A stretch of DNA of 39,802 nt from Gammaproteobacteria bacterium (GTDB lineage Bacteria > Pseudomonadota > Gammaproteobacteria > Pseudomonadales > Azotimanducaceae), in contig JAPPAV010000072.1 of the NCBI GenBank assembly GCA_026705345.1, forward strand, positions 1 through 39,802, in the 5' to 3' direction. A program made the position numbers and the translations under genes. The notes under the pieces were generated by a model. That model did not search any database. It worked only from the letters and a program-made list of their open reading frames with translations, and had not been told where the DNA came from. Shown in pieces: positions 1 through 39,802 of this stretch; the stretch's first letter is position 1; every line of letters begins with the position of its first letter.

Positions 1-3000
1 AGCAGGCGGGATTTTTGTCGGATGAACTGGTACACCCTTGCGCTGAACGTCAGCCGGGACAACTTGGACCTACTCGCCAAGACGGCAATGCTGCGCGAAG
101 CCCGGGGCCAGGTCGATGTGGCCAACCCGCTGTACTTCCGCGCCATCGGCAACGTGCTGCGGACGCTCGACACGAAGCGCCGGCAGGAGCGTCCTGGCGC
201 GAACGCCTCGCCATTGGCGCAGCTCGGCTTGGGTCCCGATACCAGCGTGACGCGGGACTACCGCACCTACTTCGAGTTCCTCGCCCAAGGCTTCCTGACG
301 ACGTGGCCCGACGATCCGGCGACGTCCGCCGAGCGTATCGATGCCGTCCGGACGATGTTCGATACGGAGCTTTCGGTCGTACTCGAGGACCCATCGTGGC
401 CGCTCGGCGAGGCCGACCTGACGGCCAAGGCCCTGGATATCGACGAGTTCACCCGGCTTGACCGCGTTGCACGCCTTGCGCGTCGCGTGGCTGCACGCAC
501 CGACGACTTTGGCCTAAGCAGGCACTTGGATGCTTCGCTGGAAGAGCATTTCCCCGACCCGACCGCCACCGCCACGGCAATGGCCGACCTGCCGCTGCTG
601 CGTCGCCATATGGAAATCGCGAAGCGCAACGACGATTACGAGGCCGCTGTCCGTCTCGCGCGGCTTGCCGGCGACGACGACGACCTCGTCGCGCTGTTCC
701 GGGACCGAATCGACAAGGGGAACTACCGGGAGGGTCTCGCCTACGCTCGATCCCTGCTCGACCCGAGCACGTTCAAACGGCTTGTTGCAGCCATCGCGAC
801 AACGCTCAAGGACAACACGAAGGCGTTTATCGAGCTAATAAAGGCCGATGCCGACCTAGTACTCGAAATCGAGTCCGACCTAGGCCGCGACATCGTCACC
901 GTTGCCGAGCTGTTTGACATCTTCGCGGACCCCGCGAATCAGACGGATCCCGCCATCTACTACGGCTCCTCGGACGGCATGTGGGAATACCTGAAGGCAA
1001 AGGCGACCGTAGACGATCAACTGCGCCACCTCGCTGAGACGGCGGCCCGCCTGCGACGCGGCGACTTCCGCTCCTTTGCGTTCATCAACATCTTCCACGA
1101 CCTGCTGGCCGTCGAGTTGACCGCGCCGCAGCGTGAGGCGTTTCTCGCGGCGGGCAGCGAATACCTTGGCAAGCTGGATCTCAAGGACGAGTTCGCCCAA
1201 TCCACGGTGTTCGAGCTTCTGCTCGTGCCCCAAGCGCGTCCCTCCAACCGAGACGCCCTCTACGAACTCGCCGCCGAAGCCCAGCGTCTCGCGCAGATGC
1301 CGGTCGATGTCGGCGCGACACTCCCGCGCATCCTCGAGGGCACCGACGAGGAAGCCTTCCTGGTATTGGTCGAACTGGAACGCGCTGGCGTACGGTATTT
1401 CGGGGAGGTGTCAGGGAGGGATGACCGGTACGAACCGGTTCGGGCACGGATTCTCGAGTCCGCACGGCGCGACGATACGGAGTACGACGCCGAGACCGTG
1501 CGTATCGTCTACGAGCTCGAGTTCTCGAACCGGTACTACGGTATCCAGCCGCCCCGCGAAAAGATGGAGCACCGCGCAGACCTGCTGCCCGTCCTGGTCG
1601 AACGCTATCCGGACGATACGCGCTACCTACGAGAACTCGTGGCGGCGCGCTTGGATCTCGCGCGATGGGACCAGGCGGAAGAGGCGCTCGCAGCCTGTTA
1701 CGAGCACGACCCGACGGACGAGATCCTGCGCGCGGCCCTGTACTACCTGCTGACCTACCGGGGCCGCTACGAGGCGGCGCTCGCCGTCGTAACGGACGGC
1801 GGCCCAGATCTCAGAGAGCAGACCACCCTCGACGATCTTCTCGAGGAGGCGCGAAACGCGCGGAGCTTCGAGCCCTCGTCGAGCGCCAGCCTATTCCGGG
1901 CCATCTACCGTGGCCCGCTGGAGCCGTCCTACAGCCGCTTCTCGCCCCAGGTCGAACGCGGCATCGACGCCCTGCGGGACTTGGCAACCACCGACGCCGT
2001 ACCCCGGGGCGACGAGACAACACAGGCGTTGCGGACGGTTTGGCGCGGTGCCGCGGCACCGGATCCCGAACGTAGCTTTTACCGCCCGGATGGCTACATG
2101 GTCCACTCGATCCTGACGCTGCCATTGACGCCGGACTCGTCCGACCCGTACTACTACCCCGGAACGAACGTGGACTACCGACTCGACGCCTTGCTCGGCG
2201 ATGCCGAGACGGACTCGAAGACCTTGTTCGAGGCGATCGCGAACACGCCCGGGAGCGCCGCCGAGTTCGACGTCTACCTGCGCGCTCTTCCGGACAGCCA
2301 ACGCCGCAACCAGCACCGTTTCTACCGTCTCCTGACCCGGGCGATCACGGCCACCGGTGCACTGGATCAACGCCTCGAGGCCCTGACCGGCCGACTCCCG
2401 GATCTCGGCGACCACGACTTCACCGTGTGGATGCTGCTGCGCCACGAGCAAGCCACGGACATGCTCGACTCCGAACACGAGGCCTTCGTCGAACGCCTCG
2501 GCAAGGTCGAGGATCCAACGACCCTTCAGATCCTGGCCATCGCCAGGCTCCATGCCAAAGCGGAGGCGTTTGAAGAGGCGTCGCAACACTATCGGTTGCT
2601 GACCGCCAAGGTGGCGAGACACGGCGAATTCATCGACCGGCGCCGGGTGGTCGTCGTGGGCTCCCCCGACGAGCCGTTGCTGGACCTGTCGGAGCTTGCC
2701 CGGGAAGTTGCCACCACCTTGCCAGGCGACCTGGCCAGCGACACCGCCATGAGCATCGTGGCGTCCGCACGCCGCGCCGACCGCCACGATGCCTACGAGG
2801 CATACTTCGACGCCTTCCTGCTCCGGACCCTGGCCTCCCTCTACGAGCCCGAAGAGGCTCTTTCCCAAGCGGCGGGGATCGCTCGAAGCGCCACAAGCCT
2901 CGAGCTGCCACTCGGCGAGTGGGACACACCCAAAGCCGTCGAACTCATGCGACTCCATGCCATGGCCGGGGACGAAGCGCGGGCAATCGGAATGCTGCGA

Positions 3001-3735
3001 ACCCTTCTCGGCACGACAGGGCATGGCTCCGACTCGGGTCCGGCCCTAGCAGGGCCCCTACAACAGGAGCGGTACGAACTCGTCAGGGCTCTGGACACAC
3101 TCGCCCAGCTCTATGGACTTCGGCGATTCGACCTATACGACGGCACTCCCGCGCCGCTGCACGAACTCATCCTGCGGCGCGAGAGGCCGTTTCCCGCGGA
3201 TTCCGCGCACCACTTCCCAGGCGATGTGGCCTGGATGACCACTGCCGCAGACGCCATGGTTTCCTGGCTCGACGACGCCGATCTCGATCGGGCGGGCGTG
3301 CTGGAGGCCGCATTCGTGGTGGCGTGGCAATTGCATTCCCGGGGCGAGGACGACCGCGCCAAGGCCGTGGTGGCAGCGCTCGCCGACAAGATCACCGCCG
3401 ACCCGAAACGACTCGGGTTGGACCACCTCGTGTTGATGGCTCTGCGGGTCGGCAACGCCCTGCCGCCGGGCCTTGCGGCCGAGGCCCTTGCTCAAGGCAA
3501 CCTCAGGGTGGAACAGGAGGTCGAGTTGATCGAGGGACTCCAGCGTGCCAACGACGCGGCCACGGCACTACGAGTCGGCCGGGGGGCAGACAAAGGCAAC
3601 AAGCTCGCGCTGATGCGCGTGCTGGCCGCGTTGGCGGATGCCGCCGGCGATGCCGACTACGTCGCAAGTCTTGAGAACCGCATCGATGCCGCAGAGCAAG
3701 CCCGTCGTGGCTTGGGACTGGACGAGTCGGCCTGA
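1..3735 (+). CDS. Giant TPR/alpha-solenoid protein, paralogue A (5' partial)
   Basis: The reading frame is open at the window edge, and the first visible residues (SRRDFCRMNWYTLALNV) align with the middle of paralogues B and C (DAYTRALNV, ENYARALSV). The first ATG at 22 is therefore internal and the gene starts upstream. About 1,244 C-terminal residues are visible. They are helical, rich in Ala, Leu, Asp and Glu, with TPR-like pairs such as ALAACYEHDPTDEILRAALY. Blocks shared with B and C are TRDYRTYFEFLAQG, VTDGGPDLRE, LFRAIYRGP, HDFTVWMLLRHEQ, YFDAFLLRTLASL and MVSWLDDADLD. No enzymatic motif was seen. The B and C paralogues have signal peptides, so an exported, probably periplasmic, scaffold is inferred. 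It lies 56 nt before B on the same strand, a tandem duplication and probable co-transcription. The exact role is unknown. Confidence 0.85.
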   Translation, partial: SRRDFCRMNWYTLALNVSRDNLDLLAKTAMLREARGQVDVANPLYFRAIGNVLRTLDTKRRQERPGANASPLAQLGLGPDTSVTRDYRTYFEFLAQGFLTTWPDDPATSAERIDAVRTMFDTELSVVLEDPSWPLGEADLTAKALDIDEFTRLDRVARLARRVAARTDDFGLSRHLDASLEEHFPDPTATATAMADLPLLRRHMEIAKRNDDYEAAVRLARLAGDDDDLVALFRDRIDKGNYREGLAYARSLLDPSTFKRLVAAIATTLKDNTKAFIELIKADADLVLEIESDLGRDIVTVAELFDIFADPANQTDPAIYYGSSDGMWEYLKAKATVDDQLRHLAETAARLRRGDFRSFAFINIFHDLLAVELTAPQREAFLAAGSEYLGKLDLKDEFAQSTVFELLLVPQARPSNRDALYELAAEAQRLAQMPVDVGATLPRILEGTDEEAFLVLVELERAGVRYFGEVSGRDDRYEPVRARILESARRDDTEYDAETVRIVYELEFSNRYYGIQPPREKMEHRADLLPVLVERYPDDTRYLRELVAARLDLARWDQAEEALAACYEHDPTDEILRAALYYLLTYRGRYEAALAVVTDGGPDLREQTTLDDLLEEARNARSFEPSSSASLFRAIYRGPLEPSYSRFSPQVERGIDALRDLATTDAVPRGDETTQALRTVWRGAAAPDPERSFYRPDGYMVHSILTLPLTPDSSDPYYYPGTNVDYRLDALLGDAETDSKTLFEAIANTPGSAAEFDVYLRALPDSQRRNQHRFYRLLTRAITATGALDQRLEALTGRLPDLGDHDFTVWMLLRHEQATDMLDSEHEAFVERLGKVEDPTTLQILAIARLHAKAEAFEEASQHYRLLTAKVARHGEFIDRRRVVVVGSPDEPLLDLSELAREVATTLPGDLASDTAMSIVASARRADRHDAYEAYFDAFLLRTLASLYEPEEALSQAAGIARSATSLELPLGEWDTPKAVELMRLHAMAGDEARAIGMLRTLLGTTGHGSDSGPALAGPLQQERYELVRALDTLAQLYGLRRFDLYDGTPAPLHELILRRERPFPADSAHHFPGDVAWMTTAADAMVSWLDDADLDRAGVLEAAFVVAWQLHSRGEDDRAKAVVAALADKITADPKRLGLDHLVLMALRVGNALPPGLAAEALAQGNLRVEQEVELIEGLQRANDAATALRVGRGADKGNKLALMRVLAALADAAGDADYVASLENRIDAAEQARRGLGLDESA

Positions 3736-3791
3736 TCCCCGCAGCTGCGCAGGTCCCGCCTGGTAACCACGTTCATGGGCAGGTGTAGTTC

Positions 3792-6700
3792 ATGAACATC
3801 CAAACGAGGTCAGGCTTGGCGGGCCTGATCCTCGTCAGTGTCTGTGCCGCACATGGCGCTGAACCCCGGCAACGTCTTGATCTGGCAGCGGCCGACGAGC
3901 TGTTCCAACGCGCCATTCTCGACCACGGCGGCATCGACAAGGCCGTCGGGCACCTCCAAGTGACTGCCCTCGACACGGCCAAGATCGACCGGGACCGATC
4001 CAACGCATGGCTCGCCATCGCCCACCTCCATTGGCGCTACGGCCAGCTCGCCCCTGCAGCCGACGCCACGAAGAACGCGCTCGAGATCCACCAGGACGTT
4101 GACGGCATGCTGCTGTACGCACGCCTCCTAGATGCAAGGGGCGACCCCGAAGGCGCCTCGCCCTGGTACGAGCGGGCAGCCGAGCGAACGAGCTCGGCTG
4201 CGGAGAGGGACTTCATCCGCCTTCGTCTCACCCTATCCGAGGCCAGCAACCGCAACGTCGACACGCTGATCGAGCTCGCCAAGGAGCGTGACCGGGCGTT
4301 CCGGAACCGTGCCGCCATCACCCTGGCACTACTCGGACACGCCGACTCGGCCACACGTCTCTACGAGGTATCAGCCGAGTTGGGGAGTCCCTTTCGCCAG
4401 CGCGCACGCATCGCCCATTGGGCCATCGAGTCCGGCGACTTCGAGCGTGCCCAGATCGAGTCCTGGCAAGCCGTTCGGGCGGCCGCTACGCGTGCCGATC
4501 GCCTGTACGCCCTCGCCCTGCTGGTGGAGGCCCACCGCAACGACGACGCCCTGGCCGAATTGTTGGTCCGCCTAGCGCCGGAGACATCGGGAGACGAATT
4601 CGACGCTGACATCTTGGAGACCCGCATCGACGTGCTGATCGAGACGGAGAACTACGACGAAGCCATCGACTTCTACCACACGATGGACGACAAGCGCGTG
4701 GACCCCGCCTCGCGACGGCGCCTGATCAACCTGTACCAAGCCGCGGGACGAACCGACGAGATGATCGCCGAGTACGAGCAGTTGATGGCGGCCGAGCCCG
4801 ATGTCGTGCCCTGGTTCGCGGGGCTCGCCTCGCACTACCTGAACGTCGCACAGCCCGACGCCGCGCTAGCGGTCTGGCACCAGCTCGTGAGCCGCAACCC
4901 GGGTCGCGTCGAGGTGCTCACCGAAGCCGCCGGGGCGATGGTTCAGATGGGCTTCGCGGACGAGGCCCTCGCCATGATCGAGGATCACATGGCCGCGGCC
5001 GGCGAGAGCCTCGACGCCCTGCTGTTCCTGTTCGAGCTGCGACACGGGCGGGGCGAAGAGGAAGCGGCCTTGGGCGCTCTCGAACGACTTCAAGCCGTGC
5101 TGGCCGGGGGCACCCATGGCATCCGGGACCTCGCCGATGCGTACGAGCGCCTGAACAAGCCGGACGAGTCGATTCGAATCCTTGAATCGTTGCGCACGAG
5201 CGAAGGCGAACTCGGCTACAACGAACGGATGCGCCTTGCCTGGCTTTACAGCTTCGCCGGCCGCAAGGAGGATGCCATGGGCGCATGGCAGGACCTCTGG
5301 GTGAGCGTCGACAGTCCCGCGCGACGCAATCTCGCCGAGACCCAGTTCCTTCTTCTGGCGACGGAACTCAACCAGCTTGGCGACATCGTCGTCGATTTGG
5401 AAGAGAAGCTCATCCTCAAACGAGCCGACCGCAACGAGATCGGCCTCCTGGTGAGGATCTACACCGAGGTCGGCGACAGTCTGTCGGCAACCGAGGTCAT
5501 CGAGGAGTTCGCCCGGTACAGCGGTGACGGAGAAATCGACCGCCTGCGCCGCCTCGGTCGGGTTCACATGATGCTCTCGGACTATGCGGCCTACGACAAG
5601 GTGTTGCGCGAACTCGTCATCGCCGACCCGGACAACCGGCTTGAACACACCCAGAACATCGTCCTGAACATGCTCGCCTACGACATCGCGGAGGAATCCC
5701 AGGGCGCCTTCGGCGAGATACAACGATGGCTTGGCCAACTGCGCCAGCTTGACAACGAGGGCGTGAGCGGCGAATTCGAAGCCGGCATCTATTCCCTGGG
5801 GGGATTCGCCGAAGAAGCGATCGCCAGCTACCGAAGGGCCCTGGTTACAGACCCCGAGAATTCCGACAACCTGCTCCTGCTGGCCGACATGTTGAAGAAT
5901 GCCGGACGCCGGGACGAAGCCGTGGAAATGCTGCAGTACGCCGCGGAACATGCGGCGGACAACAGCGCGTTCGTCGTCGCCGTCGACGGCATCATCAACA
6001 TGATCGGTGCACGTTCGTTCAACGAGACCTTGACGGCCCGGATGCGGGACACGTTCGGCTGGACCCGACGCATCATCCTGGAGCGCATTGCCGGCCACGA
6101 CGACAAGTTCTATCTGTACCAGCTTCTCGCCGACATCGCCCAGGAGGTCGGCGACATGCAAGCGGCGTTTGTCGCCTTGGAGAACTCCCTCTCCGTGGCC
6201 GGCGTCCGGCGACCGGCAGTCCTGCGGGAATTGGTGACCCTCGCCACGCCGAACGCGGGCTTTGCCGGTTTCACGACCGGCACCGGCGACGCCGAGCGGC
6301 AGATCACCCACGGTCGGCGGCTCGTCGGCCTCAAGCAGGAACTTCCGCCGGAGGTGTACATCAACCTCGGCAGGGTGCTCCTCGAGAAAGGCGCCGTGCA
6401 GGATGCCGAGCGCGCCTTCGACCGGATCGACGACATCACCGGGATGATCGACGTCGAGCGCACCAAGGCCGACCTGTTCTACGAGGCCGGAATTACCGAC
6501 AGAGCCCGGGACGCGTACACGCGCGCACTGAACGTCAGGCGCGACGACCTCTCCCTGTTGACACGCACGGCGCTCTTGCGCGAGGCCCTAGGCCAAGACG
6601 CCGTCGCGCATACCCTCTACTTTCGAGGCTTGAGCAATTTGCTGCGCGCGCAACCGTCGACAAGACCGACGCAACGCCCGGGCGCATCCCAACGACCGGC

Positions 6701-9700
6701 CTTGGTCGCACTCGGACTCGATGCTGACACTAGCGTCACCCGGGACTACCGACAGTATTTCGAGGCGTTGATGCAAGGTCTCCTGATCACCTGGCCGGAC
6801 GACGAAGCCGTTGGCCATGAGACCGTCGAAGCCGTCAAGGCGTTGTTCGATACCGAATTCGAAGCCATCGCGAAGGGCCTTGCGACACAGGGGGCGCAGC
6901 CGGCCCCCGACGACGAGCGAGACGACCTCGATCAGTACCCGAGGCTCGAGCGCATGAGTTGGTTCGCGAACCGCGTGGCCGATCAAGCCTCGGACCCATC
7001 GATCAGTACGCATGTCGACGGCAAGTTGCAGAGGTACTTTCCCATCGAAGCGACTGAACCCGCAGCGGATACGCCGTTGTTGCGTCGCCAACTCGAGGCG
7101 GCCATGCGCGACGATGACTTCGAAACCGCCGTGCGTCTCGCTCGCGTCGCAGACGACGAGGACGGTCTCGTGTCCCTGCTCCGGGAACGAATCGACGCTG
7201 GCGAGTACCGCGACGGTCTCGGCTATGCCCGATCCCTGCTCGACCCCATGGCGCTTAGGCGACTTCTGACCGCGGTTGCACCGACGCTGAAGGACAACAA
7301 GCGCGCGTTCGCCGAGGCGATCTCGACCGCGCCGGCTGCCGTACTCGGCATCGAAGAGGACTTGGGACGGGAACTCATATCTCCCGCCGAACTCGTTGAT
7401 CTGCTGAACGATCCCGAAGTGGCCGACGACACCGACAATCCCTTCGCCGCCAACGTTGGCGTCTGGAAATTCATCAAGGCCAAGTGGGATGTCGACCAGC
7501 AGATCGACTACTTCGCGGCCTACGCGGCCCGGCAGGAGAAGAACAAAACCTCACCTCCCTCGCGCAGGCAATGCTGCACGACCTCCTCAGCCAAGAGCTG
7601 ACGCCGGCACAAGGCGAAGCGCTATTGGCGGCGGCCGCCGAGTTGCTCGGCAAGCTGGAACTCAGGAACGAGTTCGCGCTGTCAGACGTGCTCGGTCTCT
7701 TTCTCGACTCCCACGTCATCCCCACGAACCGCTATCTAATCTACCAATTGGCCGAGCTGGTGCAGGCCTCCGCACAGGTCTCTCTGGATCTGCCCTCGAC
7801 GCTAAGGCGCATCCTCGACGGCACCGGCGACGAGTCGTTCGCCGCATTGATCGAATGGGAACAGGCCGGTCTGCGCAGTTACGGCGATGTCTCGGGACAT
7901 AGCGGAAGATACGCGGGTATTCGAGCGCGAATACTCGGTGGCCCGACCAAAACCGCTAGCGAGGCCAACGGCTCCGACCGACTCGCGCCCGAATTCGTCC
8001 GAACCGTCTACGAGTGGGAGTTCCCCCCGAGTCTGGAACTGCCGTCGCCCGACCGAGCGGCACGGCAAATCACGGATCTGCCCGGGCTAATAGAACGCTT
8101 CGCGGATGATGATCGGTACCGATTGGAACTCGTCGCCGGGTACCTGGCCCTCAACCAACTGGCGAACGTCGAGGAAGCGTTGTTCGCCTGTTACCAGCGG
8201 AACGTAGGGGACGAATTCCTACGCGCCGCCCTCTACTTCCATCTGCTGAACCAGGATCAATTCGCCTCGGCACTCGAGCTCGCCACGGACGGTGGACCCG
8301 ACCTGCGCGACGAGCAGGTCCTCGACGAGCTTTTGGCAACGCTCCGGGGGCAGAACAGATTCCAGGCAAGCCCAGAGAGCCGCCTGTTCCGAAAGATCTA
8401 CCGCGGCACCATTGCGCCGCCGCCCTTCAGTTGGCCCATCGAGGTCGACCGCAGCATCGACTTCCTGCGCCAATCGGCAGCGGCCAAGGACGACCAATCC
8501 GACGAAGCAGGGCGACGCGCGCTCCGAGTCGCATGGCGAGGAGCCGACGATCCCGAACAGGAACAGCGCACGCCGATACCGGGTTTGCAGGTGGCGTACC
8601 TTCTGTCGGTCCCGTTTCATGCCGACCCCTCCGGCCGACACCCGTTCAACCACGACCTTTCCGCCACCAGGCTGCACAGGTTCGACCAGCTCATCGATCC
8701 CGACGCGGATGCCCAAAGAGGCGGTCCGAAGACACTACTCGAAGCCGTGGCCAAGGCACCCTATGGCGCCGATGAGTTCAATCGCTATGTCGGCGCCCTG
8801 CCGGCGGATCAACGCCGCGATCAGCATCGTCTGTATCGACTGCTGGCCGATGCGCACGAATCGGCGGGCACCCTCGATGCGCGCGTGCGCGAACTGACGC
8901 CCGACCTAGACCGCCGAAGCGATCATGACTTCGCCGTCTGGATGATGCTCCGCGACCGCCAGGACGTGCCGATCAACGCACGCGAGTTGGCCGATTTTCG
9001 ATCCCGAGCGCGCGAGTTCGACGAACCCGGCGAGATCCAGGTTCTCGCCATGGCCCGGCTGTTCGCCAAGGCCGGCGAGTTCGGCGAGGCGTCGCAACAC
9101 TATCGCTGGCTGGCGGCAATGCTCGTGGAGCACAAGGAGTTCTCCGCTCGGCTTGGGACCATCCCGACTTCCTACAATCCCCCAACCATGGACTTGGCGG
9201 AGCTGATCGAGGAAGTGGCCGAACGGCTGCCTCAAGACGTCGCCCGCGACACCGCAGCCAGCATGATCGCGGTGGCCCGGCGCGCTGGGAGCCACGAAAC
9301 CTACGACGCCTACTTCGATGCGTTCGTGCTGAAGATTCTGCCGTATCTCTTTGAGCCGGAAGACGTCGCCACCGAGAGCCGCCGGTTCTCGAGGAGCGCC
9401 GCCGATTCGAGGAGCCCGACGCAACGGTGGCATGCCGTAAAGGCCGCCGAGCTTGTCCGCTCTCGAGCCATGGCCGGTCGCGTCGACAGCGCCATCGAAT
9501 TGCTACGCGACTTCGTAGCCTCGACCATCGACGAACCCGACACGGATTCCGCCGAGTCCGGTCTGGATAGCTTCGAGCTCCACCGGGCAACAATGACGTT
9601 TGCACGCCTCTACGGCTATCCCCGGCTGGACGGTTCCGTCTACCGGCCGGAACGGATTCGGTTCGTCAACCTGATCCTCTACCGGGAACGCCTCTTCCCC

Positions 9701-10243
9701 TCGACACCCGATGATCGATGGCCGGGCGACTCTGATTGGATGGCACAGGCAGCCGAGGCACTCGTGTCGTGGCTCGACGATCCGGCCATCGACGCGACGA
9801 GCACCCTGGAGGCCGCGCTGGTCGTCGTCTGGCAACTGCACCGGGCCGGCGAAGCGGATCGGGCGAGAGAGGTCTTCGAGAATATTGCCGCCCGCGTCGC
9901 CACTGAAGAGAGCATGCCCGGTTTGCACTACTTGGCCCGTATGGCTGTTCTCGTGGGCGCAACGCTGCCAACGGAACTCGCGCAGGGGGCACTCGACCAA
10001 GGCATCCTGACAGTCGATGGCGAGGTCGAGACGCTTCGGCGGCTTGCGGTTAGTCATGACGCGGCAACGACGCTCGCCGTCGGGCGCCTCGCCGATACCG
10101 GCGGCAAGCTCGCGCTGATGCAGTTCCTCGCGCCGCTCGCCGAGAGTGTCGGCGACCGAGCCTACGCCGACGATCTCGAACGTCGGATTGGCATCGCCGA
10201 AAACGCCCGGCGCGACTTGGGGATCGGCTCAAGCCCCCGATAG
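3792..10243 (+). CDS. Giant exported TPR protein, paralogue B (single-base frameshift near 7545)
   Basis: The ATG at 3792 begins a signal peptide (MNIQTRSGLAGLILVSVCAA, then HG-AEP). The N-terminal half has many TPR-like helical pairs, for example AWLAIAHLHWRYGQLAPAAD and LLLADMLKNAGRRDEAVEML. The C-terminal half carries the blocks shared with A and C (TRDYRQYFEALMQG, ATDGGPDLRD, HDFAVWMMLRDRQD, WPGDSDWMAQAAEALVSWLDD). Frame 0 is read to about 7548 and ends at a stop at 7601. The homologous sequence continues in the next frame from about 7547 (NLTSLAQAMLHDLL) to 10243. One extra A in the A4 tract at 7545-7548 would restore a protein of about 2,150 aa, close to intact paralogue C. The heptamer there is not a classic slippery site. 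It is either a sequencing indel or a recent mutation. Function is unknown; a periplasmic scaffold is inferred. Confidence 0.85.
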
Positions 10244-10467
10244 CTCCCGGGCGCCCGGCTCTGGACCGTCGAGTCTACTCTTGGACATCGGCCCGACCCC
10301 ACGACGGTTCGGTCGAGGACTCCTGCACGTCGTCCAAACCCTACCGGAATTCCGTCACGCAACAACAAATTCCTACACGCTGAATGGGCGATCTCGCTAT
10401 CGGAAACGCTGCATTGTGTCGGATGATCGGCGGCCCAATCCAAGCGACCGCGTTGTGGTACGTTCCG

Positions 10468-11409
10468 ATGATGCAAACGAGACGCCGGCCAGCCGGATCG
10501 CGAACAACAGGCCGACCGCCTGCCGCGCAGCGCTCGCTTGCCGTCGTCCACGCCGCAGCGCTCTACCGACCGACGCCGCCGGTCGAGTGTGACGAGGACG
10601 GCTACCCGTTCAGCGACGCCAAGCCCATGTCGGAAGGCGACTACCACGGCGACGTGCTGGACTACGCCAAGGGTGCACTGCGGGCGCGTTTCGACGGCCA
10701 CGAGGTCTACGCGTCCACCGACAAGTTCCTGTTTCTGGAGGAAGGCAACCGGCGCGCCGCGGTCGTCCCGGATGTCCTGGTGGCGTTCGGCCCGCCGAGC
10801 GGACCGCGGCAGTCGTACAAGCACTGGGAGGAAGGCAAAGCGCCCGACTTCGTGCTCGAGGTGCTGTCGGCGGACAACTGGCGCAACGACATCGAGAGGA
10901 AGCCGGTTCTCTACGCCGAGTTGGGAGTGCGGGAGTACTGGACCTTCGACCCGCGGCGTCCGCACCGATGGCGGTCCAGCGTTGGAGGGCTGGCGTCTTG
11001 GTGGCAGCGGAACCCGGACGCCGATCACGCCGTCCCCGTCCGGAGGGTCCCGAAGCGACGTCCGCGGCCTCGACCTCTTCGCCTCGGGGCGGTTGCTCCG
11101 GTTCCGCGATCCCGCGACAGGCGAGATTCTACCCGACCATGTGGAGTCGGAAGCGATGCGACGGCGGGAAACAGCCTTGCGCACTGCGGCCGAGTCGCGC
11201 GCCGATGCCGCCGAGTCGCGCGCCGATGCCGCCGAATCCCGAGCCAGTACCGCTGAATCCCGAGCCGATTCCGCGCAACCCGAGCCAGTGTCGCCGAGTC
11301 GCAGGCCGTTGCCGCGAAGGAGCGCCTGGCGGAAGAAAAGGCGGCACGCGAAGCAGCCGAACGCCGTATCGAGGAACTTGAACGGCGATTGCGCCGATCT
11401 CAGCCCTGA
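10468..11409 (+). pseudogene. Uma2-family (DUF820) restriction-like nuclease, two frameshifts
   Basis: Starting from ATGATG at 10468, frame 1 encodes a typical Uma2 core: YPFSDAKPMSEGDYH, EVYASTDKFLFLEEGN, VVPDVLVAFG, DFVLEVLSADNW and YAELGVREYWTFDP. The Asp of PDVLV and the Glu of FVLEV are the usual PD-(D/E)XK-like positions. Near 10950-10965 the homologous sequence jumps to frame 2 (RTDGGPALEGWRLGG, LLRFRDPATGEILPDH) and continues into the coiled-coil repeat AESRADAAESRADAAESRA. Near 11270 it returns to frame 1 and ends AAKERLAEEKAAREAAERR...RRSQP with a stop at 11407. Two independent indels suggest real decay. The family is widespread, often multicopy, and of poorly known role. Confidence 0.85.
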
Positions 11410-11470
11410 TAGACCACCCGTCGGATCGCCGCCCGGCCCAGCATAGAAACGCCTCCCCTGTCTGGAGACT

Positions 11471-11488
11471 ACCGCCGGTGCCGGCGGT
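11471..11488. terminator. GC hairpin between convergent gene relics
   Basis: ACCGCCGG, a two-base TG loop and CCGGCGGT form a perfect 8-bp stem. It lies between the ends of the plus-strand Uma2 relic and the minus-strand lipoprotein relic. That position suits a bidirectional terminator, but there is no T tract on either side, so function is uncertain. Confidence 0.3.
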
Positions 11489-11527
11489 TGTATCCGGCGA
11501 ACCCCCGTTGCCGCATGCAAGACGGCG

Positions 11528-12103
11528 TCAGAGGCGGGGATGGTGGATGTCGAGTCGCTGATTGGCTTCGAGATCGCGCAGCACCGTTTCGCTGCCGTCC
11601 GGCCAAGCGACGGTGAGCGTCTCAACCCGCTCGGCCTGGCCGAGTCCGAACAGCTGGTCCGTGGGATTGTTCGACGCGAAATTGCTGCCGAGCGTCACCT
11701 CGCGCATTAGGTTCCGGTCCCCGACGCGAAGCGTGATTCGCGCCCCCACGGCCTCCGTGTTCGGCGGTTCGCCATTGAGCTTCACGGCAAGGTAGTTGTT
11801 GCCCTCGGTGTCGTTCCGCCAAAGCGTCACCGAAGGCGCCGTCCCAGTGTGCACCCCTCGGCACCGTCAGTGCGAGATGGATTTCGGCGAGCGGGCGTAC
11901 CAAACCGACCTCGAAGGTCATACCCGACGCGTACGTGACATCCGAAAACCCAATGGTCACTTCGGGTTCGGGGACCGTGGGCGTCACGGGTTGCGGCGGT
12001 GCGGGCGGAGGAGGCGTTTCCCCGCCACCGCCGCCACCACAACCCGCTGTCAGGCAGCCAAACGCCATCAGGATCGCAGGCTTCCTACGGCACGACCGTT
12101 CAT
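11528..12103 (-). pseudogene. CRTAC1/ASPIC-UnbV lipoprotein remnant with central deletion
   Basis: The C-terminal part, read from about 11850 down, matches an ASPIC/UnbV domain: LWRNDTEGNNYLAVKLNG, AVGARITLRVGDRN, LFGLGQAERVETLTVAWPDG. The N-terminal part has a lipobox (CLTAGC), a Gly/Pro-rich linker and GFSDVTYASGM, the usual opening of CRTAC1-type FG-GAP proteins. The central FG-GAP propeller of several hundred residues is absent. The two pieces are in different frames, joined near 11850. The signal peptide is also split: MNGRAVGSLRS starts at 12103 and MAFGCLTAGC lies in another frame from 12068. It is a deletion derivative and is unlikely to be functional. Confidence 0.75.
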
Positions 12104-12289
12104 CGTCACCTTTCCAGACGCTACTCGGATGGCTGACCCGGACGACGGACGGGCAAGTACACGCGACTCGCAACGGCCCGATTCACATCGCGATGCGCCA
12201 GACCTACCGACCTTGCGATCCGTGAAGTGTATTACGTCATGCCGGTTCGGACCGAGCAAGACGTAAGGGAATCGCTAGGAATCTACAAG

Positions 12290-12388
12290 ATGAAGCTCGA
12301 GTTCGACGCCGCTAGGGCAGCGAAGCGGCGGGACAACGGTCAACCGCGTAGGGGACGCCGTCTCTTCCGTATTGACCGCACAGGCTAG
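12290..12388 (+). other. Short ORF resembling the start of a BrnT-type toxin (possible relic)
   Basis: A 32-codon frame begins MKLEFDAARAAKRRDNGQ, which recalls BrnT N-termini (EFD-x2-A-x3-RR-x-HG). It then runs into Arg-rich sequence and stops, and no BrnA-like partner is present. The match is short and could be chance. The rest of 12104-12289 shows nothing I can identify. Confidence 0.15.
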
Positions 12389-12389
12389 C

Positions 12390-13379
12390 TCACTTCGTCC
12401 GCGGCGCGAGTCGCCCCGCCATGGGCGACTGCACGACGCGGAAGCCGAACGAGTGAATGACGAAGTCGCCCTTGGCCGGCGGCATCGCGTTGCGCCCGGC
12501 GAACGGCCGGATCAGGCCGCCGCGCACCACGCCCCGGCGGCAGTTGCCGTCCTGGCGCGGGTCGCCGGTTTCCGGGGCGCCCCTGTAGTTCGGATGCCAG
12601 CAGTCGGCGGTCCACTCGGCCACGGTCCAGCCCTCCTCGGCGAAGGTGCCTAGGCCGCGCAGCCCGAACGGGTTGGGCCGGCGACCCGCGTTGTCCACCG
12701 GGCTGGGATCCGGCGGGACGTTCCTCCTCATCAGTTTGGCGACGGCGGAGTCACTCTCCTCGACGAGCACCCGTAGTTCGTCGTCGGAGCGGCCCGCGCG
12801 CGCGGCGTACTCCCACTCGGCCTCGCTCGGCAGCCGGTAGCGGCGTCCGGTCTCTGCGGCGAGCCACTCGGCGTAGGCCACGGCGTCCGCACGGGCGATG
12901 CAGCCGACCGGATGCCGGTCGGTGGCCGCGTAGCCCGGATCGCGCCAGGTGAGGCCGATGTCGGTGTGGAACCCCGTGCCGGGGCCGATGCGCATGCACG
13001 TACCCGCCGGGACGCGCGGGGTCCGGAGCGCGCGGCGCCTCGCGCCGGACCGCTCGGCGACCGTGAGATAGCGGGTACGCCGCGCGAACTCCGCGAACTC
13101 CGCGACGGTCACCTCGTCCCGCGACATGGCGTAGACATCCTCGATGACCACTTCGCGCCGCGGACGTGCCTGTCTCGGCCCGTCGCTTGTGGCGAGGTTG
13201 TCGTCGGTGTGGGCGCGGAACCAACCCATCTGGAACGGCTCGACGACCGTGATTTCGACCATGACGGGGCCGGTGCCCCCGGAACGAAGCGGGTCCGAGA
13301 ACTCGCGCGGGGGTGTCGCCGCACCCACGCAGAGGGCTGCGGCCAGGACAGTCGCGCTAGCGCTGCGGCAGCGCGGCAT
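12390..13379 (-). CDS. Exported SUMF1/FGE-sulfatase-domain protein
   Basis: A 329-aa protein with an N-terminal signal peptide (SASATVLAAALCVGAAT). The SUMF1 fold is clear: MGWFRAHTDDN near the start, EDVYAMSRDEVTVAEFAEFA, HPVGCIARADAVAYAEWLAA, GRRYRLPSEAEWEYAARAG, PNPFGLRGLGTFAEEGW and VVRGGLIRPFAGRNAMPP. Formylglycine-generating enzymes need a C-terminal cysteine pair for copper. Here that segment (RNAMPPAKGDFVIHSFGFRV) has no cysteine, so sulfatase activation is unlikely. A ligand-binding or other SUMF1 role is more plausible. The start overlaps the upstream hypothetical gene by 23 bases, which suggests co-transcription. Confidence 0.88.
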   Translation of the reverse strand: MPRCRSASATVLAAALCVGAATPPREFSDPLRSGGTGPVMVEITVVEPFQMGWFRAHTDDNLATSDGPRQARPRREVVIEDVYAMSRDEVTVAEFAEFARRTRYLTVAERSGARRRALRTPRVPAGTCMRIGPGTGFHTDIGLTWRDPGYAATDRHPVGCIARADAVAYAEWLAAETGRRYRLPSEAEWEYAARAGRSDDELRVLVEESDSAVAKLMRRNVPPDPSPVDNAGRRPNPFGLRGLGTFAEEGWTVAEWTADCWHPNYRGAPETGDPRQDGNCRRGVVRGGLIRPFAGRNAMPPAKGDFVIHSFGFRVVQSPMAGRLAPRTK

Positions 13380-13845
13380 CGAGCCTTCTAGACACCCGCG
13401 CCGGCGTCTCGACGACGTTCCAGCCCGGATCGGGACGGAACAGATTCTCGCCCTCCCCCGGCGCCAGGACTCGGATGTTCCGGAGTTCCTGCACGCTACG
13501 TCCGCTGAACGGGTCAGCCACCTCGGTCCTGACGGGCAGATCGAAGCCGAAGTCCCGCGAGCGCCAGATGGTCGTCATCACGGTCATCGGCTCCCGGTTC
13601 CCCATCGCCCCGGCCGGGATCGTGTGCTCGTAGCGCATGCCCACTGTCTCGAGGCCGTTGACTGTCGCAGTGCCGAGGTCGGTCACGGTCGGCCGGTCGA
13701 TCCCCGGGGGCTCGATCGCTTCGGGAGCCCGGGATTCGTCCCCGAACCGCACCACGCCGTCCCCGCGCGACGGCGTGGCAGCGGACATCCCGGCGGCGGG
13801 CATCTCGGCCCGGAACGCCTGTCCTAGGGTGGTGTTGCCCCTCAA
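13357..13845 (-). CDS. Hypothetical protein with a conserved 'IPAGAMGN' C-terminal region
   Basis: About 162 residues if translated from a TTG at 13845. Codons are open further upstream into the end of the receptor gene, so the true start is uncertain. The core (LGTATVNGLETVGMRYEHTI, PAGAMGNREPMTVM, TTIWRSRDFGFDLP, ELRNIRVLAPGEGENLF) resembles an unnamed family of exported proteins with a 'TxxIPAGxIGN' segment, a 'W.S.D' segment and a final 'LF..P..Y.V' strand. The usual N-terminal signal peptide and first half are not visible, so this may be a 5'-truncated copy. It precedes and overlaps the SUMF1 gene. Function is unknown. Confidence 0.5.
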   Translation of the reverse strand: MRGNTTLGQAFRAEMPAAGMSAATPSRGDGVVRFGDESRAPEAIEPPGIDRPTVTDLGTATVNGLETVGMRYEHTIPAGAMGNREPMTVMTTIWRSRDFGFDLPVRTEVADPFSGRSVQELRNIRVLAPGEGENLFRPDPGWNVVETPARVSRRLDAALPQR

Positions 13846-13897
13846 CGTACGGCGTCGAACCGACTTCGGGCGGGCGCAACCCCGCCCCTCCGCGTTC

Positions 13898-16678
13898 CTA
13901 TCCGCCGCCTCCCATCTCGTATTTCACCTCGAAGAACAGCACCCGCCCGCGCAGGTCGACCCGCTGGGAGTCGTAGGGTCGTCGGCTGGAACTCAGCATG
14001 TACGGGAATCCGCGGTCGAAGACATTACGACCGCCGCCACGGAACACCAGGCCATTGTCCATCTCGTAGGCCACAGTCACGTCCGTGGTCGTGCGTGAAG
14101 CCACGGGTTCGTTGGGTAGCGGCGAGAAGGCGTTTTCGTGATCGTTGTTGATGTACCCCGGCGTGTAGTTGACCCAGAGGTCCGCCGTGATCGAACCGGC
14201 GATCACGCTGACGTTGCCCCGTACCTTGTACTCGTCGACGCCCACCGACTCGCCGTAGAAGCGGAACTCCTCGGCACCCGGGATAGCCTGGTCAAACATG
14301 TCCAGCACCCGGTGGTAGATGAGGCGCGGGCGGATTGTGCCAAAATCCGTCCCCATGGCGTATCCGACCTCCAGGTCCAGACGCTCATCGGCACGGCGCG
14401 CGATGTTGATCGACCGGCTGATCACCTCGGTGAGGTTGCCCTCCGGGTCTCGCACGAAGAACTGCGACAGATTGCCGTATTCTTCAGGCGGCAGCAGCCC
14501 ACGCAACTGATTGCTCGATGCCACCCGGTCCTCCAAGTCGACGCTCGACCAGGCCGCCTTCACCTCCAGCCCCTCGAGAATCCTGGGCCGCCATTCGGCG
14601 GATACCGTCAGGTTTACGGACTGCTCCGGAAGAAGGTCGGGATTCGGCCCGAAGATGAGCTTGACGGGAACCCATGCGTTGTTCAGCAGCGGATCCGGTT
14701 GTTGGGTGTTGAAGGACCGCGTGGTGCCGCCGAATATCGATGTGAACGAGGGCGTCGAGAACGCTTCGGACCGGGAAGCCTGAATGTTGAGATTGTCTGC
14801 GGGGCTCCAGAGCACGCCAACGCGGTAGACGGTGTTGGTGTATTCCGCGTCGATGAAAATGGGCTCCCCATTCGCGTTGTTCTCCACCGAGCCCGTCGAG
14901 CTATAGGAGTCGTAGCGAGCCTGCAGGGACAGCGTCAGGCGTTCGGCGAACCGACGGTCGTTACCGGGGCCGATCAGCGGGACGGTCGTCTCCAGGAAGT
15001 ACGCGTCGAGCTCCACCGTCGGCGTGGACGTGCCGACGTAGCCCTCGAGGAAGTCATCCTCTGGCTCTTCGATCCACTCCTCGCGAGACTCTATCCCCAG
15101 CACGAAGCCAAGGCGCCCGCCGGGAACGTCGAAGAGCTCCCCGTAGAGCTTCGGCTCGATGCTGCGCATATGGGTATGGTCGAGGGCGTTGGCATAGCTC
15201 CGGTAGAACTCCGCGATGGTGGGGTTCTGCGCCGTGCCGTCGCCGAAAAGGTTCAGCGCTTCAGACGGATCGGAGCTCGCGAGCAGCGAACTCAACCGTT
15301 GGTAGCGGGCGTCGTCGTCGATCCGCGTGCTTGGCGGCGCGAACATGTACTGATCGCCGTCCGACGACGACTCCGCCTTGGTGTAGTCCAGCTCCAGGCG
15401 CAGATTGTCGCGGAACTTGTAGGTCGCGCTCAGGACGTAGCGCAGTTGCTCCTGCACATTGGCCTGTTCGACCATGGGCAAGAGGCCCAGCTCGGTTTCG
15501 GTGTCGGCGTTGTAGCGCACATAGACATCGCGGCCGAAGTTGTTGAAGGCGTTGCTCGCCGGAACCAGGATCGAACTGAAGCCGAAGGTCGTGACGGCGG
15601 ACTGGGTCTCGGTCTCCGAGTAAAGCAGGTCCGCGCGAAGCTGGAGCTGCTCGTCGGCGCCGAAGTTCTGAAGCACCGTGGTGGTTAGCGAGATGCCGTC
15701 GGTCGTGCCGCCAATATCGGCCGGGATTCTCTCTATGCAGTCGTCGATGGTGACCGTCCCGAAGTCTTCGGGTTGCGCGTTGCGCCCGTCGCTGCCCGGC
15801 GGAAGGATCATGTTGAGCGGTCCCCATCGCGATGTGCCGACGACACCCGAGCGCGTGTCGCAGTAGCTGGGGTTGATGAAGTTGTAGCGCTGGTCACCGC
15901 CGTAGCGGGCGCTGTAGTCGTGGGTGGTATATCCGGTCTTGGCGGTCTTGATCGGATCGCGCTGGTTCCGCGCGATGATGGCGGAGACGTTGCCGCTGCC
16001 CCAGCCGGTGCCGACGTACACGTTGGCGGAACGGGCATGGCCGCCTGTGGAGCTGTGCTCCACCTTGGCACCGACCGTTGCGCCGGTGTAGTCCTTCTTG
16101 GTGATCACGTTGATCACCCCGGCCACCGAGTCCGATCCGTACACGGTGGCGCCGCCGTCAAGCAGGATCTCGACCCGATCGATCGCCGCCGCCGGAATGT
16201 CGTTGAGATTGGCCGCCAGTTGCTGCGCGCCACTGTTGATGCCTGCCAGCCGCTTGCCGTTCAGAAGCACCAATGTGTTCTTGGAACCGAAACCGCGCAG
16301 GTTGGCGGTGGCCGCGCCCAACCCCAACGCGCCGAGATTCGCATCGAGCAGATCGCTGCCGAAGATCAGGTTGTTGGTACTGTTGATCGTCGCGAAGTTC
16401 TGCGGCAGCGACCGGATAACGTCCTCGAAGGTCGTCAGTCCCTGCATGGCGATGTCCTCGGCGCTGATCACCTCGACACGGGCGGTCGGGTCGCCGCCGA
16501 CAAGGCGCGTACCCGTGACAATCACCTCGTCAACGACCTGGTCTTCGTCCGCGGATTCCGGGGCGGCATCGCCGTCCCCCTCTTCGCCTTGCGCCGCCGC
16601 CGGCAACGCGATGGCGACAATCAAAATCCCGATACCGCGGGCCCAACTGGCCCATACACAATCGTCTTGCGTTGTCAT
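13898..16678 (-). CDS. TonB-dependent outer-membrane receptor 1
   Basis: 926 aa from the ATG at 16678, preceded by GGGAGG. The signal peptide (GIGILIVAIALPAAAQG) is followed by an acidic linker, a TonB-box-like DEVIVTGTRL near residue 50, and a plug domain (VISAEDIAMQGLTTFEDVIR, NLRGFGSKNTLVLLNGKRL, VEILLDGGATVYGSDSVAGV, INVITKKDYTGA). A beta-barrel rich in aromatic residues follows. There is no N-terminal STN signalling domain, so this is an uptake receptor and not a FecA-type transducer. The C-terminus FEVKYEM is followed by four glycines instead of ending in an aromatic residue. The substrate is not evident. It shares its plug layout and the GGDPTARV motif with receptor 2 and is divergent from the propeller genes. 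Confidence 0.93.
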   Translation of the reverse strand: MTTQDDCVWASWARGIGILIVAIALPAAAQGEEGDGDAAPESADEDQVVDEVIVTGTRLVGGDPTARVEVISAEDIAMQGLTTFEDVIRSLPQNFATINSTNNLIFGSDLLDANLGALGLGAATANLRGFGSKNTLVLLNGKRLAGINSGAQQLAANLNDIPAAAIDRVEILLDGGATVYGSDSVAGVINVITKKDYTGATVGAKVEHSSTGGHARSANVYVGTGWGSGNVSAIIARNQRDPIKTAKTGYTTHDYSARYGGDQRYNFINPSYCDTRSGVVGTSRWGPLNMILPPGSDGRNAQPEDFGTVTIDDCIERIPADIGGTTDGISLTTTVLQNFGADEQLQLRADLLYSETETQSAVTTFGFSSILVPASNAFNNFGRDVYVRYNADTETELGLLPMVEQANVQEQLRYVLSATYKFRDNLRLELDYTKAESSSDGDQYMFAPPSTRIDDDARYQRLSSLLASSDPSEALNLFGDGTAQNPTIAEFYRSYANALDHTHMRSIEPKLYGELFDVPGGRLGFVLGIESREEWIEEPEDDFLEGYVGTSTPTVELDAYFLETTVPLIGPGNDRRFAERLTLSLQARYDSYSSTGSVENNANGEPIFIDAEYTNTVYRVGVLWSPADNLNIQASRSEAFSTPSFTSIFGGTTRSFNTQQPDPLLNNAWVPVKLIFGPNPDLLPEQSVNLTVSAEWRPRILEGLEVKAAWSSVDLEDRVASSNQLRGLLPPEEYGNLSQFFVRDPEGNLTEVISRSINIARRADERLDLEVGYAMGTDFGTIRPRLIYHRVLDMFDQAIPGAEEFRFYGESVGVDEYKVRGNVSVIAGSITADLWVNYTPGYINNDHENAFSPLPNEPVASRTTTDVTVAYEMDNGLVFRGGGRNVFDRGFPYMLSSSRRPYDSQRVDLRGRVLFFEVKYEMGGGG

Positions 16679-16716
16679 CCCAGTCCTCCCAGAACTATTT
16701 TTTCTTGGCTCTCGAC

Positions 16717-16750
16717 ATAGTTAGTGGAGATGCTTACCGAAACCTTACGG
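16717..16750 (-). promoter_or_regulatory. Candidate receptor-1 promoter with 11-bp-spaced TACCG-type boxes
   Basis: On the minus strand TAACTAT (16723-16717) is a plausible -10 element. On the plus strand CTTACCG (16733-16739) and CTTACGG (16744-16750) are direct repeats starting 11 bp apart, where the -35 element would be. Tandem half-sites about 11 bp apart are typical of OmpR/PhoB-family regulators, and one is encoded in this locus. A third, inverted copy (CCGGTAAG) lies at 16830-16837, just after TTGTCA (16820-16825), a possible -35 for the divergent propeller genes. All of this is prediction. Confidence 0.35.
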
Positions 16751-16877
16751 GATGTTTCGGGGGTATGTCATGCGCGTTTTCTGGATACGTCGGCAACGCA
16801 TCCCGCGTCATCGGGCGATTTGTCAGCTTCCGGTAAGGTGGCATGGCTACGGTCAACGCAGTGATGGCAAGGAACCG

Positions 16878-18312
16878 ATGCAAATGAACCGGCCTCAATT
16901 GATCGTGCTGGCAACCGCTGTGGCGGCCAGTGGTCAACTCACGGCAGGCGAGACGGACTTCCCGGAGATTGCCGATCCCGCCATCCCCGGCACGCCCCGA
17001 CTTGGGCAGCCGACACTCGTGACGGGCGCTACGAAGCCCATCCTCACCGAGAAACATGGTCTGGCGGCCCCCGCGCTCTGGGACTGGAACGGCGACGGCA
17101 AACGGGATCTGCTGGTCGGGGAGTTCGAAACCAACTCCGGCGAGGACTTCCCCATGGGTGCCGAGGGATCGACCATCCGCGTCTACCTGAACGTCGGGTC
17201 CGATGACGACCCCAAATTCACCGACGATTTCGAGTGGGCACTCGACACCGAGGGCACGATCCTGGAAGTGCCCCAGTGGTGCTGCATCGGATTCACGCCG
17301 CAGTTCGTCGACCTCGACGACGACGGCCACCTCGACATGATCACCGGCCAGTACCACCCGGGTGAGGTGACATGGTTCAGGGGTACGGACGACGGCTTTC
17401 TGCCCGGGGTGAAGTTGCCCCAGGAGGGCGATCCGACGGCGGACGGCAACCCGATGTTCGGGGACTACGACGGCGAGCCGGGCGACATTGGAACTTTCGA
17501 CTACTGGGTGTATTCGTCGGCCAGCTTCGGCGACTTGGACGGCGACGACGACCTGGACCTCGTCGTCGGGGGCGGCGGCGGGCTTCGAATGAGCGAGAAC
17601 ATCGGCGGCACCACCAGCCCTCGTTTCGGCAAGCGCGAGATGCTTCTGGATGTCCACGGCGAACCTCTGAAGATACTCGAGCGAGACGACGTGGCCGAGA
17701 CCCTCCCGGGTGCGAGTTCGCCACCGGCAGACGGCGACGGGAAGAGCAGCCCCCTGGTGGTCGATTGGAATGACGACGGGACGCCGGACCTGCTCGTCAC
17801 CGGCAGCTACCGGCATCCCAACAGTCACGCGGTGACGTACTTCCGTGGCGTCAGGACCGATGCGGGTCTTCGCTTCCACCCGGGGGTGGACCTGTTGCCC
17901 ACCGCCGACGGCGACAAGGCGTTGCCGGGGAGCGGCCAGCGCGTCTACGTCGACGACTGGAACCGCGACGGAGTCAAGGATCTGATCATCGGTGCCAGTG
18001 TCGCCACCGTGAACGGCGGCGAATTCAGCGACGAGCTTTCCTGGGAGTGGGAGGATGTGACCCAGGTCGAGAGCGCAGGCAAGGACCCGGGGCGCTACCC
18101 CCCCGCGGGAACGGCCGACGAAGGAGTCGATGGCCGAATTCCTGAATCTCGAAACCCTCGGCGAAGAGCGGTTCGAGGAGACCGTGCGGATGAACCAGGA
18201 GTACTGGGACGAAACGGTCGGCAAGCTCTACGAGGAGGGTAAGGCACACTGGCTGACCATGCGCCACCAGGGCCGCGTCTACGTGATGCTTGGCGAGCAA
18301 CGCACCGAATAA
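16878..18312 (+). CDS. Secreted FG-GAP/VCBS beta-propeller protein 1 (frameshift in a C7 tract)
   Basis: The ATG at 16878 is preceded by AAGGAA and followed by a signal peptide (IVLATAVAASGQLTAG). FG-GAP calcium-binding motifs recur: DWNGDGKRD, DLDDDGHLD, DLDGDDDLD, DWNDDGTPD and DWNRDGVKD, which indicates a beta-propeller. The only two cysteines of the mature protein are adjacent (PQWCCIGF, about residues 135-136). After GKDPGRYPP the frame is lost at a run of seven C (18098-18104). Removing one C continues into RERPTKESMAEFLN and on to RMNQEYWDETVGKLYEEGKA and VMLGEQRTE, ending at 18312 exactly as in propeller 2. The restored protein is about 477 aa. It lacks the DsbD-like tail of propeller 2. 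The next gene follows after 28 nt. The ligand is unknown. Confidence 0.85.
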
Positions 18313-18340
18313 CCGATTGCAAGTCAGACGGGAGACAGCA

Positions 18341-20245
18341 ATGAAACACGGCAAGGAACTTCTGTTGGCTACTGCGCTGACCCTCGCGGGCCAGCTCGCG
18401 GCGGACGAGAAGAGTTTTCCTGAGATTCTCGATGCCGGTATACCGGGTACACCCAAGCTCGGCCAGCCGATCCTGGTGACGGGTGGCACGGAGCCCATCC
18501 TTACCGAGAAACACGGCCTCGCCGCCCCGGCGCTTTGGGACTGGAACGGCGACGGCAAGCGCGACCTCCTGGTCGGCGAGTTCGAAACCAACTCGAGTGA
18601 TTTCCCGATGGGCGCGGACGGGTCGACCATCCGGGTCTACCTGAACGTGGGCACCGACGCCGATCCCAAGTTCTCCGACGTGTTCGAGTGGGCGCGGGAC
18701 ACCGAGGGGACCATCATGGAGGTGCCCCAGTGGTGCTGCATCGGGTTCACGCCGCAGTTCGTCGACCTCGACGACGACGGCCATCTCGACATGATCACCG
18801 GTCAGTACCATCCGGGCGAGGTCACCTGGTTCCGGGGCACCGGCGACGGCTTCCTGCCCGGTGACGTGTTGCCCCAGGAGGGCGATCCGAGTTCCAACGG
18901 CCAGCCGATGTTCGGCAACTACGAGGGCGAGCCCGGCGACATCGGCACGTTCCACTACTGGGTCTACACCTCGGCGAGCTTCGGGGACTTCGACGACGAC
19001 GGCGACTACGATCTGATCGTCGGCGGCGGCGACGGCTTGCGCATCAGCGAGAACATCGGCAGCCCGCGGCGACCGAGCTTCGCCATGCGCGACCCCCTGC
19101 TCACCATCGACGGCAAACCCCTCAAGATCCTCGACCGCGGTCCGGAGTGGCTGGCGATGTTGTCGGAGCACGGGGAAATTCCGCCGCCCGACGGCGACGG
19201 CAAGAGCAGTCCGTTGGTGGTGGATTGGGACGACGACGGCGTGCTGGATCTTCTCGTGACGGGTTCCTACCGTCACCCGTCGAGCCACGCCGTGACTTTC
19301 TTCCGTGGCGTCAAGACCGACGACGGGCACCGTTTCCATCCAGGCGTCGACCTGCTGCCGACTGCGGACGGCGCGAAAGCGCTGCCCGGGAGCGGGCAAC
19401 GCGTCTACGTGGACGACTGGAACAAGGATGGCGTGAAGGACCTGATCATCGGTGCCAGCGTCGCCACCGTGAACGACGGCGAGTTCAGCGACGAGCTTTC
19501 CTGGGAGTGGGAGGATGTCAACGAAGTGGAAAGCGCCGGGAAGGATCCCGGGCTGTACCCGCCGAGGGAGCGACCGACCGAGGAGTCGGAGATCATGGTG
19601 TGGGCGAAGGAAAACTACACCGAGGAGGAGTTCGAAGCGCACCTGAAGCTGAACCAGGAATACTGGTACAAGACGGTCGGCAGACTGTACGACGAGGGCA
19701 AGGCGCACTGGCTGACCATGCGCCACCAGGGGCGCATCTACGTGATGTTGGGTGAACAACGGGAAGCCAGCCCCGTCACCGCCGACGCGGTTCCCGTTCC
19801 CGCAGACACGCCGAAACGCCGCTCGGCGTCGACTGCGTCTGCCAAGCCGCCGGTGACGCTCGCGTTCGTCTCGCCAGACAAGGTCCTCCCGGGTGAACGG
19901 GGCAACCTGGCGGTCAACTTCACCATGCGCCCCGGCTGGTACATCTACGCGCCGACCGGTCGCAATGCGCCGCACGGGATGATCGAGACGAGCGTCAGCT
20001 TCGGATTGCCGCAGGGTATCGAGACCGCAGGGGCCCGCAGCCTGCCCCTGCACCACTTCAAGGGCCTCTACGACATCTACGAGGGCTCGGACCGGCAATG
20101 GGCCCAGCCCGTCGAAGCGAGTGCGGCGGGAAGCTACGAGGTCACGGCCCAGGTCACCTACCAGACCTGCAAGGACGACCTGTGCCTGCCGCCCCGCACA
20201 GAAACGCTTCGGACCGTGTTCGCGGTCGTCGACCCGGGCGGTTGA
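18341..20245 (+). CDS. Secreted FG-GAP beta-propeller fused to a DsbD N-terminal (DsbD-alpha-like) domain
   Basis: The ATG at 18341, with GGGAG upstream, is chosen because a signal peptide follows directly (LLLATALTLAGQLAAD). The protein is about 634 aa. Residues 1-460 are a close paralogue of propeller 1, with five FG-GAP motifs (near residues 66, 141, 216, 295 and 359) and the same adjacent-cysteine motif PQWCCIGF (C132, C133). After a Pro/Ala/Ser linker, residues about 505-625 match the DsbD N-terminal domain: MRPGWYIYAPTG and VTYQTCKDDLCLPPRTETL, with the redox pair C610 and C615. These four are the only cysteines. DsbD-alpha domains relay electrons to periplasmic partners. No DsbD membrane domain is encoded nearby, so the electron donor is unknown. 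The regulator gene starts 33 nt downstream. Confidence 0.88.
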   Translation: MKHGKELLLATALTLAGQLAADEKSFPEILDAGIPGTPKLGQPILVTGGTEPILTEKHGLAAPALWDWNGDGKRDLLVGEFETNSSDFPMGADGSTIRVYLNVGTDADPKFSDVFEWARDTEGTIMEVPQWCCIGFTPQFVDLDDDGHLDMITGQYHPGEVTWFRGTGDGFLPGDVLPQEGDPSSNGQPMFGNYEGEPGDIGTFHYWVYTSASFGDFDDDGDYDLIVGGGDGLRISENIGSPRRPSFAMRDPLLTIDGKPLKILDRGPEWLAMLSEHGEIPPPDGDGKSSPLVVDWDDDGVLDLLVTGSYRHPSSHAVTFFRGVKTDDGHRFHPGVDLLPTADGAKALPGSGQRVYVDDWNKDGVKDLIIGASVATVNDGEFSDELSWEWEDVNEVESAGKDPGLYPPRERPTEESEIMVWAKENYTEEEFEAHLKLNQEYWYKTVGRLYDEGKAHWLTMRHQGRIYVMLGEQREASPVTADAVPVPADTPKRRSASTASAKPPVTLAFVSPDKVLPGERGNLAVNFTMRPGWYIYAPTGRNAPHGMIETSVSFGLPQGIETAGARSLPLHHFKGLYDIYEGSDRQWAQPVEASAAGSYEVTAQVTYQTCKDDLCLPPRTETLRTVFAVVDPGG

Positions 20246-20278
20246 CCCACGCCGTTCACCCAGGGAGACCTATCCGCC

Positions 20279-20971
20279 GTGAGAATCCTGCTGGTCGAGG
20301 ACGATGCGGACCTCTCCGAGGCCGTTCGCCGTCTGCTGCGCCGGGAAGGCCACGTGGTGGATCTGGCCGACTCGCTGCGGATGGCCCGGGCGGCGATCAC
20401 CGAGCATCCCTACGAGTTGGTGCTGCTTGACCGCATGCTTCCGGACGGCGAAGGCACCGCACTGATCTTCCACGCCCGAGAGGCCAGGGTTCGAACCCGG
20501 TTTCTGATTCTCTCGGCCCTCGGGGACATCCACAAACGCGTCGAAGGTCTCGACCTCGGGGCCGACGACTACATCGTCAAGCCCTTCGAACCCGATGAAC
20601 TCTGTGCCCGGATTCGCGCCGTCGGGCGCCGGCCCGCCGGCGAGGGTCCACAAACAATTGAATGCGGCAACCTGCGCTTGGACCGGGCCTCCCGCGATAT
20701 CGTCGCGATTGCCAACGGGGAAAGCAAAAGCAGACCCCTCGTCTTCCCGAGACGGGAGTTGACCCTGCTCCAGACACTCCTCGAACGTGCGGGCCGCGTC
20801 GTGACCCGGGAAACACTGGAATCCGCGATGTACGGCTACGACGACCTCTTCCAATCCAACACGCTTGAATCACACGTCTCGCGGTTGCGAAAGCACTTGG
20901 CGGAGGAGGACACCGGCGTCGGCATCCACACCGTACGGGGCGTCGGCTACATGCTCAAGGAACAGCCGTGA
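20279..20971 (+). CDS. OmpR/PhoB-family response regulator
   Basis: 230 aa from a GTG start. The receiver domain (residues 1-115) has the acidic pocket E7-D8-D9, the phospho-acceptor D51 (LVLLDRMLPDG), the switch Ser in LSALG and K101 (VKPFEPDEL). The C-terminal winged-helix domain (about 130-228) has FPRRELTLLQTLLERAGRVV, ESHVSRLRKHL and the closing TVRGVGYML. It should bind DNA as a dimer at tandem half-sites. The stop overlaps the kinase start by 4 nt, so the two are translationally coupled partners. The position behind the propeller genes and before receptor 2 suggests it controls this locus. Confidence 0.95.
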   Translation: MRILLVEDDADLSEAVRRLLRREGHVVDLADSLRMARAAITEHPYELVLLDRMLPDGEGTALIFHAREARVRTRFLILSALGDIHKRVEGLDLGADDYIVKPFEPDELCARIRAVGRRPAGEGPQTIECGNLRLDRASRDIVAIANGESKSRPLVFPRRELTLLQTLLERAGRVVTRETLESAMYGYDDLFQSNTLESHVSRLRKHLAEEDTGVGIHTVRGVGYMLKEQP

Positions 20972-22404
20972 GTGCCCTAGAGCCGGTCCGGCGCCTGTCC
21001 CAAGTACGGCTTCGTCGGGCACCGCTTTGGCCGCGCTCGCTCATCGCCCGGATGACGCTCCTGTCCGTGGTCTTCCTGGTTCTTGCCGTCGGATGGTTCG
21101 CCATCGTCCCGTACTGGCGGTTCCTCGACCAGGATCCACTGGTGACGACGCAGAATAGCGCACGATGGGAGATACAGCAGTCGACCCTAGTCGAGGGCGA
21201 CTTCGCGTCGCTTGCTCGATCAGAAATCCTCAACGAAGTGGCCGAGGCGAACCCCCAGTTCCGCTACCACGTTCGCCACGGCACCGAAGAGGCATCTTTC
21301 GGCCCATCCCCGAAACACCTCGCAACGATCCCGCGCCTGCGCGCCATGCTCGAAGGCGCGCAACCTGGGCCTAGCCGGGAGTACTGGTCGGCCACCATCG
21401 AGGATGAAGGATTCGAAACCTGGGTCTCCTTCGACGTCGACGACGGCGTGGAGACCTACATCGAGATGTCCGGAATCGACACGCCGGTCGAAAGTGCGAC
21501 CAACCGATTCACGGCGGTGAACCCGATGTTGTTCTGGTTCAGAACCCGCGACCCGCTGATTGCCGGAGGCGGCGTGCTGCTTATCGCCTTCGTCGTCCTG
21601 CTGCTGGCGGCTCGCTCGGTCAGAACGCTGGCCCGGGCCGCCGACACCATCGACGCGACCTCCGGCGACCGCCGGCTGCTGCCCGAAGAAGGACTACCGG
21701 CCGAGGTAGCGACATTGGTGCGAGCCATCAACGAGATGATTCGCCGAGTGGAGGCGGCCCACGAGGAGCAAGAGATGTTCCTCGCCACCGCCGCCCACGA
21801 ATTGCGTACTCCGATGACCGTGCTCCGGACCCGCCTGGAGGAACTACCCGATTCCGAGACCAAGGCGGTCCTGCGCGACGATGTCCGGCGCATGGCAAGT
21901 TTGGTCGACCAATTGCTGCGCCTCATGGAGATCCGCAACAGCCAGGATCTGACCGATGAGGTCAATCTGGTGGCAACGACTCGCGAGGTCGTGGCCGAAC
22001 GTGCCCCGATCGCCATCGACCGGGGCGTCGACATCGAACTCGACAGCGTTCCCGAGTCGCTCATCGTCAAGGGCCATCGGGGGCTCGTCGGCGTGGCGAT
22101 CGCCAACCTCGTGGACAACGCCATCTCGTTCAGCAAGTCCGGCGATGCCTTGAGAGTGAGTGTGGACGACACCGGCAGGGTTTCCGTCAGCGATTGCGGC
22201 CCGGGGATTCCGGACGACGAACTCGAACGCATCTTCGAGCCGTTTGCGAAGAGCCCGCCGAACCGCCAGGGCCACGGTCTGGGCCTTGCCATTGTCCGGG
22301 CCGTCATGACCGCGCACGGCGGCGAGGTGTCGGCACGCAACGCGGACGGTGGGGGCGCCGACTTCGCCCTGCAATTCAGGAATCTGTCGCCGCAGCCAGC
22401 CTGA
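20968..22404 (+). CDS. Membrane sensor histidine kinase
   Basis: 478 aa from a GTG that overlaps the regulator stop (GTGA). Membrane segments lie at about residues 27-50 (MTLLSVVFLVLAVGWFAIV) and 196-216 (LIAGGGVLLIAFVVLLLAA). They bracket a periplasmic sensor region of about 145 residues with no recognisable named domain. A HAMP-like linker follows, then the H box with phospho-acceptor H277 (TAAHELRTPM), the N box (VAIANLVDNAISFS), a G1 box (DCGPGIPDDELERIFEPF) and a G2 box (GHGLGLAIV). The set is complete, so activity is expected. The stimulus is unknown. By position it may sense a substrate or redox state handled by the neighbouring envelope proteins. Confidence 0.95.
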   Translation: MSALEPVRRLSQVRLRRAPLWPRSLIARMTLLSVVFLVLAVGWFAIVPYWRFLDQDPLVTTQNSARWEIQQSTLVEGDFASLARSEILNEVAEANPQFRYHVRHGTEEASFGPSPKHLATIPRLRAMLEGAQPGPSREYWSATIEDEGFETWVSFDVDDGVETYIEMSGIDTPVESATNRFTAVNPMLFWFRTRDPLIAGGGVLLIAFVVLLLAARSVRTLARAADTIDATSGDRRLLPEEGLPAEVATLVRAINEMIRRVEAAHEEQEMFLATAAHELRTPMTVLRTRLEELPDSETKAVLRDDVRRMASLVDQLLRLMEIRNSQDLTDEVNLVATTREVVAERAPIAIDRGVDIELDSVPESLIVKGHRGLVGVAIANLVDNAISFSKSGDALRVSVDDTGRVSVSDCGPGIPDDELERIFEPFAKSPPNRQGHGLGLAIVRAVMTAHGGEVSARNADGGGADFALQFRNLSPQPA

Positions 22405-22421
22405 GCGATCTAGCCGGCAAC

Positions 22422-22498
22422 ACTACCGTCTCGTCTCGTCCAACTACCGGATGACTACCGGTCGTCGCGTGCCGCTGCAGATCCGGCTGTGCTACAGT
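22422..22498 (+). promoter_or_regulatory. Candidate operator and promoter of TonB receptor 2
   Basis: ACTACCG occurs at 22422, 22443 and 22454. The starts are 21 and 11 bp apart, so all three fall on the same face of the helix. The last two extend to ACTACCGG. Downstream, TGTGCTACAGT (22488-22498) looks like an extended -10 element, with no good -35 element, as expected of an activator-dependent promoter. The core TACCG is shared with the boxes before receptor 1. This is prediction from spacing and position only. Confidence 0.35.
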
Positions 22499-22582
22499 CG
22501 ATCCCGCGAGTTCGAGAGGCGTTGCCCTCGCTTGCAGTTTGCCTAGGTGCAACGCCCTGTGCGTCAGGGGAGGGGCACACTC

Positions 22583-25500
22583 ATGCAAACCAAGTCCAAT
22601 CACTATCGCCTTACACCAGTTATTCTTTCCCTGTGCATTCCGGCCTTTGGCCTGGCACAGGAGACCTCAACGGATGACCAACAGCCGGTCGAATCCAACT
22701 CCGAGGCCACGGTGGAAGAGCCCGTGGAAATCACCGAGCAGGTCGTTACCGGCTCCCGGCTGGAGGGCGGCGATCCCACCGCGCGGGTCTACAGCTACAC
22801 GGCCGAGGACATCGCGGCGCGCGGGGTCTCGACGCTGGAAGAGTTCTTCCGCACCTTGCCGTGGACGTATCCTTCGATAACAACCCAGACCAACACCAGC
22901 CTGCACTTTCAGACTACGGATCAGGAGGACGAGTACATCGAACTGGGGTTGGGCATCTCCACCGTCAACCTCCGCAACATGGGCTCGGCGAATACGCTGG
23001 TGCTGATGAACGGCCGCCGACTAGCGGGCACTGGCGAGGAAGACGACTTCGCCAACATCCTGAACGTCCCGCTGTCGGCGATCGAACGTGTGGACATCCA
23101 ATTGGACGGTGCGTCGGCGGTCTACGGCTCCGACGCCATCGGCGGTGTCGTGAACTTCATTACCAAGAAGAACTACACCGGCCTTTCCGTCGACTACCGG
23201 CACGAGTTCAGCTCCACCGACGCGGACCAGACCACGGCCAGCATAACCGGGGGCTATGCCTGGGGCAGCGGCAACGTCACAGCCATCGTGTCGCGCGACA
23301 CCTCCGAGCCGATTACCAACGCCAAGACGGGCCTGTCGACGCGGGACTTCCGGCCGAGGTTGGGACCTGAATTCGACCTTCGCAGTTTCACCGCCGGCCA
23401 GCCCGGCGTCGTTTGCGAATTCGAAGCGCCGTCTTGGGCGCCCACCCTATTCCGCTGCGTGCGCAACGGTCCCCGCTATCAACTGCCGGCGGGCCACAGC
23501 GGCGTGGGCGCGACGGAGGAGGATTTCGCCCAGTTCGCGCGCGGCGAGCCATCGCCGGTCCCCTACGAAAGGCTCCTGCCGCAGAACGGCGAGGAGTCGA
23601 CCACGGACTCGTACACGGTCAACGTCGAGCAATACCTGATGGACAATCTGCGCGTGTACGCGGATCTGGTCTATTCGACGCGCGATTCGTACCAGGAATA
23701 CAACCCGCAGGTCCGGGGCCTGATTCCCGTTCCCTCCACCAATGCCTACAACCCGTTCGGTCGGCCCATGCTGGTTGGGTACTCGGCGGTCAGCGAGTCC
23801 GCAGACGGTGTGCTTCCTGCGCCCTACACCGAAGCCGTGAGCACGCGGCGCGACGTGAACTTCGGCGTCATCTGGGCATTCGGCGGTTCCCACGAACTCG
23901 CCTTGGAGGTCACCCGTACGAAGTCGGAACGCGAATCCTACCGGCTTCAGGCGAGGGGAGTGCGGCCGCGATGGGATCCGAGTGCGGATGCGTACTACGC
24001 CGCACTGTCCAGTTCCGACCCGGGCACCGCCCTCAACGTCTTCGGCAACGGCGAAGGCCAGGGAACGACGATCGACGGATTTCTGACCACCACGGAGGGG
24101 CCCATAGTCGGCGAAAGCGAGACCAACCAGGTCAACCTCACGCTTCGGGGCAGCCTTTTCGACATGTGGGGTGGCCGGGCATCGTATACGGTCGGCACCG
24201 AATACCGCGAGAACATCGTCTTCAAGACGCGAAACTTCACGAGCAGCTCGTCCGGTCGGTTGTACGAGAACATCGAGGACACGGGCTCGAAGATTGGGGT
24301 GGACAAGCCCTCTCGCGAGATATCCGCCTACTACGCAGAGCTCGCCCTGCCGCTCGTGGGTGCGGAGAACGCCCGCCCGGGCGTGCATTCGTTGATTCTC
24401 AGCCTGCTGGCGCGACGCGACCAGAACGAATCGACGGCTTCGGCATACATGGGGACCCGGGGGGCGTACTTGAGTTTCGAGTTCCTGGATCCCCTACCGG
24501 TTCCCTATTGGCATCCCGAAGACGGCTGGCTGATCTACAACCAAACCCGGTTCGTTTTTCACTACGAGGACGTCGTGCACGACTTCAACTACACGACGAC
24601 GAAGCAGAACCGCACCAGCCCGAGCATCGGCCTGCGCTACCAGCCCACCGAAGACTTCACTCTCCGTGCCCGGTTGTCGCGTGCCTTTCGCCCGCCGGTG
24701 TGGAGCGATCAGTACGCCACCTGCATCGATCCGCCGCCGGACTCGTTCTGTTCGCCGGATACCCGTTTCAGTACGAACTTTCCCGAGGGCCTGGATCCCC
24801 ACCATCCCGATGGCCCCACGACGTTCGAACTGCCCTTCGGCGCCGTCGTGCGCCAGGTGTACAACACGGAACTGAAGAACGAGTATTCCGACACGGTTTC
24901 CGTGGGCTTCGACTGGTATCCGCAGGCGATTCCCGGCCTGCGCTGGACCGTCGACTGGTCAGAGACCGATTTCACCAACCGCATCGAAGACGGCGTGGCC
25001 GTGGGGTTCATGGCGCGGGATCGTCCCGAGTTGATCCTGAACCATCCGCAAGTGGTCACGCGCAACGCGGCGGGGGACATCGAATCGCTGCTCTTGCTGC
25101 CCATCAACGTCAACGAGAAGTACAGCGAACTGGTCGATTCCAGCGTGGAGTACAGCTTCAGTACGGCGTTCGGCAGCTTCACGCCGCGCATCGCCTACAC
25201 GAGGGTTCTGGCGGACCACATCCAGATCGGGCCCACCGAGGACAGCCGGCTCGAGTTCGCGGGAACGATGTACGGACCCGACGAATACCAACTGGAAGGC
25301 TCGCTGAGCTGGCTCTGGGACCGATTCGCCGCGAGCATGTTCGTGTACTACACGCCAGGCTACGAGAACGATCTGGCGCGCTACTGCAGCGGTCCACTGC
25401 AGGAGATTCCCGGCAGCCGGTGCGCCGACATCCCCTGGGAATGGCTGGGTATCGAGGTATCCTCTCTGACCACCGTGGACGCCACCGCGACCTATCGCAT

Positions 25501-25651
25501 GGACAACGGGCTGCGGTTGCGTGTGGGCGGCCGCAACATCCTTGACCGGGCGGCGCCCGCGAACGTGTTCGGGGGCGAGTTGCCGTACGATCCCACACGA
25601 TGGGACGCTCGCGGGCAAGTGTTCTTCGTCGATCTGAACTGGGAGATGTAG
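22583..25651 (+). CDS. TonB-dependent outer-membrane receptor 2
   Basis: About 1,022 aa from the ATG at 22583. An upstream in-frame GTG at 22547 is rejected because GGGGAGGGG lies just before the ATG and the signal peptide starts there (YRLTPVILSLCIPAFGLAQ). A TonB-box-like EITEQVVTGSRL is followed by the plug (YTAEDIAARGVSTLEEFFR, NLRNMGSANTLVLMNGRRL, VDIQLDGASAVYGSDAIGGV, VNFITKKNYTG) and a large barrel ending VFFVDLNWEM. There is no STN domain. It shares GGDPTARV and the plug layout with receptor 1, so the two are sister receptors of one family. The substrate cannot be deduced. It ends 28 nt from the convergent end of giant TPR gene C. Confidence 0.93.
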   Translation: MQTKSNHYRLTPVILSLCIPAFGLAQETSTDDQQPVESNSEATVEEPVEITEQVVTGSRLEGGDPTARVYSYTAEDIAARGVSTLEEFFRTLPWTYPSITTQTNTSLHFQTTDQEDEYIELGLGISTVNLRNMGSANTLVLMNGRRLAGTGEEDDFANILNVPLSAIERVDIQLDGASAVYGSDAIGGVVNFITKKNYTGLSVDYRHEFSSTDADQTTASITGGYAWGSGNVTAIVSRDTSEPITNAKTGLSTRDFRPRLGPEFDLRSFTAGQPGVVCEFEAPSWAPTLFRCVRNGPRYQLPAGHSGVGATEEDFAQFARGEPSPVPYERLLPQNGEESTTDSYTVNVEQYLMDNLRVYADLVYSTRDSYQEYNPQVRGLIPVPSTNAYNPFGRPMLVGYSAVSESADGVLPAPYTEAVSTRRDVNFGVIWAFGGSHELALEVTRTKSERESYRLQARGVRPRWDPSADAYYAALSSSDPGTALNVFGNGEGQGTTIDGFLTTTEGPIVGESETNQVNLTLRGSLFDMWGGRASYTVGTEYRENIVFKTRNFTSSSSGRLYENIEDTGSKIGVDKPSREISAYYAELALPLVGAENARPGVHSLILSLLARRDQNESTASAYMGTRGAYLSFEFLDPLPVPYWHPEDGWLIYNQTRFVFHYEDVVHDFNYTTTKQNRTSPSIGLRYQPTEDFTLRARLSRAFRPPVWSDQYATCIDPPPDSFCSPDTRFSTNFPEGLDPHHPDGPTTFELPFGAVVRQVYNTELKNEYSDTVSVGFDWYPQAIPGLRWTVDWSETDFTNRIEDGVAVGFMARDRPELILNHPQVVTRNAAGDIESLLLLPINVNEKYSELVDSSVEYSFSTAFGSFTPRIAYTRVLADHIQIGPTEDSRLEFAGTMYGPDEYQLEGSLSWLWDRFAASMFVYYTPGYENDLARYCSGPLQEIPGSRCADIPWEWLGIEVSSLTTVDATATYRMDNGLRLRVGGRNILDRAAPANVFGGELPYDPTRWDARGQVFFVDLNWEM

Positions 25652-25679
25652 TCGTCCAGATTGCGGCCCCGCCAGAGAC

Positions 25680-28600
25680 CTACTCGGCGGCAGTCCCGCC
25701 CTCCCCGGGGATGGCGGGACTGCCCAACGCGCGGAATGCCGCTTCCCCGGCTTCGAGTCTGGATTCGAGATCGCGAGCGTAGGTCACATCGTTCGCCGCC
25801 AAGGCAAGCGGTCGGAGTTCGCGCATCAGTTCCAGCTTGTCGCCGTGATCGGCGACGCGTCCGGTCCGCAACGCGCCGGCCGCATCGCTTGCGGCTAGTT
25901 CGCGGACGAGGCCCACTTCCTGACGGGCGCTCAACGTGCCGGTCGAAACCACTGCGACCGCCAAGTCCGCCGGCAGCGGACTCGAGAGCTTGAGCGACAT
26001 CAACGCGAGGTTCCTGAGTTCCGCCGGGTCGGCATCGGTCTCGGCCGCGATCTGCGTCGCTAGCACCGCGAGGATGTCCCGGGCCGCGTCGACGCGGTCG
26101 GCCTCGTGCAACTGCCAAGCCAAGACGAACAGCATTTCGCGCACCGTCACCGGATCGACGTCCTCGTCGTCGAGCCAATCCTGCATGGCGCGAGCGGCCG
26201 TCAGCATCCAGTCGGCGGCCCCCGGCCACGCGTTGTCGGCGTCCGCGGGAAACACCCGTTCCCGACCGTGGACGAGCCAAGATGCCGGCGATGCCGGTCC
26301 GTAGCCGCGGAGTAGCTGCAGGCCAAAGGTGCGGGCCAAGGCGCTGGCAGTGCCCGCGCGCCGGGACCGCTCCTCGTCCAACCAATCGGTTTCCGGCTCC
26401 GTCCTGATTCCATCGGGATTGGCGAATCGCCGTATCAGGCCAAGGGCGTCGGGTGGACTCCCCGCCATGGCATGGAGCCTGGCGAGTTCCAACACCTTGG
26501 GCACCTGCCACGTCTCGAGCGTCGCCTCGACCAACGTGGCGGTGGGCGATACTCCGGCCGATTCAACGAACACCTCGGCGGGCGGCATCACGTTGGCCAG
26601 TGTCTTCAACACGAACGCGTCAAAGATGGCGGCCAGTGCTTCGTCGTCCTCGGACGGTCTCGCGACTGCCAATACGCGTCTCGCGAACTCCTCCGCGACT
26701 TCGCGAGGTAGTCGCTCGGCGGTTTCCGCCAGCACCTCGGCAAGGCCCGTTGCCAAGTTCGATCCACCAACAGACGAAAACACCGGTCCGCTGCTGAACG
26801 AAATCAGTTGCATGGCCACGCCTCGCATCACCACCGTCGAGGTCGCGCCGCCGAGTGCGCCGCGCCGGAGCAGGTTCGCCGCGACGAGCGCATAGTGTTC
26901 CGCTGCGTCGTCGAAGGCACTCGACTTGGCAAACAGGCGGGCGATCAGCAGCAGCTCCGACCGGGTGGGGTCGTCGATCTCGCGCACACGCCGCGCGAAG
27001 GCCTCCAGTTCGGCTGCGGACAGGCCCTTCCCCTCGCGGTGCCGGAGCGTCATCCAAAGCGTGAAGTCGTGCTGGCTGATCGCGCCGTTGTGCAGACGGG
27101 ACGACAAGTCGGCGAGCCGTGCCGCAGTCGACCCACTGGCGTCCAGGGCATCGGCGAGGAGTTCGTAGCAACGGGTCTGGTTGCGTCGCTCGGACTCGGG
27201 CAACGCCGGGACGTAGCGATCCAGTTCGTGCGCAACCTCCGGCATCTCCACCAGCACGTCGAACAGCATGCGATCATCGTCCTCGCCCCGACTCGACTCC
27301 AAGAGGTCCGAGATCGCGCCTGTCTGGGTAGGAGGCCCATAGCTCCACGGGTTCAATGTTCGCTCCGCTAGCGGCAGCGATAGCACGCTGCCAGGACTCG
27401 GCGGGTAGTAGCGACGGTCGTCCTCGCCGCCCGGGGCGGTCATCCCGCGCCATACCGCCCGCAACGACTCACCCGTGTTCTCGATGATCTCGGGCCAGGC
27501 GGCGGTCTGTTTCGAGGTTCGAGTGTCAGTCGCTGACTCCGCCGGGCCCGTGTGCGACAGTGCGGCCCCCCGCAACCGGTCGATATTGCGTTGCACGACG
27601 GGCCTATAGGGGCTGTAGGGACTCTCGATCGGGCCGGGATAGAACCGCCGAAACAACCTGGAACTGACGCCGCCGCTCCTCGACATCTTGTCGAGCAACT
27701 CGTCGACGACGGCTTGGTCGCGCAAGTCCGGGCCGCCATCGGTAACCAGCGCAAGGGCCGCGCCGAACCTGTCCTCCCCAAGGAATCGAAAGTAGAGCGC
27801 GGCGCGCACGTATTCGTCCTCCGGGTTCTCGCGGTAGAAGTCGCGGAGCGCTTGCTCGGCCGCGGACCAATCCCCAAGACTGAGCGACGCGTTGATGCCG
27901 TCGAGACGGTAGCGATCGCCCTTCTCGTCGAGGGCCGCGAACTTGGGAGCGAGTGCCGCCTGGCGCTTGATCCGCTCCCTTGGCATCGGGCCAAGGCTCG
28001 TAAAGGTGAGCTCGTACACTAGGCTTGCCGTCTCCGGAGGGACCGCCTCGCCGCGTTCGATGGCAGCGAGGATGCGCTCCCGTTCGCCGTCGAACCAGTG
28101 TCCAATGGCCCTGCTGTAGGCCATGCCCGAGCGCCAGAGTTCGGCCTTCGAGAGTTCGAGGAGTCCCTCGAAGCGACGTTGCGGGGTTCCCTCGTGGATG
28201 TCCTTCATCACGGCAACGAGGTCGACCGCCTTCGATGAGCGACCCTCGAGGTGCTCGGCCATGGCATAGACCACCTCGGCGTTGCCGGGATGGATGTCGA
28301 GCAGCAGAAACTGCATCAGGTTGCCAAGCATGTAGGGGGACGAGAGTTGCTGCGTCGCCAGGTAGGCGGTTGCCGCTTGTGTCGCAGCGGCCCGCTGATC
28401 GATCGAAAGCTCGACCGCGAGCAGGTCCCTAACAAGGAGCGCAATGTCGGGGGGCCGGAGTTGAATGTTGCTGTCCCGACCGGCGAGACTGGCAACGAAG
28501 GCTATCTGTTCCTCAAGCGTGCCCCGGGTCTTCACATAACGCCAGACGCCCGGCAATACCCGATAGCCAAACAGCGTGCGGCGGTTCTCTGACTCGTCGG

Positions 28601-31600
28601 GCTGGCCGATCAACTCGATCAACTCCGCGACGGAAACGAACTCCCTGCCGAGTGTTTCCTCCATGGCGGGAACCAAGTGCGGCGAGTCGCCGAGAAAAGC
28701 CAGGAACGCGCTCGCATCGTCCTTCAATGTCGACGCAACCGGCGTGACCAACCGGCGGAACGCCGGCGCGTCGAGCAGGAACCACGCATTGACCAAGGCA
28801 TCGGCGTAGCTGCCCTCGGCGATCCGGTCGCGGAGCACCTCGGCGAGGAACTCCTCGTCCCCGACGAAACGCGCCAAGTGCACGGCATCGCGGAAGTTGC
28901 CGCTACGCTTCGCCCTGTCGAGCTGGCGCTGCAAAATAGAACCCTCCGCCGCTGTCGACGGCAGCGGTTCTTCATCGTCCTTTGGAAAAGTGTTCGCGAC
29001 GGCCGAGTCGATGCGTTCGGCCAATTCCCGGTCGCCGACGACCCCCGCCACCCGTCCGACGAATTGCGCGGTTCGACCAAGGCGCGGGAACTCCTCGACG
29101 TCCTTGTCCGCGAGGTCCTCCATGTCGGTGACCTCCCGAATGGCTTCGTCGAACATCGCCTCGACGGCACCGAGCCGTTGCCTCGCGGTCTCGGCGGACT
29201 GCGGCCAGGTGCCGAGCAGACCCTGCACCAGGAACTCGAAATAGGTCTGGTAGTCGCGACTCGTGCCGAGATTGGACTGACCGGGGAAATGGACCCGGGT
29301 CGAACCGGGACTCGTGGTGCGCCTTCCCGGCCGAGTCAGCGACTCGCCCCGCAGCAGGTTCACGAGGGCGCGCAGGTACATCTCATTCGCCACATCGAGG
29401 TGCCCTCGGATCTCCTGGAGCATGGCGTTCCGGGCCAGCAAGCTCAAGTCGTCCCGGTTCACCGACAGTGCCCGGGCGTAGTTTTCCAACGCGCGTTCGG
29501 GATGCCCGGCATCGTAGAGAAGATCCGCTTTCGTCTGGTTGATGTCGATCATGCCGGTGATGTCTTCGATCCTGTCGAGGGCTTTCTCCGCACCCGCGAC
29601 ATCGTCCTTCTCGAGCAACGCCTTACCCAGATTGATGTACACGTCCGGCGGCAGAGCCTGGCGGAGTCCGATCAGGCGTCGACCGTGAATCAGTCGTCGC
29701 TCGGGGTCCCCGGGGCCCGTATTGAAACCGGCGAAACCCGTGCTTGGCGTTGCCAACGTGACAAGCTCCCGAAGGATGGCGGGCCGCCGGATGCCGGCCA
29801 GGGGGAGCGAGTTCTCCAGCGCAAGGAAGACTCCCTCGGCGTCCTCGGTCTCCTGGGCGATGTCCGCCAGCAACTGGTAGAGGTAGAACTTGCCGTCGTG
29901 GGCCGTGATGCGCTCCAGGATCACGCGCTGCGTCCACTGGAAGATGCCGCGCATCTCGGGAGTCAGCGCCTCGCCGAACGAACGAGCGCCGATCATGTTG
30001 ATGATGCCGTCCACGGCGACGACGAAGGCATTGTCGTGGGCCGCGTGTTCCGCGGCGTACTGCAGCATCGTCACGGCTTCGTCGGTGCGCCCGGCGCTCT
30101 TCATGCGATCCGCCATCAAAAGCAGGTTGTCGCTGTTGTCCGGGTTGCGGACCAGCGCCCGACGGTAGCTCTCGATCGCTTCTGCATCGAAACCGCCCAG
30201 GGACAGCACGCCGGCTTCGAACTCGCCGCTGACCCGCGCCGCGTCCAAGGCGTGCAATCGTGCGAGCCAGCGCTGAATCTCGCCGTAGCGTTCGTCGCTG
30301 TCCTCGGCCAGATCGTGGGCGAGCAGGTTCAGGACGAGGTTTTGCACATGCTCGGATTCGTTGTCCGGGTCCTGGTGGACCAGTTGGCGAAGCACTCGGT
30401 CGTAGCCCGGATAGTCGTTCTGCAGCCGGTAGACGTTGGCAAGCTGTCGAAGCCGTTCCACGGGCTCGACCCGGGCGGATCTCGCGTATTCCTCGACGAC
30501 CTCGGTCGCCGACAGCGTATCGCCCACTTCGGTGTAGACGCGTACCAAGAGATCCATCTCGTTGCGGTCCGCCCGACCCGCATAAAGCTTCTCTTCGAGT
30601 TCCACGACGATGTCCGCCAGGGTGTTCGACTCCGCCGCCAAGAGCAGAAGCTGGTCCTCGGCGAGACTGCGCCGGGCCGGGCTGTCGACGCTGACCCAAA
30701 GGGCGCGCCAGGCCTCAAGGGCATCCTGCTTCCGGTCGGCAAGGCTGTAGAGCCAAGCCAGGCGCATGCGCTCGTTGTAGCCCAAGCCGGCCTGCGTGGA
30801 CTCGAGCGCATCCATGATCTCGAGTGCCTGCTCCGGGCGGTTCATTTGTTCGTAGGCGTCCGCGAGATCGCGCACGGCGTCGTCCTCCGGGGGCAGAAGC
30901 GCTCTCATGCGCTCGAGGATCGCCTCCGCATCGTCATCACGGCCCCGTTCGAAGCGTGCATCGAACAGGAACAGCAGCCCCTCGACATGCTCGCCGGTCG
31001 CCATCTGCCGCTCGACCATCGCAACCGCTTCCTCGAGGAATCCCATGCCGACCATCTGTTCGCCAGCGGCGACAACGACTCGCGGCCGGCTCGCGTTGGC
31101 GCCCTCGAACAGCCGCCACACGTCGAGGGCATCGTCGTGGCGGGCGAGGCCCACGTAGTGCGACGCCAAGCCGGCGTACCAGTCCACGACATCGGGCTCC
31201 GCCGACATCAGCCGGCGGTATTCGCGGACCATGTCCTCCGGCCTGCCGGCGGACTCGTAGAGCTTGATGAGCCGCTGCCGCGCTTCTACGTCGACGCCGC
31301 TGCCGTTGCCCGCAACCGATTCGTAGAACGCGACGGCGTCGCCGTAGCGCTGCGTCTCGATGAGGAGGTCGACCCGCAGTTCGTCGAGCATGGCCGTTCC
31401 CCGCGCCCCACGTTCGTCCAGACCATCGACAAGCTCGGCCAGGGTGCCCTCACCCCGATGGGATTCGACAAGCAACGTCAATGCGTAGCGGGCGTCGATC
31501 TGCAATCCGGCCGCTTGATAAGCGAGCCAGGCTTCGCGCTGGGCCTCGGCGTGCGCACCCGCCGCCAGCGCCCATTGCGCGACGCGCACGTGCTCCCGGT

Positions 31601-32249
31601 ACGCTCGGCCCGGGTCATCCTTCACGGCTCGGTACATTCCGCTGGCCAGATCGGGATGCCCAAGGACCGCTAGCGCGATCGCCGCCCGGTTCTTGAACGA
31701 CTGATCGCGCTCCTGCGCCAGGTCGATCAGAGCCCCCACGTTGCGCGCCCGAGCCTCGGCCATGGTGAGGCGAATGCGGATGAACTCCGCCTCGTCCTTT
31801 CGATCCGTTGCGGCCAACGCACGCTCGTAGAACGGGACGGCCGCCTCGGCCTCCCCCGCCACGTCAAGGAGACGTGCCTTCATGAGCAGGCTATCCGTGG
31901 TCTCGTGGTGATTCGTCGCGGTTTCGATGGCAGCCAGCGATGCGGCACGGTCGCCGTGGCGCCAATGGATATGCGCGATCACCAGGTGGATGTTGGCCCG
32001 CTGCGTAGACGTTCGATTTCGACCCTCCCCAAAAACGCCGAGCCGTTTAAGAGTGCGTTCTATCCCCCCGTCGCCAACAACGGCCTCGTCGTAAACGGCG
32101 CGGATCGCATCGACATCCAGACGTGCCGACTCACTGCTGGCCTTGATGACCTCCGCCAACGGCGAGGCGGCATGGACCGCGAACGGTGACGCGCCGCAGA
32201 GCGCCCAGCAGATTCCGAAGAGCGGCGTTAGGCGACGGCTTCGAACCAC
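25680..32249 (-). CDS. Giant exported TPR/alpha-solenoid protein, paralogue C (intact)
   Basis: About 2,189 aa from a GTG at 32249, chosen because a signal peptide follows (VRSRRLTPLFGICWALCGAS, then PFAVHA). A GTG at 32318 is possible but lies inside the thioredoxin gene and adds 23 atypical residues. The N-terminal half has TPR-like pairs, e.g. LVIAHIHWRHGDRAASLAAI and EQALEIMDALESTQAGLGYN. The C-terminal half has the blocks shared with A and B: TSRDYQTYFEFLVQG, VTDGGPDLRDQ, LFRRFYPGP, LRAVWRG, HDFTLWMTLRHREG, YALVAANLL, AIFDAFVLKTLANV and WPGAADWMLTAARAMQDWLDD. No catalytic motif was seen. It follows the thioredoxin gene by 22 nt, so they are probably one transcript. A periplasmic scaffold or assembly platform is inferred; the function is unknown. 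Confidence 0.88.
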   Translation of the reverse strand: MVRSRRLTPLFGICWALCGASPFAVHAASPLAEVIKASSESARLDVDAIRAVYDEAVVGDGGIERTLKRLGVFGEGRNRTSTQRANIHLVIAHIHWRHGDRAASLAAIETATNHHETTDSLLMKARLLDVAGEAEAAVPFYERALAATDRKDEAEFIRIRLTMAEARARNVGALIDLAQERDQSFKNRAAIALAVLGHPDLASGMYRAVKDDPGRAYREHVRVAQWALAAGAHAEAQREAWLAYQAAGLQIDARYALTLLVESHRGEGTLAELVDGLDERGARGTAMLDELRVDLLIETQRYGDAVAFYESVAGNGSGVDVEARQRLIKLYESAGRPEDMVREYRRLMSAEPDVVDWYAGLASHYVGLARHDDALDVWRLFEGANASRPRVVVAAGEQMVGMGFLEEAVAMVERQMATGEHVEGLLFLFDARFERGRDDDAEAILERMRALLPPEDDAVRDLADAYEQMNRPEQALEIMDALESTQAGLGYNERMRLAWLYSLADRKQDALEAWRALWVSVDSPARRSLAEDQLLLLAAESNTLADIVVELEEKLYAGRADRNEMDLLVRVYTEVGDTLSATEVVEEYARSARVEPVERLRQLANVYRLQNDYPGYDRVLRQLVHQDPDNESEHVQNLVLNLLAHDLAEDSDERYGEIQRWLARLHALDAARVSGEFEAGVLSLGGFDAEAIESYRRALVRNPDNSDNLLLMADRMKSAGRTDEAVTMLQYAAEHAAHDNAFVVAVDGIINMIGARSFGEALTPEMRGIFQWTQRVILERITAHDGKFYLYQLLADIAQETEDAEGVFLALENSLPLAGIRRPAILRELVTLATPSTGFAGFNTGPGDPERRLIHGRRLIGLRQALPPDVYINLGKALLEKDDVAGAEKALDRIEDITGMIDINQTKADLLYDAGHPERALENYARALSVNRDDLSLLARNAMLQEIRGHLDVANEMYLRALVNLLRGESLTRPGRRTTSPGSTRVHFPGQSNLGTSRDYQTYFEFLVQGLLGTWPQSAETARQRLGAVEAMFDEAIREVTDMEDLADKDVEEFPRLGRTAQFVGRVAGVVGDRELAERIDSAVANTFPKDDEEPLPSTAAEGSILQRQLDRAKRSGNFRDAVHLARFVGDEEFLAEVLRDRIAEGSYADALVNAWFLLDAPAFRRLVTPVASTLKDDASAFLAFLGDSPHLVPAMEETLGREFVSVAELIELIGQPDESENRRTLFGYRVLPGVWRYVKTRGTLEEQIAFVASLAGRDSNIQLRPPDIALLVRDLLAVELSIDQRAAATQAATAYLATQQLSSPYMLGNLMQFLLLDIHPGNAEVVYAMAEHLEGRSSKAVDLVAVMKDIHEGTPQRRFEGLLELSKAELWRSGMAYSRAIGHWFDGERERILAAIERGEAVPPETASLVYELTFTSLGPMPRERIKRQAALAPKFAALDEKGDRYRLDGINASLSLGDWSAAEQALRDFYRENPEDEYVRAALYFRFLGEDRFGAALALVTDGGPDLRDQAVVDELLDKMSRSGGVSSRLFRRFYPGPIESPYSPYRPVVQRNIDRLRGAALSHTGPAESATDTRTSKQTAAWPEIIENTGESLRAVWRGMTAPGGEDDRRYYPPSPGSVLSLPLAERTLNPWSYGPPTQTGAISDLLESSRGEDDDRMLFDVLVEMPEVAHELDRYVPALPESERRNQTRCYELLADALDASGSTAARLADLSSRLHNGAISQHDFTLWMTLRHREGKGLSAAELEAFARRVREIDDPTRSELLLIARLFAKSSAFDDAAEHYALVAANLLRRGALGGATSTVVMRGVAMQLISFSSGPVFSSVGGSNLATGLAEVLAETAERLPREVAEEFARRVLAVARPSEDDEALAAIFDAFVLKTLANVMPPAEVFVESAGVSPTATLVEATLETWQVPKVLELARLHAMAGSPPDALGLIRRFANPDGIRTEPETDWLDEERSRRAGTASALARTFGLQLLRGYGPASPASWLVHGRERVFPADADNAWPGAADWMLTAARAMQDWLDDEDVDPVTVREMLFVLAWQLHEADRVDAARDILAVLATQIAAETDADPAELRNLALMSLKLSSPLPADLAVAVVSTGTLSARQEVGLVRELAASDAAGALRTGRVADHGDKLELMRELRPLALAANDVTYARDLESRLEAGEAAFRALGSPAIPGEGGTAAE
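25689..25724. terminator. 12-bp perfect hairpin at the convergent ends of receptor 2 and giant TPR gene C
   Basis: GGCAGTCCCGCC (25689-25700) pairs perfectly with GGCGGGACTGCC (25713-25724) across a 12-nt loop. On the minus strand it lies inside the last codons of gene C. On the plus strand it follows the receptor-2 stop by about 37 nt, so it could end receptor-2 transcription. There is no T tract, so intrinsic termination would be weak or atypical. Confidence 0.45.
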
Positions 32250-32271
32250 GCCCCTCTGACCGCAGGGTTGA

Positions 32272-33324
32272 CTATTCGCCGAGTAGACCGGCCAGGGTCT
32301 CCGACACGTTCGTGCCACGCAGGTGCCTTGCCACCGTCTTGCCCTCGGTGGACACCAGGAAGTTGGCGGGGATCGCCTTGACCCGGTAGAGCTTGGCCAC
32401 CGGGCTGCCGAACGCCTGGTTGTCCGAGACGTTCAGCCAGTTGATGTCGTAGTCCTCCTCCGAGGCAACGCGCCAGTTCTCGGGATCGTCGTCCAGATTG
32501 ACGGCGAGAATCTCGAAACCGTTGCTACGGAAGCGCTCGTAGGCCTCCTGGAGGTGCGGAATCTCGGCGATGCATGGGCCGCACCAAGACGCCCAGAACT
32601 CGACCAGCGTGTACTGGTTCTCCCGCAGGACATCTCGCAACCTGACTTCCTCGCCGGCCAGGGTTAAGGCGGTGAAATCCTTGATCGCCTTCGCGGCGGC
32701 CTCGTCGCGGCTGTCGATGAGCGCGTTGATGAGCTCGATGTTTAGATTGTCGCCGAGAGCCGCTTCAAGCTCGGCCAGCACGGCGATCTGTTCGGGGTCC
32801 TCTGTGTCCCGCCACGCGCCGGTCCGATCCTTCCACGCCTCGCGCAGCGCCAACACCCGCGCATGAGGGTCTTCGTGCTTGTGGTATATGCCGCGCAATC
32901 GATCGACTTCCTGATCGTCCGTCGTTTCCTGCACCGAACCGATCAGGGCTTGGTAGTCCCCGCCGGAGAACCCAAGGACGGAACCGTCGGCCGCGAGTTC
33001 GTGGCGACCGCCCGGTTCTACGATGCCCCGGGCCCGGGGACCGTCATCAACGACCACGACGAACTCCGCACCCAGGGGCGCGTCGAGTTCAGCGCGCATC
33101 GTTGCCTTGCCGTTCTCGATCAATGCCAGGTCGAGCACCTCGAATCCGCCCGCTTGTCGCGGATCGGCGTAGCCGAATTCGATGACCTCGCCTTCGTAGG
33201 CGTCCAAGCCCACCGCCTCGACCGTTGTTTCCGCACCGGCAACGGCGTACCCGGCCACGGCCGAAGCACCCACGGCCACGCCGATCCGCGCCGACCTCAT
33301 TCGACTTGCTACGTTCATGGCCAT
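32272..33324 (-). CDS. TlpA/ResA-like periplasmic thioredoxin with an extended N-terminal domain
   Basis: 350 aa. The ATG at 33324 has AAGGGGG nine bases upstream. A second ATG at 33318 is possible. The signal peptide (RIGVAVGASAVAGYAVAGA) is followed by a beta-rich region of about 100 residues resembling the DUF4369-type domain found before TlpA-like thioredoxins, then a helical linker. The thioredoxin fold covers about residues 215-350, with the active site FWASWCGPC (C248, C251) and the cis-proline segment VKAIPANFLV. It is expected to reduce or exchange periplasmic disulfides. It is upstream of, and probably co-transcribed with, giant TPR gene C. A functional link to the cysteine-paired propellers across the locus is inference. 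Confidence 0.9.
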   Translation of the reverse strand: MAMNVASRMRSARIGVAVGASAVAGYAVAGAETTVEAVGLDAYEGEVIEFGYADPRQAGGFEVLDLALIENGKATMRAELDAPLGAEFVVVVDDGPRARGIVEPGGRHELAADGSVLGFSGGDYQALIGSVQETTDDQEVDRLRGIYHKHEDPHARVLALREAWKDRTGAWRDTEDPEQIAVLAELEAALGDNLNIELINALIDSRDEAAAKAIKDFTALTLAGEEVRLRDVLRENQYTLVEFWASWCGPCIAEIPHLQEAYERFRSNGFEILAVNLDDDPENWRVASEEDYDINWLNVSDNQAFGSPVAKLYRVKAIPANFLVSTEGKTVARHLRGTNVSETLAGLLGE

Positions 33325-33369
33325 GGACCAATGCCCCCTTGCCGATCACGGTTTTGACGCTCGCGGCCT

Positions 33370-33375
33370 ATTGTA
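33370..33375 (-). promoter_or_regulatory. Candidate -10 element for the thioredoxin - giant TPR C transcript
   Basis: TACAAT on the minus strand matches the sigma-70 -10 consensus at five of six bases. It lies in the 108-nt gap between the pdxA-family gene and the thioredoxin gene, giving a leader of about 40 nt. No convincing -35 element is seen 16-18 nt upstream. Confidence 0.3.
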
Positions 33376-33432
33376 GTTCACCGGGGCGCCGCCCGCTTGC
33401 CCAAGCCACCGCAATGCCGCGGTTCTCCACCG

Positions 33433-34398
33433 TCAACTTCGTAGCTTCCACGCGTAGTCCAAGGCGGCCTTCAGCGAACCGGTGAACGCCTTGCCCTGCC
33501 AAGCAATATCGAATGCCGTGCCGTGGTCCACGGACGTGCGCACGATGGGCAGGCCGATGGTCACGTTGACCGCGGACTCGAAGCTCATGAGTTTCATCGG
33601 CGCATGCCCCTGGTCGTGGTACATGCACACGATGGCATCGAATCGATCCTGGTGTATCGCCTGGTGGAACACCGTGTCGGCAGGATAGGGACCGGACGCG
33701 TCGAAACCGGCCCGCCGGGCGGCTTCGATTCCGGGCACGACGACCTCGGTGTCTTCCGAGCCGAACAGCCCCCCCTCCCCGGCATGAGGATTCAAGCCGC
33801 ACACGGCGATCCGGGGCGAGTCGACGAAACGACAGAGAGTCCCGTGGGTGAGACGGATCACCGTGTCGATCCGTTCCGGGGTCATCAGGCGGATCGCCTC
33901 GGTCAGGGGAACGTGGGCGCTGACATGGGAAACGGCGACGTCCCCCGTGGTCAGCATCATCGCGTAGTCGCGGGCACCGCACAGTTCGGCAATGAACTCG
34001 GTGTGGCCGACGAAACCCGGCGTGGACGCCCGCGTCGCCTCCTTGTTCATCGGCAGGGTGACAACACCCGCCACCCGCCCGGCAAGGGCATCCCGGGTCG
34101 CCCGTTCGACGTAGTCCCGCGCAGCCGCGCCCGCCTTCGCATTCAGCGTACCTGGCGTCAGGTCCGCCGCCCCGAGGCGACCGAGATCCACCACGTTGAG
34201 TTTCGAAGCCCGTGCCGCCCTCGGGTCGTCGATGGCATTGAGCGGCAACCGCAATCCCAGCAACTTCGCGCCCGCGTCGAGAATCTGGGCATCCCCGTAG
34301 GCGACGATGTCGTCACCGATTTCCCGCGCAGCAAACCGGCGTAGCAGGATCTCGGGGCCCACGCCGCTGGCATCGCCCATGGTGACAGCCATGTGCAT
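33433..34398 (-). CDS. pdxA: PdxA-family dehydrogenase (4-hydroxythreonine-4-phosphate dehydrogenase or PdxA2-type)
   Basis: About 321 aa from the ATG at 34398, with GGAGG seven bases upstream and overlapping the dehydratase stop (TGATG). PdxA oxidises 4-phosphohydroxy-L-threonine in pyridoxal phosphate synthesis. PdxA2 paralogues act on phosphorylated threonate. Family motifs are present: AVTMGDASGVGPEI, LPMNKEA, FVGHTEF, LNPHAGEGGLFG and YHDQGHAPMK, the last three carrying the metal-binding histidines. The opening MAVTMGD resembles PdxA2-type proteins more than E. coli PdxA (which starts VVITPGEPAG), so the substrate is not settled. It is the third gene of a coupled series after glnS and a PLP-dependent dehydratase, which fits a link to cofactor supply. 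Confidence 0.88.
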   Translation of the reverse strand: MHMAVTMGDASGVGPEILLRRFAAREIGDDIVAYGDAQILDAGAKLLGLRLPLNAIDDPRAARASKLNVVDLGRLGAADLTPGTLNAKAGAAARDYVERATRDALAGRVAGVVTLPMNKEATRASTPGFVGHTEFIAELCGARDYAMMLTTGDVAVSHVSAHVPLTEAIRLMTPERIDTVIRLTHGTLCRFVDSPRIAVCGLNPHAGEGGLFGSEDTEVVVPGIEAARRAGFDASGPYPADTVFHQAIHQDRFDAIVCMYHDQGHAPMKLMSFESAVNVTIGLPIVRTSVDHGTAFDIAWQGKAFTGSLKAALDYAWKLRS

Positions 34399-35308
34399 CA
34401 ACCCACCTCCGGTGTCGCGTTGCCGCCGCTCAGGATGATACCCACCCGGCCTTGGGCAACACCGGGGTTCTCAGCTATCGACGCCAAGGTCACCGCCGCC
34501 GATGGCTCGATGACAATCTTCATGACAGCGGCGAGAAGTCGGGTCCAATGGCGGATACCGTCTTCCGACGCCAGGCACACCCGGGTACCGGCGGCGCGGA
34601 GAATGTCGAAGTTCCGCCTGCCCAGCGAGGTCGCAAACCATCGGCCACGGTTTTTGGGGGCAGCGGTTCGTGAAGCACGCCGCTCTCGAGTGACAGCTTG
34701 GCGTCGCACGCCAACCGCGGTTCACCGAGGATCACCTCGGCGGCGCCGTCAGCAGCCACGACGGTCCCGGCGGCGAGCCCCCCGCCACCCACTGGCACCC
34801 AAGTCTGATCAAGTCCCGGGCAGTCCTCCAAAAGTTCCAGTGCCGCCGTTCCCGCTCCCGCGATGATGCGCTCATCGTCGTATGGCGGCACGAACGTCGC
34901 GCCAGTCCGCCGGCATACGTCCTCGAGGGTCGTTTCCCGCGCCGCGAGCGTCGGTTCACAGGGTGCGATCTCCCCTCCGTAGCGCTCGATGGCAGCGCGT
35001 TTCGAGGGACGCGCATCCTTGGGGACGACGACAATCGCGCGCAACCCCATTTCGGCAGCGGCAAGGGCCAAGGCGGCGCCGTGGTTGCCCGACGAATGCG
35101 TGGCGACGACCTCCGTGTCAACGGGCAGCGAGCGCACCGCGTTGGTCGCACCCCGGATCTTGAATGCGCCGGTCCGCTGCAGGTTTTCGCACTTGAAATG
35201 GATCTCGGCACCGAGCAGCGCGTCGATGGTACGGCTGACGAGTACCGGCGTTCGATGAACATGCCCCGCGATCCGACGCGCCGCGAACACGTCGGTTGGG
35301 GACACCAT
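34398..35308 (-). CDS. PLP-dependent serine/threonine dehydratase (single-base frameshift near 34640)
   Basis: The ATG at 35308 overlaps the glnS stop (TGATG). Fold-type II PLP enzyme motifs are present: HRTPVLVSRTIDALLG, the Schiff-base lysine in GAFKIRGATNA, SSGNHGAALALAA, VVVPKDARPSKRAAI, IAGAGTAALELL and the phosphate-binding GGGGLAAG. After KTVADGLR the frame is wrong. The expected TSLGRRNFDILR follows in the next frame and runs through VMKIVIEPSAAVTLAS and GVGIILSGGN to a stop at 34398. One base is missing near 34640. The restored protein is about 303 aa and has no ACT domain, as in catabolic threonine/serine dehydratases or serine racemases. These enzymes deaminate Thr or Ser to 2-oxo acids. 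The substrate is not determined. Sequencing error is possible. Confidence 0.82.
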
Positions 35309-36954
35309 CAACTCTTGTCCGGTTTGTAGCTGTCGCGCAGCGAGACCGTGCGGTTGAATACAGGGGCGTCGCCTCGGTAGTCCCGGCTGTCCTTGACGAA
35401 ATAGCCGGTGCGCTCGAACTGGAAACACGCCTCGTCGCTATCGACGATGGCCGGTTCGATCACGGCCCTGGCGACGGCCATGGAGTCCGGATTCAGGGTC
35501 TCGGTGAAGTTGTCAGCGCCCGGTCGCGCCTCGTCGAAGAGACGTCCGATGAGGCGCACTTCCGCAGGGACGGCGGATGCCGCATCGACCCAGTGGATGA
35601 CGCCCTTTGGCTTGAGGCCGCTCGTGTCGCTGCCGCTCCTCGACTCGGGTACGTAGCGACAGCGCAACTCCTCGATCTCGCCTGCCGCGTTCTTCACCAC
35701 GTCCTCGCAGACGATGATGTAGCCGTAGCGCAGGCGCACCATGCCGCCGGGGGTCAGACGCCGGTACTTGGGCGGTGGGTTCTCCGAGAAGTCCTCCCGC
35801 TCGATGTATAGCGTTCCCGAGAACGTCATCTCCCGCATGCCGCGATCGGGTTGCTGGGGATGCCAGGGGGCCGGCAGCGTCTCGCCCTCCCCTTCGTAGT
35901 TCGTCAACACCACTCGCAACGGGTCGAGCACCGCCATGGCCCGGACCGCAGCGGTCTCCAGGTCTCGGCGCACGCAGAACTCGAGAAACTCGTACTCGAT
36001 GGTGCCGTCGGCCTTGGTCACACCGATGCGCCGGCAGAACTCGCGGATCGCCCCCGGTGGATAGCCCCGGCGGCGCATTCCGGCCAGGGTGGGCATCCGC
36101 GGGTCGTCCCAGCCCATCACGTGACCACCCTCCACCAAGGCCGAGAAGAGTCGCTTCGACATCACCGTGTATTCGAGACCGAGGCGCGAGAACTCGATTT
36201 GCGGGGGGTGGTAGTTGATGGCGATGTTGTCGAGCACCCAGTCGTAGAGCGGGCGGTGGTCCTCGAACTCCAAGGTGCACAGGGAATGGGAGATGCCCTC
36301 CAGCGCATCGCAGATGCAGTGCGTGAAGTCGTACATCGGATAGATGCACCAATCATCGCCGGTGCGGTGGTGGTTCGCGTGGCGGATGCGGTATAGCACC
36401 GGGTCGCGCATGTTGACGTTCGCCGACCCCATGTCGATCTTGGCGCGCAGCACGTGGGTGCCGTCGGCGAATTCGCCGGCCCGCATGCGTTGGAACAGGT
36501 CGAGGTTCTCGGCGACGGATCGGTTCCGGTAGGGGCTGTCGGTACCGGGCTCCGTCAGGGTTCCCCTCGTCGAGCGGATCTCGTCAGCCGGCAAGCTGCA
36601 CACGAACGCCTTGCCCCTGTCGATCAACTGCTCCGCGAAATCGTAGAGCTGCCCGAAGTAGTCCGATGCGAACGTGGGGCCTTCCCAGTCGAAGCCAAGC
36701 CAGGCGATGTCCCGCTGGATGGACGCGACGAACTCTTCGCTTTCGCGCAACGGGTTCGTGTCGTCATACCGAAGGTAGGTCGTGCCGCCGAACTCCTCGG
36801 CAACACCGAAGTTCAGGCAGATGGACTTCGCGTGCCCAATGTGAAGGAAACCGTTCGGCTCCGGCGGAAAACGAGTGACCAGGCGCTCGACCGCGGCGGT
36901 GCGCAGATCGTCGCGAATGCGATGTCGGATGAAATCCCGAAGGTCTTCGGCCAT
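35308..36954 (-). CDS. glnS: Glutaminyl-tRNA synthetase
   Basis: 548 aa from the ATG at 36954. The upstream in-frame extension to 37125 has no similarity to the family and is rejected. Class I synthetase signatures are the HIGH motif (PPEPNGFLHIGHAKS, residues 38-41) and the KMSKS-equivalent VMSKR (264-268). GlnRS-specific segments follow the E. coli protein closely: YLRYDDTNPLRESEEF, CIYPMYDFTHCICDALEGI, SHSLCTLEFEDHRPLYDWVL and GWDDPRMPTLAGMRRRGYPP. The anticodon-binding beta-barrels are complete (GVIHWVDAASAVP to FNRTVSLRDSY). It charges tRNA-Gln. Its stop overlaps the dehydratase start, so the dehydratase and the pdxA-family gene are probably translated from glnS transcripts. Confidence 0.97.
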   Translation of the reverse strand: MAEDLRDFIRHRIRDDLRTAAVERLVTRFPPEPNGFLHIGHAKSICLNFGVAEEFGGTTYLRYDDTNPLRESEEFVASIQRDIAWLGFDWEGPTFASDYFGQLYDFAEQLIDRGKAFVCSLPADEIRSTRGTLTEPGTDSPYRNRSVAENLDLFQRMRAGEFADGTHVLRAKIDMGSANVNMRDPVLYRIRHANHHRTGDDWCIYPMYDFTHCICDALEGISHSLCTLEFEDHRPLYDWVLDNIAINYHPPQIEFSRLGLEYTVMSKRLFSALVEGGHVMGWDDPRMPTLAGMRRRGYPPGAIREFCRRIGVTKADGTIEYEFLEFCVRRDLETAAVRAMAVLDPLRVVLTNYEGEGETLPAPWHPQQPDRGMREMTFSGTLYIEREDFSENPPPKYRRLTPGGMVRLRYGYIIVCEDVVKNAAGEIEELRCRYVPESRSGSDTSGLKPKGVIHWVDAASAVPAEVRLIGRLFDEARPGADNFTETLNPDSMAVARAVIEPAIVDSDEACFQFERTGYFVKDSRDYRGDAPVFNRTVSLRDSYKPDKS

Positions 36955-36984
36955 CGCGAGCGGCAACCCTTGCACAAACGGCGC

Positions 36985-36990
36985 ATTGTA
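36985..36990 (-). promoter_or_regulatory. Candidate glnS -10 element
   Basis: TACAAT on the minus strand is followed by a leader of about 24 nt to the chosen ATG. TGCCGG lies 17 nt upstream as a poor -35. The same -10 sequence occurs before the thioredoxin gene. Confidence 0.35.
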
Positions 36991-37025
36991 CCGGCAGGGG
37001 TCGTTGCCCGGCACACGCCGTACGG

Positions 37026-37082
37026 TCCAACGCGAAGTGAGGGTGAGGCCAAAGGCGATTCCAATGCGAAGTGAGGGTGAGG
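37026..37082. repeat. Two 23-bp direct repeats upstream of glnS
   Basis: TCCAA(C/T)GCGAAGTGAGGGTGAGG occurs at 37026-37048 and 37060-37082, with a single mismatch and an 11-nt spacer (34-bp period). The copies lie about 50-105 bp upstream of the predicted glnS start site. They could be regulatory or a remnant of slipped duplication. Confidence 0.8.
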
Positions 37083-37189
37083 ATGCCCGACGGGTGCACA
37101 TCGGATTCGTGGTAGGTTGCGACAAACCCCGTCAGCAGGTCGACGCTGGTTGACGCTCAACCGTGGTGGCTGCCCCGCCGACCCGAAGA

Positions 37190-37930
37190 CTAAGCGGTAG
37201 CGGCCCGCCGCCCACCCCAAGTGCCCGGCACCTCCGCCGGATCCACCAGCCCGATCCGCCGCCACCCCGTCTCCAGCAGCCACGTCCGAGGCTCCGCCAC
37301 CTCGCAACGCCGGAACGCGTCCGCGTACTTCCCAAGCCGCGGCGGCGACCGCCCGTTCCAGCCGTCAAACCACAACCCCGAACTCGCCCCGTCCAAAACG
37401 ACCGGCGGCTTCCGCCCGCGACGCTCCCGGTAGTGCTTGCGCGCGTTCAGCAGCACGTACGCCAGGGCGTTGCGAACCTCCGTCGGCGTCCGCTTGACCA
37501 CGTGGTGGAACCGCGTCGCCAGCACCCGCCCCGCGCGCTCGTACACCCGGTTCACGCACCGCGCGAACCGCGCGCCGAGGCTCTTCATGCCGTTGGCGAG
37601 ACTGAGCTTGTCGTCCGCCTCCACCAGGAAGTGGGCGTGGTCGTCCTGGACGGAGTAGTGCACCACCCGGAACCCCGGCCGCTCGGCGGCCTTCCGCAGC
37701 GTCTCCCGGAACGCCCGCACGAAGCGCGCCCGGCGCAGCGCCGGCACCCCGTTGAGCACGCGCAGGGTCACCAGGAGCGGACAGCCGCGGGCAATGTCCT
37801 CCCGCGTCCGGTGCGGAACCCGCGACTTCCGGACCCTTGGGCGGCCCGCGCCCGGGCGGGCGCCGCCGCGGCCCGTCGGCCGGAACTCGAACGTGGTCTG
37901 GCGGGGGTCCTGGCGGCGCTTCCTCTTCAC
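37190..37930 (-). CDS. REP-associated tyrosine transposase (RAYT, IS200-like Y1 family)
   Basis: 246 aa from a GTG. An N-terminal basic GGARPGAGRP segment, typical of RAYT proteins, precedes the Y1 transposase core. The HUH-type metal site is DDHAHFLVEADD (H98, H100). The likely catalytic tyrosine is Y158 in ALAYVLLNARKHY. The context ARFARCVNRVYERAGRVLAT and RFHHVVKRTPTEVRNALAYV is typical of the family. RAYTs are domesticated single-copy transposases that cut single-stranded DNA at REP hairpins and spread them. Three hairpin elements lie in the gene-free stretch immediately upstream (38116-38663) and are candidate substrates. There are no IS ends or second ORF. Confidence 0.92.
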   Translation of the reverse strand: MKRKRRQDPRQTTFEFRPTGRGGARPGAGRPRVRKSRVPHRTREDIARGCPLLVTLRVLNGVPALRRARFVRAFRETLRKAAERPGFRVVHYSVQDDHAHFLVEADDKLSLANGMKSLGARFARCVNRVYERAGRVLATRFHHVVKRTPTEVRNALAYVLLNARKHYRERRGRKPPVVLDGASSGLWFDGWNGRSPPRLGKYADAFRRCEVAEPRTWLLETGWRRIGLVDPAEVPGTWGGRRAATA

Positions 37931-38115
37931 TGCGGGGTCACCGGTCGGGTACTGCGGATGTCCGGCAGTCTACGCCTGACTACTGTACATGTCAACAGTA
38001 TCGGTGCCGTTCGACGAAGTCTCCGCGGCCAATGAAAAGGGCGATGTTGTCCCGCCGCCGGGTGCCCGCCGCGATCGGGTCGCAGCCAGACCTCGAACAG
38101 AGCAACCGCGGTCGC

Positions 38116-38190
38116 GCGTTTTCCACGCTTCGTCCACGGCGCCGGTCCCCAGTCGAACCGGAGGCGCGGTGGGCGAAGGGTGGGAAACGC
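38116..38190 (+). repeat. REPIN-like hairpin element, copy 1
   Basis: A 22-nt left arm (38116-38137, starting GCGTTTTCCACG) pairs with a right arm (38169-38190, ending GTGGGAAACGC), 19 of 22 positions, around a 31-nt spacer. Two of the three mismatches become G-U pairs in RNA. The sequence after the right arm (ACTCCGC...ATTGA) is shared with copy 3. Confidence 0.75.
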
Positions 38191-38223
38191 AACTCCGCAT
38201 CCCGATTGAGCGGGTGTCGATGG

Positions 38224-38270
38224 CAACTGAAAACTGCACATGCCCGGCAACCGAAAAACGCACACTTTCG
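38224..38270 (+). repeat. Pair of similar 23-24-nt repeats (GCAACYGAAAA-type)
   Basis: GCAACTGAAAACTGCACA (from 38224) and GCAACCGAAAAACGCACA (from about 38249) are adjacent direct repeats. The 'GAAAA-N-GCACA' pattern recalls multi-repeat ends of IS21-type elements, but no transposase gene is present, so that link is only a guess. Confidence 0.5.
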
Positions 38271-38425
38271 GGGACGTCGTCGGGACGGTATCGACGACAT
38301 CCGGGCGACCGGTACGGCGTTGGTGCGATGTGCGGAATTGAAAGGGGCGATGTTCCGGACCGAGGCGGGGCAGGTCGCACCTGTGTTCGTTCCGTGCCGG
38401 TGCTGCTTCCCGACGATCCGGCCCC

Positions 38426-38500
38426 GCGTTTCCCACCGCCTGCCCACCGCCGCTGCATTTGTCTGGGGGATCGCGCCCGTGGACAGCCCGTGGAAAACGC
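38426..38500 (-). repeat. REPIN-like hairpin element, copy 2 (inverted)
   Basis: The same 75-nt layout in opposite orientation: arms 38426-38447 and 38479-38500, 18 of 22 positions paired, 31-nt spacer. At three arm positions (13, 15 and 16) it differs from copy 1 on both arms so that pairing is kept. Confidence 0.7.
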
Positions 38501-38587
38501 TCCCTGCCAAGTCCGCCACCGAGCCGTTCGCCCGAGCCGCGGGCACTCCGGTTCCGCCGTGCGTTCGACCCCTGCTCCACCGCCGGC

Positions 38588-38663
38588 GCGTTTTCCACGT
38601 TTCGTCCACGGCACCGGTCCCCAGATAAACCGGAGCCCCGGGTGGTCGAAGCGTGGGCAACGC
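38588..38663 (+). repeat. REPIN-like hairpin element, copy 3
   Basis: 76 nt with arms 38588-38609 and 38642-38663, 18 of 22 positions paired. The spacer begins GGCACCGGTCCCCAG, close to GGCGCCGGTCCCCAG in copy 1. It is followed by ACTCCGC and then the GGGCGATGTT motif. Confidence 0.75.
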
Positions 38664-38924
38664 TACTCCGCCTCAATTGAATGGGGCGATGTTTTGTCGG
38701 GCTATCGTCCTCCGCGCATCGACAGACACCCGGCCTAGGTTTGATTCGGGCGATGTTCTCTCGCCGGTTGCCGCTGCGATCCGAATGTCGCCCGACTCGG
38801 CGGTCCACGGCGGGCGGTCGCCGGGTACACGCCTTGGTCGGCGAACTCGAAGCGTGCTTCCTTCCTCGACCACATCGCCCTCGCCGGCTACTCTCTACGG
38901 GCGTTATTCGATCGATAGGGTGCG

Positions 38925-39242
38925 ATGTCCGACCCGGAATCGGAAGCTCTCGCTGCGTACTGGCGCTTCTTCGACGGCTGCAATAGCCGTGATTCCCACT
39001 ATCCCTACCTCGTGATTCGGCCGGGGCGTGTCGAGACTTTCAGCGATCCCACAGACCTCTTGCGCTGTTTGCCGGGAACGCCGCTGCACGGGCGTGCCGT
39101 GCGGGCACTCCACGCCGGCCCGACAGGCGCCACGGTCGCCTTTGAAGCCAAGTGGTCCGGGCGTCCGGTGAGGGGAATCTGCCTGGTGAGGGTCGAACAC
39201 GGTGATTGGCGCATAAAGAGCGGGTCGTTTGTTTCGGAGTAG
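38925..39242 (+). CDS. Small NTF2/SnoaL-like hypothetical protein
   Basis: 105 aa from the ATG at 38925, with a weak AGGG about 5 nt upstream. The N-terminal helix ALAAYWRFFDGCNSRD, followed by YPYLVIRPGRVETFSD, and the closing strands VAFEAKWSGRPV and DWRIKSGSF are the pattern of NTF2-like (SnoaL/DUF4440) small domains. There is no signal peptide. Such proteins are ligand-binding or isomerase-like, and no specific activity can be assigned. It stands alone, 83 nt before the next gene. Confidence 0.65.
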   Translation: MSDPESEALAAYWRFFDGCNSRDSHYPYLVIRPGRVETFSDPTDLLRCLPGTPLHGRAVRALHAGPTGATVAFEAKWSGRPVRGICLVRVEHGDWRIKSGSFVSE

Positions 39243-39325
39243 CGAGCCCGCTGCGGGTGTCGCTACCGAGTCACTCACTGCAGGTGACCCCACCGAGTCA
39301 CGGCGCATTGTGATACGTTGCGGCA

Positions 39326-39802
39326 ATGCAACCGGGATCGCCAACGGGCACACCAACGCCCCCCAAAGCCGCACGTGGTTCGGTGCGTTCCCGACGGAAA
39401 GTCGGGCTCGTAGCCAGCCTATTCGGCGGCGCGGTGGTTACGCTGGTCCTGACCGTCTTCGCGGCCACGATTTGGTACTTCCGACCCGGAACGATCGATG
39501 CGGACGTGGCCACGCGACTCGCCGGCGAACGCTGGTATGCGGTCACGTTTCGCCACACGCCCATCGGACACTACCGGTCCGAAGCCAGACGGACGGACGA
39601 CGGTGATTTCGAGTTTCGCGGAACGCTGCACTTCAAGCTTGTCGACGAGGTGAACTCCCGAATCGAAGACCGGTTGGTCTTTGACCGTCGTTCTCCCCAT
39701 CAACTGATTCGGGCGGAACACGCGTCGTCGAAAGGCGAACTCAACGAGACACGGGTGGTCATCGCCGACAGCAGAGCCCAGATCGTCGAGTCCGGGACGT
39801 CC
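39326..39802 (+). CDS. Membrane-anchored protein, 3' partial (possible transglutaminase-like family)
   Basis: The frame is open from the ATG at 39326 to the window end (159 codons). A basic, Pro/Thr-rich N-terminus is followed by one membrane segment (VASLFGGAVVTLVLTVFAAT) and then an exported region: GERWYAVTFRHTPIGHYRSE, FEFRGTLHFKLVDEVNSRIE, DRLVFDRRSPHQLIRAE. The 'WYAV.F...PIGHY' opening followed by a beta-strand pair resembles the N-terminal part of some bacterial transglutaminase-like proteins, but the catalytic region would lie beyond the window. Function is not assigned. Confidence 0.65.
   Translation, partial: MQPGSPTGTPTPPKAARGSVRSRRKVGLVASLFGGAVVTLVLTVFAATIWYFRPGTIDADVATRLAGERWYAVTFRHTPIGHYRSEARRTDDGDFEFRGTLHFKLVDEVNSRIEDRLVFDRRSPHQLIRAEHASSKGELNETRVVIADSRAQIVESGTS

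Follow-up and report, generated by a model that had tools for sequence, protein, structure and literature searches.

A RAYT-like gene and its array of long hairpins probably constitute a multicopy insertion sequence-like element in a gammaproteobacterial lineage

RAYTs are described as domesticated transposases, usually stationary and present as a single copy. REPtrons and their TnpA-REP proteins are the closest systems described so far. According to one study, class 2 TnpA-REP genes are of low copy number, except for those of subclass 2.3, and the REPtron does not transpose as a unit (PMC6006769). The same study gives Y---NP as the class 2 signature, describes W94 and Q95 as well conserved in the subclasses having typical REPs and different in subclasses 2.1, 2.3 and 2.6, and mentions no identifiable REP-like flanks for subclasses 2.1 and 2.3 (PMC6006769). 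In further reports, the 5' head of a REP is GTAG, or GT(A/G)G, situated beside the palindrome (PMC2817692, PMC3686654, PMC8266576). Here we describe a RAYT-like gene accompanied by longer hairpins. The explanation that we favour, and hold to be probable, is that the locus represents one copy of a multicopy IS-like element, in which a LexA-promoted RAYT gene and an array of hairpins and GGGCGATGT repeats move together. The literature searched, most subscription journals being outside its coverage, describes neither this hairpin nor a RAYT element that is both multicopy and LexA-controlled.

The window, i.e., the whole stretch of 39,802 nt analysed here, is contig C132 of the source genome (G000; 5.07 Mb in 151 contigs). 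Its RAYT-like Y1 (HUH) transposase gene (37190..37930, minus strand) encodes 246 aa, with the HUH motif reading HAH at residue 98 and the catalytic tyrosine being Tyr158 in AYVLLNA. The protein matches Pfam Y1_Tnp (E 1.4e-7; 32.1 bits against a cut-off of 23), and its 42.8 bits with NF047646 (REP_Tyr_transpos; E 4.6e-11) stay under the curated cut-off of 80 bits and consequently below the threshold of the RAYT family. The best PDB match of its AlphaFold model in Foldseek was 4er8, a RAYT-REP hairpin complex (E 3.5e-4), the model itself being poor (pLDDT 44), and the PDB search by sequence retrieved IS200-type transposases only (E 0.25). The HUH motif, the catalytic tyrosine and the RAYT fold, the last as displayed by the pLDDT-44 model, are those of Y1_Tnp/RAYT proteins and support the assignment of the product as a predicted RAYT-like HUH protein. 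At the position of the class 2 signature the window has YVLLNA, with the Asn kept and the Pro absent. Between the HUH motif (98) and Tyr158 the translation contains neither Trp nor Gln, and the guide-reading residues W94 and Q95 of E. coli TnpA-REP are therefore missing.

Three hairpins are located on the 5' side of the gene: h1 (38116..38190, plus strand, 75 nt), h2 (38426..38500, minus strand, 75 nt) and h3 (38588..38663, plus strand, 76 nt), h3 being of the h1 subtype. The RAYT gene and the three hairpins of 75-76 nt had been proposed in a sequence-only reading of this DNA, and both were confirmed, the gene by the Pfam match and the hairpins by single-stranded DNA folding (z = -5.2, -3.5 and -3.2 for h1, h2 and h3, with 0, 0 and 1 of 200 shuffles folding at least as well). 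The suggestion that they may form an undescribed class is supported in so far as they are longer than the 20-40-nt REPs. GGGCGATGT direct repeats are found on the plus strand at 38039..38047, 38345..38353 and 38684..38692, and an outermost one at 38748..38756 is the apparent far edge of the element. The array h1-h2-h3 together with these repeats is the repeated unit, larger than the three hairpins first described. Between h1 and h2, a stretch at 38211-38331 recurs on contigs C106, C103 and C12 and resembles the terminus of a further IS inserted within the array.

The pairing of the hairpin arms is conserved. Compensatory changes between copies 1 and 2 had been claimed from the sequence alone, and at arm positions 13, 15 and 16 the two copies indeed differ with the pairing kept; at position 14 the pair is lost (T-A to G.G). 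An alignment of 30 diverse copies has 93.6% of its cells paired, two-sided changes in 14 of the 25 pairs (reached by one of 500 shuffles) and a covariation of 0.362 vs. 0.133 (reached by 0/500), this set (A3) having been picked from hits of a structured model and hence being biased towards pairing. For a first, less diverse set of 48 copies, the paired cells and the covariation were both beyond the shuffles (0/500), and the six pairs with two-sided changes were no better than the shuffles (422/500 reach six). Sequence is conserved in two TCCAC boxes of the left arm, 11 nt apart and near-invariant in the 30 diverse copies, in a T.G wobble at column 7 and in a CCCC loop. The two boxes would suit double-stranded sites that a host protein binds and that recombination would have carried from element to element, the tandem TTNTCCACG pairs possibly resembling DnaA boxes. 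However, the two-sided changes that keep the pairing are expected of a folded single strand, and we consider such a duplex site very improbable. The integron attC reading was likewise weighed on motifs only. The only Rfam models returned for the hairpin were two miRNA models, far below their cut-offs.

With the window RAYT protein (P0001) as a query, tblastn of the source genome gave 26 matches on 20 contigs, a single copy in some cases accounting for more than one match. Identity to the query is 79-93% for most, and C136 carries a remote relative (40-47%). In 17 of the 20 contigs the matching stretch runs up to a contig end, and residue 151 is a start or end point shared by five (C4, C21, C26, C29 and C103), a pattern expected when an assembler collapses near-identical copies. 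The window copy is the only complete RAYT in the assembly, C121 having 237 of the 246 aa at a contig edge; by eye, 14 distinct 3' ends of RAYT could be told apart, their flanks being different. A second Y1_Tnp gene of this genome (G000:C29:82860-83183; 37.2 bits) lies outside the P0001 matches.

The layout h1(+) h2(-) h3(+) with GGGCGATGT direct repeats is the same on several other contigs. An extra hairpin is found 3' of the RAYT stop codon in C121 and C26 (approximately 35 nt downstream in both), C38, L103, L112 and L113, and the hairpin model has no match at this position of the window copy. The 5' and 3' hairpins of L103, L112 and L113 are in opposite arm orientation, so that the RAYT-like gene is flanked by long inverted repeats as in TIRtrons; L112 and L113 are internally deleted copies having hairpins at both ends. 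Beside the RAYT 3' end of the window there is also a near-identical pair of 23 nt (TCCAAYGCGAAGTGAGGGTGAGG; 37026-37082), and similar DNA occurs on C106 and C38.

Further hairpin copies, anticipated by the sequence-only reading, are present throughout the source genome. With up to three mismatches allowed, and both left and right arms included, the 22-nt arm has 39 matches, against 0 for the reversed pattern, and the whole-genome search with the hairpin model yielded 37 distinct places on the same contigs as 39 hairpins mapped (raw model totals, 55 here, 27 in G012 and 6 in G021, count both strands, and distinct places are used instead). Of the 39, 19 share a contig with RAYT sequence and 20 do not. 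For 37 of the 39, the stretch that holds the hairpin also includes RAYT sequence or GGGCGATGT repeats, and we read these hairpins as element parts; the remaining two (in C41 and the middle one of C123) follow istB. REPINs, in comparison, are dispersed, RAYT-independent inverted pairs at ordinary intergenic sites, and the initial view of the hairpins as REPINs or free REPs is not supported. The classical REPtron/REPIN arrangement, in which the RAYT stays in place and short hairpins (REPs) are moved by it in trans all over the genome, would be consistent with inverted hairpins that flank a RAYT and in part carry a GGAG/GTAG head, and with the inverted hairpin pairs of approximately 210-250 nt that are repeated in G009. 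Nevertheless, we regard it as unlikely: most of the pairs displayed for G009 are bordered by these element repeats, some with a LexA-type box, the RAYT is multicopy together with its array, and the hairpins of the source genome keep to this array and to istB.

Comparison of the window flanks in the relatives points in the same direction as the copy number. Of the nine window-flank loci compared, those of G002, G003, G004, G008 and G011 display both flanks, and the insert is absent in 5/5 (a single flank was seen in G006 and just a 59-nt match in G007, and loci L152-L155 of G013, G009, G007 and G012 stand outside the flank comparison). The gaps at these orthologous loci are approximately 37-374 nt vs. 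1.9-2.6 kb at the window locus. Measured against the shorter gap of G003 and G011, the insert covers approximately 37017..38840, with inexact edges and possibly other repeats included. G003 and G001 likewise lack the C39 array. At both loci the inserts are visible, the exact element ends and the target sites being blurred by flank divergence and contig breaks. Some insertion sites are common to several species, namely a ferredoxin-like flank (L016 and L108) and an enoyl-CoA-hydratase-like flank (L022, L082 and L086; names given by eye), and part of the copies is therefore old. A multicopy RAYT, at a locus that lacks the insert in relatives, departs from the low-copy gene and immobile REPtron of class 2 TnpA-REP. 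Gene and hairpin array would accordingly behave as one multicopy IS-like element, which we judge probable, this estimate being meant for the favoured explanation as a whole.

The LexA box of the window (TACTGTTGACATGTACAGTA; 37981..38000, minus strand) is located 50 nt before the GTG start of RAYT and overlaps a -35-like TTGACA (37995-37990), which is followed after 17 nt by TAGACT (37972-37967; read by eye). The exact pattern TACTGTN8ACAGTA has four sites in the genome (C12, C122, C123 and C132), all of them at RAYT copies. One mismatch adds six places: the RAYT array of C31, a site 46 nt upstream of recA, another preceding an imuA-like gene by 36 nt (gene name assigned by eye; Pfam SulA match of 20.7 bits, below the cut-off of 23.1) and three with no recognised SOS gene (C20, C128 and C134). 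Sites with two mismatches are mostly noise (34 vs. 43 in the reversed control). A CTG-N10-CAG box is present in 10 of 11 genuine RAYT upstream regions from six genomes, L226 being without it, a count that omits nine rows (C57 and C121 loci) in which the RAYT start is at a contig edge. On the strength of these boxes, the RAYT promoter seems to be under LexA/SOS control. A LexA-like box with two mismatches (L281:1448-1467) also lies 29 nt before a DUF222-HNH gene of the source genome (ORF 1497-2999), and the DUF222-HNH genes of G021 have a similar dyad between hairpin and gene. More mobile genes of the lineage may be SOS-controlled.

Hairpin model R1 matched 13 of 38 genomes; 12 of these are among the 16 of the genus, and the other, G021, belongs to another genus. 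P0001 matched 10 of the 16 genomes of the genus (fragments only in four: G001, G004, G006 and G011), and of 15 loci found in the GTDB collection, 14 came from MAGs labelled Gammaproteobacteria and one (48% identical) from a Kofleriaceae MAG, the names of the bins hinting at a possible sponge origin. The link between hairpin and RAYT drawn in the sequence-only reading stands in part. The four members of the genus free of hairpins (G005, G010, G014 and G015) are also free of matches to the window RAYT, another Y1_Tnp gene being present in G005, G010 and G014. On the other hand, 17, 4 and 3 distinct hairpins are carried by the single-contig genomes G012 and G013 and the draft G021, respectively, where the Y1_Tnp search had no match, with a Pfam model that sees the window RAYT weakly and that a divergent RAYT could escape. 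The hairpin is accordingly not specific to RAYT, occurring as it does in genomes without a Y1_Tnp match.

Other mobile elements are the usual neighbours of these hairpins. In G012, 16 of the 17 adjoin transposase sequence (L183 had no hit): four rve-type IS, 10 ISNCY-like elements (some only relics), one remote ISNCY-like element (33%) and one IstB; the rve matches are below the Pfam cut-off, and ISNCY-like is our own label, not that of a model. By the same labels, three of the four G013 hairpins adjoin ISNCY-like elements, and the fourth adjoins an rve-IS relic. All three G021 hairpins, as well as three G009 copies, are 5' of DUF222-HNH genes. The C41 hairpin of the source genome lies approximately 36 nt after the istB stop and an istB frame of C123 runs into the hairpin, istB being named by eye in these two and by Pfam in L161. 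Hairpins approximately 14-39 nt 3' of unrelated transposase stops are seen at the rve-IS, ISNCY-like and IS21 elements of G012, at IS21 of the source genome (C41) and at IS110 of G323. This position, and the similar one 3' of RAYT in C121 and C26, would suit a role in ending transcription, in insulation or in stabilising mRNA 3' ends, with mobile genes retaining the hairpins as protection from read-through and RAYT not recognising them. Yet there is no U-tract in the hairpin flanks inspected, the TCCAC boxes, the T.G wobble and the CCCC loop are conserved beyond what a terminator needs, and h1-h2-h3 arrays stand 5' of RAYT; a role of this kind appears rather improbable to us.

The IS21-type hairpins in G000 and in G009 are in accord with their element (96%), and most hairpin copies may therefore simply have been inherited. 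Between G012 and G013, the ISNCY-like hairpins are 86% identical. The nearest relatives of window h2 are in G001 (95%) and G009 (92%; 5' of DUF222 genes), its subtype being close to hairpins of G001 and of the DUF222/rve loci of G009, and h1 is outside its five nearest. Between the G012 rve-IS (L159) and its G013 relic (L184), identity is 80% over 40 residues of the transposase C-terminus and 81% over approximately 120 nt of the element end beyond the hairpin, with hairpins that are only 64% identical. The former hairpin is 96% identical to an ISNCY-like hairpin of G012, and the latter 90% to the hairpin at IstB in G012 (L161) and 93% to L183, a copy labelled IS21 from its hairpin alone. These discordant hairpins, one clear case, are apparently a sign of module exchange between elements.

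The absence of a typical GTAG start, noted in the sequence-only reading, was due to the inspection of one strand. On the RAYT coding strand (minus), GGAG is found at or 2 nt from the 5' foot of all three window hairpins: at 38193..38196 near h1 and 38666..38669 near h3, 2 nt from the foot in both cases, and at 38500..38503 for h2, where the last G is the first stem base. Over the source genome GGAG accompanies 10 of 11 h2 rows, 13 of 21 rows labelled h1/h3 (opposite strand; the 21 include L048, a 3' hairpin) and, among the 3' hairpins, those of C121 and C26 and not that of C38 (2/3). Copies of the GCG type have GGAG in G001 (4/4), GGAG or GTAG in G009 (3/3), GTAG in G012 (14/15, including one copy that a script's regular expression assigned to the h1-like class) and neither in G013 (3/3). 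The tag is present in 2/8 (G003), 2/7 (G004) and 0/1 (G011) of the h1-like rows and in 0/4 RE-like rows in the script's frame, the G003 and G004 examples of which read GGCG|GAGTT, one base beyond. Only one of 64 GGGTT-type rows has GGAG or GTAG. These counts are suggestive of a GGAG/GTAG head that is not defining for the hairpin family.

Beyond the genus, R1 matched six of 368 other genomes of the class, and R2 five in a second draw of 368 with a completeness limit, four of these five having been used to build R2. For G310, which is independent of the building of R2, E improved from 4e-5 with R1 to 4e-10 with R2. The hairpin of G323 is just 3' of the IS110 transposase, that of G395 just 3' of a Dam-family methylase, and those of G211 and G310 are at contig ends. 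A distant hairpin (L312; G338:C35) resides on a probable plasmid, a contig whose genes include ParA-, ParB- and Rep-like ones (by eye). The G308 match of the class scan (L242) was set aside by eye as another palindrome, that genome falling outside the R2 draw through the completeness limit. RAYT had no match on plasmids at 1e-5, and distant blastn with the hairpin stretches L241 (plasmids and phages) and L161 (plasmids only) found none, the window hairpins being outside this query set. Two viral contigs matched by a 17-mer had no R1 match at E 0.1 and were set aside as chance. It is conceivable, and we put it forward tentatively, that the 75-nt hairpin is a general module of gammaproteobacterial mobile DNA, swapped among Y1/RAYT, IS21, ISNCY-like (as we label them), rve-IS, IS110 and DUF222-HNH elements and a plasmid-like contig. 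Selection on the folded strand, via a host factor or a trans-acting HUH enzyme, would keep it, and SOS-controlled RAYT elements would be its most successful carriers.

For the multicopy IS-like element that we favour, the following course may be envisaged. On its 5' side RAYT is bounded by the mosaic array of imperfect 75-nt hairpins and GGGCGATGT repeats; several other copies carry one more hairpin, which bounds the 3' side as well. DNA damage would induce RAYT, judging from the LexA box. By the precedents of RAYT and IS200/IS605, the protein would recognise the hairpins in single-stranded form, on the strand that encodes it, the GGAG foot possibly acting like the GTAG guide of REPs, and cutting and rejoining would place gene plus array at a new site. 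The hairpins also seem to serve as modules, their family being found in unrelated IS and HNH elements of the genus. A RAYT gene that has multiplied with its hairpins and is seemingly SOS-wired could be a link between insertion sequences and REP systems. A hairpin family common to several unrelated IS also raises the question of what acts on the hairpin, and whether RAYT moves hairpins in trans.

The element shares several features with known systems. Like REPtrons, it has an HUH-Y1 protein of RAYT-like fold, inverted hairpins flanking the gene, mosaic BIME-like arrays and a tetranucleotide beside some hairpins (PMC2817692, PMC3686654, PMC6006769, PMC8266576). In contrast to these REPtrons, the RAYT described here is multicopy and carries its array, the hairpins are approximately 75 nt instead of the 20-40 nt of REPs and are common to other IS, GGAG replaces GT(A/G)G at the window hairpins, and the W/Q residues are absent. 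TIRtrons/TIRYTs similarly have a RAYT-like gene between long inverted repeats, some self-complementary, and form moderate families in dimers or clusters (PMC3733652). Mobility as a unit, LexA control and repeats common to other IS do not feature in the TIRtron description consulted (PMC3733652). The GGGGWSAS motif, given there for some TIRs, is missing from the window hairpins (PMC3733652); its one match, at 37934, is outside them, and the motif was dropped as a link to TIRtrons. IS200/IS605 elements have in common with the element a Y1 transposase, hairpins at both ends and internally deleted copies keeping both ends, whereas the element has Y---N instead of Y---Q, tandem hairpin arrays and 22.6 bits with the IS200 model against a cut-off of 55. 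ISCR transposases are also HUH enzymes, and ISCR elements are IS91-like. LexA control of the transposase gene is a feature that the SOS-regulated ISCR transposases share with the window locus, and what sets the latter apart is that the gene is a RAYT accompanied by a hairpin array (PMC13393415).
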